64,000 bases of DNA. Origin: an uncultured bacterium (lineage in GTDB: Bacteria > Bacillota > Clostridia > Oscillospirales > Oscillospiraceae). The notes below the pieces were generated by a model, which saw nothing but the letters and a program-made list of their open reading frames with translations, made no database searches and was not told the origin of the DNA. The translations under genes were made by a program, and so were the position numbers. Positions within the stretch are counted from its first letter, which is position 1; each line of letters begins with the position of its first letter. Below are positions 1 to 64,000 of the stretch, piece after piece. Where the stretch lies: assembly GCA_945873205.1 (NCBI GenBank), contig CAMCCC010000001.1, forward strand, positions 1 to 64,000, in the 5' to 3' direction.

Positions 1-1
1 C

Positions 2-949
2 GACATGCGCTTCTACGTGGAGAAGTGCGAGGCCATGCGCAACTTCTGCAACAAGATCTGGAACGCCTCCCGCTTCGTGATGATGAACCTCACCATCGAC
101 AAGAACGAACTGCCGGAGAAGCTGGAGATCGAGGACAAGTGGATCCTCTCCAAGCTGAACACCGTGGTGAAAGAGGTCTGCGAGAATATGGACAGCTTTG
201 AGCTGGGTGTGGCCGCAGGCAAGATTTACGACTTCATCTGGGACAGCTTCTGCGACTGGTACATTGAGCTGACCAAGCCCCGGCTCAACGGCGAGGATGA
301 GGCCAAGAAGCTTTCCGCCCAGCAGGTGCTGCTGTATGTGCTCACCGAGATTCTGAAGCTGCTGCACCCCTTCATGCCCTTCATCACCGAGGAAATCTGG
401 CAGGCCCTGCCCCACGAGGGCGAGGCCCTGATGATTCAGGACTATCCCGCCTATCAGGCGGAGCTGGACTTCCCGGAGGATGAGCAGAACTTTGAAATGG
501 TCATGACCGCCATCAAGGCCGTCCGCACCCGCCGCAGCGACATGAATGTGCCGCCCTCCCGGAAGGCCCACCTGATCATTGCCACCGACAAGACCGCTGC
601 CTTTGAGGCCGGGCGCAGCTACATCTGCAAGCTGGCCTACGCCAGCGAGGTCAGCGTCTCCGCCGCCGCCCCGGAAAAGACCGAGGGCATGGTCTCCGTC
701 ATTACCGACAACGCCCGCATGTTCATGCCCATGGCGGAGCTGGTGGACCTGGAGAAAGAGCGGGGGCGCATCCAGAAGGAGCTGGCCAACGCCGAAAAGC
801 AGCTGGCCGGGCAGAACGCCAAGCTTGCCAACCAGAACTTCGTCACCCGCGCCCCGGAGGCGGTGGTCAACGTGGAGCGGGAGAAGAAGGCCAAGCTGGA
901 GGCCCTCATCGAGAACCTGAAGCTGAGCCTTGAAAATCTTGGCAAATAA
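2..949 (+). CDS. valS: Valine--tRNA ligase, C-terminal part (5' truncated by window edge)
   Basis: Class I aminoacyl-tRNA synthetase that charges tRNA-Val. Only the last 315 or so residues are present; the frame is open to the left edge, so the catalytic domain lies outside the window. Visible are the helical anticodon-binding domain (CNKIWNASRF near the start, then WILSKL and FCDWYIE, then HPFMPFITEEIWQ) and a C-terminal coiled coil over roughly the last 65 residues (DLEKERGRIQKEL), the tRNA-contacting arm typical of ValRS. The stop is followed by a strong terminator, so this is the end of its transcription unit. Confidence 0.96.
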   Translation, partial: DMRFYVEKCEAMRNFCNKIWNASRFVMMNLTIDKNELPEKLEIEDKWILSKLNTVVKEVCENMDSFELGVAAGKIYDFIWDSFCDWYIELTKPRLNGEDEAKKLSAQQVLLYVLTEILKLLHPFMPFITEEIWQALPHEGEALMIQDYPAYQAELDFPEDEQNFEMVMTAIKAVRTRRSDMNVPPSRKAHLIIATDKTAAFEAGRSYICKLAYASEVSVSAAAPEKTEGMVSVITDNARMFMPMAELVDLEKERGRIQKELANAEKQLAGQNAKLANQNFVTRAPEAVVNVEREKKAKLEALIENLKLSLENLGK

Positions 950-963
950 GTACGGTTTGCTTC

Positions 964-992
964 AGGATTTCGACTGATTCCGCACGGAATAA
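964..992 (+). promoter_or_regulatory. Possible sigma-H-type promoter for the spoIIA operon
   Basis: AGGATTT (964-970) and ACGGAATAA (984-992) match the sigma-H -35 and -10 consensus, with a spacer of 13 instead of 11-12. TTCGACT at 969-975 is one base from a reverse-orientation Spo0A box. In Bacillus the spoIIA operon is driven by sigma-H and Spo0A. The assignment is inference; the valS terminator lies directly downstream, which is awkward for this promoter. Confidence 0.35.
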
Positions 993-998
993 AGATTA

Positions 999-1038
999 AA
1001 ATAGCACTGCATCGTAAGGATGCGGTGCTATTTTTTTA
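999..1038 (+). terminator. Rho-independent terminator after valS
   Basis: A 13-bp stem (1001-1013 with 1019-1031) and a five-base loop are followed by a run of seven T. Confidence 0.9.
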
Positions 1039-1060
1039 TCGCAGACAGGAGAGAGACAGG

Positions 1061-1375
1061 ATGAATATAAACACAAGCTACGCCGCCGGCCGGCTGACCA
1101 TTTTCCTGGCAGGAGAGCTGGATCACCACGAGGCCAGAAACGCCATCCGCACCATTGAGGAGCTGCTGGACGAATACATGCCCAGAGACTGCGTGCTGGA
1201 CCTGTCCGGCCTCAGCTTTATGGATTCCTCCGGCATTGCGGTGATCATCCGGGTCAGCCGCCGGATGAAAACCTTGGGCGGGAGAGCGTGGATCGAAAAC
1301 CCGGCAAAGCAGCCCCAGCGTGTTATTGACGCGGCGGGGATCGACCGGCTGGTGCCGGTGGCGCTGGGAAAATAA
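1061..1375 (+). CDS. spoIIAA: Anti-sigma F factor antagonist SpoIIAA (STAS domain)
   Basis: 104-residue single STAS-domain protein. In its unphosphorylated form it binds SpoIIAB and frees sigma-F in the forespore; SpoIIAB inactivates it by phosphorylating a serine. The motif LDLSGLSFMDSSGIAVI carries that conserved serine (DSSG). The ATG at 1061 is chosen because AGGAGAGAGACAGG lies just upstream and this gives the normal family length; the frame extends upstream only through the valS terminator. First gene of spoIIAA-spoIIAB-sigF, eight bases from the next ribosome-binding site. Confidence 0.95.
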   Translation: MNINTSYAAGRLTIFLAGELDHHEARNAIRTIEELLDEYMPRDCVLDLSGLSFMDSSGIAVIIRVSRRMKTLGGRAWIENPAKQPQRVIDAAGIDRLVPVALGK

Positions 1376-1389
1376 AAGGAGGAGTGAAT

Positions 1390-1830
1390 ATGAACGAAAC
1401 CAATTACATAAAGCTGGAATTCCCCAGCAAAAGCTGCAACGAGGCCTTCGCCCGCACCGCTGCTGCCGCCTTTGCCGCCCAGCTGGACCCCACCCTGGAG
1501 GAACTGGGGGACATCAAGACCGCCGTATCGGAGGCGGTGACCAACGCTATCGTCCACGGCTACCCGGACACCCTGGGCCGCATCGCCATGCGATTCCGGA
1601 TCATCAAGGGCAACACCCTGGAGATCAGCATCCGGGACTGGGGCAAGGGCATCGCCGATGTGCAGCAGGCCATGACGCCCCTGTATACCACCGGCGGAGA
1701 GGAACGCAGCGGCATGGGCTTCACCATCATGGGCAGCTTCATGGACAAGCTGCGGGTGCGCTCTTCCCCCGGGAAGGGCACCACCGTGGTGATGCAGCGC
1801 TTCATTAGTCCCCGGCAGGGCAAGCGATGA
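1390..1830 (+). CDS. spoIIAB: Anti-sigma F factor SpoIIAB (serine kinase)
   Basis: 146-residue GHKL-family ATPase/kinase that holds sigma-F inactive and phosphorylates SpoIIAA. Visible are the N box (SEAVTNAIVHGY), the G1 box (RDWGKGI) and the G2 region (RSGMGFTIMGSFMD), the order expected for the Bergerat fold. AAAGGAGG lies 6-7 bases before the ATG at 1390; a GTG two codons upstream is less well placed. The last bases overlap the sigF start (ATGA), implying translational coupling and a balanced ratio of the two partners. Confidence 0.95.
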   Translation: MNETNYIKLEFPSKSCNEAFARTAAAAFAAQLDPTLEELGDIKTAVSEAVTNAIVHGYPDTLGRIAMRFRIIKGNTLEISIRDWGKGIADVQQAMTPLYTTGGEERSGMGFTIMGSFMDKLRVRSSPGKGTTVVMQRFISPRQGKR

Positions 1831-2534
1831 GCGGGGACCTTTACGGGGACATCCGCCGTGCCCGCCAGGGCGACCGGGAGGCGGCGGGAAAGCTGGTGGA
1901 GGAAAACGCCGGTCTGATCTGGAGCGTGGCCCGGCGCTATTTCGGCCGGGGCGTTGACCCGGAGGACCTGTATCAGCTGGGCTGTGTGGGCTTCCTGAAG
2001 GCCATTGAGGGCTTTGACGAGAGCTTCGGCACCCGCTTTTCCACCTATGCGGTGCCGAAAATTTCCGGGGAGATCCGCCGCTTCCTCCGGGATGACGGCA
2101 TGGTGAAGGTGAGCCGGGGAATCAAGGAGCAGGCGGCCCAGATCCGCATGGCCCGGATCGAACTGGAGCAGCGGCTGGGGCGGGAACCCACCCTGTCGGA
2201 ACTGGCACGGGAGACCAGCATGAGTCCCGAGGACATCGCCTTTGCCGAGACCGCCACCGGCCCTGCCGAAAGCCTGCAGCGGGAGAGCGGAGAGGACGGC
2301 TTCACCCTGGAGCTGGTGCTGGGGGACTATGGCGCGGAGGAGAAGATGGTGGAGCATGTGGCCCTTCGCTCCGCCATTGAGCAGCTGCCGGAGCGGGAGC
2401 GGCAGGTGGTGGCCCTTCGCTACTACCATGGTATGACCCAGCAGAACTGCGCCAGGGTGATGCATGTTTCCCAGGTGCAGATCTCCCGGCTGGAGCGCCG
2501 GGCGGTGGAGCTGCTGCGGGAGAAATTGAAATAG
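1827..2534 (+). CDS. sigF: RNA polymerase sigma-F, early forespore sigma factor
   Basis: 235-residue sigma-70-family protein directing RNA polymerase to early forespore genes. Region 2 is clear (DLYQLGCVGFLKAIEGFD then TRFSTYAVPKI), region 3 follows (QRLGREPTLSELA), and region 4 ends the protein (LPERERQVVALRYYHGMTQ then VSQVQISRLERRA), with a helix-turn-helix for the -35 element. It begins inside the spoIIAB stop and is the last gene of the operon. Region 4 together with the spoIIAA-spoIIAB context separates it from sigma-G. Confidence 0.95.
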   Translation: MSGDLYGDIRRARQGDREAAGKLVEENAGLIWSVARRYFGRGVDPEDLYQLGCVGFLKAIEGFDESFGTRFSTYAVPKISGEIRRFLRDDGMVKVSRGIKEQAAQIRMARIELEQRLGREPTLSELARETSMSPEDIAFAETATGPAESLQRESGEDGFTLELVLGDYGAEEKMVEHVALRSAIEQLPERERQVVALRYYHGMTQQNCARVMHVSQVQISRLERRAVELLREKLK

Positions 2535-2577
2535 AAAAGCTGAGCGTTTTGACGAAAGCAAAACGCTCAGCTTTTTT
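2535..2577. terminator. Bidirectional terminator between sigF and the minus-strand membrane gene
   Basis: A 16-bp perfect stem (2535-2550 with 2560-2575) has A on the left and T on the right. It can therefore stop sigF transcription and the converging minus-strand gene. Confidence 0.92.
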
Positions 2578-4042
2578 ATCGATGGGAAAAACGCGGCAGC
2601 CGCAGATGGGACAGGGAGAAACAGGCAATGAGGATCAGCATGGGGATCAGGGAGTACTTATAGCGGCCGGAAACCTCGATAATCAGGTGGGCCAGAATCA
2701 GGCCGATGCTGTACAGCGGGGCCATGTATACCGTGGAGCGGGGCGGACGCCGGAACAGCGCCGCCGCACCGATGAGGCAGAGGATCACCAGCAGGTAGTA
2801 ATACACATTGCTCAGCAGCGACCAGAAACGGAACTGCAAGTTGCTCAGCGCCGCCTGGGCGTAGAAAGCGCCGCCTTCATCGCTGCCCACCAGCTTTGCC
2901 AGCTTCACGGCGAAGAGCCTGGGGAAATTGATCTCGCCGCTGGTGAGGCGCTTCTTGGCCTCCTGCAGCATCTGCTCCTGGGCGTAGACCGCGCTGCCCT
3001 TTTCCGGGTCATAGCGGTAGTTCCAAAGCAGATCCATGTCCGCCTCTGAATAGCTGCCCATGCTGTCCGGGTTCAGGCCCACATAGATGTTGTAGGCGGG
3101 GATGGAGGAGGTGGGCTCATACACATGCAGATACTCCCAGCGGCGCCACTGATCGCTGCATCTGGCGTAACTGAACAGCATGGCAAGGGTGAACAGGGCC
3201 AGCAGCGCCCATGCCTTCCAATCCTTCATGGCCTTGCCCCGCAGCAGGAACAGCCACAGGAAAAAGGCAATGAAAAGAATCATGGCTACAGGCCGGACCA
3301 CATTGATGCTCAACAGCAGCACGCCGCACAGCGCCCCCAGGGGCAGCGCCAGAAGGCAGCGGACGCGGAAGGAGAGCAGCTCATCACAGGCCAGGGAAAG
3401 AAGCAGGAGAAACAGCAATATGCAGCAGGTATACAGCGGCTCCGACATGACCATGGAATTGTAGAGCAGCTTGGAGGGGCAGATGCTCCAGAAGAAAAAG
3501 CCGAAAGCCGCCGCAGGATAACCGGCCCAGCGCAGGCAGAGCAAATAGATGCAGACGCCGGAGAGGGTGGTAAGCCCCACATTCACCAGCGCCGCCACCT
3601 GCGGGGAGGAGCCAAAGAGCCTGAAAAACCAGCTGAGGAAGGTGGAATAGCCCAGAATATGGGGGAACAGACCCAGATACAGCCAGTTGACACGCTCACC
3701 GGCGGCCATCTGACAGGAGGTTTCATAGAAGGTGTAGAAGTCCACGGTGGGTCCAAGCTGGAAATTCAGCACCCAGATCAGATTCAGCCCAAAGCAAAAC
3801 AGGGCCAGCAGCAGACCGGTGAGGAAAACACCGGGGCGGCGCCGGGGCAGTGAAAGACGGGGGCGGAAACGGGGCCAAATCCAGAGCCCCAGCAGGAAAA
3901 GCCCCGCCGCCATCAGAAGGGCCAGAACATAGGACGGGCTTTCCAGCTTGCCAAGGGTACCCAAAAGGACGCCCAGGGACAGCAGGACCATGAAGATGCC
4001 CAGCATAATGCGGATAAGCGTTGTTGAGATGCGATCGAGCAT
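2576..4042 (-). CDS. Polytopic membrane protein, GT-C glycosyltransferase-like
   Basis: 488-residue protein with about ten or more hydrophobic segments. After two N-terminal helices it has an extracytoplasmic loop beginning with VDFYTFYETSCQMA; an acidic residue in the first large loop is a feature of GT-C enzymes that use polyprenyl-phosphate sugars (PMT/ArnT type). Another loop reads YVGLNPDSMGSYSEADMDLLW. The family is inferred from topology and this loop, not from a diagnostic motif. The start at 4042 is preferred, with GAAAAGAG upstream; longer starts would run into the GH25 gene. Probably decorates an envelope polymer, acceptor unknown. It lies 38 bases after the GH25 gene and may be co-transcribed. 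Confidence 0.6.
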   Translation of the reverse strand: MLDRISTTLIRIMLGIFMVLLSLGVLLGTLGKLESPSYVLALLMAAGLFLLGLWIWPRFRPRLSLPRRRPGVFLTGLLLALFCFGLNLIWVLNFQLGPTVDFYTFYETSCQMAAGERVNWLYLGLFPHILGYSTFLSWFFRLFGSSPQVAALVNVGLTTLSGVCIYLLCLRWAGYPAAAFGFFFWSICPSKLLYNSMVMSEPLYTCCILLFLLLLSLACDELLSFRVRCLLALPLGALCGVLLLSINVVRPVAMILFIAFFLWLFLLRGKAMKDWKAWALLALFTLAMLFSYARCSDQWRRWEYLHVYEPTSSIPAYNIYVGLNPDSMGSYSEADMDLLWNYRYDPEKGSAVYAQEQMLQEAKKRLTSGEINFPRLFAVKLAKLVGSDEGGAFYAQAALSNLQFRFWSLLSNVYYYLLVILCLIGAAALFRRPPRSTVYMAPLYSIGLILAHLIIEVSGRYKYSLIPMLILIACFSLSHLRLPRFSHR

Positions 4043-4080
4043 AGTATCAACTCTTTTCTTTCGAGAGATTGATAGAGATA

Positions 4081-5109
4081 TTACATCCATGCGTTCATAT
4101 CCACCATGCCGGTGATGCCGTTGACGCGGCCGCTGTCGGTAAACTGCCACAGGTCGTAGTGGCCGGGGTAATTGGGCAGGCGGGCGTTTTTGGTGTAGCT
4201 TGCCAGCCAAATGGTGTATTTGGTGAGGGAGCGCATATCCAGATTAAACTTGAAATAGTTCTGCCCGGAATAGACCCCGGCCTCATAGCCGTGATCCATG
4301 ACGGTGCGGCAGAAGGCGTTGATGATCACTTCCCGCTGGGTGTTGCTGAGCCGGTCGGCCCGGCCATGGGGATAGTCCCCGGAGTATTCCACATCGATGA
4401 AGATGGGCAGATCCAGCTTCGTGCCGCCCAGGCAGTCCAGCACATAGAGGGCTTCCTCCGCGGCTTCGGCGGCATTGGTGGCGGTGGAGAAAAAGTAGAC
4501 CCCCAGGTCGATGCCGGCATCCCTGGCCTCTTTCAGGTTCCGCTGGAACCAGCGGTCGTCATAGATCAGCCCCGTCTCCCAGCCACGGCCGCCGGCGCGG
4601 AGAATGGCAAAGTCAATGCCCTGGGCGGCCACGGCGGGCCAGGTGATGAACTTGTTATAAAAAGAAACGTCAATGCCCAGGCACTCTGCCTTCACGCCGT
4701 ACTGGTCAAAAAAGTACAGCTTGCCGTTGATGGTCTGCATCCCGGTGACCGGGGTGCCGTTTTGGTCATAGTAATAGGTGCTGCCGGCAATCTGCTGCCA
4801 GCCCAGGAGGGCGCCGGATTCGGAAACAGTGATGGGTTCCGGCGTAGGGATGGGGGTGGGCTCCGGCGTGGATGCAGGCAATTGCGCTTCCTCCTCCGGC
4901 AGCCGGGCCAGACCTTCGGCCTCTGCCGGTTCGGCGGTGGCGGCGCTCTCCGGCGGAAGAAGGGGCGTATCCTCCAGGATGGAGAGGATGCCGGGGGCCA
5001 GAATCAGGGCCACCAGCACCAGGGTCAGAAAGGGGAGAAAGATCAGCAGCAGCCGCTCCGTGCGGGGCTCCGCTGTTTTATTCCACAGATGTTTGATGCG
5101 CTTTTTCAT
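4081..5109 (-). CDS. Membrane-anchored GH25 lysozyme (muramidase) with a cell-wall-binding repeat
   Basis: 342 residues. A single membrane anchor lies at about 22-46, followed by an Ala/Glu/Pro-rich linker. A choline-binding-like repeat (LLGWQQIAGSTYYYDQNG, then GMQTINGKLYFFD) covers about 100-140, and the GH25 catalytic domain runs to the end. Catalytic signatures are CLGIDVSFYN at the start of the barrel and LPIFIDVEYSGD, with the Asp-x-Glu pair of GH25. It cleaves the MurNAc-GlcNAc bond of peptidoglycan. The ATG at 5109 has GGAG seven bases upstream. The anchor suggests a cell-bound remodelling enzyme, not a secreted one. Confidence 0.9.
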   Translation of the reverse strand: MKKRIKHLWNKTAEPRTERLLLIFLPFLTLVLVALILAPGILSILEDTPLLPPESAATAEPAEAEGLARLPEEEAQLPASTPEPTPIPTPEPITVSESGALLGWQQIAGSTYYYDQNGTPVTGMQTINGKLYFFDQYGVKAECLGIDVSFYNKFITWPAVAAQGIDFAILRAGGRGWETGLIYDDRWFQRNLKEARDAGIDLGVYFFSTATNAAEAAEEALYVLDCLGGTKLDLPIFIDVEYSGDYPHGRADRLSNTQREVIINAFCRTVMDHGYEAGVYSGQNYFKFNLDMRSLTKYTIWLASYTKNARLPNYPGHYDLWQFTDSGRVNGITGMVDMNAWM

Positions 5110-5138
5110 TCTGTATCTCCGAAAAATTTATATATTAC

Positions 5139-5167
5139 ATAGTACCCAATCGGCAGGGAAAAGTCAA
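5139..5167 (-). promoter_or_regulatory. Promoter for the GH25 lysozyme gene
   Basis: On the minus strand, TTGACT (5162-5167) and TACTAT (5139-5144) are separated by exactly 17 bases. Confidence 0.6.
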
Positions 5168-5191
5168 CATGGGTATTATGGAAGCTGCCAC

Positions 5192-5220
5192 TTGTTATAT
5201 TTTTGCCTTTGTGTTAAAAT
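5192..5220 (+). promoter_or_regulatory. Promoter for pcrA
   Basis: TTGTTA (5192-5197) and TAAAAT (5215-5220) are spaced 17 bases apart, with a TGTG stretch just before the -10. It diverges from the GH25 promoter. Confidence 0.65.
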
Positions 5221-5269
5221 CTTCGCCGTGCATATTGATTTTTATGGAAACGGATATTGATTTTTTGCC

Positions 5270-7639
5270 ATGAATACGGATTTTGAGAGAAAGTACATAG
5301 AGGCCCGTAAGGCAGTGGTCGCCGGGGAGTTCGCGGCCCTGAACCCCATGCAGCGGCAGGCGGTGCTGGCCACCGAAGGGCCGCTGCTGATTCTGGCGGG
5401 AGCGGGCAGCGGCAAGACCACAGTGCTGATTAACCGCATTGCCAATCTGCTGAAATACGGCCGGGCGGGGGACAGCGACGAGGTGCCCGCCAATGCCGAT
5501 GAAAGGCAGCTGGAAATTCTGCTGCGGGGCGGGGAAGAGGCACAGCGCATCGCGGCCCTGGACCCGGTGGCCCCCTGGCGCATCCTGGCCATCACCTTCA
5601 CCAACAAGGCGGCGGGGGAGCTGAAGGAGCGGTTGGAGCGGATGCTGGGGCCGGAGGCCAACGACATCTGGGCCTGCACCTTCCACTCTGCCTGCGTGCG
5701 CATTCTGCGGCGGGACGCGGAGCGGCTGGGCTTTACCGGCAGCTTCACCATCTATGACACGGCGGACAGCCTCAGCCTGCTGAAACGCATCCTGAAGGAC
5801 ATGGACCTGGACGACAAGATGTTCCCGCCCAAGGCCATGCTGGGCGAGATCAGCCGGGCCAAGGACAGCCGCATTTCCGCAGGGGACTATCTGGACAGCG
5901 CCAGAAAGAGCGGGGATATCCGCCGCATCCGCATCGGCGAAATCTACAGCGAGTATATGCGCCGGATGTTCACCGCCAACGCTATGGACTTTGACGACCT
6001 GATCTTTTTCACGGTAAAGCTGCTGGAGGAGCAGGAGGACGTGCGGGGTTACTGGCAGCGGCGCTTCCAGTATGTGCTGATCGACGAGTATCAGGACACC
6101 AATCACTTGCAGTATCTGCTCTCCTCCCTGCTGGCAGGGGGCTGGGGCAACATCTGTGTGGTGGGCGACGACGACCAGAGCATCTACAAGTTCCGGGGCG
6201 CCACCATTGAGAACATTCTCAGCTTTGAGCAGCAATACAAAAACTGCCGCACCATCCGGCTGGAGCAGAACTACCGCAGCACCACCCATATCCTGGATGC
6301 GGCCAACGCCGTCATCCGCCACAACCAGGGCCGGAAAGGCAAGGAGCTGTGGAGCAACCAGGGGGCGGGGGAGCCGCTGGAGCTGTATGTGGCGGACAAC
6401 GAAAACGACGAGGCCCAGTATGTGGCCTCCAAGATCATGGCCGCTTACGGCCAGGGGGCCAACTGGCGGGACCACGCGGTATTGTATCGGATGAACGCCC
6501 AGTCCAACCAGCTGGAATATGCCTTTAAGCGCAACGGCATCCCCTATCGGATTATCGGCGGCACCCGCTTCTTTGACCGGGCGGAGGTAAAGGACGTGCT
6601 GGCCTATCTGAGCCTGATCGCCTCCACGGCGGACGATCTGCGGCTGAGCCGGATCATCAACAGCCCGCCCCGCGGCATCGGCGAGCGGACAGTGGAGACC
6701 GTGAGGCAGCTGGCGGCGGACAACGACTGTGCCATGTTTGAGATTCTCAGCCACGCGGACAGCTACCCGGAGCTGCAGCGCCCGGCCATCCGCCTGCGGC
6801 AGTTTGCGGGGATGATCAACGAGCTGCGGGCCTTCGCGGAGAACAACAGCCCGGACCGGCTGCTGGACGAGCTGCTGGAGAAAACCGGCTATCTCCGGGC
6901 CTTGCAGGAGAAGAACACCGTGGAGGACACCGCCCGGGCCGAGAACGTGCAGGAGCTGAAAACCAGCATCCTGGGCTACATGAAGGAATCCGGCGATGAG
7001 ACCCTGGAGGGCTATCTGGCCAACGTGGCGCTGTACACCGATATGGACAACTACGACAAGGACGCGGACTGCGTGGTGATGATGACCATGCATGCGGCCA
7101 AGGGGCTGGAATTCCCCAGCGTGTTTATCGTTGGCATGGAGGAGAGCATCTTCCCCGGTATGCGGGCCATCGGTGAGCCGGAGGAGATGGAGGAGGAGCG
7201 TCGGCTGTGCTATGTGGCCATCACAAGAGCCAAGGAGCGGCTGCATCTGGTCTGCGCACGGCAGCGGATGATCTTTGGCCGAACCACATCCAACCGGGTT
7301 TCCCGCTTTGTGGACGAAATCCCGGAGGAGCACATCAAGAAAAACATCCCCAAGGGCTACGGCTTCCGGGAGCGGAGCCGGATTGAGCAGGAGTTTGCAA
7401 GGCCCGCCTACACCCCCAGCCGCCATACGGTGGCGGCGCCGGCGGCCAAGGCACCCACGGCTCCGGCCACGCCCAGTTTTGGCCTGGGGGACAGCGTGCG
7501 CCACAAGGCCTTTGGCAGCGGCGTAGTCACCAAGCTGAGCCCCATGGGCGGGGATTATCTGATCGAGATCAACTTTGAGGGCATCGGCACCAAGAAGCTG
7601 ATGCTGCGGGCTGCGGCCCAGCATATGACCAAGGAATAA
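5270..7639 (+). CDS. pcrA: ATP-dependent DNA helicase PcrA/UvrD
   Basis: 789-residue superfamily 1A 3'-5' helicase for repair and plasmid replication. Visible are the Q motif (LNPMQRQAV), Walker A (GAGSGKT), motif Ia (ITFTNKAAGELKERL), Walker B (IDEYQDTN), motif III (VVGDDDQSIYKFRGA), motif IV (LEQNYRST), motif V (MTMHAAKGLEFPSVF) and motif VI (VAITRAKERL). The C-terminus carries the Tudor-like RNA polymerase-binding domain (LGDSVRHKAFGSGVV). Between Walker A and motif Ia there is an extra charged segment of about 35 residues (near 64-100) not found in Bacillus PcrA. The EamA gene starts 13 bases later. Confidence 0.96.
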   Translation: MNTDFERKYIEARKAVVAGEFAALNPMQRQAVLATEGPLLILAGAGSGKTTVLINRIANLLKYGRAGDSDEVPANADERQLEILLRGGEEAQRIAALDPVAPWRILAITFTNKAAGELKERLERMLGPEANDIWACTFHSACVRILRRDAERLGFTGSFTIYDTADSLSLLKRILKDMDLDDKMFPPKAMLGEISRAKDSRISAGDYLDSARKSGDIRRIRIGEIYSEYMRRMFTANAMDFDDLIFFTVKLLEEQEDVRGYWQRRFQYVLIDEYQDTNHLQYLLSSLLAGGWGNICVVGDDDQSIYKFRGATIENILSFEQQYKNCRTIRLEQNYRSTTHILDAANAVIRHNQGRKGKELWSNQGAGEPLELYVADNENDEAQYVASKIMAAYGQGANWRDHAVLYRMNAQSNQLEYAFKRNGIPYRIIGGTRFFDRAEVKDVLAYLSLIASTADDLRLSRIINSPPRGIGERTVETVRQLAADNDCAMFEILSHADSYPELQRPAIRLRQFAGMINELRAFAENNSPDRLLDELLEKTGYLRALQEKNTVEDTARAENVQELKTSILGYMKESGDETLEGYLANVALYTDMDNYDKDADCVVMMTMHAAKGLEFPSVFIVGMEESIFPGMRAIGEPEEMEEERRLCYVAITRAKERLHLVCARQRMIFGRTTSNRVSRFVDEIPEEHIKKNIPKGYGFRERSRIEQEFARPAYTPSRHTVAAPAAKAPTAPATPSFGLGDSVRHKAFGSGVVTKLSPMGGDYLIEINFEGIGTKKLMLRAAAQHMTKE

Positions 7640-7652
7640 GGAAAAGAGAGAT

Positions 7653-8546
7653 ATGAAAGGAAATGGATTGACCGGCAGGGTCGCCCTGCTGCTTTGCGCA
7701 ATGATTTGGGGCACCTCTTTCGTGGTGCTGAAAAACGCCCTGGACAGCATGGGCACCATGTGGGTGCTGTCCATCCGCTTCACCGTGTCGGCGCTGGTGA
7801 TGCTGGCAGTGGCGGGTAAGCGGATCAAAACCGTCAGCAAACGCTGCGTACAGGGCAGCGCATTGATGGGCCTGTGCCTGGCCCTGGCCTATATCGTGCA
7901 GACCTATGGCCTGGTGTTTACCACCCCCAGCAAGAACGCCTTTCTCACTGCCACCTACTGCGTGCTGACGCCCTTTCTGGCCTGGTGGGTCTATAAGAGG
8001 AAGCCAGGTCTGGCCAACGTGGTAGCCGCCTTTCTGTGTATCACCGGTATTGGCTTTGTGTCCCTCAATGAGGGGCTCGGCCGGGTGAACATCGGGGACA
8101 TGCTGACGCTGCTTTGCGGCATCTTCTATTCGTTCCAGATCATCGTGCTGGAGCAGTACCGGGACAGCGGCGACGCGGTCACCATTTCCGCCGTGCAGTT
8201 TGCCACGGCGGCGGTGATCTGCTGGGTGGGGGCGCTGCTGTTTGAGGCGCCGCCGGTGAACGTGCCCCTGAATGCCTGGGGCGAGATCGCCTATCTCAGC
8301 TTCGTGTGCACCGCCCTCTGCTTCTTCCTGCAGGCCTGGGGCATGAAGTATACCAACTCCTCGATCGCTGCCATGATTATGACGCTGGAGAGCGTTTTCG
8401 GTGCTTTGGCTTCGGTGCTGTTCTACCACGAGGTGATTACCGGCAAGATGCTGCTGGGCTTTGTGCTGATCTTCTTCGCCGTCACCTGCAGCGAACTGAA
8501 GCTGCCCTTCTTCCGAAAGAAGGACGTTCAGAAAGCACATACCTAA
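7653..8546 (+). CDS. EamA-family (DMT superfamily) transporter
   Basis: 297 residues with ten predicted membrane helices in two five-helix repeats. The first begins with MIWGTSFVVLKNAL, and the second ends with the conserved stretch SSIAAMIMTLESVFGALASV, both typical of EamA/RhaT-type permeases. The substrate cannot be told; members export amino acids or other metabolites. GGAAAAGAGAGAT precedes the ATG and the gene directly follows pcrA. A terminator follows the stop. Confidence 0.88.
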   Translation: MKGNGLTGRVALLLCAMIWGTSFVVLKNALDSMGTMWVLSIRFTVSALVMLAVAGKRIKTVSKRCVQGSALMGLCLALAYIVQTYGLVFTTPSKNAFLTATYCVLTPFLAWWVYKRKPGLANVVAAFLCITGIGFVSLNEGLGRVNIGDMLTLLCGIFYSFQIIVLEQYRDSGDAVTISAVQFATAAVICWVGALLFEAPPVNVPLNAWGEIAYLSFVCTALCFFLQAWGMKYTNSSIAAMIMTLESVFGALASVLFYHEVITGKMLLGFVLIFFAVTCSELKLPFFRKKDVQKAHT

Positions 8547-8553
8547 TAAACAA

Positions 8554-8576
8554 AGCCCGCCCTCCGGCGGGCTTTT
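8554..8576 (+). terminator. Terminator after the EamA transporter gene
   Basis: A compact GC-rich stem-loop (AGCCCGCC / GGCGGGCT) is followed by TTTT. Confidence 0.85.
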
Positions 8577-8630
8577 CAACTTGTCAAAAAACACTGTTTT
8601 ACCGGCTACACCGGCGGATTTTGCCGGTTA

Positions 8631-8784
8631 AAGGCTTCCCCTTGAGGGGAAGCTGACGGCGCAGCCGGCTGATGAGGTGGTAAATAAAAACGGAGAAAAA
8701 CAGTGATTTCCGTCAAAAACGAAGGATTTCCACCTCATCCGCCCAGTGTTCGCACTGGGCACCTTCCCCTCCAGGGGAAGGCTT
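8631..8784. repeat. MITE-like element with about 50-bp imperfect terminal inverted repeats
   Basis: The left arm (8631-8680) starts AAGGCTTCCCCTTGAGGGGA and ends GATGAGGTGG. The right arm (8730-8784) is its imperfect reverse complement, starting CCACCTCATCC and ending GGAAGGCTTG. Each arm holds its own nested palindromes: 8635-8652 on the left, and 8741-8760 and 8762-8781 on the right. The 49-base centre is AT-rich and non-coding. The arrangement resembles the short non-autonomous palindromic elements scattered in gut Clostridia genomes. No transposase is present. Confidence 0.75.
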
Positions 8785-8883
8785 GAAAAGCAATTCCCCT
8801 TCTTCGACATGTGGTTCTTTGACAGTCTCAAAGCCTGCCTTCCGGCGGGGGTTGTTTTGCCCCAACAAGGGGCTTTTGGTTTT
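8785..8883. other. Non-coding spacer downstream of the inverted repeat, with a second short hairpin
   Basis: No gene is visible. CCTGCCTTCCGGCGGGGG (about 8834-8851) resembles the EamA terminator stem at 8554. A small hairpin GCCCC-AACAA-GGGGC (8859-8873) followed by TTTTGGTTTT could act as a weak terminator before the next gene. Confidence 0.5.
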
Positions 8884-8893
8884 AAAAGGATTA

Positions 8894-8902
8894 TGTTAGA
8901 AT
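8894..8902 (+). promoter_or_regulatory. Extended -10 promoter for the FliB-like gene
   Basis: TGTTAGAAT fits the extended -10 pattern TGnTAtAAT; no good -35 is seen 17 bases upstream. Transcription would start near 8909, leaving a very short leader and favouring the ATGs at 8916 or 8919. Confidence 0.45.
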
Positions 8903-8915
8903 GGCGCTGGTGATA

Positions 8916-9827
8916 ATGATGCTGTATGTGGAGCCGGATTTTTACGGAGAATTTCAATGCATTGCGGATAAGTGCGCCCATAGCTGCTGCCTGGGCTGGG
9001 AGATCGATATTGACGGGGAAACGGCGGCGCTGTACGAAGGGCTGCCGGGAGAGTTGGGGGAGGAGCTGCGGCAGAAGATGTGCCGGGAGCCGGAGCCTCA
9101 TTTTTGCCTGACGGCGGAGGACCGCTGCCCCTTTCTCAATGAGAGGGGGCTTTGCCGGCTGATTCTGAGCTTCGGGGAGGATGTGCTCTGCGACATCTGC
9201 CGGGAGCACCCCCGGTTTTACAATGACTTCCCGGAGCGGCAGGAGGCGGGACTGGGCCTGTGCTGTGAGGAGGCAACAAGGCTGCTTCTGGCCGGGGAGG
9301 ACCCGCTGAAACTGTTTTTTGTTCAGGATGAAACGGGAGAAGGGGAGGAGCCGGAGCTGATCGCCCTGCGGGGCAAGTTATTTGCCATTCTCAGCGATTC
9401 CGGCCTGCCCATGGAGGAGCGGATCCGCCGCTGCTGCCGGGGGATGGATGTGGAGCCGATTCCCTTTGACGCTGCCTTTTGGCGGGACTTCTTCCTGGGC
9501 CTGGAACGGATGGACGAGGAATGGACAGCGGCGCTGCTGGCGGTGGGGCCGGAGGTTCCGCCCCTGCCGGGAGATGCAAAGCACACCCGGCTGCTGCAAT
9601 ACATGCTCTACCGGCATTTTGCGTCTGCGGAGGATAGGGAGCAGGCGGGGCTGATTTTGCAGTTTTGCGTGCTTAGTCTGCGGCTGCTGTGGGCCATGGA
9701 ACAGAGCGGAGGAGAACTGCGGGAGCTGGTACGGCTCTGGTCGGCGGAGATCGAATATTCCGACGAGAACATCGGGAAAATTGTGGAGAGAATAAAATCT
9801 TTACATTTGCCAAAGGAACAGATATAA
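8916..9827 (+). CDS. FliB-like lysine-N-methylase family protein (YkgJ-type Cys cluster)
   Basis: About 303 residues. The N-terminal third has the Cys clusters of the FliB/YkgJ family: CIADKCAHSCC, then CPFLNERGLCRL, then CDICREHPRF, and a CC pair further on, likely binding an iron-sulfur cluster or metal. FliB proteins methylate lysines on flagellin in enterobacteria, but no flagellar gene is present here, so the target is unknown. The frame is open to an ATG at 8901, but that codon overlaps the predicted -10; 8916 or 8919 is more likely. The prfC promoter is embedded in the 3' end. Confidence 0.75.
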   Translation: MMLYVEPDFYGEFQCIADKCAHSCCLGWEIDIDGETAALYEGLPGELGEELRQKMCREPEPHFCLTAEDRCPFLNERGLCRLILSFGEDVLCDICREHPRFYNDFPERQEAGLGLCCEEATRLLLAGEDPLKLFFVQDETGEGEEPELIALRGKLFAILSDSGLPMEERIRRCCRGMDVEPIPFDAAFWRDFFLGLERMDEEWTAALLAVGPEVPPLPGDAKHTRLLQYMLYRHFASAEDREQAGLILQFCVLSLRLLWAMEQSGGELRELVRLWSAEIEYSDENIGKIVERIKSLHLPKEQI

Positions 9828-9828
9828 T
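9800..9828 (+). promoter_or_regulatory. Promoter for prfC, inside the end of the FliB-like gene
   Basis: TTTACA (9800-9805) and a perfect TATAAT (9823-9828) are separated by 17 bases, upstream of prfC. Confidence 0.75.
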
Positions 9829-9863
9829 AACTTAGTTAGAAATAAGCTAAGAGGAAGTCGATT

Positions 9864-11456
9864 ATGGCAGATTTGAGAAAAGAGATTGAGCGGAGAAGAA
9901 CCTTCGCCATCATATCCCACCCGGACGCGGGCAAAACCACCCTGACCGAGAAGCTGCTGCTCTACGGCGGGGCCATTCAGATGGCCGGTTCCGTCAAGGG
10001 CAAGGCCACCGCCCGCCACGCAGTCTCCGACTGGATGGAGCTGGAAAAGCAGAGAGGCATTTCCATCACCTCCTCCGTGATGCAGTTTGAGTACGAGGGT
10101 TACTGCATCAACATTCTGGACACCCCGGGCCACCAGGATTTCTCCGAGGACACTTACCGCACGCTGATGGCGGCGGACTCGGCGGTGATGGTGATCGACG
10201 CGGCCAAGGGCATCGAGCCCCAGACCAGGAAGCTGTTCAAAATCTGCGCCATGCGGCACATCCCCATTTTCACCTTTATCAACAAGCTGGACCGGGAGGC
10301 CCGCAGCCCCTATGACCTGATGGAGCAGCTGGAGAACGAGTTCGGCATCGGCACCTATCCCATGAACTGGCCCATCGGCTGCGGCCAGGACTTCAAGGGC
10401 GTGTATGACCGGGAGAAGAAGGAGATTCTGGCCTTTAACGAGTTCCACCGGGGCCAGAGCAAGATCCGGGCCATCGAGTGCACCCTGGACGAGACAGAGA
10501 AGCTGGATGAGCTGATCGGCCCCCGGCTGCGTCAGAGCCTGGCGGACGATATTGAGCTGCTGGACGGCGCGGGCTATGACTTCGATATTGATGAAGTGCG
10601 CAAGGGCCGGCTCAGCCCGGTGTTCTTTGGCTCTGCTCTCAACAACTTCGGCGTGGAGCCATTTTTGGAGAGTTTTCTGAAAATGACCATGCCGCCTCTG
10701 GCGAGAATTTCCGGGGACGATATTATCGAGCCTACCGACCCGGGGTTCTCCGCCTTCGTGTTCAAGATTCAGGCCAACATGAACAAGGCCCACCGGGACC
10801 GGATCGCTTTCATGCGCATCTGCTCCGGCCGCTTTGAGCGGGACAAGGAATATTACCATGTGCAGGGGGGCAAGCCCCTGCGCCTGGCCCAGCCCCAACA
10901 GCTGATGGCCCAGGAACGGGCCATCATCGATGAGGCCTATGCCGGGGACATTATTGGCGTATTTGACCCGGGCATTTTCTCCATCGGCGACACCATCTGC
11001 GAAAAGGGGAAGAACATCTGCTTCGAGGGCATCCCCACCTTCGCACCGGAGCATTTCGCCGCAGTGGAGCGGGTGGACACCATGAAGCGCAAGCAGTTTG
11101 AAAAGGGCATCATGCAGATCGCCCAGGAGGGCGCCATCCAGATCTTCCACGAGCCCTTCACCGGCGTGGAGGAAGTGATCGTTGGCGTGGTGGGCGTGCT
11201 GCAGTTTGAGGTGCTGGAGTACCGGCTGAAAACCGAGTACGGCGTGGATGTGCGCCGCCGGGCCATGCCCTATGAGCTGGTGCGCTGGGTGGAGAACGAG
11301 AACATCAAAATCAGCGACCTGAACCTGACCAGCGACACCAAGTGGGTGCAGGATTTCAAGGGCAACAACCTGCTGCTGTTCACTTCCGAGTGGTGCATCA
11401 ACTGGGCCCTGCAGAAGAATGAGGGCCTGATGCTGCGGGAATTCAACCGGGATTAA
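9864..11456 (+). CDS. prfC: Peptide chain release factor 3
   Basis: 530-residue translational GTPase that recycles RF1 and RF2 from the ribosome after termination. GTPase motifs are G1 SHPDAGKTTL, G2 with ISITSS, G3 DTPGHQDF and G4 NKLD. The stretch MNWPIGCGQDFKGVYD and the ending with LNLTSDTKWVQDF are characteristic of RF3 and separate it from EF-G. AAGAGGAAG precedes the ATG. It has its own promoter upstream, and the next gene follows after 25 bases with a good ribosome-binding site. Confidence 0.95.
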   Translation: MADLRKEIERRRTFAIISHPDAGKTTLTEKLLLYGGAIQMAGSVKGKATARHAVSDWMELEKQRGISITSSVMQFEYEGYCINILDTPGHQDFSEDTYRTLMAADSAVMVIDAAKGIEPQTRKLFKICAMRHIPIFTFINKLDREARSPYDLMEQLENEFGIGTYPMNWPIGCGQDFKGVYDREKKEILAFNEFHRGQSKIRAIECTLDETEKLDELIGPRLRQSLADDIELLDGAGYDFDIDEVRKGRLSPVFFGSALNNFGVEPFLESFLKMTMPPLARISGDDIIEPTDPGFSAFVFKIQANMNKAHRDRIAFMRICSGRFERDKEYYHVQGGKPLRLAQPQQLMAQERAIIDEAYAGDIIGVFDPGIFSIGDTICEKGKNICFEGIPTFAPEHFAAVERVDTMKRKQFEKGIMQIAQEGAIQIFHEPFTGVEEVIVGVVGVLQFEVLEYRLKTEYGVDVRRRAMPYELVRWVENENIKISDLNLTSDTKWVQDFKGNNLLLFTSEWCINWALQKNEGLMLREFNRD

Positions 11457-11481
11457 AACAAAATTCTAAGGAGGCTGCGCT

Positions 11482-12087
11482 ATGGCGGAGAAGATCACGA
11501 TCGAAGTGTTCAAAAAGAAGCCCATGGAGGAACTGAGCCAGGCCCTGGCAGACCCGGACGGCAAGCTGGAGACCGGCAGCGGCGCTGCGGCGGTGGCCTC
11601 TGTGGCGGCGGCCCTGCTGTGCCGGGCGGCGGCTGCCACCGGCAAGACCGTCAGCGGCAATGAGCGGCTGGATTACATTGTCCGCAATGGGGAAATCCTG
11701 CGCAGCTACATGGTGCATCTCATCGACGAGGATGTAAAGTGCCGTGGCCCCCTGAAGCGGGCCATGATGGAGGGGGACGCCCGGACCATCGAGGCCGCCC
11801 GCCAGCCGGCGGTCAGCATCAGCGCGGAGATTCTGAACATGATGGGGAAGCTGTTGGAGCTGGCTCAGGAGCTGCGCCCCCTCTGCCCCAAAGAGGCCAG
11901 GCACTACCTGGCTGAGAGCGCGGAGCTGGCCATGGCTGCCGCCCGCACGGCCCGGAGCTACATTGTGGACATGGCCGCCTATTCCAGCGATGAGACCTAC
12001 CGCTTTGTCACCCACCGGGAGAATGAGCTGCTGCTGGCACAGTTTGCCCCCCTGGCGGAGGAAATCATCAGAAGCGCGGAAGCGTAA
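11482..12087 (+). CDS. Cyclodeaminase/cyclohydrolase family protein (FTCD C-terminal-like)
   Basis: 201 residues, helical, matching the stand-alone cyclodeaminase family. The glycine/alanine-rich motif GKLETGSGAAAVASVAAALL near residues 30-50 corresponds to the family signature that binds the folate. Relatives convert 5-formimino-THF to 5,10-methenyl-THF in histidine or purine breakdown. No hut or purine-degradation genes are nearby, so the substrate is inferred only from family. AAGGAGG precedes the ATG, and the gene is likely in one transcript with prfC. Confidence 0.8.
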   Translation: MAEKITIEVFKKKPMEELSQALADPDGKLETGSGAAAVASVAAALLCRAAAATGKTVSGNERLDYIVRNGEILRSYMVHLIDEDVKCRGPLKRAMMEGDARTIEAARQPAVSISAEILNMMGKLLELAQELRPLCPKEARHYLAESAELAMAAARTARSYIVDMAAYSSDETYRFVTHRENELLLAQFAPLAEEIIRSAEA

Positions 12088-12096
12088 GGATAGCAG

Positions 12097-12124
12097 ACAG
12101 GCAGATCACGGGGTCTGCCTGTTT
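12097..12124 (+). terminator. Terminator after the cyclodeaminase-like gene
   Basis: A 9-bp stem (ACAGGCAGA / TCTGCCTGT) is followed by TTTT. It sits only about 20 bases before the glycerate kinase start. Confidence 0.7.
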
Positions 12125-12144
12125 TCGTAAAGTGGGTTGTGGAA

Positions 12145-13266
12145 ATGAAGAAAGTCATTCTTGCGCCGGATTCCTTCAAGGGCACCATAAGTGCCCGGGA
12201 AGTCTGTGACATTGTCAGGGAAGAAGTGAAAAAATGCTGCCCGGATGCGGAGGTGATCTGCGTCCCCATGTCCGACGGCGGGGAGGGTATGAGTGAGAGC
12301 TATGTGTCCCTCATCGGCGGGGAACTGAAAACCAAAGAGGTGACGGGGCCTCTGGGCTGGTTCGTGGATGCGGAATATGGCATCCTGCCGGACGGCACCG
12401 CCGTGATGGAGATGGCCAGCTGCTCCGGGCTGCCCCTGACCAAGGGAAACTTTCAGCCCCTGCACGCCACCACCTGGGGCGTGGGGGAGCTGATGATGCA
12501 TATCCTGGGCCAGGGCAGCAATCGGTTCCTGATCGGCCTGGGCGGCAGCGCCACCAGCGATGGCGGCATCGGCATGGCGGACGCCCTGGGCTACCGGTTC
12601 TATGATAAGGACGGGGTACACCTGGCACCCTATGCCTGGAATCTGGCCAGGGTGGAATGGATCGTACCCCCGGAGAAAATGCCGGAACTGACGGTCACCG
12701 CTGCCTGTGACGTGAACAACCCCCTCTGTGGGCCCCGGGGTGCGGTGGCGGTTTTCGGCCCCCAGAAGGGCTTGAAGCCGGAGCAGATCGGCCCCCATGA
12801 TGAGGCCATGGCCCATTTTGCAGAGGTAATCAAAAGAGAGCTTGGCAAGGACGTGAAGGACATTCCCGGCGCCGGGGCTGCCGGCGGCCTGGGGGCCGGG
12901 ATGCTGGCCTTTGCGGACGCGGAACTTAAGCCGGGGATTGAGATGCTGCTGGACAGCGTGGGCTTTGACCAGATGCTCCGGGGCGCGGACCTGGTGATCA
13001 CCGGGGAAGGGCGGCTGGACGGGCAGAGCCTGGCCGGCAAGGTGCCGGTGGGCGTGGCCCGCCGGGCGAAGGCCAAGGGGGTACCCTGCATTGCTCTCTG
13101 CGGCTGCATCGGCCCGGAGGCGGAGCAGGTGCTTTCCTGCGGGATTGACGCCTATTACGCCAGCTCGGACGGCAGCAGAAGCTTTGAGGAGATTCAAAAG
13201 ACCTGCAGGGAGGATCTGGCGGCCCTGGCGGCAAGGGTGCTGCCAACGCATTTAACAAATGCTTAA
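12145..13266 (+). CDS. glxK: Glycerate kinase (GckA/GarK type)
   Basis: 373 residues. It phosphorylates glycerate with ATP to feed glycolysis. Signatures are the N-terminal KKVILAPDSFKGTISA, SDGGEGM near residue 48, IGLGGSATSDGGIGMADALG in the middle, GAAGGLGAGMLAF, and VITGEGRLDGQSLAGKVPVGV towards the end. The ATG at 12145 starts the family sequence; a GTG six bases upstream is in frame. No strong ribosome-binding site is seen. It ends just before the sirtuin promoter. Confidence 0.92.
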   Translation: MKKVILAPDSFKGTISAREVCDIVREEVKKCCPDAEVICVPMSDGGEGMSESYVSLIGGELKTKEVTGPLGWFVDAEYGILPDGTAVMEMASCSGLPLTKGNFQPLHATTWGVGELMMHILGQGSNRFLIGLGGSATSDGGIGMADALGYRFYDKDGVHLAPYAWNLARVEWIVPPEKMPELTVTAACDVNNPLCGPRGAVAVFGPQKGLKPEQIGPHDEAMAHFAEVIKRELGKDVKDIPGAGAAGGLGAGMLAFADAELKPGIEMLLDSVGFDQMLRGADLVITGEGRLDGQSLAGKVPVGVARRAKAKGVPCIALCGCIGPEAEQVLSCGIDAYYASSDGSRSFEEIQKTCREDLAALAARVLPTHLTNA

Positions 13267-13295
13267 TTGCAAATAGAGCAAAGTTCATATATAAT
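13267..13295 (+). promoter_or_regulatory. Promoter for the sirtuin-tmk unit
   Basis: TTGCAA (13267-13272) and a perfect TATAAT (13290-13295) are spaced 17 bases apart, starting one base after the glycerate kinase stop. Confidence 0.8.
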
Positions 13296-13330
13296 AAACC
13301 AGTTCATGAAGAAAAACGGCGGTGTTTCAT

Positions 13331-14047
13331 ATGGATGAAAAAATATTCCAGTTGCAGAAAATGGTGCAGGAGAGCGACAATATTGTTTTCTTTGGCGGCG
13401 CTGGCGTGAGCACAGAAAGCGGAATTCCCGATTTCCGCAGCGTGGACGGCCTGTACAACCAAAAGTGGAAGTACCCGCCGGAGACCATATTGAGCCACAG
13501 CTTTTTTGAGCGGGACCCGGCGGAGTACTACCGCTTTCACCGGGAGAAGCTGGTGATCGACGGGGTAAAGCCCAACCGGGCTCATCTGCGTCTGGCGGAG
13601 CTGGAGGCGGAAGGAAAGCTGCGGGCGGTGATTACCCAGAATATTGACGGGCTGCATCAGGCCGCCGGCAGCAAAAATGTGCTGGAGCTGCACGGCAGCA
13701 TCCTGCGCGCCTATTGCTCCCGCTGCCGCCGCCCCTACCCGGCGGAGGAGATGAACCGGGGCCAGGGCGTTCCCCGCTGTGTCTGCGGCGGCATCATCCG
13801 GCCGGACATCGTGCTGTACGAGGAGCCGCTGGACGACGATGTGGTGCGCCGGGCCATCGACTACATCCGAAAGGCCGAGGTGCTGATTATTGGCGGCACC
13901 AGCCTGAACGTATACCCGGCGGCGGGCCTGATCAACTACTACAAGGGCGATAAGCTTGTGCTGGTGAATCTCAGCGAGACGCCCTATGACAACTATGCCG
14001 ACCTGGTGATCCACGAAAAGATCGGCGAAGTGTTCAGCCAGATATAA
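13331..14047 (+). CDS. cobB: NAD-dependent protein deacylase, Sir2 family
   Basis: 238 residues. It removes acyl groups from lysines using NAD. The NAD-binding motif GGAGVSTESGIPDFRS, TQNIDGLH, the catalytic histidine in LELHGS, the zinc site (YCSRC and PRCVCGG) and the late GGTSLNVYPAAGL motif are all present, so the enzyme looks active. The ATG at 13331 is preferred to an in-frame GTG at 13322. It is followed after 18 bases by tmk and shares its promoter. Confidence 0.93.
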   Translation: MDEKIFQLQKMVQESDNIVFFGGAGVSTESGIPDFRSVDGLYNQKWKYPPETILSHSFFERDPAEYYRFHREKLVIDGVKPNRAHLRLAELEAEGKLRAVITQNIDGLHQAAGSKNVLELHGSILRAYCSRCRRPYPAEEMNRGQGVPRCVCGGIIRPDIVLYEEPLDDDVVRRAIDYIRKAEVLIIGGTSLNVYPAAGLINYYKGDKLVLVNLSETPYDNYADLVIHEKIGEVFSQI

Positions 14048-14065
14048 GGAGTTAATCTATCAGAT

Positions 14066-14743
14066 ATGAGCAAGGGTAAACTGATCGTGCTGGAGGGCAT
14101 TGACGGCAGCGGCAAGTCCGCCCAATACCGCCGTCTCTGTGCCAGAATGGAAAAGCAGAAGATAGACTATAATCATATTGTGTTCCCCCGCTATGACAAG
14201 GAGAGCAGCGCTTTGGTGCGTATGTATCTCTCCGGCCAGTTCGGCAGTCACCCGGGCGATGTGAACCCCTACGCCGCCTCCACCTTTTACGCGGTGGACC
14301 GCTTTGCCTCCTACCGGGAGGACTGGGGGGAAATCTACGAAAACGGCGGCCTGATTCTTTCCGACCGCTACACCACCTCCAACGCGGTACATCAGGGCTC
14401 CAAGCTGCCGGCGGAGGAACTGCCGGAATTCTTTGCCTGGCTTTACGACCTGGAATACAACAAGATGGGCCTGCCCAAGCCGGACATGGTGATTTATCTG
14501 GACGTGGACGTGGAGACCTCCCTCAGCCGCATGGCCCGCCGCCAGCAGAACACCAATACCAAGGCGGACATCCATGAACAGGATGTGGAGTATCTCCAGC
14601 GCTGCCTGATGACCGCCCGGAAAGCCGCGGACTACTACGGATGGATAAGCATCGATTACCTGAAGGACGGCCAGGAGCGGGATGTGGACGAGAAGAACCA
14701 GGAAATCTTTGACATTATTCTGCGGGAGCTGGGAAACAAATAA
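14066..14743 (+). CDS. tmk: Thymidylate kinase
   Basis: 225 residues. It phosphorylates dTMP to dTDP. The P-loop EGIDGSGKS is near the start, the DR(Y) motif appears as SDRYTTSN, and the lid-like region is SRMARRQQNTNTKADIHEQD. It is slightly longer than most thymidylate kinases. AAGGAG lies upstream. It probably shares the sirtuin transcript. The following hairpin at 14764 has T residues only when read on the minus strand, so it serves the opposite gene better. Confidence 0.92.
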   Translation: MSKGKLIVLEGIDGSGKSAQYRRLCARMEKQKIDYNHIVFPRYDKESSALVRMYLSGQFGSHPGDVNPYAASTFYAVDRFASYREDWGEIYENGGLILSDRYTTSNAVHQGSKLPAEELPEFFAWLYDLEYNKMGLPKPDMVIYLDVDVETSLSRMARRQQNTNTKADIHEQDVEYLQRCLMTARKAADYYGWISIDYLKDGQERDVDEKNQEIFDIILRELGNK

Positions 14744-14756
14744 GCAGAGGATGCGT

Positions 14757-14789
14757 CAAAAAAACAGGAGCATCGAAAGATGCTCCTGT
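14757..14789 (-). terminator. Terminator of the minus-strand Cys-rich microgene
   Basis: The stem ACAGGAGCATC / GATGCTCCTGT (14764-14789) has a run of A on its left side, which reads as T residues on the minus strand. This fits a gene coming from the right. Confidence 0.75.
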
Positions 14790-14802
14790 GTGAAGTGAAG
14801 CC

Positions 14803-14946
14803 TCAGCAGCCGCAGCCGCAGTTGTTGGTATTCTCGCAGCCGCAGCCGCAGTTGTTGCCGCAGCCCCAGCTGTTCCCGCCGCAGCCGAAGAGAATGATGA
14901 TCAGGATGATGATCCAGAGAGAGCTGTTACAACCGTTGCAGAACAT
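14803..14946 (-). CDS. 47-residue Cys/Gly-rich membrane microprotein
   Basis: Small gene found by reading the minus strand. The product begins MFCNGCNSSLWIIILIIILF, so a short CxxC head leads into one hydrophobic segment. The tail is made of Cys-Gly pairs and Asn: three CGCGC-like groups, with 11 cysteines among 47 residues. GAAAGGG precedes the ATG at a normal distance, and a terminator with a T-run follows the TGA. Both support a real gene. Similar tiny high-cysteine proteins occur in Clostridia genomes without known function; metal binding or a spore or envelope role is possible but unproven. Confidence 0.72.
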   Translation of the reverse strand: MFCNGCNSSLWIIILIIILFGCGGNSWGCGNNCGCGCENTNNCGCGC

Positions 14947-15169
14947 AGTTTTACCCTTTCTCCGTGCTTTGATTTTTCAAACTCCCCGCCGCCTGCACGG
15001 GAAGCGGCGGCACATCCTTTGACCTGTGTAGGGGCGATTTCCCATCGCTCGTGCCATCATATGCGAAGAATGGTCCCGGTGCTACAGCCGGGCAAAGGAA
15101 AAGATGAATCACGCCGGGTGCTTTCGCCATGCCGCCGGAAAGCGCCCTTACCGATGCCCCGGCGGCAGA
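14947..15169. other. Intergenic region between the microgene and mltG
   Basis: No gene is supported. It holds a GC-rich hairpin (CCGCCGC / GCGGCGG, 14986-15010) and GTAGGGGCGATTTCCCATCGC near 15027-15047. The latter resembles a common intergenic repeat motif of Oscillospiraceae and may be a decayed repeat. An open frame from 15104 into mltG lacks a ribosome-binding site. Confidence 0.4.
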
Positions 15170-15181
15170 ATGGAGACCAGT

Positions 15182-16534
15182 ATGTCAGGCGATATTGATA
15201 AGATCAATGAAATATTCCGCATCCATGACGAGCAGACAAAAAGCGAGGAGCCTGCGCCGGTGCAGCCGGAGAAGCAGGGAAAGGCGGACAGAAAGACCGG
15301 CCGGGGAAAAAGCTCCCCGGTGAAGGCGGTAGACGATCTGTTCACCGATAAAACCGGTCAGGAGACCCACAATTACACTGGCGACGTGGAATCGGAGCGG
15401 GACTATCACCCGGTGCGCCAGAGCCAGGAATACCGCTCCGGCTGTATGGGCGGGATCATGTACTTCGTGTTTATCGCCTGTGTCAGCGTGGTGCTGGCCT
15501 GCCTGGCCTGGATGGCGGCCAGCGATATGCTGGCGCTGAACAAGAAGGAATTCACCGCGGTGGTGACGCTGCCCATGTCCATCTTCCAGTCGGAGACGGT
15601 GGACACCTATGACGAGGAGGGCAACAAAACCGGCACCAAGCGGGTGACCCACGCGGACATGGACTATGTGACCAACGCCCTGAAGGACGCGGGCCTGATC
15701 GAATACAAGTGGCTGTTCAATATGTTCTGCAAGGTGTCCACCGCCAGCGAGAAGGTGAGCCCCGGGGAATACGAACTGAAATCCACCTTCGACTACCGGG
15801 CCCTGGTCCAGAATATGCGGGCCGGCTCCGCCTCCACAGTGACCATCAATGTGACGCTGCCGGAGGGCTTCAGCATGCACCAGATCTTCAAGCGTCTGGA
15901 GGAGAAAAATGTCTGTTCCTATGAGGAACTGATGGAGTCCGCCGCCAACGACAAGTTCAACTACAGCTTCCTGGAGGACCTTGCGGAAGGCGACGCCACC
16001 CGGCTGGAGGGCTTCCTTTTCCCGGACACCTATGAGTTCTATGTGGGGATGCAGGCCTCCAGCGCCATCAACAAGATGCTGGAGAACTTCTATTACAAAC
16101 AGACGGCGGAGATGCTGCAGAAAGCGGCGGATATGAATATGAGTATCCGGGATGTGGTGAATGTGGCCTCTCTGATCGAAAAGGAAGCCGCCAGCGATGA
16201 GGAGCGGGCAACCATTGCCTCCGTCATCTATAACCGCATCTACGCCAATATGCCCATCGGCATTGACGCGGCCATCCTCTATCCCTACCCGGACCATGAG
16301 GGCGCGCCCACGGCTGAAATGCTGGAGACCGACACGCCCTATAACAACCGTTTGCATATCGGCCTGCCGCCCACGCCCATCTGCAGCCCGGGTCTTGCCT
16401 CCATCAACGCGGCGCTGAACCCGGAGAGCACCGGCTATTACTACTACGCCCTGGATACCAATACCGGGACCCATCGATTCTTTACCAATGAAACGGAGTT
16501 CAATAACTTTGTCGCAACACAGGATTACTCGTAA
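15182..16534 (+). CDS. mltG: Endolytic murein transglycosylase MltG (YceG)
   Basis: 450 residues. It cuts nascent glycan strands at the membrane and so sets their length. A charged cytoplasmic region of about 90 residues leads to one membrane helix (FVFIACVSVVLACLAWM), followed by the LysM-like and YceG domains. The catalytic glutamate lies in ASLIEKEAASDEERATIA, followed by VIYNRI and GLPPTPICSPGLASI. The ATG at 15182 has GGAG six bases upstream. The cytoplasmic extension is longer than in E. coli but common in Clostridia. The U32 gene starts within its end, and the order mltG-U32 matches Bacillus. Confidence 0.93.
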   Translation: MSGDIDKINEIFRIHDEQTKSEEPAPVQPEKQGKADRKTGRGKSSPVKAVDDLFTDKTGQETHNYTGDVESERDYHPVRQSQEYRSGCMGGIMYFVFIACVSVVLACLAWMAASDMLALNKKEFTAVVTLPMSIFQSETVDTYDEEGNKTGTKRVTHADMDYVTNALKDAGLIEYKWLFNMFCKVSTASEKVSPGEYELKSTFDYRALVQNMRAGSASTVTINVTLPEGFSMHQIFKRLEEKNVCSYEELMESAANDKFNYSFLEDLAEGDATRLEGFLFPDTYEFYVGMQASSAINKMLENFYYKQTAEMLQKAADMNMSIRDVVNVASLIEKEAASDEERATIASVIYNRIYANMPIGIDAAILYPYPDHEGAPTAEMLETDTPYNNRLHIGLPPTPICSPGLASINAALNPESTGYYYYALDTNTGTHRFFTNETEFNNFVATQDYS

Positions 16535-17729
16535 CGAACCGGAGCTCCTGTCCCCGGCGGGGGACTGGGAGCGGCTGGAAATGGCCCTGGCCTACGGCGC
16601 TGACGCGGTCTACCTGGCGGGCAGCGAGTTTGGCATGCGCTCTGCCGCCGGAAACTTTAATAACGAGGAAATGGAAAAGGCGGTGGCCCTGGCCCACGGC
16701 CTGGGCAGGCGGGTCTACGTCACCTGCAACACCCTGCCCAGAGAGGAGGAACTGAAGCGGCTGCCGGGCTTCCTGGAAGCGCTGGACAGCTTCGGCGTGG
16801 ACGGGCTGATCATTGCCGACCTGGGGGTCATGGGCCTTGCCAAGCGCTATGCCCCCCATGCCAGGCTCCACGTCAGCACCCAGCTGGGGGTCATCAACAG
16901 CGCCACGGCCTGCGCCCTGTATGATATGGGGGCGGACACGGTGGTGCTGGCCCGGGAGACGCCCATGGAGGATATCCGCAAAATCCGGGCCAACACCCCC
17001 AAAGACCTGCGGCTGGAGGCCTTTGTCCACGGGGCCATGTGCGTGTCCTTCTCCGGGCGCTGCCTGCTGTCCAACTATCTCACCGGCAGAGACGCCAACC
17101 GGGGCCAGTGCGCCCAGCCCTGCCGCTGGAAGTACAGCCTGGTGGAGGAGACCCGGCCGGGGGAATATTTCCCCATTGTGGAGGACGGGGGCACCTACAT
17201 CATGAATTCCCGGGATATGCGGATGATTGAGCACATCCCGGAGCTGATCGAGGCGGGGATATCCAGTTTCAAGATTGAGGGGCGGATGAAGTCGGCCTAT
17301 TATGCCGCGGTGGTCACCAACGCCTACCGCCACGCCATTGACGCTGCCTTGAATGGAGAGCGTCTGGACCCGCTGTGGATCGCCGAGACGGAAAAGGTGA
17401 GCCACCGGCCCTACTGCACCGGCTTCTATTACGGCCAGCCGGGGGAGCACTATTCCCAGGCCAGCTATACCACCGATGCCGACGTGGCCGCTGTGGTGGA
17501 GCGCTGCGACGAAGCGGGCAACGCCGTTTTGACCCAGCGCAACAAATTCTGCCTGGGGGACAGGCTGGAGCTGCTGACGCCGGAAGGAGCGCCCATCAGC
17601 TTCACGCCGGAGCGTATGTTCAACGCCGAGGGGGAGGAGATTCAGGATACCCGCCACCCCATGATGGAGATACATATGCGCCTGCCCCGCTGCGCCCCAA
17701 GGCTTTCCATCGTCAGAAAATGTCGATGA
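16488..17729 (+). CDS. U32 family protein, tRNA 5-hydroxyuridine synthesis (TrhP-like)
   Basis: About 413 residues. The start ELLSPAGDWERLEMALAYGAD and the signature EAFVHGAMCVSFSGRCLLSN with GQCAQPC define the U32 family. These four Cys are where TrhP-type proteins hold an iron-sulfur cluster. Members long listed as collagenases are now known to hydroxylate U34 of certain tRNAs using prephenate. The frame begins at ATG 16488 inside mltG. TTG 16509, with GGAG upstream, is an equally possible start, so the two genes overlap by 26-47 bases. Confidence 0.85.
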   Translation: MKRSSITLSQHRITRNEPELLSPAGDWERLEMALAYGADAVYLAGSEFGMRSAAGNFNNEEMEKAVALAHGLGRRVYVTCNTLPREEELKRLPGFLEALDSFGVDGLIIADLGVMGLAKRYAPHARLHVSTQLGVINSATACALYDMGADTVVLARETPMEDIRKIRANTPKDLRLEAFVHGAMCVSFSGRCLLSNYLTGRDANRGQCAQPCRWKYSLVEETRPGEYFPIVEDGGTYIMNSRDMRMIEHIPELIEAGISSFKIEGRMKSAYYAAVVTNAYRHAIDAALNGERLDPLWIAETEKVSHRPYCTGFYYGQPGEHYSQASYTTDADVAAVVERCDEAGNAVLTQRNKFCLGDRLELLTPEGAPISFTPERMFNAEGEEIQDTRHPMMEIHMRLPRCAPRLSIVRKCR

Positions 17730-17733
17730 AGGC

Positions 17734-17761
17734 TTGACAAACGGCGCGCTTGTGGTAAAAT
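17734..17761 (+). promoter_or_regulatory. Promoter of the alaS T-box transcript
   Basis: A perfect TTGACA (17734-17739) and TAAAAT (17756-17761) are spaced 16 bases apart, with TGTGG before the -10. Confidence 0.8.
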
Positions 17762-17767
17762 TACAAA

Positions 17768-17991
17768 GTAAATTTCGGCTGTGACGAAACGAGCCGGTTC
17801 GGAACACTGCAGAGAGGGGCCGTATGCTGCGAGGCCCTGTGTTTTCTGACCCGGCGGCCACTTCTGAGCCACCCTGGGAGACCGGGGCGTAAGCCTGCGT
17901 TAAAGGCGCATGAGATGCCGTACTGCGGCAAATCAGGGTGGTACCGCGAATCCGACCTTCGCCCCTGTATCGGGGCGGAGGTATATTTTTT
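17768..17991 (+). promoter_or_regulatory. T-box riboswitch controlling alaS
   Basis: The invariant T-box AGGGTGGTACCGCG is at 17935-17948; its TGGT can pair with the ACCA end of uncharged tRNA-Ala. Upstream, the Stem I elements AGAGAGGGG and ATGCTGCGAGG resemble the AG bulge and distal loop, and a GCC triplet at 17857-17859 is the likely alanine specifier (inferred). The competing terminator is the 10-bp stem CCTTCGCCCC / GGGGCGGAGG (17956-17981) followed by T residues. Uncharged tRNA-Ala would allow readthrough into alaS. Confidence 0.95.
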
Positions 17992-18004
17992 ATTGGAGGA
18001 CAAA

Positions 18005-20641
18005 ATGGAAAAATTCGGTTTGAACCAACTGCGGGAAATGTTTCTCAGCTTTTTTGAGACCAAGGGCCATCTGCGCCTGCCCAGCTTTTCCCTCATACCC
18101 CAGAACGACGCCAGCCTTCTGCTGATTAACTCCGGCATGGCGCCCATGAAGCCCTACTTCAAGGGCGAGCAGGAGCCGCCCCGGCACCGGGTCTGCACCT
18201 GCCAGAAGTGCATCCGCACCGGCGACATTGAGAACATCGGCAAGACCGCCCGCCACGGCACCTATTTTGAGATGCTGGGCAACTTCTCCTTCGGTGACTA
18301 TTTCAAGAAGGAGGCCATCGCCTGGAGCTGGGAATTCCTCACCTCTCCCCAGTGGGTGGGCATCGACCCGGACCGGCTGTACCCCTCCATCTATGTGGAC
18401 GACGACGAGGCTTTTGAAATCTGGAACAAGGACATCGGCATCCCCGCTGAGCGGATTTTCCGCTTCGGCAAGGAGGACAACTTCTGGGAGCATGGCGCCG
18501 GCCCCTGCGGTCCCTGTTCCGAGATCTACTATGACCGGGGCGAGCAGTACGGCTGCGGCAAGCCCGACTGCACCGTGGGCTGTGACTGCGACCGGTATAT
18601 GGAAGTCTGGAACAACGTCTTTTCCCAGTTTGATAACGACGGCGAAGGCCATTATACCGAGCTGAAGCAGAAGAACATCGACACCGGCATGGGCCTGGAG
18701 CGCCTGGCTGTGGTCTGCCAGGGAGTGGACTCCCTCTTTGATGTGGACACGGTGATGAACATCACCAACAAGGTCAGCGAGATCACCCACGCTTACTACG
18801 GCAAGAGCCACAAGATGGACGTGTCCCTGCGGGTGATCACCGACCATATCCGCTCCGCCACCTTCATGATCTGCGACGGGGTGCTGCCCTCCAACGAGGG
18901 CCGGGGCTATGTCCTCCGCCGCCTGCTGCGCCGGGCCGCCCGCCACGGCAAGCTGCTGGGCGTCAATGAGCCTTTCCTGTATCAGGTGATCGACACTGTT
19001 ATCCACGAGAACGAGGGCCAGTACCCCGAACTGCGGGAGAAGCAGGCCTACATCACCCGGGTGGTCAAGACCGAGGAGGAGAACTTTGCCCGCACCATCG
19101 ACGCCGGCATGAAGATTTTTGCCGAGCTGATGGCGGAGCATAAGGCAAAAGGGGAGAGCGTCTTCTCCGGCGCTGACGCCTTCAAGCTCTATGACACCTA
19201 TGGCTTCCCCATTGACCTGACCATTGAGATGTGCCAGGACGAGGGTATGAGCGTGGACGAGGCCGCCTTCAAGACCCTGATGGAGGAGCAGCGCGTCCGT
19301 GCCCGCAAGGCCAGAGAGGCCCTGGGCGACCTGGGCTGGGCCGGGATCGAGTTCGGCAATGGCATTGCCGACACCCGCTTCGTGGGCTATGAGCAGGACA
19401 AGTGCAGCGCCGAGGTGCTGGCTATCGTGGCCGAGGGGGAGACCCGGGAGGCCGTGTCCGCTGGGGCTGAGGCCATCCTGGTGCTGGATCAGACCGTAAT
19501 GTACGCGGAAATGGGCGGTCAGGTGGCCGACTACGGCGTCATCGAAGCCGGGGACTTCCGTTTTGAGGTCAACAACGTGCAGAAGAACAAGGGCGGCAAG
19601 GTGATGCACTACGGCGTGGTGAAGTCCGGCTGCGTGAAGCTGGGCGATGCTGTGGAGGTTTCCTACTGCCATGAGCGCCGGGAGGCCGTGGGCCGGGCCC
19701 ACAGCGCCACCCATCTGCTGCACAAGGCCCTGCGGGAAGTGCTGGGCGACCATGTGCATCAGGCCGGTTCCCTGGTGGAGCCGGACTTCCTCCGCTTTGA
19801 CTTTACCCATTTCTCCGCCGTCACGCCGGAGCAGCTGCAGGAGGTGGAGCGGCTGGTGAACCAGGCCATTCTGGCAGGTTACGGCATCGAAGTGAAGGAG
19901 ATGCCCATTGAGGAAGCCAGAAACAGCGGCGCCACCGCCCTCTTCGGCGAGAAGTACAGCGATGTGGTGCGGGTTGTGAACATGGGCGGCTACAGCGTGG
20001 AGCTGTGCGGCGGCACCCATCTGAACAACACCGCCAAGGCCGGCGCTTTCCACATTGTTTCTGAGGGCTCCGTGGCTTCCGGCGTGCGCCGCATTGAGGC
20101 CACCACCGGTCCCCGGACGCTGGCCGATCTGCACAAGACCCTGGAGGAGCTTGCTGCCATCGCCGCCATGTTCAAGACCAACAGCGCCGACGTGATGCAG
20201 AAGCTGGAGCAGCAGGCCAATGAGCTGAAGGAGGCCAAGCGCCTGATTGAGCAGTACAAGGCCAAGGAGTCCGCCGGCGGGGCCGACGAGCTGCTGAAAA
20301 AAGCCACCGACATCGGCGGCGTCCATGTGGTCACCTGCAAGCAGGGCAGCTGCGACGCCAATGCCCTGCGCCAGATGGGCGACGTGCTGCGGGATAAGGA
20401 CAGCGCCGTTGTGGCGGTGATCGCCGCCGTCAACGGGGAGAAGATCAGCTTCCAGTGTGTCTGCGGCAAGGACGCTGTGGCCAAGGGCCTGAAGGCCGGG
20501 GACATTATCAAAAACATTACCGCCATTGCCGGGGGCAAGGGCGGCGGCAAGCCGGATTCCGCCATGGGCGGCGGCAACGACCTGAGCAAGCTGGACGAGG
20601 CGCTGGCCGCTGTGGAGCGCTTTGTCAGGGAAAAAATATAA
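18005..20641 (+). CDS. alaS: Alanine--tRNA ligase
   Basis: 878 residues, normal length. The class II catalytic core is at the N-terminus (LINSGMAPMKPYF, HGTYFEMLGNFSFGDYFK, GAGPCGPCSEIYYD). The editing domain has the HSATHLLHKAL and CGGTHLNNTAKAG zinc motifs that clear mischarged Ser and Gly, and a DHHA1 domain forms the C-terminus. GGAGGA lies five bases before the ATG at 18005, directly after the T-box terminator, so this start is secure. A HIT gene follows after 12 bases. Confidence 0.97.
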   Translation: MEKFGLNQLREMFLSFFETKGHLRLPSFSLIPQNDASLLLINSGMAPMKPYFKGEQEPPRHRVCTCQKCIRTGDIENIGKTARHGTYFEMLGNFSFGDYFKKEAIAWSWEFLTSPQWVGIDPDRLYPSIYVDDDEAFEIWNKDIGIPAERIFRFGKEDNFWEHGAGPCGPCSEIYYDRGEQYGCGKPDCTVGCDCDRYMEVWNNVFSQFDNDGEGHYTELKQKNIDTGMGLERLAVVCQGVDSLFDVDTVMNITNKVSEITHAYYGKSHKMDVSLRVITDHIRSATFMICDGVLPSNEGRGYVLRRLLRRAARHGKLLGVNEPFLYQVIDTVIHENEGQYPELREKQAYITRVVKTEEENFARTIDAGMKIFAELMAEHKAKGESVFSGADAFKLYDTYGFPIDLTIEMCQDEGMSVDEAAFKTLMEEQRVRARKAREALGDLGWAGIEFGNGIADTRFVGYEQDKCSAEVLAIVAEGETREAVSAGAEAILVLDQTVMYAEMGGQVADYGVIEAGDFRFEVNNVQKNKGGKVMHYGVVKSGCVKLGDAVEVSYCHERREAVGRAHSATHLLHKALREVLGDHVHQAGSLVEPDFLRFDFTHFSAVTPEQLQEVERLVNQAILAGYGIEVKEMPIEEARNSGATALFGEKYSDVVRVVNMGGYSVELCGGTHLNNTAKAGAFHIVSEGSVASGVRRIEATTGPRTLADLHKTLEELAAIAAMFKTNSADVMQKLEQQANELKEAKRLIEQYKAKESAGGADELLKKATDIGGVHVVTCKQGSCDANALRQMGDVLRDKDSAVVAVIAAVNGEKISFQCVCGKDAVAKGLKAGDIIKNITAIAGGKGGGKPDSAMGGGNDLSKLDEALAAVERFVREKI

Positions 20642-20653
20642 GGAGGAAAACCC

Positions 20654-21001
20654 ATGAGAGATCAGGATTGCCTGTTCTGCAAAATCATTGCCGGGGAAAT
20701 CCCCAGCACCAAGGTCTATGAGGATGAATGGGTCTACGCTTTCCGGGACATTAATCCCCAGGCCCCGGTTCATGTGCTGGTGGTGCCCAAGGAGCACATC
20801 TGTTGCACCGACGCTGTGGATGGGAGCAACTCCCAGTATGTGGCCAGGTGCTTTGAGGCCGTGGCGAAGATTGCCAAGGCCGAAGGTCTGGAAAACGGCT
20901 ACCGGGTGATCAACAACTGCGGCTCCGACGGCGGACAGACCGTCATGCATCTGCACTTCCACATTCTCGGCGGCGTGAAGCTGGGCGAGAAAATGATCTG
21001 A
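20654..21001 (+). CDS. HIT family nucleotide hydrolase (HinT-like)
   Basis: 115 residues. HIT proteins hydrolyse AMP-lysine or aminoacyl-AMP type phosphoramidates. The family start DCLFCKIIAGEIPSTKVYED with a CxxC, NPQAPVHVLVVPKEH, and the histidine triad HLHFHILGG are complete. It is co-transcribed with alaS (AAGGAGGAAAA in the 12-base gap). HinT can cleave aminoacyl-adenylates, so the pairing with a synthetase is reasonable, though this link is inference. Confidence 0.93.
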   Translation: MRDQDCLFCKIIAGEIPSTKVYEDEWVYAFRDINPQAPVHVLVVPKEHICCTDAVDGSNSQYVARCFEAVAKIAKAEGLENGYRVINNCGSDGGQTVMHLHFHILGGVKLGEKMI

Positions 21002-21038
21002 AAAAAGCCGCAAGGGTTCCGTACCCTTGCGGCTTTTT
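21002..21038. terminator. Terminator after the alaS-HIT operon
   Basis: A 16-bp perfect stem (21002-21017 with 21023-21038) starts with A residues and ends in TTTTT. Confidence 0.93.
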
Positions 21039-21092
21039 CCTGCTGATGGTTCGGAAAATCAGGCACTTTTTGCAAAAGAAACGGGGTGGGGG

Positions 21093-23348
21093 ATGAGAAT
21101 ACTTGCAAGAGCGGCCATGGCATATTCTGCTGCCATTTTTGCCGCCAACTACCTGCTGCCCCTGCCTTGGCTGCTGTATGCGGCGGTGCTTTCGGCGCTG
21201 ATGGCGGCGGGACTGATGCTGCCGGGGCGCAAGTGGCTGCGGGGACTCTCCCTGTGTCTGGTGTTCTTTGCTCTTGGCCTGACGCATTTTCAGTGTCATC
21301 ATGCCAAAACCGTCGCCAGGGCGGAGGCCTGTGACGGCGGGACCTACACGATATATGGCGAACTGACGGCTTACCCGGCGGTATACGACGGTTATTGCCG
21401 GCTGGAGCTGCGGCTCCTGGGGGAGGAACAGCCTAAGGGGAAGGCCGTTGTATATGACTATGATTTTACCGGCACCCAGCTTGCACCCGGGGACCGGGTC
21501 CGATTCACCGGCCGGGTGCGGACGGCGGACAAGCTGTACGGAGAAGATTACGACGGCTATTACAGCCGGGGAATTTATTATAAGATCACCGCCCTGGACG
21601 CGGTCACATACTGCGGGCCGGGTGCGGTTTGGCGCTATCTGCCGGTGAAGCTGAACCGCTTGCTGGCGGAGCGCATCAGCGGCCTTTTCCCGGCGGACAG
21701 CGCAGCCTTTATGCGTGCTCTGCTGCTGGGGGAGAAGAGCCTGCTTTATGAGGACGAGGCCCTGGCCCTGACCATGAGCCGGGCGGGCCTGATGCACACG
21801 GTGGCGGTATCGGGGATGCATGTGGTCTTTTTGGTGGGGCTGATGCAATTTGTGTTTGGTGCTGGGCGAAGAAGCGCCCTCATCGGGCTGGGGCTGGTCT
21901 GGGTTTTTGTGCTGGTGACCGGGGCCTCGCCCTCGGCAGTGCGTGCCGGGGTGATGCAAAGCCTGCTGCTGATGGCGCCGGTGCTGCGGCGGGAGAATGA
22001 CCCGCCCACCTCCCTTTCTCTGGCCCTGGCTTTGATTTTGCTGAACAATCCCTACGCTGCTGCCAGCGTCAGCTTACAGCTTTCTTTCGCCGCCATGGCG
22101 GGGATTCTCTGCTTCAGCGGGCGGATCTTTGGCTGGTTTGCTGCGCGGTGGAAAGCGGTGGAGCGCCGGAACCCGCTGCACTATCTGATCGGGAACCTGT
22201 CCACCACCCTGAGTGTGATGGTGTTTACGGCGCCGCTGACGGCGCTGTATTTTGGCTATGTCCCGCTGTTGGCCATCGTGGGCAATATCGCTGCGCTGTG
22301 GGCGGTGTCCCTCTGCTTTATGGGTGGGTGGATCGCCTGCGGCCTGTCACTGCTGCCGCTGCTGGGCCAATGTGCGGCCTGGCTTATTGCCTGGCTTGCC
22401 AGGTACATCCTCCTTGCGGCAAGACTGATCTCCTCGCTGCCGGGGGCGGTGGTGTATACGGAAACAAAAGGGCTGTGGCTCTGGCTGGCGGCCAGCTATG
22501 GTCTGTTTATTCTCTGCGGTCTTTTCGGTAAGAAAAGCTGGCTGCGCTTCGGCGTGCCGGGGCTGGCCGCTGTGCTGAGCCTGTGTCTGCTTCTGGGCTG
22601 TACCGCCTGGGATTATGCCAGGGGGCGGGACACCATCGCCGTGCTGGATGTGGGCCAGGGGCTTTGCGTCGCTGCCCTGGCCGGGGACAGCACGGTGCTG
22701 ATCGACTGCGGCGGGATCAACAGTCTGGACAACGCCGGGGAGCTGGCCGGCCGCTACCTGCTGAGCCGGGGGAGGAAACAGGTGGATACACTGATGCTGA
22801 CCCATTTCCACCAGGACCATAGCAACGGGGTTGCCATGCTGATGGAAATGCTGCCCCTGCGGCAGCTGGTTGTGCCTGCCAGGACGGAAGAACTCCCGGC
22901 TGATATTCTGGACAGCGCCCGGCGGCATGGGGTGGAGATCACTTACATAGACAAGAACAGCCTTCTTTCTGTGGGCGAGGGGGTCACCGCCAGACTGTAT
23001 GCGCCGGCGGAAAATAGCCGGGGCAATGAAAGCTGTATGGCCGTCCGCCTGGAGGTGGGCGACTATCAGGCTCTGATCACCGGGGACAGCCCCATGGCGG
23101 AGGAGCTGCGGCTGATACGGGAGCAGGATCTTGCCGGTACGGAGCTGCTGGTGGCGGGTCATCACGGCTCCGCCTATGCCAGCGCTCCGCAGCTGCTGGC
23201 GGCGCTGGGCGGCGACACGGCGGTGATCAGCGTGGGCTTTAACCGCTATGGTCACCCGGCGGAGGAAACGCTTGAACGGCTGGCCCTTTGCGGTTATAAT
23301 GTATACAGAACCGACAGGGATGGTACTGTGGAAATACGAATCGGGTAG
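21093..23348 (+). CDS. comEC: ComEC/Rec2 family DNA-uptake channel protein
   Basis: 751 residues. In competent bacteria ComEC carries single-stranded DNA across the membrane. Two N-terminal helices are followed by a soluble OB-like domain (about 60-190). The Competence-domain helices follow, with LMSRAGLMHTVAVSGMHVVF and GASPSAVRAGVMQSL. A C-terminal metallo-beta-lactamase domain has LDVGQGLCVA and the metal motif THFHQDHSNG, then AGHHGSAYASA. The ATG at 21093 follows GGGGTGGGGG; the frame also opens at 21027, but that start lies in the terminator. No other com genes are in the window. Confidence 0.93.
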   Translation: MRILARAAMAYSAAIFAANYLLPLPWLLYAAVLSALMAAGLMLPGRKWLRGLSLCLVFFALGLTHFQCHHAKTVARAEACDGGTYTIYGELTAYPAVYDGYCRLELRLLGEEQPKGKAVVYDYDFTGTQLAPGDRVRFTGRVRTADKLYGEDYDGYYSRGIYYKITALDAVTYCGPGAVWRYLPVKLNRLLAERISGLFPADSAAFMRALLLGEKSLLYEDEALALTMSRAGLMHTVAVSGMHVVFLVGLMQFVFGAGRRSALIGLGLVWVFVLVTGASPSAVRAGVMQSLLLMAPVLRRENDPPTSLSLALALILLNNPYAAASVSLQLSFAAMAGILCFSGRIFGWFAARWKAVERRNPLHYLIGNLSTTLSVMVFTAPLTALYFGYVPLLAIVGNIAALWAVSLCFMGGWIACGLSLLPLLGQCAAWLIAWLARYILLAARLISSLPGAVVYTETKGLWLWLAASYGLFILCGLFGKKSWLRFGVPGLAAVLSLCLLLGCTAWDYARGRDTIAVLDVGQGLCVAALAGDSTVLIDCGGINSLDNAGELAGRYLLSRGRKQVDTLMLTHFHQDHSNGVAMLMEMLPLRQLVVPARTEELPADILDSARRHGVEITYIDKNSLLSVGEGVTARLYAPAENSRGNESCMAVRLEVGDYQALITGDSPMAEELRLIREQDLAGTELLVAGHHGSAYASAPQLLAALGGDTAVISVGFNRYGHPAEETLERLALCGYNVYRTDRDGTVEIRIG

Positions 23349-23357
23349 GAAACAATT

Positions 23358-24413
23358 GTGGCGAAGAAATACGGAAAAGACGAAGAAAAGCTGAATTATG
23401 CGGCTGCGGTAAGGGAGCTGAAGCAGCAGGGGCCGGCCCGGGTCTATCTGCTCTGGGGTCCGGAGGACTATCTGCGGGAGCAGTATCTGGTGCAGCTGAA
23501 AAGCATCTGCCTGCCGGAAGGGGACGACAGCTTCAGCTACCGGCGGATGGACGGGCCAGAGCTGGACCTGGACGCCCTGCGCCAGGCTATGGATGCCCTG
23601 CCCTTTATGACCGAGCGCAGCTTTATCGAGCTGCGGGATATGGACATCAACAAGGTCAAGGAGGCGGAGGCCTTCTCCGCGTTGCTGCAGGATGTGCCGG
23701 ATTACTGCGTGGTGGCCTTCGTGCTGGGGGCGGACTATGAGCTGGATGGGCGGCTGAAAAGCGTGAAGGCCCTGCGCCAGGCGGCCAAGGAGCTGAAATT
23801 CACCAATCAGTCCCAGGGCATGCTGACGGACTGGCTGGTGCGCCGTTTTGCCGCGGCAGGCAAACGCATCGAGCTGGACGCCGCCCAACGGCTGATCTTC
23901 ATCAGCGGGGAACTGATGAGCGGCCTGATCCCGGAGATCGAGAAGGTGGCGGCCTATGCCAAAGGGGAGCGGGTGACCGTGGCCGATGTGGAGGCGGTGG
24001 CCAACCACATCCCCGAGGCGGTGATCTTTGACATGACAGAGTACATCGCCCAGAAGAAATATAACACCGCCCTCTCCGTATTGGCGGAGCTGCTGGCGGA
24101 TAAGAACAATGAACCCATCGCCATGCTGGCCATGCTGGGGATGCAGATGCGCCGGCTTTATGCCGCCCGGCTGGCTATCGAGCAGGGCCTGGGCAGCAAA
24201 TACCTGATGGACGCCTGCGGCATCAAACAGGATTATATTGCAAGGAAGCTGATCAATGCTGCCAGGGGCTACACCCTGCCCCAACTGATCCGGGCGGTGG
24301 AGCTCTGTGCCCAGGCGGATTATAAAATGAAAAGCAGCGCCCAGGATGCCCGGGAGCTGCTGAAAGAAGTGGTGCTGCGGATTGCGGCGGGGGAGGAATA
24401 TGCAGCGGATTAA
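23358..24413 (+). CDS. holA: DNA polymerase III delta subunit (clamp loader)
   Basis: 351 residues with a GTG start preceded by AGGAAA. HolA opens the sliding clamp. The N-terminal region VYLLWGPEDYLREQYL is the family start; DMDINKVKEAEAFSALLQ, SGLIPEIEKVAAYA, and the late MLAMLGMQMRRLYAARL and LLKEVVLRIAAGE match the delta subunit's helical collar. It lies nine bases after comEC, the same order as in many Firmicutes, and overlaps rnmV by 14 bases. Confidence 0.92.
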   Translation: MAKKYGKDEEKLNYAAAVRELKQQGPARVYLLWGPEDYLREQYLVQLKSICLPEGDDSFSYRRMDGPELDLDALRQAMDALPFMTERSFIELRDMDINKVKEAEAFSALLQDVPDYCVVAFVLGADYELDGRLKSVKALRQAAKELKFTNQSQGMLTDWLVRRFAAAGKRIELDAAQRLIFISGELMSGLIPEIEKVAAYAKGERVTVADVEAVANHIPEAVIFDMTEYIAQKKYNTALSVLAELLADKNNEPIAMLAMLGMQMRRLYAARLAIEQGLGSKYLMDACGIKQDYIARKLINAARGYTLPQLIRAVELCAQADYKMKSSAQDARELLKEVVLRIAAGEEYAAD

Positions 24414-24981
24414 AGAGGTCATTGTGGTGGAGGGACGTTATGACAAGAACACCCTCAGCCAGGTGGTGGACGCGGTGATCATCGAGACCGGGGGCTTCGG
24501 CATCTTTAACGACCGGGAGAAGCGGGCGCTGCTGAAAAAGCTTGCGGAGAGCCGGGGCCTCATCCTCATGACCGATTCCGACGGCGCGGGCTTTCTGATT
24601 CGCAACCACCTGAAGGGCTGCATCGACCAAAGCCTGATCAAAAACGCCTACATCCCGGACGTTTACGGCAAGGAGCGGCGGAAAGCCAAGGGCTCCAGGG
24701 AAGGCAAGCTGGGCGTGGAGGGGATGCGGCCGGAAGTGCTTTTGGAGGCCCTGAAAAGGGCCGGCGCTACCTTTGAAGGGGACAGCGGCGGACAGCAGGA
24801 AGGACGCATCAGCAAGGCAGACCTGTACAAAAAAGGCCTCAGCGGCGGGGCCGGCAGCGCGGCCCGGCGCCAAGGTCTGCTGGAGCAGCTGGAATTACCG
24901 GCACGCCTCACTGCCGACGGGCTGCTGGACGTGCTTAACGCCACCATGAGCCGGGAGGAATTTCTGGCCCTTCAGCTTTGA
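24400..24981 (+). CDS. rnmV: Ribonuclease M5 (5S rRNA maturation)
   Basis: 193 residues. RNase M5 trims 5S rRNA precursors. The Toprim domain is at the N-terminus, with VVEGRYDKNTL (catalytic Glu) and LMTDSDGAGFLIRN (DxD). The tail has YKKGLSGGAGSAARRQGLL, typical of M5. The ATG at 24400 has GGGAGG upstream and lies inside holA, so translation is probably coupled. The last ten bases overlap the 3' end of the minus-strand small membrane gene; no terminator is visible between them. Confidence 0.93.
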   Translation: MQRIKEVIVVEGRYDKNTLSQVVDAVIIETGGFGIFNDREKRALLKKLAESRGLILMTDSDGAGFLIRNHLKGCIDQSLIKNAYIPDVYGKERRKAKGSREGKLGVEGMRPEVLLEALKRAGATFEGDSGGQQEGRISKADLYKKGLSGGAGSAARRQGLLEQLELPARLTADGLLDVLNATMSREEFLALQL

Positions 24982-25220
24982 ACATCCTCGATAAGCACCG
25001 AGGCCAGCACGCTGATCAGCAGGGTGGCCTGGGTGATCTCCATCAGAGCGATGGCGGTCATGTACAGTTCATACCGCTCCAGCATACTGCCGTTCCATTC
25101 CAGCAGCAGCGCGAAAGCGCAGAGCATCAGAAAGGCCGACAGCTGCAGGCCCCGGCGGAATATGTACCAGGCCTCCGGACACATGGACAGCATCCGGCGG
25201 AGAATGGCTTTCAGTTTCAT
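24972..25220 (-). CDS. Small membrane protein of unknown function (82 residues)
   Basis: 82 residues with a basic, positive-inside N-terminus (MKLKAILRRM) and two membrane helices, at about 26-42 and 53-78. No family recognised. The start codon comes five T residues after a strong hairpin, and the only ribosome-binding site (GAGGTG) is part of that hairpin, so expression may be low or conditional. Its 3' end overlaps rnmV tail to tail. Coding status is supported by length, clean helix pattern and start context only. Confidence 0.55.
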   Translation of the reverse strand: MKLKAILRRMLSMCPEAWYIFRRGLQLSAFLMLCAFALLLEWNGSMLERYELYMTAIALMEITQATLLISVLASVLIEDVQS

Positions 25221-25221
25221 A

Positions 25222-25264
25222 AAAACACCTCAGCTCCAAGCATACACAGGAGCTGAGGTGTTTT
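25222..25264 (-). terminator. Hairpin between the M50-like gene and the small membrane gene
   Basis: A 16-bp perfect stem (25222-25237 with 25249-25264) and 11-base loop, followed on the minus strand by TTTTT and then directly by the ATG of the 82-residue gene. It acts as the terminator of the M50-like gene and buries the next ribosome-binding site. Confidence 0.85.
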
Positions 25265-25290
25265 CAATGCAAAGATTTTTCCAGAAGTCC

Positions 25291-25899
25291 TCAGGCTTCT
25301 TCCTGAGAAGCAAGCTCCCGAAGCCGGAGCCAGTGCTCGTGAAGGGCTGCGTCATCGTCGTTGAGCCAGAGGGCGTTATACCCATCGCTGTACTTAACAG
25401 GCAGGGCGAACATCAGCCCCAGGCCCAGGCCGAGAATACCGGCAGAGAGGGAGAACAGGGTGAGGACCAGCATGCCGCCGCTGATAAAATATACCCAGAG
25501 GAAAAGCAGCCCGGAAAGAAGGTTCAGGCAAATTCCGCCCAGACTGTAAAGGGAGAGGGGGAAGCAGCCATCCTCATCCGGCTCCGGCGGGCACATGACG
25601 CAGCGGCACAGCAGACCGCATTGGGCCAGAAGCCGGGGACCAAAACGGAAGGAGACAAACCCATACCCGGACAAAAGCCCGAACAGCAGGTGGCCCAGCT
25701 CATGGAGGACAATCTGCAAAACAAAGGCCAGAGCCAGACACAGCAGCGCGGCCAGGGCCACCAGCAGCATCAGCGGCCAGGAGAATTGATTGGCCAGCTT
25801 AAGGCAATAGTCCGCCACCATCACGCCCCAGAGGCAGCCCATGGCAAGGCCGAACAACAGATTTGTAAAAGTGAAGCCGGAAGAAATTTTGTTTTTCAT
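25291..25899 (-). CDS. M50-like site-2 protease family membrane protein
   Basis: 202 residues. It has about five membrane helices, the zinc-binding motif HELGH (in IVLHELGHLLFG) and the later M50 motif with Pro-x4-Asp-Gly (ALPVKYSDGYNAL). This suggests an intramembrane zinc protease, shorter than RseP-type enzymes and without a PDZ domain. A Cys cluster (CGLLCRCVMCPPE) between them is unusual. The ATG at 25899 has GGAG seven bases upstream; a longer frame exists but lacks support. The substrate is unknown. Confidence 0.75.
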   Translation of the reverse strand: MKNKISSGFTFTNLLFGLAMGCLWGVMVADYCLKLANQFSWPLMLLVALAALLCLALAFVLQIVLHELGHLLFGLLSGYGFVSFRFGPRLLAQCGLLCRCVMCPPEPDEDGCFPLSLYSLGGICLNLLSGLLFLWVYFISGGMLVLTLFSLSAGILGLGLGLMFALPVKYSDGYNALWLNDDDAALHEHWLRLRELASQEEA

Positions 25900-26087
25900 A
25901 GGAAACTCCATTGGTAAAGAAAATAAATATGAACAGGCAATGAAACTTTTGAAAACCGCAGGACAAAGCGGGAAGTTTGTGGTAAAATCAAAAAATCTTA
26001 TAAAAGAAAACACCGGCCTGCGGCCGATGTCCCGGACAGAGCACAGCGGCTCCAATTTTGTTTGGTGCTTCGTTTAACGCCCCAAAA

Positions 26088-26116
26088 CAAACTTGAAGCC
26101 TTGCGCTTCAAGTTTG
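26088..26116 (-). terminator. Likely terminator of the tRNA-Arg gene
   Basis: A 12-bp perfect stem (26088-26099 with 26105-26116), followed on the minus strand by TTTTGGGG. It lies about 80 bases past the tRNA 3' end. Confidence 0.65.
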
Positions 26117-26193
26117 AGAGGAAGAACAAGGGAGCAGAGTGCAGTTTTCGCCGCAAGGCGGAAACGGAACGGTGCGAGCTTGTTCTGACGTTG

Positions 26194-26270
26194 TGGCACT
26201 CCCGGCGCGATTCGAACGCGCGACCTTCCGCTTAGGAGGCGGATGCTCTATCCTGCTGAGCTACGGAAGC
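26194..26270 (-). tRNA. tRNA-Arg, anticodon CCT
   Basis: 77 bases on the minus strand, starting GCTTCCG and ending with an encoded CCA. The acceptor stem pairs GCTTCCG with CGGGAGT with two G-U pairs. The D arm holds AGCTCAGCAGGATAGAGC, the anticodon loop is CTCCTAA (anticodon CCT, reading AGG), and the T arm is CGCGCGTTCGAATCGCGCC. A TTGACA/TAAAAT promoter precedes it. Confidence 0.97.
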
Positions 26271-26288
26271 ATATCCAAAATTGGCTTT

Positions 26289-26317
26289 ATTTTAGCGCAG
26301 ATTCATGTCTATGTCAA
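26289..26317 (-). promoter_or_regulatory. Promoter for tRNA-Arg
   Basis: On the minus strand a perfect TTGACA (26312-26317) and TAAAAT (26289-26294) are separated by 17 bases, ending 19 bases before the tRNA. Confidence 0.85.
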
Positions 26318-26332
26318 TAAGAAGGGGAAAGA

Positions 26333-29251
26333 ATGCTCAAACTACAGTCTATCAAGAAGGATTACATCGCCGGGGACTCCGTGGTCCATGCGCTGAAGGG
26401 TGTGGACCTGGAATTCCGTGAAAGCGAGTTTGTGGCCATCCTGGGCCACTCCGGCTGCGGCAAGACCACGCTGCTGAACATCATCGGGGGCCTGGATCAG
26501 TATACCTCCGGGGACCTGATCATCAACGGCAAATCCACCAAGAACTTTAGCGACAGCGACTGGGATACCTACCGCAACCACTCGGTGGGCTTTGTGTTTC
26601 AGTCTTATAATTTGATCCCCCATCAGACGGTGCTTGCCAATGTGGAGCTGGCGCTGACCCTCTCCGGCGTTGGCCCGGCGGAGCGGAAGGCCAGGGCCAG
26701 GGAAGCCCTGGAGAAGGTGGGCCTGGGGGATCAGCTTTACAAAAAGCCCAACCAGATGTCCGGCGGCCAGATGCAGCGGGTGGCCATCGCCCGGGCTCTG
26801 GTGAACGACCCGGATATCCTTATGGCGGATGAGCCCACCGGCGCCCTGGACTCTGACACCTCGGTGCAGATCATGGACCTGCTGAAGGAAATCTCCAAGG
26901 ACAAGCTGATCATCATGGTGACCCACAACCCGGAGCTGGCCATGGAGTACGCCAGCCGGGTCATCAAGCTGAAGGACGGCCTCATTGTGGACGACAGCGC
27001 TCCCTATGTCTCCGGCGACACCGAAAGTGCTCCGGCCAGACAGGGGAAAAAGACCTCCATGAGCTTTCTCACCGCCCTGGCCCTTTCCACCAACAACCTG
27101 ATGACCAAAAAGGCCCGCACCATTCTGACGGCCTTTGCCGGCAGCATCGGCATCATCGGCATCGCGCTGATCATGTCCCTGTCCAACGGCATACAGATTT
27201 ACATCGACAAGATTCAGAAGGATACTCTTTCCAGCTACCCCATTACCATCCAGGCCGAGACTCTGGACATGACCAGCATGATGACCAGCATGATGGGCGT
27301 TCAGGCCCAGGCGGAGGAAAACCAGCACGACAAGGACGCGGTCTATTCCAGCACCGTCATGTATGACATGATGAACTCCATGGTTTCCGCCGAGACCCAG
27401 ACCAACAACCTGAAGGCCTTCAAAAAATACCTGGAGGACGATGCCGGGGAGATCGCGCCCCATATCAGCTCCATCCAGTATTCCTATGACCTGGACATGA
27501 ACCTCTATGCCCAGGATGTGGACGACAACATTGTAAAGACCGACGTGGTGGACCTGCTGCAGTCAGCCATGAGCCAGACCTTCGGCGGCGACTACAGCAG
27601 CTATTTCGCCACCTTCGGGCAGATGTACGCGGTGATGGACGTCTGGCAGGAGATGCTGCCCGGCGAGAACGGGGAGGCGATCAATCCCCTGCTGAAAAGC
27701 CAGTATGACGTGCTTTACGGCAAGTGGCCGGAGAAGTACGACGAGGTGGTGCTGGTGGTGGATAAGAACAACGAGGTCTCTGACCTGGTGCTCTACGCCC
27801 TGGGCCTGAAATCCAACAGCAGCCTGGCCGACGATATGCAGACCTTCATGAACCAGGAGAACCTCAATACCCAGTTGGAGAGCTGGAGCTATGAGGACAT
27901 CTGCGGCATGAGCTTCCGGTACATCTATCCCGCCGACGAATACAAGTGGGACGAGGACAAGGAAGAATATGTGAACATGACCGAGGAGGACCTGGGCCTG
28001 CGTACCCTGTTCAACAACGGCCTGGAGGTGAAGATCGTCGGCATTATCCGCCAGAACGAGGACGCCATGTCCGGCATGATGACCGGCTCCATCGGCTACA
28101 CCCACGACCTGGTGGAGCATGTGGTGGAGCAGGCGGCGGGGAAGGAGCTGGTGCGCAGGCAGCTGGCAGACCCGGAGCATGATGTGTTCAATGGCCTGCC
28201 CTTCCTGGACAAGGAGGACGAGGCCCTGACCAAGAGCCGCAAGGCCCAGGCCGCCAGGGATTACATCGACGCGGCGGATGATGAGCAGCTGGCGGAGCTC
28301 TATGTGAAGTATATGAGCATCCCGGAGGAGAGCTATGTGCAGGAGCTCATTGACGAGCAGATGGAGGACACCACCAGGGCCGACATTGAGGACATGGTGC
28401 TGGAATACTACCCCGGCTATGCCTCCATGCTGGAGGAAATGGACGACGAGACCCTCTTTGACTATGTTGAGCAGATGATTGCCACCCAGGTGGAGGAGCA
28501 GTACGGCATCCAGATGGAGCGGATGTACAGCTACCTGTCCGACAGCCAGCTGGCCAGGGAATTCCGGCTGCTGAGTCTGGAGGAGGACGATTACATCTGG
28601 CTCTATGACCACGCCATGCCCCCGGTGTATTCCACCGGCAGCTATGAGGCCAGCCTGCACAAGCTGGGCTATGTGGACCTGGAAAGCCCCAGCACCATTA
28701 ACATCTATGCCTCCACCTTCGAGGATAAGGACGCCATCGCCGGCGCCATCGAGCGCTATAACGACACGGTGAGCGAGGACGACAAGATTGAGTACACCGA
28801 CATGGTGGCCCTGCTGATGAGCTCCATCACCACCATTATCAACGTGATCAGCTATGTGCTGATCGCCTTCGTGGCCATCTCCCTGGTGGTGTCCTCCATT
28901 ATGATCGGCATCATCACCTACATAAGCGTTCTGGAGCGCACCAAGGAGATCGGTATTCTCCGGGCCATCGGCGCCTCCAAGAAGGACGTCTCCCGGGTGT
29001 TTAATGCGGAGACCTTCATCATCGGCCTTACCGCGGGTGTGATCGGCATCGTGTCCACCCTGCTGCTGAACATCCCCATCAACATCATCATCCATGACCT
29101 GACCGGCATCATGGCCATCAACTCCACCCTGCCTGTGGCCGGTGCCGTGGGCCTGGTGATCATCAGCGTGGCCCTGACCTTTATCGCGGGGCTGATCCCC
29201 TCCGGCCTTGCCGCCAAGAAGGACCCGGTGGAGGCCCTGCGGACAGAATAA
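26333..29251 (+). CDS. Fused ABC transporter, ATP-binding protein and FtsX-type permease (MacB-like)
   Basis: 972 residues. The N-terminal ATPase domain (about 1-225) has Walker A GHSGCGKTT, signature MSGGQMQRVAIARAL and Walker B MADEPTGALD. One membrane helix at about 265-285 leads into a very large extracytoplasmic domain of roughly 550 residues, whose second half is rich in Asp and Glu. Three C-terminal helices follow with the FtsX-type motif RTKEIGILRAIGASKKDVSRVF. MacB-like transporters act as mechanotransmitters or export peptides; the substrate is unknown. AGGGGAAAG precedes the ATG. No two-component system is adjacent. Confidence 0.88.
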   Translation: MLKLQSIKKDYIAGDSVVHALKGVDLEFRESEFVAILGHSGCGKTTLLNIIGGLDQYTSGDLIINGKSTKNFSDSDWDTYRNHSVGFVFQSYNLIPHQTVLANVELALTLSGVGPAERKARAREALEKVGLGDQLYKKPNQMSGGQMQRVAIARALVNDPDILMADEPTGALDSDTSVQIMDLLKEISKDKLIIMVTHNPELAMEYASRVIKLKDGLIVDDSAPYVSGDTESAPARQGKKTSMSFLTALALSTNNLMTKKARTILTAFAGSIGIIGIALIMSLSNGIQIYIDKIQKDTLSSYPITIQAETLDMTSMMTSMMGVQAQAEENQHDKDAVYSSTVMYDMMNSMVSAETQTNNLKAFKKYLEDDAGEIAPHISSIQYSYDLDMNLYAQDVDDNIVKTDVVDLLQSAMSQTFGGDYSSYFATFGQMYAVMDVWQEMLPGENGEAINPLLKSQYDVLYGKWPEKYDEVVLVVDKNNEVSDLVLYALGLKSNSSLADDMQTFMNQENLNTQLESWSYEDICGMSFRYIYPADEYKWDEDKEEYVNMTEEDLGLRTLFNNGLEVKIVGIIRQNEDAMSGMMTGSIGYTHDLVEHVVEQAAGKELVRRQLADPEHDVFNGLPFLDKEDEALTKSRKAQAARDYIDAADDEQLAELYVKYMSIPEESYVQELIDEQMEDTTRADIEDMVLEYYPGYASMLEEMDDETLFDYVEQMIATQVEEQYGIQMERMYSYLSDSQLAREFRLLSLEEDDYIWLYDHAMPPVYSTGSYEASLHKLGYVDLESPSTINIYASTFEDKDAIAGAIERYNDTVSEDDKIEYTDMVALLMSSITTIINVISYVLIAFVAISLVVSSIMIGIITYISVLERTKEIGILRAIGASKKDVSRVFNAETFIIGLTAGVIGIVSTLLLNIPINIIIHDLTGIMAINSTLPVAGAVGLVIISVALTFIAGLIPSGLAAKKDPVEALRTE

Positions 29252-29319
29252 AGAAAAACAAAAATTGAAAGAATAAGCCTATCAGAAAGCAACAAAATAA
29301 AAACGAGGAGGACGAAAAA

Positions 29320-29625
29320 ATGTCTGCAATTCAAGTAAACAAGGATAATTTCCAGGAAGTGGTGCTGAACAGCGATAAGCCGGTTCTGGTGGATTTCTGG
29401 GCCAGCTGGTGCGGCCCCTGCCGGATGGTGGCCCCTGTGCTGGAAGAGATCGCCAATGAGCGCAGCGACGTGAAGGTCTGCAAGATCAATGTGGACGAGG
29501 AGCCGGAGCTGGCCGGCCGCTACAATGTGATGAGCATCCCCACCCTGCTGGTGGTGAAGGAGGGCCAGGTGGTCAATCAGGCTGTGGGCGCCAGACCCAA
29601 GAGCCAGATCCTCTCCCTGCTATGA
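29320..29625 (+). CDS. trxA: Thioredoxin
   Basis: 101 residues, a single thioredoxin fold with active site WCGPC (ASWCGPCRMVAPVL) and the cis-proline motif SIPTLLVV. Reduces cytoplasmic disulfides. GAGGAGG precedes the ATG. It is preceded by a 68-base AT-rich gap and followed by a strong terminator, so it is probably its own unit, located beside other thiol-redox genes. Confidence 0.95.
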   Translation: MSAIQVNKDNFQEVVLNSDKPVLVDFWASWCGPCRMVAPVLEEIANERSDVKVCKINVDEEPELAGRYNVMSIPTLLVVKEGQVVNQAVGARPKSQILSLL

Positions 29626-29626
29626 C

Positions 29627-29667
29627 AAAAATGCTCTCCGCAAGAAGTTTTTGCGGAGAGCATTTTT
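29627..29667. terminator. Terminator after thioredoxin
   Basis: A long perfect stem (AAAAATGCTCTCCGCAA with its complement) ends in TTTTT; A residues on the left allow use in both directions. Confidence 0.93.
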
Positions 29668-29680
29668 ATGCCCGCCGTGG

Positions 29681-29709
29681 ATGACAAGGCGGGTGTTTTG
29701 ATGTATAAT
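29681..29709 (+). promoter_or_regulatory. Promoter for the DUF6132-ccdA-tlpA operon
   Basis: ATGACA (29681-29686) and a perfect TATAAT (29704-29709) are 17 bases apart. A second TATAAT at 29715-29720 sits in an 11-base direct repeat (GATGTATAATA). Confidence 0.7.
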
Positions 29710-29744
29710 AGATGTATAATATAAGAAAAGAAAGGGGAGGGGCC

Positions 29745-29954
29745 ATGAAACCCAGAAGCAAAAGGATCCTGCGCCTGCTGCTGTTTGCCCTGGCGGGTGC
29801 TTTGGCGGGCTATGCTTATTATTTCTTTTTCGGCTGCACCAGAGGCTGCGCCATTACCGGCAGTCCCTGGCGTTCCATGCTGTATATGGCGGTGCTGGGC
29901 CTGTTTATCGCCTTTGCCAGTGAGAAGGAGGGGGACAGCCAATGCAATACCTGA
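29745..29954 (+). CDS. Small membrane protein, DUF6132-like
   Basis: 69 residues with two membrane helices around the loop FFGCTRGCAITGSPWRS. This GC-x3-C-x-ITG-x-P pattern resembles the DUF6132 family, often found with thioredoxin-like genes. GGGGAGGGG precedes the ATG. It overlaps ccdA by 13 bases, indicating coupled translation. The two loop cysteines suggest a part in moving thiol electrons or sulfur across the membrane (inference). Confidence 0.75.
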   Translation: MKPRSKRILRLLLFALAGALAGYAYYFFFGCTRGCAITGSPWRSMLYMAVLGLFIAFASEKEGDSQCNT

Positions 29955-30604
29955 TTTCCTTTTTAGAGGGGGTCATTACCTTCATTTCTCCCTGCCTGCT
30001 GCCCATGCTGCCGGTCTATGTGTCCTACTTCGCCGGCGGCGGAGAGCGTAGCACCGGGAAAACCCTGAAGTCGGCCCTGGGCTTTGTGGCCGGTTTCAGC
30101 CTGACCTTTATCGCCCTGGGCACCCTGGCGGGGACGGTGGGCAGCTTCCTGCGGAGCCGCCAGACGGCGGTGAACATTGTTTCGGGCCTGATTGTGATCT
30201 TCTTTGGCCTCAACTTCCTGGGTATCATCCGGCTGAACCTGTTCCGGGGCAGCAGCCGCCAGGTGGAAACCGGGAATATGGGCTTCTTTTCGGCTTTGGT
30301 GTTCGGCCTGGTGTTTTCCGTGGGCTGGACGCCCTGCGTGGGGGCTTTTCTGGGCTCGGCCCTGATGCTGGCTTCCCAGCAGGGGCAGGCCCTGATGGGG
30401 ATGCTGATGCTGCTGGCCTATTCCCTGGGGCTGGGGATCCCCTTTGTGATCAGCGCGTTGCTGATCGATTATCTGAAATCCGCCTTTGACTGGATAAAAC
30501 GCAATTACCGGGTGATCAATGCTGTCTGCGGTTGGCTGCTGGTGCTGATGGGCCTGCTGATGGCCACCGGGCTGATGGGCCGGTTTTTGGCACTGTTGAG
30601 TTAA
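29942..30604 (+). CDS. ccdA: CcdA-type thiol-disulfide membrane transporter
   Basis: 220 residues with six membrane helices. The two conserved Cys motifs are FISPCLLPMLPVYVSY in helix 1 and GWTPCVGAFLGSAL in helix 4, the pair that shuttles electrons from cytoplasmic thioredoxin to outward-facing partners. No cytochrome c maturation genes are near; its partner is most likely the TlpA-like protein that starts ten bases downstream. Confidence 0.92.
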   Translation: MQYLISFLEGVITFISPCLLPMLPVYVSYFAGGGERSTGKTLKSALGFVAGFSLTFIALGTLAGTVGSFLRSRQTAVNIVSGLIVIFFGLNFLGIIRLNLFRGSSRQVETGNMGFFSALVFGLVFSVGWTPCVGAFLGSALMLASQQGQALMGMLMLLAYSLGLGIPFVISALLIDYLKSAFDWIKRNYRVINAVCGWLLVLMGLLMATGLMGRFLALLS

Positions 30605-30614
30605 GGAGGGCAGT

Positions 30615-31220
30615 ATGGAAAAGAATAAAAGAGTTTTGCTGATCATTGTGCTGGTGCTGGCCCTGGTGCTGGGCGGCGCGGGGCTGCTGTACCGGCAGCT
30701 GAGCGCCGGTTACACCCCGGAGCAGTTAAGCCTGGCAGCTGGGGAACAGGTACCTGCCGCAAGCAGCCCGGCAGCGGGGGAGCCGGCGGAAGAAGCCCAG
30801 ACCGCGCCGGACTTTACCGTCTACGACGCGGAGGGGAACGCGGTGAAGCTCTCGGACTATTTCGGAAAGCCTATTGTCCTGAACTTCTGGGCCAGCTGGT
30901 GCGGCCCCTGCCGCGGTGAAATGCCGGACTTCAACGCCGCCCATGAGGCCCTGGGGGATCAGGTGCAGTTTCTCATGGTGAACATGACCGACGGCAGCCG
31001 GGAGACGGTGGAGACGGCCGCAAAGCTGGTGGACGATGAGGGCTACAGCTTTACGGTGCTCTATGACCAGGACATGGATGCGGCGTCTGTCTATGGGGTC
31101 TACTCCATACCCAGCACCTATTTCATCGCCGCCGACGGCAGCCTGGTGGCCAGGGCCAGCGGCGCAATCGATGCCGACACCCTGCAAAAGGGCATTGACA
31201 TGATCAACACGCAATCATAA
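30615..31220 (+). CDS. Membrane-anchored TlpA/ResA-like thiol-disulfide oxidoreductase
   Basis: 201 residues. An N-terminal membrane anchor (about 6-27) and Ala/Glu-rich linker precede an extracytoplasmic thioredoxin fold, with active site ASWCGPCRGEMPDF and cis-proline YSIPSTYFI. It would reduce disulfides on the outer side of the membrane using electrons passed by CcdA. AAGGAGG precedes the ATG. It is the last gene of the redox operon and is followed by a terminator. Confidence 0.92.
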   Translation: MEKNKRVLLIIVLVLALVLGGAGLLYRQLSAGYTPEQLSLAAGEQVPAASSPAAGEPAEEAQTAPDFTVYDAEGNAVKLSDYFGKPIVLNFWASWCGPCRGEMPDFNAAHEALGDQVQFLMVNMTDGSRETVETAAKLVDDEGYSFTVLYDQDMDAASVYGVYSIPSTYFIAADGSLVARASGAIDADTLQKGIDMINTQS

Positions 31221-31238
31221 AAGGAACCCCGGTTGAAG

Positions 31239-31281
31239 AAATGAGCCGCGGCATTGCTTTCGCTTTGCCGCGGCTCATTTT
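31239..31281. terminator. Bidirectional terminator between tlpA-like and the converging gene
   Basis: A 15-bp perfect stem AAATGAGCCGCGGCA / TGCCGCGGCTCATTT with a 12-base loop and T residues beyond. Confidence 0.9.
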
Positions 31282-31309
31282 ATGTTGCTATTTTAATGGA
31301 AGAGAGAAA

Positions 31310-33070
31310 TCAGAAACCGGGGTCAAACACAAGGCTTTCCGCCGGAACCAGCAGGGAATCCTGGGGAATGTAATTCAGGGTGACGGTATCGCCGGGGTTC
31401 AGAAGCACCGCCGCCGGACAGCTCTTGGCGCTGATGGTATAGTAGACGTTTCCGCCCTCCAGCAGGAAATAGAAAACCGTGTTCCCATCGATATTCGCGG
31501 AGCGGATGTCCGCAATGGCGCCGCTTACAGACACGGTCTGGGCAGAGACATCGGAAGCCGGGGGAGGCGTGAGGGCTTCCTCGTCGATCAGTTTGTTGCT
31601 GACCAGCTGGGCATGGTAGTTGTTCCGGCATTCCTCCAGAGAATAGCCGGTGGCCACCACCTGATACTGCTGCACGTTGACCATGGCATACATCTTCACC
31701 AGACCGGCGCTGTCCTTCAGGGCCATGAAATAGGTGGGCTGGTCGGAAACGTTCAGCAGCAGGGGGAAGGTGGCCTTATAGCTGTACTGCTGCACAGCGC
31801 CCTGGGCCGACGACATGGCAGAATACTCCTCCGCACCGGCGCAGGAATAGTACCGGGCCTCCTTGGTTCGCTGATTCACCAGAATGAAGCCGATGTTGCC
31901 CCGGTCCCCGGTGACGGAGGTGATGCCGGTGTACATCCAGACGTCATCATCCTGGGCGATGAAGTTATAGCCCTGGGTAGTGGTGGTACAGCCGGTCTGG
32001 CTGAACCAGGAGTTCCAGTAACCGTTGTTGTACTTGCCGTAGTAATTGTACTGGGCCACCAGCAGGTCGGCGGCATAGACTCGGTCGACCCAGGTGGGGA
32101 TGTCGGCCACGTCGTAATAGGTGGTCTCGCCGGTGACAGCGTTCATCAAAACCGCGCCGATCACATCCGCGCCGTCGAACAGGCCGATGGTTTTATCGAT
32201 CACAGAGGCCACCCAATAGGGAGTGCCGGTTTCATCGATTTCAAAATTCACATCATCAAACAGGCAGGTGGGGTAGGCAAAGCGCAGGTGCCGGCTCAGA
32301 TCCCGCCCAAAGTATTCGGAAGGGGAGTACTTGATGCCTTCTTCCAGGCGGACCACACTGACCTCCTGGGTGCGCATATCGATGGTCATATAGGCGGGGA
32401 TACCGTTGCGGTAGTTGTTCCACCACTTGAAGAAGCCGCCATAGTTCAGGTAATTGACACGCACCGGGCTGCCCTGATAGTTGATCTGGGCGGAGGAGGT
32501 GCTGACGGTAAACTGGCTGACAAGATCGCTCAGCTCGCCCAGCTTACGGTTGGCCAGGTTGTTTGAGGAGTCCTCATCCAGCATGGGGATCTGGTTCCAG
32601 CTGATTTCCGACACCTCCGCCGTGAAATCGCCTTCCTCCACAGGCAGCAGGCGGGAGTAGTCCGGCGCACGGAACAGCGCCCAGCCCACCACAGAGCCGA
32701 TCACAACAACCACGCCGACCAGAGCCACCGTCCAGAACGGGACAGCCAGCCGCTTACGGCAATAGCGGAGGTATTCCCCCGGTGTAACGGCCCGGTAACC
32801 ATCCAGCGTGATCATACACACGGAGAATACAATGCAGAGAAAAACAATAAACCAATAGAAGTCCCCGCTGTGGACATTCAGAGCGGGCAGCTTAAAGTAG
32901 AAATATACCGCGCCGAAGGCCAGGGTGAGCAGCAGACTGATCAAAAGACGGGTGAAAGGCGTGCCTCTTGCCCGCCGGGGCCTGGCCGGACCCCGCCGCG
33001 GGGAGCCGCCCTGAGCCTGTCCCATGGGCGCACCCATAGGGCCAAACAACAAATGCCATAGGATATCCAT
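31310..33070 (-). CDS. Conserved membrane protein of unknown function (586 residues)
   Basis: A short Arg/Pro-rich cytoplasmic head (about 20-40) is followed by three membrane helices within about 43-165. A large soluble part of some 400 residues then faces outward. It contains a recognisable but uncharacterised sequence pattern: a stretch around AVLMNAVTGETTYYDV, then IGFILVNQRTKEARYYSCAG, then EGAVQQ-like SAQGAVQQYSYKATFP and YFMALKDSAGLVKMYAMVNV. Proteins with this pattern occur in other Firmicutes without a function. The last 80 residues look like a small beta-rich domain. AAAGGA precedes the ATG at 33070. Monocistronic. Confidence 0.75.
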   Translation of the reverse strand: MDILWHLLFGPMGAPMGQAQGGSPRRGPARPRRARGTPFTRLLISLLLTLAFGAVYFYFKLPALNVHSGDFYWFIVFLCIVFSVCMITLDGYRAVTPGEYLRYCRKRLAVPFWTVALVGVVVVIGSVVGWALFRAPDYSRLLPVEEGDFTAEVSEISWNQIPMLDEDSSNNLANRKLGELSDLVSQFTVSTSSAQINYQGSPVRVNYLNYGGFFKWWNNYRNGIPAYMTIDMRTQEVSVVRLEEGIKYSPSEYFGRDLSRHLRFAYPTCLFDDVNFEIDETGTPYWVASVIDKTIGLFDGADVIGAVLMNAVTGETTYYDVADIPTWVDRVYAADLLVAQYNYYGKYNNGYWNSWFSQTGCTTTTQGYNFIAQDDDVWMYTGITSVTGDRGNIGFILVNQRTKEARYYSCAGAEEYSAMSSAQGAVQQYSYKATFPLLLNVSDQPTYFMALKDSAGLVKMYAMVNVQQYQVVATGYSLEECRNNYHAQLVSNKLIDEEALTPPPASDVSAQTVSVSGAIADIRSANIDGNTVFYFLLEGGNVYYTISAKSCPAAVLLNPGDTVTLNYIPQDSLLVPAESLVFDPGF

Positions 33071-33168
33071 ACTGTGTTTCCTTTCTGTCTTGCTTTGCCG
33101 GGCTGCCGGGGGTTCCGATTTGCCGTAACAGGCAGCCGGTATCGTTTGCAAATATTTTGATTGTTTAG

Positions 33169-33197
33169 ACTATAGCATAATTCCTGTCCAAAAACAA
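33169..33197 (-). promoter_or_regulatory. Promoter for the 586-residue membrane protein gene
   Basis: On the minus strand TTGTTT-like (AAACAA complement, 33192-33197) and TATAGT (33169-33174) are 17 bases apart. Confidence 0.55.
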
Positions 33198-33229
33198 TCA
33201 CGGATATTCTGCCGAACGGCCAAAGCCTG

Positions 33230-33258
33230 TTGAACATTGGGCCGTGAACTGCTATACT
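33230..33258 (+). promoter_or_regulatory. Promoter for purine nucleoside phosphorylase
   Basis: TTGAAC (33230-33235) and TATACT (33253-33258) with a 17-base spacer. Confidence 0.75.
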
Positions 33259-33307
33259 GGAACCAAAGACAGCAGTTGAACGATGAATCAAAAAAGGAGA
33301 TGCGCTT

Positions 33308-34126
33308 ATGGAAATCGAAGAAAAGATCAACGCCGCTGCGGCTTACCTGCTGGAACACACCACCCAGCGGCCCACCATCGGTCTGGTGCTGGGCAGCGGG
33401 CTGGGTGACTTTGCCGACACGCTGACGGATGCGGTGCGGATTCCTTTTTCCCAGATCCCCAATTTCCCGGTCCCCACGGCTCCGGGCCATGCGGGCGCGC
33501 TGGTATTTGGAAAGAAGCAAGGCAAGGACGTGGTGGTGCTTCAGGGCCGCATCCACTTCTATGAGGGGCTGCCCCAGCGGGAGATCACGCTGCCGGTCCG
33601 GGTTCTGGCCGCCATCGGCGTCAAACAGCTGATCCTGACCAACGCGGCAGGCGGCGTAAACATGGCCTATCACCCGGGAGACCTGATGCTGATTGCAGAC
33701 CACATCAACTATTCCTTCTCCAACCCCCTGATCGGCCCCAATCTGGAGGGCTTTGGCCCCCGCTTCCCGGACGCCAGCGACATTTATACGGCCCAGCTGC
33801 GTACCGCCATCAAGAGCGCGGCCGCTGAGGCGGGGATTCCTTTGCAGGAGGGCGTATACATGATGTTCTCCGGGCCCAGCTATGAGACCCCTGCCGAGAT
33901 TCGCATGGCCCGGGTCCTGGGGGCGGACGCGGTGGGGATGTCCACGGTCCCGGAGGCGCTGGTGGCTGCCCATTGCGGGCTGCAGGTGGTGGGCATTTCC
34001 TGCATCACCAACATGGCCGCCGGGGTATTGCCCCGGAAGCTGGTGCATGAAGAAGTCATGGAAACCGCCGCCCGGGTACACGATACCTTCCAGCAGCTGC
34101 TGGAGCTGGTGCTTGCCGTAATTTGA
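33308..34126 (+). CDS. Purine nucleoside phosphorylase I
   Basis: 272 residues, trimeric-type PNP. It splits inosine and guanosine with phosphate for purine salvage. Visible are the phosphate site GLVLGSGLGDFAD, HAGALVFGK, the GRIHFYEG loop, TNAAGGVN, GPSYETPAEIRM, the ribose/base contacts in VGMSTVPEALVAAHCG, and CITNMAAG. AAAAGGAGAT precedes the ATG. It stands alone between its own promoter and terminator. Confidence 0.94.
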   Translation: MEIEEKINAAAAYLLEHTTQRPTIGLVLGSGLGDFADTLTDAVRIPFSQIPNFPVPTAPGHAGALVFGKKQGKDVVVLQGRIHFYEGLPQREITLPVRVLAAIGVKQLILTNAAGGVNMAYHPGDLMLIADHINYSFSNPLIGPNLEGFGPRFPDASDIYTAQLRTAIKSAAAEAGIPLQEGVYMMFSGPSYETPAEIRMARVLGADAVGMSTVPEALVAAHCGLQVVGISCITNMAAGVLPRKLVHEEVMETAARVHDTFQQLLELVLAVI

Positions 34127-34150
34127 GAAAACGTTCCGAAGCTCCGCTGC

Positions 34151-34217
34151 GGGGCACATCCGCTGCTTTCATCCGGCGTCAGAAGGATGAATTTGCAGGT
34201 GGATGTGCCCCTGTTTT
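34151..34217 (+). terminator. Terminator after purine nucleoside phosphorylase
   Basis: A long hairpin with outer stem GGGGCACATCC / GGATGTGCCCC (34151-34161 with 34201-34211), inner CATCC/GGATG pairing, and TTTTT at 34213-34217. Confidence 0.85.
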
Positions 34218-34392
34218 TGGGGCTTGTCAGAGGCCGGTACACAGGTTTATCAGTTCTTGGCGGTTTTGCACAAAAAAACCTTGATAAATACAGTCATTCG
34301 TGCTACATTGATTTTGTACGGTTTTTGACAAATAATGACATATTATACAGTGTAAAGAATGATATACCGCATACCGCGAGAGAGGCTGCCAT
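34218..34392 (+). promoter_or_regulatory. AT-rich leader upstream of the pilus locus
   Basis: No gene is seen. GC content falls clearly here. TTGACA lies at 34327-34332 and several TATAAT-like hexamers lie 34343-34375, but none is 16-18 bases from it, so the exact promoter cannot be fixed. An alternative sigma factor or a regulator-assisted promoter is possible. Confidence 0.4.
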
Positions 34393-34653
34393 ATGACAGA
34401 TAAGGAATTGCGAGGGCTGAGCCGGCGCGATCTGTTGGAGCTGCTTGTTGCCAAGGAGAAGGAGAACCAGCAGCTGCGCCAGGAGTTGGAGCAGGCCCGG
34501 GCAGAACTGAATAAAAGACAAATCGACGTTGCCAAAACCGGGACCATGGCGGAGGCGGCGCTGCTGCTCAACGGAATATTTGACGCGGCTGACCGGGCGG
34601 CCCGGCAGTACCTGGAGAATATCAAGCTCCGGGCGGAAGGGACAAGTAAATGA
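34393..34653 (+). CDS. Small coiled-coil protein at the head of the pilus locus
   Basis: 86 residues, soluble, no signal peptide. The first half is a charged coiled coil (ELLVAKEKENQQLRQELEQA) and the second half an amphipathic helix (EAALLLNGIFDAADRAARQY). No catalytic motif. It overlaps the signal peptidase gene by four bases (ATGA), so the two are translated together. Similar small coiled-coil genes sit beside signal peptidases in surface-protein loci of Clostridia; a chaperone or targeting role for the large cargo protein is plausible but unproven. No strong ribosome-binding site; GAGAGAGG is near. Confidence 0.7.
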   Translation: MTDKELRGLSRRDLLELLVAKEKENQQLRQELEQARAELNKRQIDVAKTGTMAEAALLLNGIFDAADRAARQYLENIKLRAEGTSK

Positions 34654-35243
34654 GAAAAGAGAAACGCAGCCAGCCCCAGCAGCCGCCAACCCTGGAGCAG
34701 CTCACCGCAGAGCTGGCGCGGGAGAACTATAAGAGGCGCTTTGGCCGCGTGCTGCGCAGCACCCTGTTTACACTGGTGGTTGTGGCGGCGATGGCGGTGC
34801 TGGTGGCCACCATCTGGATGCCGGTGCTGCAGATCTACGGCTCCTCCATGACCCCGACCCTGAACGAAGGGGAGATCGTGGTTTCCGTGAAGGGCTCGGA
34901 CTTTGAACCGGGGGATCTGGTGGCATTTTATCTGGGCAACAAAATTCTGGTCAAGCGCTGTATTGCGGGGCCGGGACAATGGGTGGATATCGATGAAAAC
35001 GGCGACGTCTCTGTGGATGGGCAGCTCCTGGATGAGCCCTATCTGAAAGAGAAGGCCCTGGGGGAGTGCGACCAAAGCTTTCCCTATCAGGTGCCGGAGA
35101 GCCGTTATTTCTGCATGGGAGATCACCGGGCTACGTCGGTGGATTCCCGCCATTCTGCTGTGGGCTGTGTGGCGGAGGAACAGATCGTGGGAAAGATCGT
35201 GTTCCGGGTCTGGCCGCTGAGCGGATTTGGTACATTGCGATAG
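34650..35243 (+). CDS. lepB: Signal peptidase I of the pilus locus
   Basis: 197 residues. One N-terminal membrane helix (about 38-60) leads into the S26 protease domain. The catalytic serine is in YGSSMTPTL, the catalytic lysine in ILVKRCIAGPG, and box E reads GDHRATSVDSRH. It cleaves signal peptides during secretion. Its position between the coiled-coil gene and the 1868-residue surface protein suggests it serves the pilus proteins. It starts within the preceding stop codon region. Confidence 0.92.
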   Translation: MRKEKRSQPQQPPTLEQLTAELARENYKRRFGRVLRSTLFTLVVVAAMAVLVATIWMPVLQIYGSSMTPTLNEGEIVVSVKGSDFEPGDLVAFYLGNKILVKRCIAGPGQWVDIDENGDVSVDGQLLDEPYLKEKALGECDQSFPYQVPESRYFCMGDHRATSVDSRHSAVGCVAEEQIVGKIVFRVWPLSGFGTLR

Positions 35244-35261
35244 AAAGGCAGGAAGTTCTGC

Positions 35262-38200
35262 ATGAATCAAAGTACAGGGAAATATTCCGTGCTGAAAAAG
35301 AGACGAACGCGCAGGCGCCGGATCGTGACCGGCCTGGCCTGCGTGGTGGTGTTCTGCACGGTATATGCGCTGATCCTCCCTGCCATTACCCTGGAGAAGT
35401 CCGGGTGCGAAATCCCGGAGCACGTCCATACCCAGGCGTGCTATTCCCAGGTGCTGTCGATGGAAAAGACGGTGCCGGTCTGTGATGCGCAGACGCTGGG
35501 TCTCCATCAGCACGACGGCAGCTGCTATGACGGCGAAGGGAATCTGGTCTGCGGCTATGCGGATTTTGTTGTGCACCAGCACGACGCCTCCTGCTATGAC
35601 GCAGACGGAAACTTCTGGTGCCCCCTGCCGGAGATCGGGGTTCACCAGCATACCGCCAGCTGCTACACGCAGGGTGCGGAAGTACATACCCATACGGAGG
35701 ATTGCTATACCGTGGAGCGGGGCGAGCTGCTGTGCCCAGAGCATGTGCATACCGAGGCGTGCTACACGGAAAGCACCGTCCTTGCCTGCACCGAGGAGCA
35801 TGAACACGAGGAGGGCTGCTATGAGACGCGGCGGGAGCTGTGCTGCGGCATCGACAGCGACCATCAGCACACCGACGCATGCTATGAGCCGATAAAGACG
35901 CTGATCTGCGATCTGCCCACGGAGCCGGCAGAGGAGGACAGGGAGCCGGTGCTGATCTGCGGAATGCCGGAGATCATCCTCCATGAGCATACGGCAGACT
36001 GCTTTGACGCAAACGGCAGGCCTGTCTGTGGGATGCTTCAGGTCCTGGCCCATCAGCACAGTGCAGAGTGCTTCAACACCGTGGAGCAGCCGGCGGACAC
36101 CGAGACGCTGAAGTGCACCAATACGGAGGAGAACCACATCCACACCGCCCTGTGCTACGGCACCTGGGAGCTGACCTGCGGTCTGGAGGAACATACCCAC
36201 ACGGAGGAATGCAGCACTGCGGAAGAAACAGAAGCGACAGAAGAAACGGAAGAAACGACCGAACCGGAGGAAGAGATGTCCGGCATGGAGATCGATCCCA
36301 GCCTGCCGGTTATGGGCACTGCCTACGCTTCTGGCGCCAAAACACGCGCTTATTCGGTGATGACTCTGAATGCGGATTCGTCCGATACAACGGAAACAAC
36401 CGCTCCGCTGGATGTGAAAAACTATGTCACAACAGCAACGCTTTATTACCGCACCGATGAAAACGCAGCGTGGACCAATGTAGAAGGCGCGACGGGTATT
36501 CCCGGCGACGCGGATTTCAAGCTGGTGATCAGCTATGGCAATGTCCCTATCGAAACCCTTCTGGCGGCAGACGGGAAGATGACCTATACCCTTCCTGCGC
36601 TGTTTCGCAACGCTACGGCCAACGGCAAAATCACCAGCGGCAGCGCCGAGGTGGGCACCATCACGGTGGTGGGCGGCACGGTCACCCTTGCCTTTGATAC
36701 CACATGGCTGGCACAGCAACAGACGGAGACGAATACCGTCATCGGCGGCGATTTCTATGTGGAGGCAGAAGTTGACCTGTCGCAGGTCGACCAAGATGGA
36801 ACCGGTGAAATTGTCATTGGCACGACAACGATCAAGATTGATTTTGAGGGTGACATTGTCGCCAAGTACGGAAATGTGGATCTGAGCAAAACCGTATCCG
36901 CCATCTCGGAGGAGACAGACGGCGATTATCTGACCTACACCCTGACCGTTACGGCCGGTGCGGACGGCTGTCCGGATGTCAAGGTGGTGGATGCCTTTGC
37001 GGATACCCAGTACATCGAGGAATATATGGGCGTGACGGGAGTGTCTACCGCCACCAATGATGCGGATGGCCCCACGGAAACCGGAGGTACCGGAAACGTA
37101 TACATTGGCGCGGCACCCACGGAGGAAAATCCCATCCCGGATCCCGCAGGTGAAAATCCGACGAAACCCAGCACGCTGGTCTGGGTCATCGGCAATATGG
37201 GAGTCAATGAAACCAGAACCTTGACATACCGTGTCAAGCTGAAGGATGCATACACCGGCGTCACGACAAAGGGAAATCTTCAGAACACGGCGGTTGTTTA
37301 CTCCAAAACCTACCAGCGGGACAGTGATACTGTCACCTTTACGCCCAAAGCCGAAGCTACCATGAGCAAAGTGGCCTCGACGTTCACCCCCGGCGAAAAC
37401 GGCGGCGGAACCATTACTTACACCATCTGGGTACAGGCAAACGCCCAGAACAGTTATGTCCTGGACAACGTGAAAATTGTCGATGCGCTGGATGGTTCTA
37501 TTCAAAATATGAATCCGACCCCGTCTGCTATCCGCCAATATCTGTCCTACGATGAAAACTCGTTCCACCTGTATCAGGGCGGCTCCAACGGCCAGAACGG
37601 AAGCAGTGGCTTAACGGAAATTCAGGAGGTCACCGGACCGACCTTTACAGATACGGACAATGACGGCAAGAAGAACGACAGCTTCACCTACTATGTGGGT
37701 CCTCTGGCTCCCAATGAAAGCAAGACCCTGACCTACACGGTGAATGTGGAGCCCGGTGTGTTCATGGCAGCGGGAAACGAAGATGTCCGGATCAACAACC
37801 GCGCCCGGATGTTTACCGACGACAAGCGCACAGACGGAAACCAGCCCCTGAACGCCTACAACTGTTTTAAGACTCTTGACCGTAAGGCTTGGAGCCGAAA
37901 GCTGGTGGGCGAAAAACAGAAAACGGAAACCACCGTGGACATGAGCGGCAGCGTTTATGACGCCACCGGCAGTTCCATTGACAATCCCGGCAGCTTCACT
38001 GTGCCTGCCGGCAGCTACAAGTATCAGGTGGTGGCCAATGAGGCCGGAGATTGGGATCTGTCCTCTGCCTCTCTCAGTGATACCCTAAGCGGCGGGTATA
38101 TGCAATTTGTGGGCTATGTCCAGGTGGACGCCTATACCATCAGCAGCAATGCACCCGGTTCCGGCCTGGATGATGCAGATGCCGTTGCCAATCTGAGCGC

Positions 38201-40868
38201 CCGCACGCCCGATCAAACCGTCTGGGTGAAAGTTGACGGGAAAACCACCTTCAGCTTCACACCTGCGCAGATTGGATTGAATGGAACGCAAGCCTATCTT
38301 TTGACCTACTACGCGCAGCCCGCGAATACCGATGGTATTACGCAGGTGGTGGTAAGCAACAGCTTCTACCTGACCGGCACAGTGGGAATCGGCAATTATA
38401 CATATGTGCTCACCGGAATTGGCGTGGAGGCCTCTGTCGTCGTGGAGGGCGACAACAGCTTCGCTGCGGAAAAGCAGAGCTGGTACTACGAAGAACCCCA
38501 GGTGACTAGCGGAGATTTTGTCAATGGCGCACTGTACTGGGTTATTAAGGTGGATGGAAAGGTTCTGCCTTCAGGCACTGCCATTAAGGATGTCACGAAT
38601 GCGGCCGGCGGGTCGGCTCACTATATTCGGGGTACCTCCTTTGTGGGCGTATATACGGGCAATTTGGGAACGAACTCTCTCGCGGATTATGCGGATTTTG
38701 CCGCACTGACAAGCAGTAATCAGCTGACAGCCCTGGACAGCGGCAGTTATTCCATTGTAATAGACAACAATTCTCTGACGCTGACCCTGAACACAGAGAT
38801 TCTCTTGGCACAGGATGATTCCCTTTATCTGATTGTCAAGACCGAGCCGAGTCAACTGCCCGCCAATAAACGAGACGCCTTTACCTACAACAATAAGCTG
38901 CAAAGCTCCTCTGACGGCACCAACTGGGTGGACCACAATGTGGCCAGCAAGACCCTGTACGGCAGCGAAAATATCTTTAAGGAACTGGGGCGTGTCTTTA
39001 CCTATTCCGGTTCCGGCGACTCCATCACGGACATCCAGAACGGCACCAATCAGAACATCAACACAGGTTCGCTGGACGGAGCGGGTACCTATGTGGCCTG
39101 GCAGATTCACGTGAACTATGAAGGCAGCCTGTCCGGGCGGTACCGTGTGGTCGAGCAGATCCCGAATGGGATGGAGGTAACCTATGTCCGCATATGGTGG
39201 CTGGGAAATAAAGCAAATCAGCAGAGTCCCAAACCCACCTTTGTGAAACTCACGCAGGAGGAGATTGCCGCCCTGGGCGGCGGCTGGACGGAGTACGCAA
39301 AGACCTTGCCCAGCAACAACGCGGGAAGCCAGACGAATTACTATTACACCAACGGTCAGCAGGTGATCTGGGATATTGACAACCTGGTAGCCGGCGGCGG
39401 AACCCGGGACGATTATGCCGTGGAGATACAGATCGTCTGTAAGGTAACGGATCCTGACGTTCTTCTGGGCGGCGCAAGCAGGGAGTTCAACAATGTGGTC
39501 AGCCTGCAAAATTCCGAAGGAACGACCATCGGCAATGACAGCAACGGTGTGACAATTGGAAAACAAAGCCTGTCGAAAACCGGCACCTATAACCCCGAAA
39601 CCAATGGCGGCCGGTATCCCTTTAAGATCACGCTGAATGAGTTGGGCGAGGATCTGGTCAGCGGGTCGGATACCATCACCCTGGTGGACGAGCTGAGCAA
39701 CACCCTGATTCTGGACACCTCCTCTATCCAGGTAGTGAACACCAAGACAGGTGAGACGGTCGCTGGCTGGACCGCTTCCGTGGAGGGACAGACGCTGAAA
39801 ATTGTTTTGCCGGACAACCTGCCCCTGACGGTTACTTATGAAGCAACAGTCAACGCCGCGCCCGGGCAGACCATCTCCATCTCCAACAACGCCCATTGGG
39901 AAGGCTATACCACGCCCAGCGGCGGCAGCGTGGAAGATCATAATTTCAAATATGCCACCGGCGGTACCGTGGGTGCGGACACTTCTCCCAGCGTAACAGT
40001 CAAAAAACTGGATCAATACAATACCAGCGCAGCCCTGCGCGGTGCGGAGTTTAAACTCGTGGAGGTAACCTACACAGACGATGGTACGTTTACCGAAACA
40101 ACGGGCGGCCTTTCCCTGACCGGTACTACCGGCGATGACGGAACCCTGACCTTCGGTAAGGACAGCGGGCAGACCATGAAGTACAATACTGTCTTCCGGC
40201 TGACCGAAACAAGGGCTCCAGATGGCTATGTGCTGGATGCCGCGCCCCACTACTTCGCTGTGGCAAAGCAGCAGGAGGACGGGAATTATCCCACCTTCCC
40301 GGATGGTGTGACCGTCTGGTACCAAAGCGCGAATTACACCTATCAGGCCTACAACCACAAGGGCGAAGCCACGGTGGAAAAGAAGTTCCTGGACGGCGGC
40401 GGTAACGCTCTGGCAAAAATTGACGGCACCTACCGTTTCGGAATCTATGCCGAAGAAAATCCCACCGGCAATCCGCTGCAAACGGTGAGCATCACATATG
40501 CGAACAACACGGTCACACCGGAGGTCGGCACGGCAAAGTTCACAAACCTGACCCTTGGCAGCACCTATTACATCTACGAGCTGGATGATTCTGGTCAGCC
40601 AATTTCGGACAATGCGCTGGCCACGGTGAACGGCAGCAGCTTCATTGTCACTTACACCAACGGTCCGGCGATAACAGTTCCCAACAATGGAAGCAGCCCC
40701 GACACCGTCACCGTAACCAACCGGGTCTGCTACCCCGAACTGCCCAAAACCGGCGGAGCCGGTACCGCACTGTATACCATAGGAGGTCTGCTGCTGATGG
40801 CAGCGGCAGGATTCTTCCTGTTGTATAACCATACCAAACGCAGAAGGGAGGATGCTCCATCTTCCTGA
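35262..40868 (+). CDS. Giant LPKTG surface protein with twelve HxHxxxC repeats (probable pilus tip adhesin)
   Basis: 1868 residues. Basic N-terminus (LKKRRTRRRR) and one hydrophobic segment ending ALILPAITLE. Residues 54-318 hold twelve HxHxxxC units, most followed by a second Cys, then an acidic Thr/Glu linker. About 1200 residues of beta-sandwich, DUF11/isopeptide-like modules follow, many starting with a lysine-bearing strand (VDLSKTVS, ATMSKVAS, KQSLSKTG). A SpaA-like domain near 1578 has an E-box (TETRAPDGY), a Cna B-like domain comes next, and LPKTG (1827-1831), a membrane helix and a basic tail end the protein. Likely anchored or incorporated by the sortases downstream. GGCAGGAAG is upstream. 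Confidence 0.9.
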   Translation: MNQSTGKYSVLKKRRTRRRRIVTGLACVVVFCTVYALILPAITLEKSGCEIPEHVHTQACYSQVLSMEKTVPVCDAQTLGLHQHDGSCYDGEGNLVCGYADFVVHQHDASCYDADGNFWCPLPEIGVHQHTASCYTQGAEVHTHTEDCYTVERGELLCPEHVHTEACYTESTVLACTEEHEHEEGCYETRRELCCGIDSDHQHTDACYEPIKTLICDLPTEPAEEDREPVLICGMPEIILHEHTADCFDANGRPVCGMLQVLAHQHSAECFNTVEQPADTETLKCTNTEENHIHTALCYGTWELTCGLEEHTHTEECSTAEETEATEETEETTEPEEEMSGMEIDPSLPVMGTAYASGAKTRAYSVMTLNADSSDTTETTAPLDVKNYVTTATLYYRTDENAAWTNVEGATGIPGDADFKLVISYGNVPIETLLAADGKMTYTLPALFRNATANGKITSGSAEVGTITVVGGTVTLAFDTTWLAQQQTETNTVIGGDFYVEAEVDLSQVDQDGTGEIVIGTTTIKIDFEGDIVAKYGNVDLSKTVSAISEETDGDYLTYTLTVTAGADGCPDVKVVDAFADTQYIEEYMGVTGVSTATNDADGPTETGGTGNVYIGAAPTEENPIPDPAGENPTKPSTLVWVIGNMGVNETRTLTYRVKLKDAYTGVTTKGNLQNTAVVYSKTYQRDSDTVTFTPKAEATMSKVASTFTPGENGGGTITYTIWVQANAQNSYVLDNVKIVDALDGSIQNMNPTPSAIRQYLSYDENSFHLYQGGSNGQNGSSGLTEIQEVTGPTFTDTDNDGKKNDSFTYYVGPLAPNESKTLTYTVNVEPGVFMAAGNEDVRINNRARMFTDDKRTDGNQPLNAYNCFKTLDRKAWSRKLVGEKQKTETTVDMSGSVYDATGSSIDNPGSFTVPAGSYKYQVVANEAGDWDLSSASLSDTLSGGYMQFVGYVQVDAYTISSNAPGSGLDDADAVANLSARTPDQTVWVKVDGKTTFSFTPAQIGLNGTQAYLLTYYAQPANTDGITQVVVSNSFYLTGTVGIGNYTYVLTGIGVEASVVVEGDNSFAAEKQSWYYEEPQVTSGDFVNGALYWVIKVDGKVLPSGTAIKDVTNAAGGSAHYIRGTSFVGVYTGNLGTNSLADYADFAALTSSNQLTALDSGSYSIVIDNNSLTLTLNTEILLAQDDSLYLIVKTEPSQLPANKRDAFTYNNKLQSSSDGTNWVDHNVASKTLYGSENIFKELGRVFTYSGSGDSITDIQNGTNQNINTGSLDGAGTYVAWQIHVNYEGSLSGRYRVVEQIPNGMEVTYVRIWWLGNKANQQSPKPTFVKLTQEEIAALGGGWTEYAKTLPSNNAGSQTNYYYTNGQQVIWDIDNLVAGGGTRDDYAVEIQIVCKVTDPDVLLGGASREFNNVVSLQNSEGTTIGNDSNGVTIGKQSLSKTGTYNPETNGGRYPFKITLNELGEDLVSGSDTITLVDELSNTLILDTSSIQVVNTKTGETVAGWTASVEGQTLKIVLPDNLPLTVTYEATVNAAPGQTISISNNAHWEGYTTPSGGSVEDHNFKYATGGTVGADTSPSVTVKKLDQYNTSAALRGAEFKLVEVTYTDDGTFTETTGGLSLTGTTGDDGTLTFGKDSGQTMKYNTVFRLTETRAPDGYVLDAAPHYFAVAKQQEDGNYPTFPDGVTVWYQSANYTYQAYNHKGEATVEKKFLDGGGNALAKIDGTYRFGIYAEENPTGNPLQTVSITYANNTVTPEVGTAKFTNLTLGSTYYIYELDDSGQPISDNALATVNGSSFIVTYTNGPAITVPNNGSSPDTVTVTNRVCYPELPKTGGAGTALYTIGGLLLMAAAGFFLLYNHTKRRREDAPSS
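35421..36216 (+). repeat. Coding repeat array: twelve HxHxxxC units
   Basis: In-frame protein repeat, each unit 18-40 residues. Unit cores are EHVHTQAC, LHQHDGSC, VHQHDASC, VHQHTASC, VHTHTEDC, EHVHTEAC, EHEHEEGC, DHQHTDAC, LHEHTADC, AHQHSAEC, NHIHTALC and EHTHTEEC. Eleven of the twelve have Tyr or Phe after the Cys, and most have a further Cys 8-20 residues on (for example LVCG, FWCP, LLCP, LICD, LTCG). DNA-level identity between units is low, so the array is old. Confidence 0.92.
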
Positions 40869-40936
40869 CGCGCAAAATAATCCGCAATTCCAAGCGACCC
40901 CTTTTTGAAAAAGATACATTTGAAAGGATGAACGCA

Positions 40937-42376
40937 ATGAAACACGCAAGAAAACTCGCCAGCCTTCTGCTGGCCCTGGTCATGGTTTTCGCCCTGGCCA
41001 CCACCGCGTTTGCCGCTGGCAATGGCACAATCACCGTGAAGAACACGGTTAAGGATGCTGACTATACCATCTACCGCCTTTTCGACCTGGAAAGCTACGC
41101 TGGCAGTGGAGAAAATGATGCCCACTCTTACAAGGTTGCTGACAAATGGACTAATTACTTTGCTGATGGCGCAGAGGGCCGGAACTACTTCGATGTAGAC
41201 GGGAACGGCTATGTGACTGCAAAAGCGAACGCAAACCTTGTTGAATTCACACAGAAGGCTCTGACTTACGCTACGAACAACACCATCGCAAACGACGGCA
41301 CCACGAAGGGTACTGGCGAGGACATTCAATTCACAGGTCTGGATCTGGGCTATTATCTGGTGGATTCCTCTGTTGGCGCACTGTGCGCCCTGACTACCAC
41401 CGACCCCAATGGCGAGGTCATCGAAAAGAACGCCAACCCCACTCTGGACAAGGATGTCAAGGAAGACTCCACTGGCACATGGGGCGACAAGAACGATGCT
41501 GAAATCGGTGAAGACGTGGAGTTCAAGGCGACAATCACTGTCCAGGGCTTTGCCAAGGACTACGTCATGCATGATAAGATGGACGATGGCCTGACCTACA
41601 AGGAAGTCACCAGTGTGACTTTGAATGGCAATATCGTTACCGCATCTGGCAATTATGAAGTCGTGACCTCTACCACCGATCAGTGCACTTTTGAGGTGAA
41701 ATTCAGTGAGACATTCTGCGCCAGCCTCAAGAGCGGCGACGTAATTGTTGTTTACTACAAGGCTACTCTGAATGATAACGCTGTCGTCAAGGAACCCGAA
41801 AACAATAATGCTCACCTGGAGTATAAGGACAACAACGGCAAAACCCACAATACCGAGAAAAGCAACACTAAGACCTATACTTGGGAACTGCCCGTTCTGA
41901 AGTATGCCAACGGCAATACCGCCAATGTCCTGGCTGGAGCCAAGTTCTCCCTTTACACTGATGAAGCCTGCACTATTGCTGTCAAGTTCCATGAGGTGAA
42001 GGCGGAAGGCAAAACCACCGTTTACAGAGTCGAGCCTAACGGTACAGTTACCGAGATTACCACGGATAACACCGGTAAATTCAGAATTGAAGGCCTGGAT
42101 GCTGGTACATACTACCTGAAGGAAACCGAGGCCCCTGTTGGTTATAATAAGCTGAATACTGTTGTCACGGTTACTATTGATCATAGCGGCAAGATCAACG
42201 CTACTACAGAAAAACCCGAGGGCGCAACACAGATCGAAGTGGAGAATAAAGCCGGCACCGAGCTGCCCTCCACCGGCGGCATGGGCACCACCCTCTTCTA
42301 TGTGCTGGGTTCCGTGCTGGTTGTGGGCGCGGTGGTGCTGCTGGTCACCAGAAAGCGCATGAGCAATAAGGGCTGA
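40937..42376 (+). CDS. LPSTG major pilin (isopeptide-forming fimbrial subunit)
   Basis: 479 residues. Signal peptide with the hydrophobic stretch LASLLLALVMVFALATTAFA. Two or three Ig-like domains follow. NPTLDKDVKED offers a candidate pilin lysine for sortase cross-linking, and E-box YLKETEAPVGY marks the SpaA-type C-terminal domain (about 325-440). The sorting signal is LPSTG (443-447), a membrane helix and a basic tail. GAAAGGA supports the ATG at 40937 over that at 40928. GC is near 60% at both ends but about 47% in the middle. Located between the tip protein and the sortase, as in three-gene pilus operons. Confidence 0.92.
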   Translation: MKHARKLASLLLALVMVFALATTAFAAGNGTITVKNTVKDADYTIYRLFDLESYAGSGENDAHSYKVADKWTNYFADGAEGRNYFDVDGNGYVTAKANANLVEFTQKALTYATNNTIANDGTTKGTGEDIQFTGLDLGYYLVDSSVGALCALTTTDPNGEVIEKNANPTLDKDVKEDSTGTWGDKNDAEIGEDVEFKATITVQGFAKDYVMHDKMDDGLTYKEVTSVTLNGNIVTASGNYEVVTSTTDQCTFEVKFSETFCASLKSGDVIVVYYKATLNDNAVVKEPENNNAHLEYKDNNGKTHNTEKSNTKTYTWELPVLKYANGNTANVLAGAKFSLYTDEACTIAVKFHEVKAEGKTTVYRVEPNGTVTEITTDNTGKFRIEGLDAGTYYLKETEAPVGYNKLNTVVTVTIDHSGKINATTEKPEGATQIEVENKAGTELPSTGGMGTTLFYVLGSVLVVGAVVLLVTRKRMSNKG

Positions 42377-42425
42377 TTTCACAGCCTGTCCCCGCAAAGT
42401 CAAAAAGCAAATCCCGCTGTGAGCG

Positions 42426-42450
42426 CCGGGGGAGGGGAGACTCCCCCCGG
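42426..42450 (+). promoter_or_regulatory. GC-rich intercistronic hairpin between pilin and sortase
   Basis: CCGGGGGAG pairs with CTCCCCCCGG (one bulge). There is no T-run, so it is not a standard terminator; it may protect the pilin mRNA 3' end or lower downstream expression. It lies in the 99-base gap before the sortase. Confidence 0.55.
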
Positions 42451-42475
42451 CCCGCAGCGGCAAGGAGAACCCAAT

Positions 42476-43333
42476 ATGAAGAAAAAAGGCAATCATCTCA
42501 TTACAATATTGTTGGTTTTGATCTTCCTCCTTGGGCTGTCCTTGCTGCTGTACCCTGCCGTCAGCGATTACTGGAACTCCAAGCACCAGACCCGGGCCAT
42601 CGCGGTCTATTCCGAGGAAGTCTCCGGCCTGGACAAGGATCAGTATCAGGCCCTTTGGGCGGCGGCTGCCGCCTATAACGCCTCCCTTCGGGAGCGGGAC
42701 AATGCCTACCTGCTGACGGAGGAACAGAAAGCGGCCTATGAACAGCTGCTGAATGTTTCCGGCCTGGGCATTATGGGCTATATTGAAATCCCCAGTATCG
42801 ACTGCTCCCTGCCCATCTACCACGGCACGGAGGAATCGGTTCTGCAAATTGCCATCGGCCACCTGGAATGGTCCAGCCTGCCAGTGGGCGGCGAGAGCAC
42901 CCACTGCGTCCTCTCCGGCCACCGGGGACTTCCCAGCGCCAAGCTGTTCACCAACCTGGACAAGCTGCAGGAGGGAGACGTGTTCATGCTCCGGGTGCTG
43001 GATGAGGTGCTGACCTATGAGGTGGACCAGATCCTGATTGTGGAGCCCCAGGAGATCGCAGCGCTGCAGATCGCGGAAGGGGAGGATTACTGCACCCTGG
43101 TGACCTGCACCCCCTACGGCATCAACACCCACCGGCTGCTGGTCCGGGGGCATCGGATCGAGAACGCCCCGGAGGCCAGGCTGGTTCGCGTGACGGCGGA
43201 CGCGGTTCAGATTGAGCCGCTGCTGGTGGCGCCCATTGTGGCCCTTCCCATGCTGCTGTTGCTTCTGATCCTGTTGCTGCTGCCAAAGCGGCCAAAGAAT
43301 GATAACGGAGGTTACGCCGATGAAGAAATATAA
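42476..43333 (+). CDS. srtC: Class C sortase (pilin polymerase)
   Basis: 285 residues with membrane helices at both ends (about 9-29 and 253-275). The catalytic His is in LSGHRGLPSAKLFTNLDKL, matching the class C pattern, and the Cys and Arg are in TLVTCTPYGINTHRLLVRG. It would join pilin subunits through LPXTG and pilin lysines. The ATG at 42476 has AAGGAG upstream; the frame extends further up but only through the intercistronic hairpin. It overlaps the next gene by 14 bases. Confidence 0.93.
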   Translation: MKKKGNHLITILLVLIFLLGLSLLLYPAVSDYWNSKHQTRAIAVYSEEVSGLDKDQYQALWAAAAAYNASLRERDNAYLLTEEQKAAYEQLLNVSGLGIMGYIEIPSIDCSLPIYHGTEESVLQIAIGHLEWSSLPVGGESTHCVLSGHRGLPSAKLFTNLDKLQEGDVFMLRVLDEVLTYEVDQILIVEPQEIAALQIAEGEDYCTLVTCTPYGINTHRLLVRGHRIENAPEARLVRVTADAVQIEPLLVAPIVALPMLLLLLILLLLPKRPKNDNGGYADEEI

Positions 43334-44288
43334 ATCCCTGGCTGCCCTGCTGCTGGGCTTCCTATTGTCGGCGGCGCTGTTTCCAATGCAGGCACTGGCG
43401 GCAGGGAGCATTGACTTAAACCGGGACGCCAGCCTTACCATTACCGAGAAGTATGGAGAGACGCCCTTATCCGGGGTGCGCTTTGACCTCTATCTGGTCT
43501 CCACCGTGGATGAAACAGGAGAGCTGACGCCGGTGAGCGCCTTTGAAAAATATGCCGCCGAGCTGGATATTCGCGGCCAGAATGACAGCGCCTGGCAGGC
43601 ACTGGCGGAAAAGCTGGAGCGGGAGCTTCTGCTGGGGAATCTGGACCGGCTCATACCGGCAGATTCCGCCGTCACCGGGGAGCAGGGCAGGGCCAGCTTC
43701 CCCTCGCCCGGCCGGAAACTGACCCTGGGCCTGTATCTGGTCCCGGGGACCCGGATAGAAAAAGAGGGCTATGTCTATTCCACGGCCCCCTTCTTTGTCC
43801 TGCTGCCGGAGCTTAATGAACAGGAAAATACCTGGAATTACGCACCTGCGGCTATGGCCAAACCCGGCAAAAACCCGGTGCTGGTGGATTTTGAGGTGAT
43901 CAAAATCTGGAGGGACGACTGCCATAAAGACCAGCGCCCCCAGAGCATCACCATTTCGCTGCTCTGTGACGGGAAGGTAGATGATACCATCACCCTGCCT
44001 TACAACGGCGCATGGAAGTACACCTGGCCGCCCAAAGATTCAAACCACATTTGGACGGTTACGGAGGTAAAGCTCCCCGGCTATCAGGAGCCGGAGGTTC
44101 AGCAGGTAGGAAACACCTTCATCGTCACCAACACCTGCAGCAAACCGGGCACACCGGTTGAGCCGGGAAAGCCCATCCTGCCCCAGACCGGGCAGCTCTG
44201 GTGGCCGGTGCCTGTGCTGCTGGCGGCGGGCCTGCTGTTTGTGGTTATCGGCCTGATCCGCCGGAGGGGTGCCCGCCATGAGCCATAA
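43320..44288 (+). CDS. LPQTG minor pilin or pilus anchor subunit
   Basis: 322 residues. Signal peptide (SLAALLLGFLLSAALFPMQA then LAA), an N-terminal SpaA-like domain (ITEKYGETPLSGVRFDLYLV), a Cna B-type domain (VDFEVIKIWRDDCHKDQRPQ, then YQEPEVQQVGNTFIVTN), the sorting signal LPQTG at 287-291, a membrane helix and RRRGARHEP. Its size and place suit the basal pilin that links the fibre to the wall. GGAGG precedes the ATG. It overlaps both neighbouring sortase genes. Confidence 0.88.
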   Translation: MKKYKSLAALLLGFLLSAALFPMQALAAGSIDLNRDASLTITEKYGETPLSGVRFDLYLVSTVDETGELTPVSAFEKYAAELDIRGQNDSAWQALAEKLERELLLGNLDRLIPADSAVTGEQGRASFPSPGRKLTLGLYLVPGTRIEKEGYVYSTAPFFVLLPELNEQENTWNYAPAAMAKPGKNPVLVDFEVIKIWRDDCHKDQRPQSITISLLCDGKVDDTITLPYNGAWKYTWPPKDSNHIWTVTEVKLPGYQEPEVQQVGNTFIVTNTCSKPGTPVEPGKPILPQTGQLWWPVPVLLAAGLLFVVIGLIRRRGARHEP

Positions 44289-44946
44289 GAGGAAAGGCGG
44301 CTTATGGATTACGCTGGGGCTGCTGCTGATTGCGGCGGCCCTTTCCCTCGTCTGCTATAATCTGTACGATGCGCTGCGGGCGGAACAATCGGCCTGGCAG
44401 ATCATAAGCAGCCTGGAGGAGGCTTCGGAGGAGGAAAGCCGGATAGCAGCCCCGGCGGAAGCCTCCGAAAAAGCGGCTTTGCCACAGGAGCCTGTTTTGG
44501 AAGCCCAGATGGAGATGCCGGTGAAAACCGTTGACGGGATCGAAATCGTCGGCATCCTGCGTATCCCGGCCCTCGAATTGGAGCTGCCGATTATCAGCCA
44601 GTGGAGTTACCCCGATCTGCAAACCGCCCCCTGCCGCTACAGTGGGTCGGCGTATCTGAACAATCTGATCCTCTGCGGGCACAACTATTCCTCCCATTTT
44701 GGCAGGCTGAAGGAGCTGCGGGAGGGGGACATCGTCACCTTTACGGATATGGACGGCAATCTGTTTACCTATGAGATGGCGGAGCGGGAGACTTTGATGC
44801 CCACATCCATTGAGGAGATGACCAGCGGCGACTGGGATCTGACGCTGTTCACCTGCACCGTGGGCGGACAAAGCCGGGTGACCGTTCGCTGCACGCTGGC
44901 CGAGAGGGAAGCCGGAACCAACGCAGGCACAATAGACAAGAAATAA
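44278..44946 (+). CDS. Second sortase of the pilus locus
   Basis: 222 residues. One N-terminal membrane helix, a variable linker rich in Glu and Ala (about 40-75), then the sortase domain. The catalytic His lies in LCGHNYSSHFGRLKEL, the Cys in LTLFTCTVGG and the Arg in SRVTVRC. It lacks the C-terminal helix of class C and looks closer to class B or D, so it may attach the finished pilus to peptidoglycan (inference). It overlaps the LPQTG gene by 11 bases. Last gene of the locus. Confidence 0.85.
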   Translation: MSHKRKGGLWITLGLLLIAAALSLVCYNLYDALRAEQSAWQIISSLEEASEEESRIAAPAEASEKAALPQEPVLEAQMEMPVKTVDGIEIVGILRIPALELELPIISQWSYPDLQTAPCRYSGSAYLNNLILCGHNYSSHFGRLKELREGDIVTFTDMDGNLFTYEMAERETLMPTSIEEMTSGDWDLTLFTCTVGGQSRVTVRCTLAEREAGTNAGTIDKK

Positions 44947-44960
44947 ACCGGGAACGAAAG

Positions 44961-44990
44961 TGCCCACCGATGCTTTATGATCGGTGGGCA
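44961..44990 (+). terminator. Terminator after the pilus locus
   Basis: Perfect 10-bp stem TGCCCACCGA / TCGGTGGGCA with a 10-base loop, followed by only TTT; moderate strength. Confidence 0.65.
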
Positions 44991-45053
44991 TTTCAGCAAT
45001 TGCTGCCGCATTTGGACACACCTTGCCGGAATAAAATGAAGCGAGGTGAGATG

Positions 45054-45752
45054 ATGCTGGAAGCTGCGTTTTTACTTTTGATGAACAGCCTGCTGCTGAT
45101 GCTGCGCATTGCGCCGGGGGACTCCTTTCCCAAGCCCCTGAGCCGGGAGGAGGAACAGAACTATCTGGAGCGCTGGAGCCAGGGAGATATCGAAAGCCGG
45201 AACATTTTGGTGGAGCACAACCTGCGCCTGGTGGCCCACATTATCAAGAAGTATTTCACCCAGAGCGAGGATATAGAAGATCTGATCTCCATTGGCACCA
45301 TTGGACTGATCAAAGGGATCAACACCTACAAGCCGGAAAAGGGCGTGCGCCTGGCCACCTATGCCAGCAGATGCATTGAGAATGAAATACTGATGCACTT
45401 CCGGGCCAATAAAAAGTCGGCGGGGGATCTGAGCCTTTCTGACGCGCTGGATGTGGACAGCGAGGGCAACGGCCTGTCGGTGATGGACGTGGTGGCCACG
45501 GAGGAGGATCTGGCGGATACGCTGGGCAGCCGTGAGCTTTGCGGCAGCCTGAGAAGCTGCATCGCGGAAACGCTGGATGCGCGGGAGGCGCAGATCATAC
45601 AGCTCCGCTATGGACTGGACGGCAAGGCGCCACGCACCCAGCGGGAGACGGCAAAGCTCTGCGGCATCAGCCGAAGCTATGTATCACGCCTGGAAAAGCG
45701 GGCGCTGGAAAAGCTGCGCGCGGCCCTGGGGGAGGACGCTTCGCCCTTCTGA
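45054..45752 (+). CDS. sigK: RNA polymerase sigma-K, late mother-cell sigma factor
   Basis: 232 residues. It drives late mother-cell genes in sporulation. A hydrophobic pro-sequence (AAFLLLMNSLLLMLRI) opens the protein, then FPKPLSREEEQNYLERWSQG and NLRLVAHIIKKY of region 2, and region 4 ends it (CGISRSYVSRLEKRALEKL). The pro-sequence implies activation by a membrane protease, and in Bacillus the enzyme is an M50 protease (SpoIVFB). The gene is continuous, with no skin element. GAGGTGAG precedes the ATGs at 45051 and 45054. Confidence 0.92.
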   Translation: MLEAAFLLLMNSLLLMLRIAPGDSFPKPLSREEEQNYLERWSQGDIESRNILVEHNLRLVAHIIKKYFTQSEDIEDLISIGTIGLIKGINTYKPEKGVRLATYASRCIENEILMHFRANKKSAGDLSLSDALDVDSEGNGLSVMDVVATEEDLADTLGSRELCGSLRSCIAETLDAREAQIIQLRYGLDGKAPRTQRETAKLCGISRSYVSRLEKRALEKLRAALGEDASPF

Positions 45753-45797
45753 AAGGCACATATGCGGGAAAAGAGGCAAAGAAAATTCCGGCGGCAC

Positions 45798-45826
45798 TTG
45801 ACAGTGGAACTGGATTGTGATAAAAC
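45798..45826 (+). promoter_or_regulatory. Promoter of the thiamine salvage operon
   Basis: A perfect TTGACA (45798-45803) and TAAAAC (45821-45826) with a 17-base spacer and TGTGA before the -10. Confidence 0.75.
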
Positions 45827-45833
45827 GGACACA

Positions 45834-45967
45834 AAGCAGGGGAGCTTGCACGGCAGGCTGAGAGGAAGCAATCGGCTTCGACCCTTACACCTGATGCGGA
45901 TAATGCCGCCGTAGGAAAGTATAGTTTGTTTTTTTACGGAGGCGTGCGTCAGGCGCCTCCTGTTTTT
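45834..45967 (+). promoter_or_regulatory. TPP riboswitch (THI element) with terminator
   Basis: The aptamer core is unmistakable: GGCTGAGAGGAAGC, CGACCCTTACACCTGATGCG, then GATAATGCCGCCGTAGGAA (45853-45918). The expression platform is the stem GGAGGCG / CGCCTCC (45938-45960) followed by TGTTTTTT. Bound TPP should stop transcription before thiW. A downstream operon devoted to thiamine confirms the ligand. Confidence 0.96.
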
Positions 45968-45984
45968 TGCGAAAAGATGAAAAA

Positions 45985-46180
45985 TCTCTGGGAAAGGAGT
46001 GACAACGGAATCCCGAATGGTTCGGGCGGATAGAAGGGGAGCGCCTTGTATCTTGTATAACAGCGATGGGAAGCCGTGTTCCGGCGTGAGAGGGGCCCAG
46101 TAAGGCCCGACCGCAATTCTCAAAGCGGCAGAAGTGGCCGCATATTCTTTGAGAACGCCGCTGTTACTGCCGTTCTCACT
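45985..46180 (+). ncRNA. Unidentified structured leader between the TPP terminator and thiW
   Basis: No recognised family. Hairpins: CCCGAA-TGG-TTCGGG (46012-46026), GGGCC-CAGTAA-GGCCC (46093-46108), and a compound stem TTCTCAAAG / CTTTGAGAA (46117-46125 with 46147-46155) enclosing GCGGC / GCCGC. GAGAAC at 46151-46156 could instead pair with GTTCTC around 46173-46178, so two exclusive folds exist. A 28-codon frame (46017-46103) is present without a good ribosome-binding site. Could be a second riboswitch, a repeat, or a remnant. Confidence 0.45.
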
Positions 46181-46201
46181 TTGTAAAGGAGATTATACAA
46201 A

Positions 46202-46708
46202 ATGAAATCTGAACAGATCAAGAAGCTTTGCCTTGCCGGTATTCTCTGCGCCGTGGCAGTTGTAGGCAGCCTGTTTTCCTTCCCGGTGCTGGGCAGCCGC
46301 TGCGCCCCGGTGCAGCACACGGTGAACATCCTCTGCGCGGTGGTGCTGGGCCCCTGGTATGGGGTGCTGGTGGCCTTCTGCGCCAGCCTCATCCGCAACC
46401 TGCTGGGCCTGGGCAGCCTGATGGCCTTTCCCGGCAGCATGCTGGGTGCGCTGCTGTGCGGCATCGCCTTCTGGAAAACGAAGAATGTACCCCTGACCCT
46501 GGTGGCCGAAGTGCTGGGAACCGGCATCCTGGGCGGCCTCTGCGCCTGGCCGGTGGCTATCCTGTTCATGGGTAAGAGCGCCGGTGATATCGCCTTCTAC
46601 GCCTACATTGTGCCCTTCCTGATCTCCACCGTGGGCGGCGCCATTATTTCCGCCTTCCTGATTGCCGCGCTGCAGAAAACCGGGCTGATCAAAAAAGCGA
46701 CCGCATAA
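46202..46708 (+). CDS. thiW: ECF transporter S component, thiazole-specific (ThiW)
   Basis: 168 residues with five or six membrane helices. The start KLCLAGILCAVAVVGSLFSF and CAPVQHTVNILCAVVLGPWY followed by FCASLIRNLLGLGSLMAFPG match ThiW. The latter is the S component that binds a thiazole precursor and works with a shared ECF ATPase module encoded elsewhere. AAAGGAG lies nine bases before the ATG. First gene under the TPP riboswitch, directly followed by thiM, which uses the imported thiazole. Confidence 0.92.
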   Translation: MKSEQIKKLCLAGILCAVAVVGSLFSFPVLGSRCAPVQHTVNILCAVVLGPWYGVLVAFCASLIRNLLGLGSLMAFPGSMLGALLCGIAFWKTKNVPLTLVAEVLGTGILGGLCAWPVAILFMGKSAGDIAFYAYIVPFLISTVGGAIISAFLIAALQKTGLIKKATA

Positions 46709-46724
46709 GAAAAAGGAGAAAACC

Positions 46725-47546
46725 ATGCTTGGAGAAATGTTGGAAAACGTTCGCAGAAGCTGCCCGCTGATCCACAATATCACTAACTATGTCACCGTCA
46801 ACGACTGTGCCAACATCCTGCTGGCCTGCGGCGCGTCGCCCATTATGGCTGACGATGTGGATGAGGCGGAGGAGATCAGCACCCTCTGCGCCGGAACCAA
46901 CATCAACATTGGCACGTTAAACCAGCGCACCATCCCCGCCATGCTGAAGGCCGGCAAGCAGGCCGTGGCTCTGGGACACCCGGTGGTACTGGACCCGGTG
47001 GGGGCGGGGGCATCCCGGCTTCGCACCGCCACCGCTTTCCGGCTGCTGGAGGAAGTTCCCTTCAGCGTAATCCGGGGCAACGTTTCGGAGATCAAGACCC
47101 TGGCCAACGGACAGGGCACCACCAAGGGCGTGGATGCCGACGTGGCGGATAGGGTGACGGAGGAGAATCTGCCGGAGGCGGTGGCCTTTGTCAAGGCCTT
47201 TGCCCGGCGTACCGGGGCTGTCATCGCCATGTCCGGCGCCATCGACATCGTGGCCGATGGGGAGCGGGCCTATTGCATCTACAACGGCCACCCCATGATG
47301 GGCAGCATCACCGGCACCGGCTGCCAGCTTTCTGCGCTGACGGCAGCCTATGTGACGGCAAACCCGGAGCACAAGCTGGAAGCGGCAGCGGCGGCAGTCT
47401 GCGCCATGGGAGTGTGCGGGGAGATCGCCCATGGCCGGCTGAGCCCTATGGACGGCAATGCCAGCTACCGCAATTATATTATTGACGCCATCTATCATCT
47501 GGACGGAGAGACTCTGGAGCACCGGGCCAGATACAAAATACTTTAA
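46725..47546 (+). CDS. thiM: Hydroxyethylthiazole kinase
   Basis: 273 residues, ribokinase-like. It phosphorylates hydroxyethylthiazole to the phosphate used by ThiE. Signatures are CPLIHNITNYVTVNDCANIL, GASPIMADD, the HPVVLDPVGAGAS segment and the catalytic GSITGTGCQLSALTAAY. AAAGGAG precedes the ATG. It continues the salvage operon, with thiE 13 bases downstream. Confidence 0.96.
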   Translation: MLGEMLENVRRSCPLIHNITNYVTVNDCANILLACGASPIMADDVDEAEEISTLCAGTNINIGTLNQRTIPAMLKAGKQAVALGHPVVLDPVGAGASRLRTATAFRLLEEVPFSVIRGNVSEIKTLANGQGTTKGVDADVADRVTEENLPEAVAFVKAFARRTGAVIAMSGAIDIVADGERAYCIYNGHPMMGSITGTGCQLSALTAAYVTANPEHKLEAAAAAVCAMGVCGEIAHGRLSPMDGNASYRNYIIDAIYHLDGETLEHRARYKIL

Positions 47547-47559
47547 CGAGGTCAAAGCC

Positions 47560-48201
47560 ATGGAGTGCAGAAAAGAGAACATGCTGCTCTACGCCGTTAC
47601 GGACAGGGCATGGACAGGCCGGCAGAGCCTGCTGGAACAGGTGGAATGTGCCCTGAAGGGCGGGGCTACCTGTGTGCAGCTGCGGGAAAAGGAACTGGAT
47701 GAAGCCGCCTTTTTGGAGGAGGCCAACCAGATGAAAGCGCTTTGCAGCAAGTACGGCGTGCCATTCATTGTCAACGACAATGTGGACATTGCCATTAAGT
47801 GCGGCGCGGACGGCGTGCATGTGGGCCAGTCGGATATGGAGGCCGGTCATGTGCGGGAACTGGCAGGCAATCAGATGATGATCGGCGTGTCAGCCCGCAC
47901 CGTGGAGGAGGCGCTGGCAGCCCAGGCGGCCGGGGCCGACTATCTGGGCGTGGGGGCCATGTTCTCCACCTCCACCAAGCTGAACGCCCATGTGCTGAGC
48001 CATCAGACCCTGAAGGACATCTGCGCCGCCGTAACTATCCCGGTGACGGCCATCGGCGGCATCAACGAGGGGAACCTGATGAGCCTGGCCGGGTCCGGGG
48101 TGGACGGGGTTGCCCTGGTATCCGCCATCTTTGCTGCGGAGGACATTGAGGCGGCCTGCCGCCGGCTGAAAGCCATGTCGGAAGCGATGGTGGCCGGGTG
48201 A
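47560..48201 (+). CDS. thiE: Thiamine phosphate synthase
   Basis: 213 residues, TIM barrel. It joins HMP-PP with thiazole phosphate to form thiamine phosphate. Motifs are LYAVTDRAW, GATCVQLREKE, VPFIVNDNVDIA, GADGVHVGQSD, MIGVSARTVEEA, GADYLGVGAMFSTSTK and the final AIGGINEGN. The stop codon overlaps the GTG start of the HAD phosphatase, so the two are translated together. Confidence 0.96.
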   Translation: MECRKENMLLYAVTDRAWTGRQSLLEQVECALKGGATCVQLREKELDEAAFLEEANQMKALCSKYGVPFIVNDNVDIAIKCGADGVHVGQSDMEAGHVRELAGNQMMIGVSARTVEEALAAQAAGADYLGVGAMFSTSTKLNAHVLSHQTLKDICAAVTIPVTAIGGINEGNLMSLAGSGVDGVALVSAIFAAEDIEAACRRLKAMSEAMVAG

Positions 48202-48854
48202 TCAAAGGGGCCATTTTCGATGTGGACGGGACGCTGCTGGACTCCATGGGCGTATGGGACACCATCGGCGAGGATTACCTCCGCTCCCTGGGCTATGAGC
48301 CCCGGGAAAACCTGAATGAGAAGTTCCGCATCCTGAGTATCCGGGAGGCGGCGGCGTATTACATCAGCGAGTACAGCGTGCCTCTGCCGGTGGAGGAAAT
48401 CTGCCGCCAGGTCAATGGCTGGACCGAGCGCTTCTACCGGGAGGAGGCGCAGTTGAAACCCGGCGCAGCCGGCTTTGTAAAGCGGCTTTATGACGCCGGG
48501 GTGAAGCTGGTCCTTGCCACGGCCACGGATGATTTCCTGGTGGAGACCGCCCTGCGACGCTGCGGGGTGCTGGGGTATTTCTCCGACCTGATCACCTGCA
48601 CCCATGTGAACTGTGGCAAGGACCGGCCCGACGTCTACCGGGCGGCCATGGAACGCATCGGCACCAGCAGGGAGAATACCCTGGTTTTTGAAGACTCTCT
48701 CAAGGCCCTGCGGACGGCCCGGGATGACGGCTTTCTCACCGTGGGCGTGTGCGACCGCTTTGAGCGGGATCAGGCGGGGCTTGCGGCTATTGCCAATTTC
48801 TACCTAAAAAGCTATACCGATTGCGAGGAGTTCTGGAAGTTCGCGCTGGCATAA
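48198..48854 (+). CDS. HAD-family phosphatase, candidate thiamine phosphate phosphatase
   Basis: 218 residues, GTG start overlapping thiE. HAD motif I is FDVDGTLLDSMG, motif II is LATATDD, motif III contains a conserved Lys (CGKDRPDVY) and motif IV is FEDSLKALRTA. It resembles beta-phosphoglucomutase or phosphoglycolate-phosphatase-type HADs with a helical cap. In this operon the likely substrate is thiamine phosphate (giving thiamine for ThiN) or an HMP phosphate; this is inferred from context only. Confidence 0.85.
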   Translation: MIKGAIFDVDGTLLDSMGVWDTIGEDYLRSLGYEPRENLNEKFRILSIREAAAYYISEYSVPLPVEEICRQVNGWTERFYREEAQLKPGAAGFVKRLYDAGVKLVLATATDDFLVETALRRCGVLGYFSDLITCTHVNCGKDRPDVYRAAMERIGTSRENTLVFEDSLKALRTARDDGFLTVGVCDRFERDQAGLAAIANFYLKSYTDCEEFWKFALA

Positions 48855-48867
48855 GCCAGGCGCTTCA

Positions 48868-48900
48868 AGCGGCAGACCGGGGGCACCACTCTCTGCCGCT
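48868..48900 (+). promoter_or_regulatory. Intercistronic hairpin before thiD
   Basis: A 9-bp perfect stem AGCGGCAGA / TCTGCCGCT in the 78-base gap, without a T-run. It may adjust expression or mRNA stability within the operon. Confidence 0.5.
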
Positions 48901-48932
48901 ATACAAAAGTAATGCGAAAAGGAGAAAGACGA

Positions 48933-49739
48933 ATGAAAACAGCATTATCCATCGCAGGGAGCGATTCCTGCGGAGGCGCCGGCATTCAGGCAGATATCAA
49001 AACCATGACCTTGAATGGTGTCTATGCCATGAGCGCGATCACTGCGCTGACGGCACAGAACACAACCGGCGTCAGAGACATTATGGAAGCAAGCCCCAGG
49101 TTTCTGGAACAGCAGCTGGACGCGGTGTTTGAGGATATCTTCCCGGATGCAGTAAAGATCGGGATGGTGTCCTCGGCGGAGCTGATCTGCGCCATTGCCG
49201 CAAAGCTGCGGCAGTATGAGGCCCGGAACATCGTGGTGGACCCGGTGATGGTGGCCACCAGCGGGGCAAGGCTCATCCAGGAGGAAGCCATCCACACCCT
49301 GACGAAAGAACTGCTGCCTTTGGCTACCGTGGTTACCCCCAACGTGCCGGAGGCGGAGATCCTGGCCGGGATGGAGATCCACACAAAAGAAGATATGGAG
49401 ACTGCCGCCCGGAAGATCGGGGACAGCTTCGGCTGCGCGGTGCTGCTGAAAGGCGGCCACAGCGTCAACGACGCCAACGACCTGCTGTACGCGCAGGGCA
49501 CTTGCCAGTGGTTTGAAGGCAAGCGCATTGACAACCCCAACACCCACGGCACCGGCTGCACCCTGTCCAGCGCCATCGCCGCCAACCTGGCCAAGGGCTT
49601 TACGCTGGAGCAGGCGGTGAAGCGGGCCAAGGACTACATCTCCGGGGCCCTGGCCGCCATGCTGGACCTGGGCGCCGGCAGCGGACCCATGAACCACGCC
49701 TTTGATTTGCAGGGCGAATTTGCAAAGGAGGCGGAGTGA
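48933..49739 (+). CDS. thiD: Hydroxymethylpyrimidine/phosphomethylpyrimidine kinase
   Basis: 268 residues, ribokinase fold. It phosphorylates HMP twice to HMP-PP. The start TALSIAGSDSCGGAGIQADI is diagnostic, followed by GVYAMSAITALTAQNT, VVDPVMVATSGARL, VVTPNVPEAEIL, VLLKGGH and the catalytic THGTGCTLSSAIAANLA. AAAAGGAG precedes the ATG at 48933. Supplies HMP-PP for ThiE. CytX follows after one base. Confidence 0.96.
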   Translation: MKTALSIAGSDSCGGAGIQADIKTMTLNGVYAMSAITALTAQNTTGVRDIMEASPRFLEQQLDAVFEDIFPDAVKIGMVSSAELICAIAAKLRQYEARNIVVDPVMVATSGARLIQEEAIHTLTKELLPLATVVTPNVPEAEILAGMEIHTKEDMETAARKIGDSFGCAVLLKGGHSVNDANDLLYAQGTCQWFEGKRIDNPNTHGTGCTLSSAIAANLAKGFTLEQAVKRAKDYISGALAAMLDLGAGSGPMNHAFDLQGEFAKEAE

Positions 49740-49740
49740 A

Positions 49741-50910
49741 ATGCAGGAAAAACGTACCTCCGTCTTTGAAAACGGTTTGATCTGGTTCGGCGCGGCAGTG
49801 AGCATCGCCGAGATTCTCACCGGCACCTACTTTGCGTCCCTGGGCTTCGGCAGAGGACTGGTAGCCATCGTTCTGGGCCACATCATCGGCTGCGCCATGC
49901 TGTTTGCCGCCGGTCTCATTGGCGGCAAGGCCCGCCGCAGCGCCATGGAGACGGTGAAGATGAGCTTCGGTCAGAAGGGCAGTTTGCTGTTCGTGGTGCT
50001 GAACATCATCCAGCTGGTGGGCTGGACAGGCATCATGATCTTTGACGGCGCTCTGGCCGCCAACGGCGTATGGGCCCTGGGGAACTGGCTCTGGTGCCTG
50101 GTGATCGGCGGACTGATCGTGCTGTGGATTGTGATCGGCATTGAAAATCTGGGCAAGATAAACACGGTAGCCATGGGCGCCCTGTTCATCCTTACCATTA
50201 TGCTCAGCTTCGTGATCTTCGGCAAGGGCACCATGCACGCCGTCAGCGACGAGGGGATGAGCTTCGGCGCGGCAGTGGAGCTTTCCGTTGCCATGCCCCT
50301 GTCCTGGCTGCCCCTGATCAGCGACTATACAAGGGAAGCGGAAAAGCCCGTGAAGGCCACCGCTGCCAGCGCCATCGTCTACGGTCTGGTCAGCTGCTGG
50401 ATGTACCTGATCGGCATGGGGGCCGCCATCTTCACCGCCGAGAGTGACATTGCCCAAATCCTGCTGAAGGCCGGCCTGGGCGTGGCCGGACTGCTGATCG
50501 TGGTGTTTTCCACCGTCACCACCACCTTTCTGGATGCCTGGTCCGCCGGTATCTCCAGCGAGTCGGTGCATGAAGGGATCAAGGGCAAGTGGGTGGCTGT
50601 GGCCGCCGCTGTTCTGGGAACCATCGGTGCAATTTTCCTCCCCCTGTATGATATTACGGATTTCCTGTACTTCATCGGCTCTGTTTTTGCCCCCATGATC
50701 GCCATTCAGATTGCCGACTTCTTCATCCTCAAGCAGGATGTCAGCGGCCGGGGCGTCAGCGTGAAGAACCTGTTCATCTGGCTGCTTGGCTTCGTGGTCT
50801 ACCGGCTGCTGATGGGTGTGGACATCATCGTGGGCAACACCTTGCCGGACATGATCATCACCGTTGCATTGTGCCTTCTAGCGGCCAAATTTGAGAAAAA
50901 GAGCGTGTAA
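49741..50910 (+). CDS. cytX: Hydroxymethylpyrimidine permease CytX (NCS1 family)
   Basis: 389 residues with about eleven or twelve membrane helices. The sequence FENGLIWFGAAVSIAEILTG and the internal stretch MPLSWLPLISDYTREAEKP fit the NCS1 cytosine permease fold and the CytX subgroup, which imports HMP in TPP-regulated operons. AAGGAGG precedes the ATG at 49741. Position after thiD supports HMP as the substrate. Confidence 0.9.
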   Translation: MQEKRTSVFENGLIWFGAAVSIAEILTGTYFASLGFGRGLVAIVLGHIIGCAMLFAAGLIGGKARRSAMETVKMSFGQKGSLLFVVLNIIQLVGWTGIMIFDGALAANGVWALGNWLWCLVIGGLIVLWIVIGIENLGKINTVAMGALFILTIMLSFVIFGKGTMHAVSDEGMSFGAAVELSVAMPLSWLPLISDYTREAEKPVKATAASAIVYGLVSCWMYLIGMGAAIFTAESDIAQILLKAGLGVAGLLIVVFSTVTTTFLDAWSAGISSESVHEGIKGKWVAVAAAVLGTIGAIFLPLYDITDFLYFIGSVFAPMIAIQIADFFILKQDVSGRGVSVKNLFIWLLGFVVYRLLMGVDIIVGNTLPDMIITVALCLLAAKFEKKSV

Positions 50911-50914
50911 CAGC

Positions 50915-51541
50915 ATGAGAAGATGCGTCATCATCGGCGGGGCGGAGATTGCCCGTTACGATGAAGTGAAAAGCTACCTGCGGGCGGGGGACTATGCCAT
51001 CTACTGCGACAGCGGCCTGCGCCATCGGGAGGCCCTGGGCCTTGCGCCGGACTTAATCATTGGCGACTTTGACTCCCACCCGGACCCCCATCTGCCGGTG
51101 GAGACCATCACCCTGCCCTGTGAGAAGGACGACACGGACACGGTCTACGCCGTGAAGGAGGCTCTGAAGCGGGGCTTCGGGGACTTCCTGCTGATTGGTG
51201 TGGTGGGGGGCAGATTTGACCATTCCCTGGGAAATGTGTCCATCCTGCTGTATCTGGATTCCCTGGGCAAGCGGGGCATGATCGTGGACGACTATTCCGA
51301 GATGGAGATCGTCTCCCGCCAGGCGGCGGAGGTAGGGCCGGAATTTCCCTACTTCTCCTTGCTGAACATCAGCGGCACCGCCCGGGGCATTACTCTGGAA
51401 AACGCCAAGTACCCCCTGACGGACGCGGAGATTTGCTGTGACTATCAGTACGGCGTCAGCAACGAGCCTTTGCCGGGCAAGACGGCACGAATTCGTTTGA
51501 AGGAAGGCCGCCTGCTGCTGATCCGGGTCAGAAGCGAATAA
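50915..51541 (+). CDS. thiN: Thiamine diphosphokinase
   Basis: 208 residues. It converts thiamine plus ATP to TPP. Signatures are IIGGAEIARYD, YCDSGLRHREALG, DLIIGDFDSHP, the catalytic EKDDTDTVYAVKEAL and GVVGGRFDHSLGN; these match ThiN/TPK, not ThiL. It uses free thiamine, so a phosphatase is needed for thiamine phosphate made by ThiE. It starts four bases after cytX. No strong ribosome-binding site, so coupling to cytX is likely. Last gene of the operon. Confidence 0.93.
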   Translation: MRRCVIIGGAEIARYDEVKSYLRAGDYAIYCDSGLRHREALGLAPDLIIGDFDSHPDPHLPVETITLPCEKDDTDTVYAVKEALKRGFGDFLLIGVVGGRFDHSLGNVSILLYLDSLGKRGMIVDDYSEMEIVSRQAAEVGPEFPYFSLLNISGTARGITLENAKYPLTDAEICCDYQYGVSNEPLPGKTARIRLKEGRLLLIRVRSE

Positions 51542-51550
51542 AGAAAAAAC

Positions 51551-51589
51551 CAAAAGCAGCTTCGGCTATTTGCGCCGGAGCTGCTTTTG
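51551..51589. terminator. Terminator after the thiamine operon
   Basis: A 16-bp stem (one G-U pair) CAAAAGCAGC... / ...GCTGCTTTTG, ending in TTTT. Confidence 0.8.
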
Positions 51590-51604
51590 CATACGAATCC
51601 CCCC

Positions 51605-51633
51605 TTGCGAAAAAGGGCGGTATCGATTATAAT
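51605..51633 (+). promoter_or_regulatory. Promoter for the nucleotide-sugar dehydratase gene
   Basis: TTGCGA (51605-51610) and a perfect TATAAT (51628-51633) with a 17-base spacer. Confidence 0.75.
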
Positions 51634-51696
51634 AACTTGTCAGCTGCGCGCATTTTAAGCGCCGGCTGTGTATCAGCGCCTGAAAAGAGGTAGACT

Positions 51697-53610
51697 ATGA
51701 AGGATAACAAAAAGAGTAACAGAGGTCACGCTCTGCGCGTTTTTGGGATCATACTGATCGATATATGCCTGATCAACCTGGCGGCTTTCGCTGCTATCAT
51801 GCTGCGGATGGAGCTGGACTATGCCGATGCCGCCGCCCATGGCTTCCTGCACACGCTCAGGGTGTGCTGCATCCCCGGGACCCTGGCGGCCCTGCTGATG
51901 TTCAAGGTGTTTGGGCTGTACAGCAGCGCCTGGGAATATGCCGGGGAGCGGGAGCTAATCTCCATTGCCTTTGCCTCCCTCTGCGCCTCGGCGCTGTACT
52001 ATTCCATCGCGCGCATTATGAACTGTCCCTTCCCCAGAAGCTTCCCCTTCATCTATATGATGGTGCTGATGCTGGCAATTGCGGCTTCCCGGGTGGCTTA
52101 CCGGCAGGCCCGCAGGGAGCTGATTGCCCGCAACGCCGCCAGAGCCGGCGCGCTGCGTCGCACCATGCTCATCGGCGCGGGGGACGGCGCGGTGCTGGTG
52201 ATCCGGGAACTGGAAAACAACCGCCACGCCAGAAACCGGGTGGTCTGCCTCATTGACGACGACCCGGCCAAGAAGGGCCACCGGGTCCGGGGCGTGAAGG
52301 TGGTGGGCGGCAGGGAGAAAATTCTGGATGCGGCAAAAAAATACGCCGTTGAGGACATTATCTTCTGCATCCCCTCCGCCAGCAAAGAAGTGCGCAATGA
52401 GATTCTGGAAATTTGCAGCCAGACCGGGGCGGAGCTGAAAACCCTGCCCTCCCTGGACAAGCTGATCAACGGCGAAGTGACCCTGACCCAGATCAAGTCT
52501 GTCAGCATCGAGGACCTGCTGGGCCGCACCCAGGTGCATACCGACAACGCGGCCATCCGGGACAAGGTCCAGGGCAAGGTGGTCCTGGTCACCGGCGGCG
52601 GCGGCTCCATCGGCAGCGAGCTCTGCCGGCAGCTGGCGGCCCTGTCCCCCCGGCAGCTGGTGATTTTTGATATTTACGAGAACAACGCCTATGACATCCA
52701 GATGGAGCTGAAGCGGCGGTACCCGACGCTGGACCTGGTGGTGCTGATCGGCTCCGTCCGGGAGGAGCGGCGGGTTCGGTATGTGTTTGAAACCTACCGG
52801 CCCGATGTGGTCTGCCACGCGGCGGCCCACAAGCATGTGCCTCTCATGGAGGACAGTCCTGCCGAGGCCATCAAGAACAATGTGTTCGGTACATACAACG
52901 TGGCCAGGGCAGCAGGAGATTACGGCACGGGGCTGTTTATCCTCATTTCCTCCGACAAGGCAGTGAACCCCACCAACGTGATGGGAGCCTCCAAGCGGGT
53001 ATGTGAGATGGTGGTGCAGTCCATGAACGGGCAGAGCGGCACCAAGTACATTGCGGTGCGCTTTGGCAACGTGCTGGGCAGCAACGGCAGCGTAATCCCC
53101 CTGTTCAAAAAGCAGATCGCCGAGGGCGGCCCGGTGACCGTTACGGACAAGCGGGTGACCCGCTTCTTCATGACCATTCCAGAGGCGGTCTCCCTGATCC
53201 TCCAGGCCGGGGCTTATGCCGAGGGCGGCGAGGTGTTCGTGCTGGATATGGGAGAGCCGGTGCGTATTGACGACATGGCCAGGAAGATGATCCGCCTCAG
53301 CGGCTTTGAGCCGGATGTGGACATCAAGATTGAATACACCGGGCTGCGGCCGGGAGAGAAGCTCTATGAGGAACTGCTGCTGAAATCCGAGGGCCTGCAG
53401 AAAACGGACAACAAACTGATCTACATCGGCCACCAGGTGATGTATACGCCGGCGGAGATTGAAGAAAAGCTGGATACCCTCCGCGGTGTGCTGTACGCCC
53501 CCAATGCCCAGGTTCGTGACTGTATGCTGAACATCATCAAGGAACCGGCCGACAGAATGTATGAACCCATCCCCGGCGCCGTGAATCCCAAGGATGTGAT
53601 CGAAGTCTGA
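51697..53610 (+). CDS. Membrane nucleotide-sugar 4,6-dehydratase (CapD/PglF/WbpM family)
   Basis: 637 residues. Four N-terminal membrane helices (about 12-140) precede two Rossmann domains, with GAGDGAVLVIRELE and GGGGSIGSELCRQL as the NAD(P)-binding loops. The catalytic region reads SSDKAVNPTNVMGASKRVCE, with Met replacing the usual Tyr, as in this family of UDP-GlcNAc 4,6-dehydratases. It makes 4-keto-6-deoxy sugars for surface glycans. GAAAAGAGG precedes the ATG. No other glycan genes adjoin. Confidence 0.93.
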   Translation: MKDNKKSNRGHALRVFGIILIDICLINLAAFAAIMLRMELDYADAAAHGFLHTLRVCCIPGTLAALLMFKVFGLYSSAWEYAGERELISIAFASLCASALYYSIARIMNCPFPRSFPFIYMMVLMLAIAASRVAYRQARRELIARNAARAGALRRTMLIGAGDGAVLVIRELENNRHARNRVVCLIDDDPAKKGHRVRGVKVVGGREKILDAAKKYAVEDIIFCIPSASKEVRNEILEICSQTGAELKTLPSLDKLINGEVTLTQIKSVSIEDLLGRTQVHTDNAAIRDKVQGKVVLVTGGGGSIGSELCRQLAALSPRQLVIFDIYENNAYDIQMELKRRYPTLDLVVLIGSVREERRVRYVFETYRPDVVCHAAAHKHVPLMEDSPAEAIKNNVFGTYNVARAAGDYGTGLFILISSDKAVNPTNVMGASKRVCEMVVQSMNGQSGTKYIAVRFGNVLGSNGSVIPLFKKQIAEGGPVTVTDKRVTRFFMTIPEAVSLILQAGAYAEGGEVFVLDMGEPVRIDDMARKMIRLSGFEPDVDIKIEYTGLRPGEKLYEELLLKSEGLQKTDNKLIYIGHQVMYTPAEIEEKLDTLRGVLYAPNAQVRDCMLNIIKEPADRMYEPIPGAVNPKDVIEV

Positions 53611-53665
53611 CTTCTTTCGCCCTGTCAAAAACCGCATATAAAAAACGGGAAGGAAAGAGCGAATC

Positions 53666-55129
53666 ATGCTGAACACCATCTATACCGGCTTTGCAAACCT
53701 GATCGGCGGCATCAACAACGTGATGTACAGCTATCTGCTGATTATCCTGCTGCTGGCCGTGGGCCTTTACTTTACTTGCAGGGGCAAGTTCCTCCAGCTG
53801 CGTATGCTGCCGGAATCCCTCCGCGTGGCCACCGAGAAGCCCGGCAGCACCGGCGCGGTTTCCTCCTTTGAGGCGCTGATGGTCTCTACCGCCAGCCGCG
53901 TGGGCACCGGCAACATTGTGGGCGTGGCCAACGCCATTGCCACCGGCGGCTACGGCGCGGTGTTCTGGATGTGGGTGATTGCCATTGTAGGCGCGGCCTC
54001 CGCCTTTGTGGAGAGCACCCTGGCCCAGATCTATAAGAAGAAGGATGAAAACGGCGGCAGCTACGGCGGCCCCTCCTATTACATCCAGGCGGCGCTGAAG
54101 AGCCGGGCCCTGGGCGTGGTGTTCGCCATTGCCCTGATTGCCACCTATGCGGTAGGCTTCAACATGCTCTGCGCCTTTAACCTGATTGACAGCCTTTCCG
54201 GCTACGGCTTTTACTCTGCGGCGCAGACGACGCTGCTGGGCAGGGAAGTGAACCTGGCGGCCCTGATCGGCGGCGCGCTGCTGGCGCTGCTGGTGGCCTA
54301 CTGCATCTTCGGCGGCGGCAAGCGCATCGTGAAGGTCACCGGTGTTCTGGTTCCGGTGATGGGTGTGCTGTACATTCTGATGGCTCTTGTGGTGGTGCTG
54401 CTGAATCTGGGCACCATCCCCGCTGTCTTTGCCAGCATCTTCCGGGAGGCCTTTAACTTCAAGGCCATCTTCGGCGGCGCGCTGGGCTTCGGCTCCTCCG
54501 CCATCATGCAGGGCGTGAAGCGGGGCCTTTACTCCAACGAGGCCGGCGTGGGCTCCGCCCCAAATGCGGCGGCTGCGGCGGATGTGTCCCACCCGGTGAA
54601 GCAGGGCTTGGTGCAGATGCTGTCGGTCTTTATCGATACCCTGCTGATCTGCACGGCCACGGCCCTGATGGCGCTCAGCTCCGGCATCGTCCCCTCTGGG
54701 GAACTGAAGGGTGCGCTCTTTGTCCAGACTGCTCTGGCCCAGACCTTCGGCGCTGTGGGTCCCTACTTCATCAGCGCGGCGCTGCTGCTGTTTGCTTTTA
54801 CCACGCTGCTGGGCAATCTGTTCTACTGCGAAGGTGCGCTGAACTACATCTCCCAGCGGAAGGTCAGCAAAAAGACCATGACGGTGTTCAATCTCTGCGC
54901 TGTGGTGGTGATCTTCCTGGGCGCGCAGATGCAGTTTGGCCTGGTTTGGGACCTGGCGGATGTGCTGATGGGCATTATGGCGCTGATCAACCTGCCGGTG
55001 ATCGTCGTCCTGGGCGGCACGGCCATGCGTGCGCTGGAGGACTATGTGGCCCAGCGGAAGGCCGGCAAGGACCCCCGGTTCAAGGCCGCTTCCATCGGAT
55101 TGAAGGAACAGACCGATTTCTGGAACTGA
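53666..55129 (+). CDS. Sodium:alanine (AGCS) symporter
   Basis: 487 residues with about eleven membrane helices. AGCS markers are EALMVSTASRVGTGNIVGVA, the GAVFWMWVIAIVGAASAFVE stretch, and GLYSNEAGVGSAPNAAA. It imports alanine or glycine with sodium. AAGGAAAGAG precedes the ATG. Likely in one transcript with the preceding dehydratase, although the two are functionally unrelated. Confidence 0.93.
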   Translation: MLNTIYTGFANLIGGINNVMYSYLLIILLLAVGLYFTCRGKFLQLRMLPESLRVATEKPGSTGAVSSFEALMVSTASRVGTGNIVGVANAIATGGYGAVFWMWVIAIVGAASAFVESTLAQIYKKKDENGGSYGGPSYYIQAALKSRALGVVFAIALIATYAVGFNMLCAFNLIDSLSGYGFYSAAQTTLLGREVNLAALIGGALLALLVAYCIFGGGKRIVKVTGVLVPVMGVLYILMALVVVLLNLGTIPAVFASIFREAFNFKAIFGGALGFGSSAIMQGVKRGLYSNEAGVGSAPNAAAAADVSHPVKQGLVQMLSVFIDTLLICTATALMALSSGIVPSGELKGALFVQTALAQTFGAVGPYFISAALLLFAFTTLLGNLFYCEGALNYISQRKVSKKTMTVFNLCAVVVIFLGAQMQFGLVWDLADVLMGIMALINLPVIVVLGGTAMRALEDYVAQRKAGKDPRFKAASIGLKEQTDFWN

Positions 55130-55142
55130 AAAAGTCATAAAA

Positions 55143-55175
55143 CAGGAGCGCTTCGCCCTTGGCGGTGCGCTCCTG
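55143..55175. terminator. Hairpin after the AGCS gene
   Basis: A 9-bp perfect stem CAGGAGCGC / GCGCTCCTG. The T-run is poor on the plus strand, while A residues precede it, so it would work better on the minus strand. Terminator role uncertain. Confidence 0.5.
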
Positions 55176-55193
55176 CTGTCTATGGGGCTGTAC

Positions 55194-55222
55194 TTGAAAT
55201 CGTAACAATTCGGTGCTATAAT
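55194..55222 (+). promoter_or_regulatory. Promoter for the M15 carboxypeptidase gene
   Basis: TTGAAA (55194-55199) and a perfect TATAAT (55217-55222), 17-base spacer. Confidence 0.8.
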
Positions 55223-55263
55223 GCTTGGATAGAACAAGTCTTAGGAAAGGAAGAAGCTGAGAT

Positions 55264-56100
55264 TTGAAGAAGAAAATCGCCTGGATTCTCTGCATGATCG
55301 GCCTTTGCCTCGTGCTTTATACCATTGTCGTGTCCCGGATGGAGAGCAGCACCAATGTGATCTTCGGCGGGGCAGAGGGCGCCTATGTCAAGTCTGACAG
55401 TGTTACCTTCATGGATATGAACGCCACACCCACCCCAGAGCCCACGGTGGATATCTGGCCCCAGCTGACCCAGTCCGACTTTGAGGAGAACAACTACCTG
55501 CGCATTGTGAACAACGATAACCTGATCTCCTCCGCCTTTGAGCCCACTTCCGTCGCAAGGATCAGCTCCACCCGTTACATGATGTTTGACGCGGAGTACC
55601 TGCCCTATCTGGACGCCTTTATCGAGGCTATCAACGAGGCGGGCTTTGACGTCTATGTGGCCGGGGCTTACCGCTCCTATTCCTACCAGAACCGCCTGTT
55701 TAACTCCAAGGCCAGTCAGATCGCCTATGAAAAGGCAGGCGGCAAGCAGGTGGATTATACCGACCCCATCTATCAGGAGGCGGTGGAGGAGGCCAAGCTG
55801 ATCACGGCCTTCCCCGGCAGCAGCGAGCATCAGCTGGGCCTTGCGGTGGACCTGCTGGACAAAAACTATTCCCGCATGGTGTACAGCGAAATGAACCAGG
55901 AGTTCTTTGCCTGGCTGGATGAGCACTGCGCCGAGTATGGCTTCATCAAGCGCTATCCCACCCGTAAGCTGCTGCTGACCGGCTGGGACGAGCCATGGCA
56001 CTACCGCTATGTGGGCAAGGAGGCTGCCACCTTTATTATGGAGCAGGGCATATGCTATGAGGAGTTCTATGCCCATTATTTCCCCGATTTCCAATATTGA
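55264..56100 (+). CDS. Membrane-anchored D,D-carboxypeptidase, VanY/M15 family
   Basis: 278 residues with a TTG start. An N-terminal membrane anchor (about 4-24) is followed by a linker and the M15B zinc peptidase domain: YVAGAYRSYSYQNRLF, the zinc motif GSSEHQLGLAVDL and the metal His in GWDEPWHYRYVG. It trims the terminal D-Ala of peptidoglycan stems. GGAAAGGAAG lies upstream of the TTG. The genes of a VanA-type cluster are absent, so a housekeeping wall role is more likely than resistance. Confidence 0.9.
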   Translation: MKKKIAWILCMIGLCLVLYTIVVSRMESSTNVIFGGAEGAYVKSDSVTFMDMNATPTPEPTVDIWPQLTQSDFEENNYLRIVNNDNLISSAFEPTSVARISSTRYMMFDAEYLPYLDAFIEAINEAGFDVYVAGAYRSYSYQNRLFNSKASQIAYEKAGGKQVDYTDPIYQEAVEEAKLITAFPGSSEHQLGLAVDLLDKNYSRMVYSEMNQEFFAWLDEHCAEYGFIKRYPTRKLLLTGWDEPWHYRYVGKEAATFIMEQGICYEEFYAHYFPDFQY

Positions 56101-56104
56101 TCTG

Positions 56105-56136
56105 TTTGTGGCAGGGCATGGGCGCCCTGCCACAAA
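56105..56136 (+). terminator. Terminator-like hairpin after the carboxypeptidase gene
   Basis: 13-bp stem TTTGTGGCAGGGC / GCCCTGCCACAAA, followed by ATATG and no T-run. Confidence 0.5.
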
Positions 56137-56164
56137 ATATGTGCTCATCTGCGGAAAAAAGAAC

Positions 56165-56193
56165 TTGCAATTGCCAGCATATGGTGGTATCAT
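56165..56193 (+). promoter_or_regulatory. Promoter of the rimP-nusA-infB operon
   Basis: TTGCAA (56165-56170) and TATCAT (56188-56193), 17-base spacer. Confidence 0.65.
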
Positions 56194-56220
56194 TGCAATG
56201 TAAGCATTATGGTATTTGCA

Positions 56221-56246
56221 GAGTGGGTTCCGACCCACTCTTTTTT
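56221..56246 (+). terminator. Leader terminator (attenuator) before rimP
   Basis: Perfect 8-bp stem GAGTGGGT / ACCCACTC with a TCCG loop and TTTTTT, placed about 20 bases after the predicted transcription start and 40 before rimP. It is between promoter and gene, so it must be read through for operon expression. Confidence 0.75.
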
Positions 56247-56285
56247 GCGAGACTTTTTGACTATGTATGCGAAAGTGAGAAGGAC

Positions 56286-56741
56286 ATGAGCAAAATAACC
56301 GATAGGGTCTGGGCCCTTGCAAAGCCGGTGGTGGAGGAAGCGGGCTGCACGCTCTGGGACGTGGAATACGTCCGGGAGGCGGGAAGCTGGTATCTCCGGG
56401 TGTTCATCGACAAGGAGGGCGGCGTCAGCATCAATGACTGCGAGGCCATCAGCCGCAGGCTGGATCCCATCTTGGATGAGGAGGACCCCATTCCTGACAG
56501 CTATGTGTTTGAAGTGGGCTCCGCCGGGGCGGAGCGGGAGCTGAAGCGTCCCGGGGATTTTCAGCAGTTCATGGGCAGCCAGGTGGAGGTCCGACTGTAT
56601 CAGCCCCTGGATGGCAGCAAAGTGTTTGTGGGCACGCTGGCCGGCTACGACAACGGCGATGTGACTGTGACAGTGGGTAAAAATGATATGCGCTTTCTGA
56701 AGGCCCAGGTGGCCCTGGTAAAGCTGCATGTATCAATATAA
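56286..56741 (+). CDS. rimP: Ribosome maturation factor RimP
   Basis: 151 residues. It assists assembly of the 30S subunit. Visible are the N-terminal region VWALAKPVVEEAGCTLWDVE, GGVSINDCEAISRRLDPIL and FEVGSAGAERELKRPGDFQ, then the SH3-like C-terminal domain. The ATG at 56286 starts the family sequence, though AAGGA is unusually close. First gene of the operon. Confidence 0.94.
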   Translation: MSKITDRVWALAKPVVEEAGCTLWDVEYVREAGSWYLRVFIDKEGGVSINDCEAISRRLDPILDEEDPIPDSYVFEVGSAGAERELKRPGDFQQFMGSQVEVRLYQPLDGSKVFVGTLAGYDNGDVTVTVGKNDMRFLKAQVALVKLHVSI

Positions 56742-56768
56742 GAGGTATAAAAGGACGGAGTTTGAGAA

Positions 56769-57821
56769 ATGAACGCAGAATTTTTTGAGGCAGTTGCGGA
56801 TATCGAGGCTGAAAAGGGCATACCCAAGGCCTATATGTATGACAAGATCAAGCAGGCTATGCTGGCCGCTTTCCGCCGCGACAACCCGGAGTGTGAGGAC
56901 AATGTGGAGATCATTCTGGATGAGGACAAGAAGCGGATTGACATGAATGTCAACAAGCTCATCGTGGATGAGGTTCAGGACCCCAGCCATGAGATCATTC
57001 TGGAAGCTGCCAAGAAGATCAGCCGCCGGGCCAAGGTGGGCGACATGATCGGCGTGCCGGTGGAGACCAAGAAGTTTGGCCGTATCGCTGCCCAGGCTGC
57101 CAAGCAGGTCATCATCCAGGGCATCCGTGAGGCCGAGCGGGGCATCATCTATGAGGAGTTCACCTCCAAGGAGCATGAGATCCTTACCGGCGTGGTGTCT
57201 CACATCGAACCGAGAAACGGCAGTGTTTCCATCCGTATCTCCTCCAACAGTGAGTTTACCGAGGCCATGCTGGCCCCCAATGAGCGCATCAAGACCGAAG
57301 TACTTACCGAGGGCGACCATATCAAGGTCTATGTGGTGGAAGTGCGCAACTCCACCCGCGGTCCCCAGGTCCTGATTTCCCGCACCCATCCCGGCCTGGT
57401 GAAGCGCCTGTTCGAGCTGGAAGTGCCGGAAATTTACGACGGTACGGTGGAGATCAAGTCCATCGCCCGTGAGGCCGGCAGCCGCACCAAGATGGCCGTC
57501 TGGTCTGCCGATCCCGATGTGGACCCCATCGGCTCCTGCGTGGGCCCCAAGGGCGGCCGCGTGGCCAGCATCGTCAACGAGCTGGGCGGCGAGAAGATCG
57601 ACATCATCAAGTACAGCGAGGTTCCCGAGGAATACATCGCCGCGGCCCTCTCTCCCTCTGAGGTGGTCAGCGTCACCATGCTGGAGGACGGAAAGAGCTG
57701 CCGGGTCATCGTGCCCGATTCCCAGCTGTCCCTGGCCATCGGCAAGGAGGGGCAGAACGCCCGCCTGGCCGCCAAGCTCACCGGCTACAAGATCGATATC
57801 AAGCCCGAGTCCGAGGCCTGA
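56769..57821 (+). CDS. nusA: Transcription termination/antitermination protein NusA
   Basis: 350 residues: RNA polymerase-binding N-terminal domain, S1 domain (ILTGVVSHIEPRNGSVSIRI), and two KH domains (DPIGSCVGPKGGRVASIVNE; LAIGKEGQNARLAAKLTGYK). It modulates pausing and intrinsic termination. The length fits Firmicutes NusA, which lacks the C-terminal acidic repeats of E. coli. As the second gene of the operon it may act on the terminator in its own leader. Confidence 0.96.
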   Translation: MNAEFFEAVADIEAEKGIPKAYMYDKIKQAMLAAFRRDNPECEDNVEIILDEDKKRIDMNVNKLIVDEVQDPSHEIILEAAKKISRRAKVGDMIGVPVETKKFGRIAAQAAKQVIIQGIREAERGIIYEEFTSKEHEILTGVVSHIEPRNGSVSIRISSNSEFTEAMLAPNERIKTEVLTEGDHIKVYVVEVRNSTRGPQVLISRTHPGLVKRLFELEVPEIYDGTVEIKSIAREAGSRTKMAVWSADPDVDPIGSCVGPKGGRVASIVNELGGEKIDIIKYSEVPEEYIAAALSPSEVVSVTMLEDGKSCRVIVPDSQLSLAIGKEGQNARLAAKLTGYKIDIKPESEA

Positions 57822-57847
57822 ACAAATCCTTAAAGGAGGCGGCAGTT

Positions 57848-58114
57848 TTGGAAAAGAAAATACCCATGCGGCAATGTCTTGGCTGCCGCGAAATGAAACC
57901 CAAGAAGGAACTGATCCGGGTGGTCCGTTCCCCGGAAGGGGAGATCAGCCTGGACTTCAAGGGCAAGGCTTCCGGCCGGGGCGCCTATGTGTGTCCCGAT
58001 CCCAAGTGCCTGAAGAAGGCCATCAAGGCCCGGGCTTTGGAGCGGGCTTTCTCCGCCCAGATCCCGCCGGAAATCTATGAAAGGCTGGAAAGCCAGATGG
58101 AGGGCGGGGCATGA
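57848..58114 (+). CDS. rnpM: YlxR family RNA-binding protein (RnpM)
   Basis: 88 residues, TTG start with AAAGGAGG ten bases upstream. The family pattern is RQCLGCREMKPKKELIRVV, KASGRGAYVCPDPKCLKKA and KARALERAF. In Bacillus this protein binds RNase P and regulates it. It sits in its usual place between nusA and ylxQ and overlaps the latter by four bases. Confidence 0.92.
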   Translation: MEKKIPMRQCLGCREMKPKKELIRVVRSPEGEISLDFKGKASGRGAYVCPDPKCLKKAIKARALERAFSAQIPPEIYERLESQMEGGA

Positions 58115-58545
58115 GCGATAAGATATTGAATATGCTGGGCCTGATGCGCCGGGCCAACGCCATCCAGATCGGCGAGACCAATACCGGCGCTGCCGTCCGG
58201 GGCGGTAAGGCGAAGCTGCTGCTGTTGGCGGCGGACGCTTCCGACAATGCCAGAAGCCGGGCGGAGGGCTTTGCCAGGGGCCGCAGCGTTCTGACCGTGC
58301 CGCTGCCCTACACCAAGGAGGAGATATCCGCCAGCGTTGGCGTGAATGGCTGCTCCATGGCGGCGGTGACGGATATGGGCTTTGCCAACGCCCTGATGAA
58401 GGCCCTCTCGGAAAAGGAGCCTGAACGTTATGCGGTGCTTGCCGGGGAGATGTCAGGCCGCTTTGAAAAGGCGCAGCGGCGGAAAAAGGAAGCTGCCGCC
58501 CACGAGAGGAATAAGAGAATTGGAAAGAGGAGGACTAACGTATGA
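58111..58545 (+). CDS. ylxQ: L7Ae family ribosomal protein-like YlxQ
   Basis: 144 residues. The L7Ae/L30e fold is seen in [20 protein letters not shown] and [16 protein letters not shown], typical of kink-turn RNA-binding proteins near infB. The C-terminal 30 residues are Lys/Arg/Glu-rich and longer than the Bacillus protein. It overlaps both neighbours with ATGA junctions. Confidence 0.9.
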
Positions 58546-60923
58546 GCATGATTAAGTACAGGATTCACGAGGTGGCGAAGGATTTCAATGTCTCTTCCAA
58601 GGTCATCAGCCAGATCCTTACGGACTATGTGGCCGCACCCAAGAACCATATGCAGGTTCTGGAAAATCATGAGTTGAACGTTATCTTCGACTATATGACC
58701 CAGCACAATCAGGTGGCCAGCCTGGAGGAGATTTTCAATGTTCCCCCCAAGGCGGAGCCGGCTAAGGCTGCCGCTCCCGCGAAGCAGCAGGGCGCCCAGG
58801 AAAAGAAGCAGGATAGCAGGAACGCAAAGCCTGCGGAGAAGCCCGCCGCTGCCGCCCCTTCCGCGCAGAACGCTGCTCCTGTCCAGCAGGCTGCCCAGGA
58901 AAAGAAAAACAAGCCCCATGTGCCCCGCCAGGTGGCTGAGAAGCGGGTGGTGGATACCCGCGGCGGCGCTGCCGTGAATATCGAGAAATACAACGAGCGT
59001 TATGACGACATGGCCGGCAACAAGGCCAACACCAACAATATGCGCCGGGGCAACAAGGAGAAAATCCAGAGCAAGGCCAAGCAGCGCACCAACCAGCAGG
59101 CCGCTTCCGCCAAGCGCCGCCAGGAGGAGCGGGATAAGATGAACCGGCTCCAGTTGGAGATCGCCAAGAAGCAGCAGCTGAAGGTGGAGATTCCTGATGA
59201 GATCGCCGTGGGCGAGCTGGCCTCCCGCATGAAGAAAACCGCTGCCGAGGTCATCAAGCAGCTGTTCAAGCTGGGCGTTTTCGCCTCCATCTCCGATGTG
59301 ATCGATTATGACACCGCCGCTCTGGTGGCCATGGAAATGGGCTGCAAGGTGGAGAAGGAAGTCATTGTCACTGTGGAGGAGCGTCTGATTGACGACCATG
59401 AAGACAAGGCAGAGGATCTGGTTCCCCGTGCTCCCGTTGTGGTGGTCATGGGCCACGTTGACCACGGCAAGACCTCTCTGCTGGACTATATCCGTCATGC
59501 CAATGTGGCCTCCGGCGAGGCCGGCGGCATCACCCAGCACATCGGCGCCTACACCGTGGAGATCAACGGCAGCCCCATCACCTTCCTGGATACCCCGGGC
59601 CATGAGGCTTTTACCTCCATGCGTGCCCGCGGCGCCATGGTGACGGATATTGCCATCCTGGTGGTGGCGGCGGACGACGGCATCATGCCCCAGACCATTG
59701 AGAGCATCAACCACGCCAAGGCCGCCGGCATCCCGGTAGTGGTGGCCATCAACAAGATGGATACCGTGGGCGCCAACCCCGAACGCATCAAGCAGCAGCT
59801 TACCGAGTATGATCTGGTCAGCGAGGAGTGGGGCGGCGACACCATCATTTGCCCCATCTCCGCCAAGACCGGCATGGGCATTGACAACCTGCTGGAGAAC
59901 CTGGTCATCCTGGCCGAGGTGCAGGAGCTGAAGGCCAACCCCAACCGGGCGGCAAAGGGCGCTGTTATCGAGGCCCGGCTGGACAAGGGCCGCGGCCCCA
60001 TCATGACCGTCCTGGTGCAGAACGGCACTCTGAAGCTGGGCGATATCATCATTGCCGGTACCGCCGTGGGCCGTGTGCGCACCATGATCAACGACAAGGG
60101 CCAGCGGGTCACCGAGGCAGGGCCCTCCACCCCGGTGGAGATTTCCGGCCTGTCCGAAGTGCCCAGCGCCGGCGATACCTTCAATGCCGTGGCCGATGAG
60201 CGCATGGCCAGAGAGCTGGCGGAGGAGCGCCGCGTCAAGCAGAGCGCCAACGCCCTGGGCGGCACCAAGAAGGTCAGCCTGGAGGATCTGTTCAGCCAGA
60301 TTCAGGCCGGCGAGATGAAGACCCTGAACATCATTGTCAAGGCTGACGTGCAGGGCTCCGCCGAGGCGGTAAAGTCTTCTCTGGAGAAGATTTCCAACGA
60401 CGAGGTCCGTGTCAAGGTCATCCACAGCGCTGTGGGCGCCATCAACGAGTCCGATGTGATGCTGGCCGCCACCTCCGGCGCCATCATCGTGGGCTTCAAC
60501 GTCCGTCCGGACAATGCCGCCCGGGACAGCGCCGCCCGCAGCAAGGTGGATATGCGCATGTACCGTGTCATCTACGACTGCATCAACGAGATCGAGGCCG
60601 CCATGAAGGGTATGCTGGCGCCCCAGTTCAAGGAAGTCATCATCGGTCATGCCGAGGTTCGTGAGACCTACAAGGTCTCCAAGGTGGGCACCGTCTGCGG
60701 CTGCTACTGCACCGACGGCAAGATCCAGCGCGGCTGCCAGGTGCGCGTCCTGCGGGATAACATCGTCATCCATGAGGGCGAGCTGGCTTCCCTCCGCCGT
60801 TTCAAGGACGACGTGAAGGAAGTGGCCAGCGGCTACGAGTGCGGCATGCAGGTGGAGAAGTTCAACGACATCAAGGTCGGCGACGTGATCGAATGCTTCG
60901 TGATGGAGCAGATCAACCGCTGA
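58542..60923 (+). CDS. infB: Translation initiation factor IF-2
   Basis: 793 residues. The N-terminal IF2_N helix domain ([20 protein letters not shown]) is followed by a Lys/Ala/Gln-rich linker (about 65-210) and a second IF2_N ([20 protein letters not shown]). The GTPase domain has [27 protein letters not shown] and NKMD. Domains II-IV end the protein, including the C-terminal fMet-tRNA-binding part ([12 protein letters not shown]). It positions initiator tRNA on the 30S subunit. It overlaps ylxQ by four bases. Confidence 0.97.
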
Positions 60924-60938
60924 AATAATTTTATGTGA

Positions 60939-60967
60939 TTGACAGGCGCTTTGCAAAAAGCGCCTGT
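60939..60967 (+). promoter_or_regulatory. Hairpin between infB and rbfA
   Basis: An 11-bp stem ACAGGCGCTTT / AAAGCGCCTGT with a GCAA loop and no T-run; probably an mRNA processing or stability element within the operon. Confidence 0.5.
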
Positions 60968-60984
60968 GCTATAGGAGAACCAAT

Positions 60985-61356
60985 ATGGCATCAAACAAAC
61001 TGGCAAGAACCAACGATGATATTCAGATCGTCCTGTCCAAGCTGCTGCGGGAAATCAAGGACCCCCGGGTGCAGCAGGGAATGATCAGCGTCACCCGGGT
61101 GGAAACCACCGGCGATCTGCGCTACTCCAAGGTGTGGCTGTCCGTCATGGGGATGCAGGACGAGAAGGAGTTTCGCAAGGGGCTCAAGTCCGCTTCCGGC
61201 TGGCTGCGGCGGGAGTTAGGCAACGCCATGAAGCTGCGCTATACCCCGGAACTGGTGTTCGAGGTGGACCACAGCATCGAGTACGGCGCCCACATCAACC
61301 AGGTGATCAACTCCCTGGACATCAAGCACGACGAAGGTGACAGCGATGAACTATAA
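60985..61356 (+). CDS. rbfA: 30S ribosome-binding factor RbfA
   Basis: 123 residues, KH-like fold. It helps mature the 16S rRNA 5' end. Family features are IQIVLSKLLREIKDPRVQQG, ISVTRVETTGDLRYSKVWLS and the late LRYTPELVFEVDHSIEYG. TAGGAG precedes the ATG. It overlaps nrnA by 11 bases. Confidence 0.95.
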   Translation: MASNKLARTNDDIQIVLSKLLREIKDPRVQQGMISVTRVETTGDLRYSKVWLSVMGMQDEKEFRKGLKSASGWLRRELGNAMKLRYTPELVFEVDHSIEYGAHINQVINSLDIKHDEGDSDEL

Positions 61357-62281
61357 GCAGTGTGCCAAGGCCCTGCTGAGCCATGAGAATATCCTGATCC
61401 TGACCCACAAGAACCCGGATGGGGACACCATGGGCTCCGCTGCCGCCCTTTGCAGTGCTTTGCAGCGTGGGGGGAGGACGGCCTGGCTCTATCCCAACCC
61501 CCAGGTCAGCGATAAGCTGCGCCCCTTTGTGGAGAAGTATTTTGCCCCCGCCGGGTACAAGTACAAATATGTGGTTGCGGTGGATATTGCCACAGAAGGC
61601 TTACTTCCCAAGGGTTATGAGGGTTTGGTCAATCTCTGTATCGACCATCACCCCACCAACAGCCATTACGCCGGGGCAGAGCTTGTGAAGGAGGAGAAAT
61701 CCGCCTGTGCCGAGGCGGTGATGGAATTGATATTGAACATCAATACCGACATTACCCCCGAAGAAGCCACCCTGCTCTACATCGGTCTCAGCACCGATAC
61801 GGGCTGCTTCCAGTATGCCAACACCAACGCCGCCACCCTTCGGGCCGGGGCGGAGCTTCTGCGCCTTGGGGCGGACAATAAGCGGGTGAACCTGGTGTTC
61901 TTCCGCAAGGTGAGCCGGGCCCGCCTGCTGCTGGAGAGCATGATCTACGCCGGCATGGGTTATTTCCGGGACGGCAAGATTACCGTTGCCACCGTGACGC
62001 TGGATATGATGGAAAAGGCCGGGGCTACCGAGGATGACTGCGACGATCTGGCCGGTCTTGCCGGCAGGGCGGAGGAGTCGGTGGTGAGCATCACCATCAA
62101 GGAGCAGGCCGACGGCAACTGCAAGATCTCCGTCCGCTCCAACCCGGAGGTCAGCAGCAGCCAGATCTGCGCCGTCTTTGGCGGCGGCGGCCACGATATG
62201 GCTGCCGGCTGCACCATCATGGGCACGCCGGAAAAGGCCAAAGAGCTGCTGCTGCAGGTCATTGACGAGGTCTGGAAATGA
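61346..62281 (+). CDS. nrnA: Bifunctional oligoribonuclease/PAP phosphatase NrnA (DHH family)
   Basis: 311 residues. It degrades short RNA and 3'-phosphoadenosine phosphate. The DHH phosphoesterase motifs are THKNPDGDTMGSA, VVAVDIA, CIDHHPTN and LSTDTGCFQYAN, and the DHHA1 domain ends with FGGGGHDMAAGC. AAGGTGA supports the ATG at 61346 over an in-frame GTG at 61337. It joins truB with an ATGA overlap. Confidence 0.94.
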   Translation: MNYKQCAKALLSHENILILTHKNPDGDTMGSAAALCSALQRGGRTAWLYPNPQVSDKLRPFVEKYFAPAGYKYKYVVAVDIATEGLLPKGYEGLVNLCIDHHPTNSHYAGAELVKEEKSACAEAVMELILNINTDITPEEATLLYIGLSTDTGCFQYANTNAATLRAGAELLRLGADNKRVNLVFFRKVSRARLLLESMIYAGMGYFRDGKITVATVTLDMMEKAGATEDDCDDLAGLAGRAEESVVSITIKEQADGNCKISVRSNPEVSSSQICAVFGGGGHDMAAGCTIMGTPEKAKELLLQVIDEVWK

Positions 62282-63147
62282 ACGGCATCCTGCTGATCGA
62301 TAAGCAGCCGGATTGGACCAGCAACGACGTGGTGGCCAAGTTGAAGGGCATCCTGCACCAGCGGCGCATCGGCCACTCCGGCACCCTGGACCCTATGGCC
62401 ACCGGGCTGCTGGTGGTGTTTGTGGGCCGGGCCACCCGGGCGGTGGAATTTGCGGAAGGCCATGACAAGCGCTATATCGCCGGGCTGCGCCTGGGCATCA
62501 CCACCGATACCCAGGACATTACCGGCAGGGTGCTGGAAGCGAAGGACGTCACTGTCACAAGGGAAGAATTGGAGCAGGCTCTGGTGGGCTTTCGGGGTGA
62601 GATTCAGCAGATCCCGCCCATGTATTCCGCCATCAAGCAGAACGGCCGGCGCCTTTACGATATTGCCCGCAAGGGCGGCGAAGTGGAGCGCAAGCCCCGC
62701 GCCATCACCATCCATGACCTGCGCGTGATTGACGGGCAGGAAGGGGACTGGCTGCTGGATGTCCGCTGCTCCAAGGGAACTTATGTGCGCACCCTCTGTC
62801 ATGACCTGGGCCGGGCCCTGGGCTGCGGCGGCTGTATGAGCAGCCTGCGCCGGGTGGAGGCGGGCCAATTTTCCGTGGATCAGGCTGTGACGCTCTCCCA
62901 GGTGCAGCAAATGGCCGATGCAGGCCGGATGGAAGAACTGTTGCTGCCGGTGGACAGCTTGTTTCAGGTGTATCCCCGCTGTACCGCCAGTGCTTCGCAG
63001 GAGAAAAAAATCCGCTGCGGCAACCAGGTGAAAACCGGGCTTGCCGGCGGCGACTACCGTGTCTACACGGAAAGCGGAGAGTTTCTCATGCTGGGCCGGG
63101 TGGAAGACGGTATCATGAAAACAGTAAAGAGCTTTTTTGAGGTATAA
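62278..63147 (+). CDS. truB: tRNA pseudouridine-55 synthase TruB
   Basis: 289 residues. It makes pseudouridine 55 in the T loop of tRNA. The sequence shows GILLIDKQPDWTSNDVV, the catalytic Asp in GHSGTLDPMATGLL, KRYIAGLRLG, QIPPMYSAIKQNGRRLYDIA, and CSKGTYVRTLCHDLG, then a C-terminal PUA-like part. It overlaps nrnA by four bases. Confidence 0.96.
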   Translation: MNGILLIDKQPDWTSNDVVAKLKGILHQRRIGHSGTLDPMATGLLVVFVGRATRAVEFAEGHDKRYIAGLRLGITTDTQDITGRVLEAKDVTVTREELEQALVGFRGEIQQIPPMYSAIKQNGRRLYDIARKGGEVERKPRAITIHDLRVIDGQEGDWLLDVRCSKGTYVRTLCHDLGRALGCGGCMSSLRRVEAGQFSVDQAVTLSQVQQMADAGRMEELLLPVDSLFQVYPRCTASASQEKKIRCGNQVKTGLAGGDYRVYTESGEFLMLGRVEDGIMKTVKSFFEV

Positions 63148-63153
63148 ACAGGA

Positions 63154-64000
63154 ATGTCAGAGATAAAGAGAGCCATTGCGCTGGGCTTTTTTGACGGCGT
63201 ACACATCGGCCATGGGGCGCTGCTGGAGCGGACCAAGCAGCGGGCGGCCCAGATCGGGGCTATGCCCTCGGTGCTCAGCTTCGACGTGCACCCGGACAAT
63301 CTGGTTTTCGGCAGGGAGACGCCGCTGATCAACAGCGCCATCGGCCGGGAGGACATCATCCGCCGGATCTACGGCATTGACAATGTGGTCTTTCTCCATT
63401 TCAACCAACGCCTGATGCGCATGCCCTGGCAGGACTTTGCCGATAACATCATCCAGGAGCTGAACATCGGCTGGATCGTGGTGGGCCATGATTTCTGCTT
63501 TGGCTACAAGGGCGAGGGAACAGCCCGGCGCTTGCAGGAATATTGTGAGGCACGGGGCATAGGCTGTGATATCATCCAGCCTGTGATGCTGGACGGCCGG
63601 GTGGTCAGCTCCACCTATATCCGCCAGCTGATCGCCGAGGGCGATATGGAGCAGGCCCGGCGTTATCTGGGCCATCCCCACTGCCTGGCCAATATCGTCC
63701 GCTCCGGCTACCATCTGGGTACCAAAATGGGCACGCCCACCATCAACATGTATTTCCCTGACGGGGTGCTGGTGCCCAAGTACGGAGTCTATGTGACCAA
63801 GGTGATCCTGGAGGACGGCAGCAGCTATGTGGCGGCCACCAACGTGGGCCTGCGCCCCACCACCGGGGACAATGAGCGGGCCAATGTGGAGAGCCATATC
63901 CTGGACTACTCCGGCAATCTCTATGACCGGCAGGCCCGGGTGGAGTTCTACTCCTATATCCGCCCCGAACGGAAGTTTGAGGATTTTGACGCCCTTTCCC
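63154..64000 (+). CDS. ribF: Riboflavin kinase/FAD synthetase, N-terminal part (cut by window edge)
   Basis: About 282 residues are visible and the frame is open at the right edge. The FAD synthetase (nucleotidyltransferase) domain has ALGFFDGVHIGHGALLERTK, VVGHDFCFGYKG and STYIRQLIAEGDMEQARRYL. The riboflavin kinase domain starts with GTKMGTPTINMYFPDG and continues through GLRPTTGDNERANVESHILD. It makes FMN and FAD from riboflavin. Last known member of the rimP-infB operon order. Confidence 0.95.
   Translation, partial: MSEIKRAIALGFFDGVHIGHGALLERTKQRAAQIGAMPSVLSFDVHPDNLVFGRETPLINSAIGREDIIRRIYGIDNVVFLHFNQRLMRMPWQDFADNIIQELNIGWIVVGHDFCFGYKGEGTARRLQEYCEARGIGCDIIQPVMLDGRVVSSTYIRQLIAEGDMEQARRYLGHPHCLANIVRSGYHLGTKMGTPTINMYFPDGVLVPKYGVYVTKVILEDGSSYVAATNVGLRPTTGDNERANVESHILDYSGNLYDRQARVEFYSYIRPERKFEDFDALS

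Follow-up and report, generated by a model that had tools for sequence, protein, structure and literature searches.

The locus described here raises the question of what a regular array of histidines and cysteines does near the N terminus of a very large surface protein. Within the window, i.e., the entire stretch of 64,000 nucleotides under analysis, the open reading frame (ORF) 35262-40868 (+) encodes an LPKTG protein of 1,868 residues, in which twelve HxHxxxC motifs are found within residues 54-317. The first motif is at residue 54 (nt 35421) and the last one, covering residues 311-317, ends at nt 36212. The array is preceded by a basic and hydrophobic N-terminal segment and followed by an acidic linker, a surface-protein part of ~1,500 mostly unassigned residues and the LPKTG anchor. 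An earlier note on this DNA had reported twelve such motifs with 24 motif histidines and over 20 cysteines, which we could confirm in place and number. The motif histidines are all 24 histidines of residues 51-325, and 25 cysteines lie in the array itself (residues 49-317; 35406-36212 (+)), versus 4 cysteines and 9 histidines in the 1,543 residues after residue 325. The tyrosine or phenylalanine that had been noted behind the motifs directly follows 11 of the 12, while the last motif is followed by serine.

Repeats are common in surface proteins, and the array could be a product of chance or an ordinary low-complexity repeat with functionless ligands. However, when residues 51-325 (275 residues) were shuffled 2,000 times, a mean of 0.18 and a maximum of 4 HxHxxxC motifs were obtained versus 12 in the real sequence. 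The twelve units are, moreover, only 20% alike at the 11 non-ligand positions compared. Together with the codon changes described below, these results make chance or low complexity an extremely improbable explanation.

The earlier note had given most motifs a partner cysteine, which leaves the limits of the repeating unit to be defined. In 24 arrays from 22 ORFs of relatives, counted with the window omitted, a cysteine is present at most 13 residues upstream of 221 of 229 motifs, and 59 of 229 have no cysteine within 13 residues downstream. The commonest upstream spacings are 7 residues (115 of the 229 motifs) and 4 residues (57). The upstream cysteine is found in 23 of 24 first units and in all 24 last units, and 22 of the 24 last units lack a cysteine within 13 residues downstream of the motif. 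Since arrays start with a cysteine and stop at the motif cysteine, the unit is C-x(mostly 4 or 7)-H-x-H-x3-C, which on its pattern of residues is a predicted four-ligand C2H2 site with the second cysteine placed upstream. A unit consisting of HxHxxxC plus a downstream cysteine was rejected, as arrays end without such a cysteine.

In the window, the partner cysteine is present upstream in 11 of the 12 units, at spacings of x2, x3, x4 (two), x5, x6 and x7 (five), and absent from unit 5. All units are on the forward strand. The form C-x7-HxH-x3-C is seen in unit 2 (residues 74-88; 35481-35525), unit 3 (residues 97-111; 35550-35594), whose four ligands are invariant across 9 aligned sequences, unit 4 (residues 120-134; 35619-35663), unit 9 (residues 233-247; 35958-36002) and unit 10 (residues 256-270; 36027-36071). 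C-x4-HxH-x3-C is found in unit 1 (residues 49-60; 35406-35441) and unit 12 (residues 306-317; 36177-36212), the last cysteine of which closes the array. The remaining full units are unit 6 (C-x2-HxH-x3-C, residues 158-167; 35733-35762), unit 7 (C-x3-HxH-x3-C, residues 176-186; 35787-35819), unit 8 (C-x5-HxH-x3-C, residues 195-207; 35844-35882), for which Cys 194 is an alternative ligand, and unit 11 (C-x6-HxH-x3-C, residues 285-298; 36114-36155). Unit 5 (residues 142-148; 35685-35705) reads HxH-x3-C. One of Cys 194/195 as well as Cys 216 are surplus.

A scan of GTDB contigs returned eight relatives, the titles of which name Oscillospiraceae, Clostridiales or Clostridia MAGs and, in one case, a "bacterium". 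Genome searches covered the host family, class and phylum. The array, when used as query, matched 32 of 200 genomes from the host family, and a two-unit profile (A3) matched 62 of 400 genomes of the family, 9 of 341 of the class and 3 of 398 of the phylum, the window's own genome (G000) being counted in all four tallies. Since profile A3 had been derived from the window, six GTDB loci and members of the family, every one of them picked for its full ligand sets, coverage is best for the family figure. One class-level match (G856) contains internal stops and is probably not a gene. Within G000, array matches are confined to one gene, and the array was without a match in plasmid and phage collections.

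The units were compared in 65 ORFs with 606 motifs, the window's ORF included, each of which had to carry three or more HxHxxxC motifs; the loci were chosen partly by a profile of full units, and units that had been lost altogether are invisible in this set. L009, which is the window's own copy, and L088, a locus on the same contig as L001, were dropped, L111 starts inside a gene, and L130, L134 and L135, with fewer than three motifs, lie outside the 65. In 61 of 64 ORFs, no more than 100 residues separate the upstream stop from the start of the array. The proteins of this set, whose selection required three or more motifs, are predicted to have 3 to 19 sites each. Other ORFs of at least 100 amino acids, in six frames of the window plus 66 loci, add up to 545,670 residues, in which the full unit C-x(4|7)-HxH-x3-C was counted six times. 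These six are two each in L130, L134 and L135 (1,191 to 2,810 residues), which look like copies of the same module reduced to two units.

Across the 606 motifs, 481 belong to exact x4 or x7 units, i.e., they show the two cysteines and two histidines at constrained spacing that characterize C2H2 zinc sites in general. The commonest period is 23, and the consensus of the unit reads L-x-C-G-L-E-E-(S-E-G)-H-T-H-T-[DE]-x-C-Y, with a glutamate four residues after the first cysteine in 80% and a tyrosine or phenylalanine after the motif in 487 of 606 cases. The ligands are retained in a nearly all-or-none fashion. Among cysteine pairs at the x4 and x7 spacings, to which this count is limited (481 of the 606 motifs), 481 enclose both histidines, 1 encloses one histidine and 69 enclose none. 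All 69 pairs without histidines involve a cysteine of a neighbouring full unit, and none is in register. The second cysteine is missing in 5 otherwise full units, and 21 of the 606 motifs have no cysteine within 11 residues upstream.

Codon changes follow the same pattern. In 12 pairwise comparisons of arrays, which share sequences and hence are non-independent, ligand codons were identical in 396 cases, synonymous in 155 and replaced in 4, as compared with 1,338 identical, 536 synonymous and 871 replaced at the other codons. The ligand codons are under purifying selection, and the 155 synonymous versus 4 replacement changes argue against functionless ligands.

The strict retention of histidines also bears on the idea of a disulfide-knotted stalk or cap, one of the possibilities raised by the earlier note, in which the two cysteines of a unit would form a disulfide and the HxH pair would serve another purpose. 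Secreted cysteines that come in pairs and a pairing that is conserved are both in line with it. The histidine pair, however, is kept as strictly as the cysteine pair, and a pure disulfide is thus insufficient as an explanation. Furthermore, neither DsbB nor VKOR turned up in any of 25 array genomes (0/25 each), whose completeness is at least 90%, and DsbA-like proteins, which speak for such a stalk, were detected in 3/25. The same searches in 14 control genomes detected DsbB in 6, VKOR in 3 and DsbA in 9. G000, with an assembly that is 91% complete, returned 0 for all three. These counts lower the disulfide reading, even though spontaneous oxidation or other oxidants may still act, and the hosts are presumably anaerobic, judging from the titles of the relatives. 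Overall, we consider disulfides an improbable basis of the array.

With four fixed ligands per unit, metal sites are the explanation that we favour. We propose that small four-ligand C2H2 sites, C-x(mostly 4 or 7)-H-x-H-x3-C-[Y/F], are strung together in the array and that each would fold around a single metal ion, with Zn(II) as the most likely one. Cys2His2 is a classical ligand set of Zn(II), and zinc is our best guess for this reason; Cu(I) and other metals may be candidates on sequence. The window array would have room for ~11 full sites and one three-ligand site. Its variable Cys-to-His spacing, the lack of an upstream cysteine in unit 5 and the surplus cysteines count against the proposal, as does the fact that a Pfam and NCBIfam scan of seven neighbouring proteins (34650-45752) found no metal protein.

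The earlier note had named zinc, copper or haem as candidates. The C2H2 units, the near all-or-none ligands and the purifying selection back metal sites, and haem is not supported, as the array contains no CxxCH, the hallmark of multihaem cytochromes, nor any "CH" at all. To our knowledge, Cys2His2 with HxH is not a usual pattern of haem c or ferredoxin proteins either. A redox module, using haem, copper or Fe-S for electron transfer along the pilus, would make sense of the density of histidines and cysteines on a pilus protein of presumed anaerobes; given the missing haem signature, we regard it as very improbable.

Where such sites would be located follows from the gene context. The array gene is part of a cluster on the forward strand that is headed by an 86-residue ORF (34393-34653), Leu/Glu/Ala-rich and coiled-coil-looking, with a 4-nt overlap with the next start codon. 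This next gene encodes a signal peptidase I (34650-35243; PF10502, 112 bits, cut-off 22.9; TIGR02227, 110.6 bits, cut-off 47) and ends 18 nt before the array gene. Downstream of the array gene (35262-40868) follow a major pilin of the SpaH/EbpB family (40928-42376; NF033902, 120.5 bits, cut-off 95), a class C (pilus) sortase (42419-43333; NF033745, 277.1 bits, cut-off 160), a minor, probably basal, pilin with Cna_B and pilin D1 domains (43299-44288; PF05738, 45.8 bits; PF16555, 26.2 bits) and a second sortase (44269-44946; PF04203, 63 bits), which reached no NCBIfam cut-off. Judged by these matches, the genes around the array gene are the usual set of a sortase-pilus operon, with putative co-transcription. 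A gene for a SigK-like sporulation sigma factor is located directly after the pilus genes (44970-45752; NF004471, 287.5 bits, cut-off 252; below the TIGR02846 cut-off), and a SigK-like homologue is also found upstream of the array gene in locus L001.

The array protein itself carries a SpaA prealbumin-like domain (residues 1577-1672; 39990-40277 (+); PF17802, 51.7 bits, cut-off 23.1) and the LPKTG anchor (residues 1825-1862; 40734-40847 (+); PF00746, 31.2 bits; TIGR01167, 27.2 bits). Class C pilus tip proteins are recognized by a C-terminal LPXTG and by a class C sortase and a major pilin next to them, all of which are seen here, and from its size, gene order and anchor the array protein is the presumed tip pilin. 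Among 57 ORFs of the set that are complete at their C-terminal end, 36 end in a strict LPxTG, 14 in a looser sorting-like signal and 7 in neither.

The array had previously been placed at the base of the protein. Probably the reverse applies: with the LPKTG sorting signal at the C terminus, removal of the export signal would leave the N-terminal array as the part most distant from the wall; the base would fit only with an N-terminal segment that stays in the membrane. The export segment comprises residues 1-41 (35262-35384 (+)), is basic and hydrophobic, ends in ...YALILPA and is putatively cleaved. In ten ORFs of the set (L113, L114, L115, L117, L123, L125, L137, L138, L145 and L146), what reads as a classical signal peptide precedes the array, which speaks for a free N terminus there. 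Some ORFs, like that of the window (LPAIT), have P-[AV]-x-T as the last residues ahead of the array. A signal peptidase I homologue was found immediately upstream in 31 of 36 ORFs with this ending and in 1 of 25 ORFs without it, in a tally that omits the window and sets aside L111, L117 and L137, which have no room upstream. This distribution suggests that a dedicated signal peptidase acts on the P-[AV]-x-T signal.

The array immediately follows the export signal at the N-terminal end of the sortase-anchored protein, the presumed tip pilin, and would therefore become the outermost, acidic and metal-folded end of the pilus once the signal is removed. The metal would mainly be structural, folding each unit, instead of being a store for uptake. 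From sequence, we infer that metal is bound, that it is zinc with a single ion per unit, that the array is outermost and that the metal is structural, and we judge the complete explanation, a structural Zn(II) C2H2 string at the outer end of the pilus, to be probable.

Given the precedent of the streptococcal histidine triad (Pht) proteins, metal capture remains the main rival to this explanation. The array would then be a surface sponge for zinc or another metal that passes ions on to an uptake system, in a Pht-like manner. The high number of sites on an exposed protein would suit this role, and PhtD, in whose repeated units Zn is bound at a tetrahedral site, hands the metal to AdcAII (PMC3842936). 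Of the 25 array genomes, 15, among them G000, contain a ZnuA-family binding protein. The other 10 genomes are without a ZnuA match, however, and in G000 it is located on contig C25, the array being on C1. One scan of 34120-34420 for inverted repeats with arms of at least 12 showed none as a possible Zur site. Lastly, the near all-or-none retention of four spaced ligands is more readily reconciled with fixed structural sites than with a loose sponge. Based on this retention and on the presence of ZnuA in only 15 of 25 genomes and on another contig in G000, we prefer structural folding over storage and rate capture as unlikely.

Comparison with known systems places the array close to, yet outside of, several families. 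The nearest functional analogue is the pneumococcal Pht family of Gram-positive surface proteins, whose short repeats hold tetrahedral zinc sites and can feed a transporter (PMC3842936). The array shares with it repeated short units on a Gram-positive surface protein and is not a member of the family. The ligands of Pht are three histidines and one glutamate in HxxHxH, whereas those of the array are Cys2His2 with HxH, and none of the 12 window units has a histidine three residues before the first motif histidine. No Pfam or NCBIfam model matches the array significantly, and the scanned neighbours are pilus genes and not a transporter. Corynebacterium diphtheriae possesses the surface zinc proteins ZnuE, ZnuF and ZnuG, which carry an HxD/HxH motif and one of which has a sortase signal (PMC12445094). 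They differ from the array in having one or two HxD/HxH domains and in belonging to a zinc transporter cluster; the portions of the article considered mention no cysteine ligands and contain the authors' statement that the role of the motif is unclear (PMC12445094).

The array was also compared with two families outside the zinc uptake systems, starting with class C tip pilins, with which the array protein shares its large size, the LPXTG signal and the company of a major pilin, a class C sortase, a minor pilin and a signal peptidase. It departs from them in that no family model covers the array, and we know of no tip pilin with such an arrangement of cysteines and histidines. The second are the eukaryotic CHHC zinc fingers of the U11-48K/GTSF1 type, intracellular modules with the ligand order C-H-H-C, a last step of H-x3-C and H-x9-H between the histidines. 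The array likewise has two cysteines and two histidines in the order C-H-H-C with H-x3-C, but HxH in place of H-x9-H, and neither the array nor 25 two-unit pieces gave a significant match in Pfam.

More generally, no model of Pfam or NCBIfam matched the array above chance, and the same holds for the 25 two-unit pieces in Pfam. In a sequence search of the PDB, the array gave one chance match (E 1.3) and the two-unit profile none up to E 10. Several candidates were rejected because they came nowhere near the curated cut-offs: the Pfam family PCYCGC (2 of 25 two-unit pieces, best E 0.0025), RING and other Pfam families (1 of 25 pieces each) and the NCBIfam models TIGR03051 (E 0.0069) and NF004230 (E 0.0038), which were hit by the arrays of two relatives. 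Searches of open PMC papers brought up neither the module nor its motif or consensus, and the earlier note's statement that no function has been characterized for such an array agrees with our failure to find one in this literature. The profile search that it had called for showed that the module recurs within the host family. As far as these searches show, the array is a real, unnamed module, and repeated metal sites at the cell surface have precedent.

Beyond the earlier note, the analysis yields a recurrent module with a sharper definition of its unit, present in about one in six of the sampled family genomes and without a match in Pfam, NCBIfam or the PDB. If zinc is bound, gut-type Clostridia would have pili and other surface proteins with multiple metal sites, and adhesion would be linked to metal supply, perhaps also to the withholding of zinc by the host. 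One extension of the structural explanation is that the array would be unfolded without zinc and form a rigid chain of beads with it, so that gut zinc would switch the reach or binding of the pilus or, in some relatives, that of the cell-wall hydrolase domain directly behind the array. We consider such a switch speculative and distinctly unlikely.

The domain in question is indicated by a regular expression for the CHAP (cell-wall hydrolase) signature, which starts 35-75 residues downstream of the array in 14 of 65 ORFs (L001, L004, L089, L094, L096, L097, L099, L100, L104, L119, L121, L124, L142 and L143). Pfam confirmed CHAP in all three ORFs scanned (L001, L004 and L099), and the array protein of the window had no CHAP match in Pfam. 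In locus L141 (2619-7494), a break divides the array gene into two ORFs that lie in different frames, both among the 65. Several array genes per genome were observed for L113-L115 (G1089), L107 and L139 (G1022) and L126, L140 and L141 (G1110).
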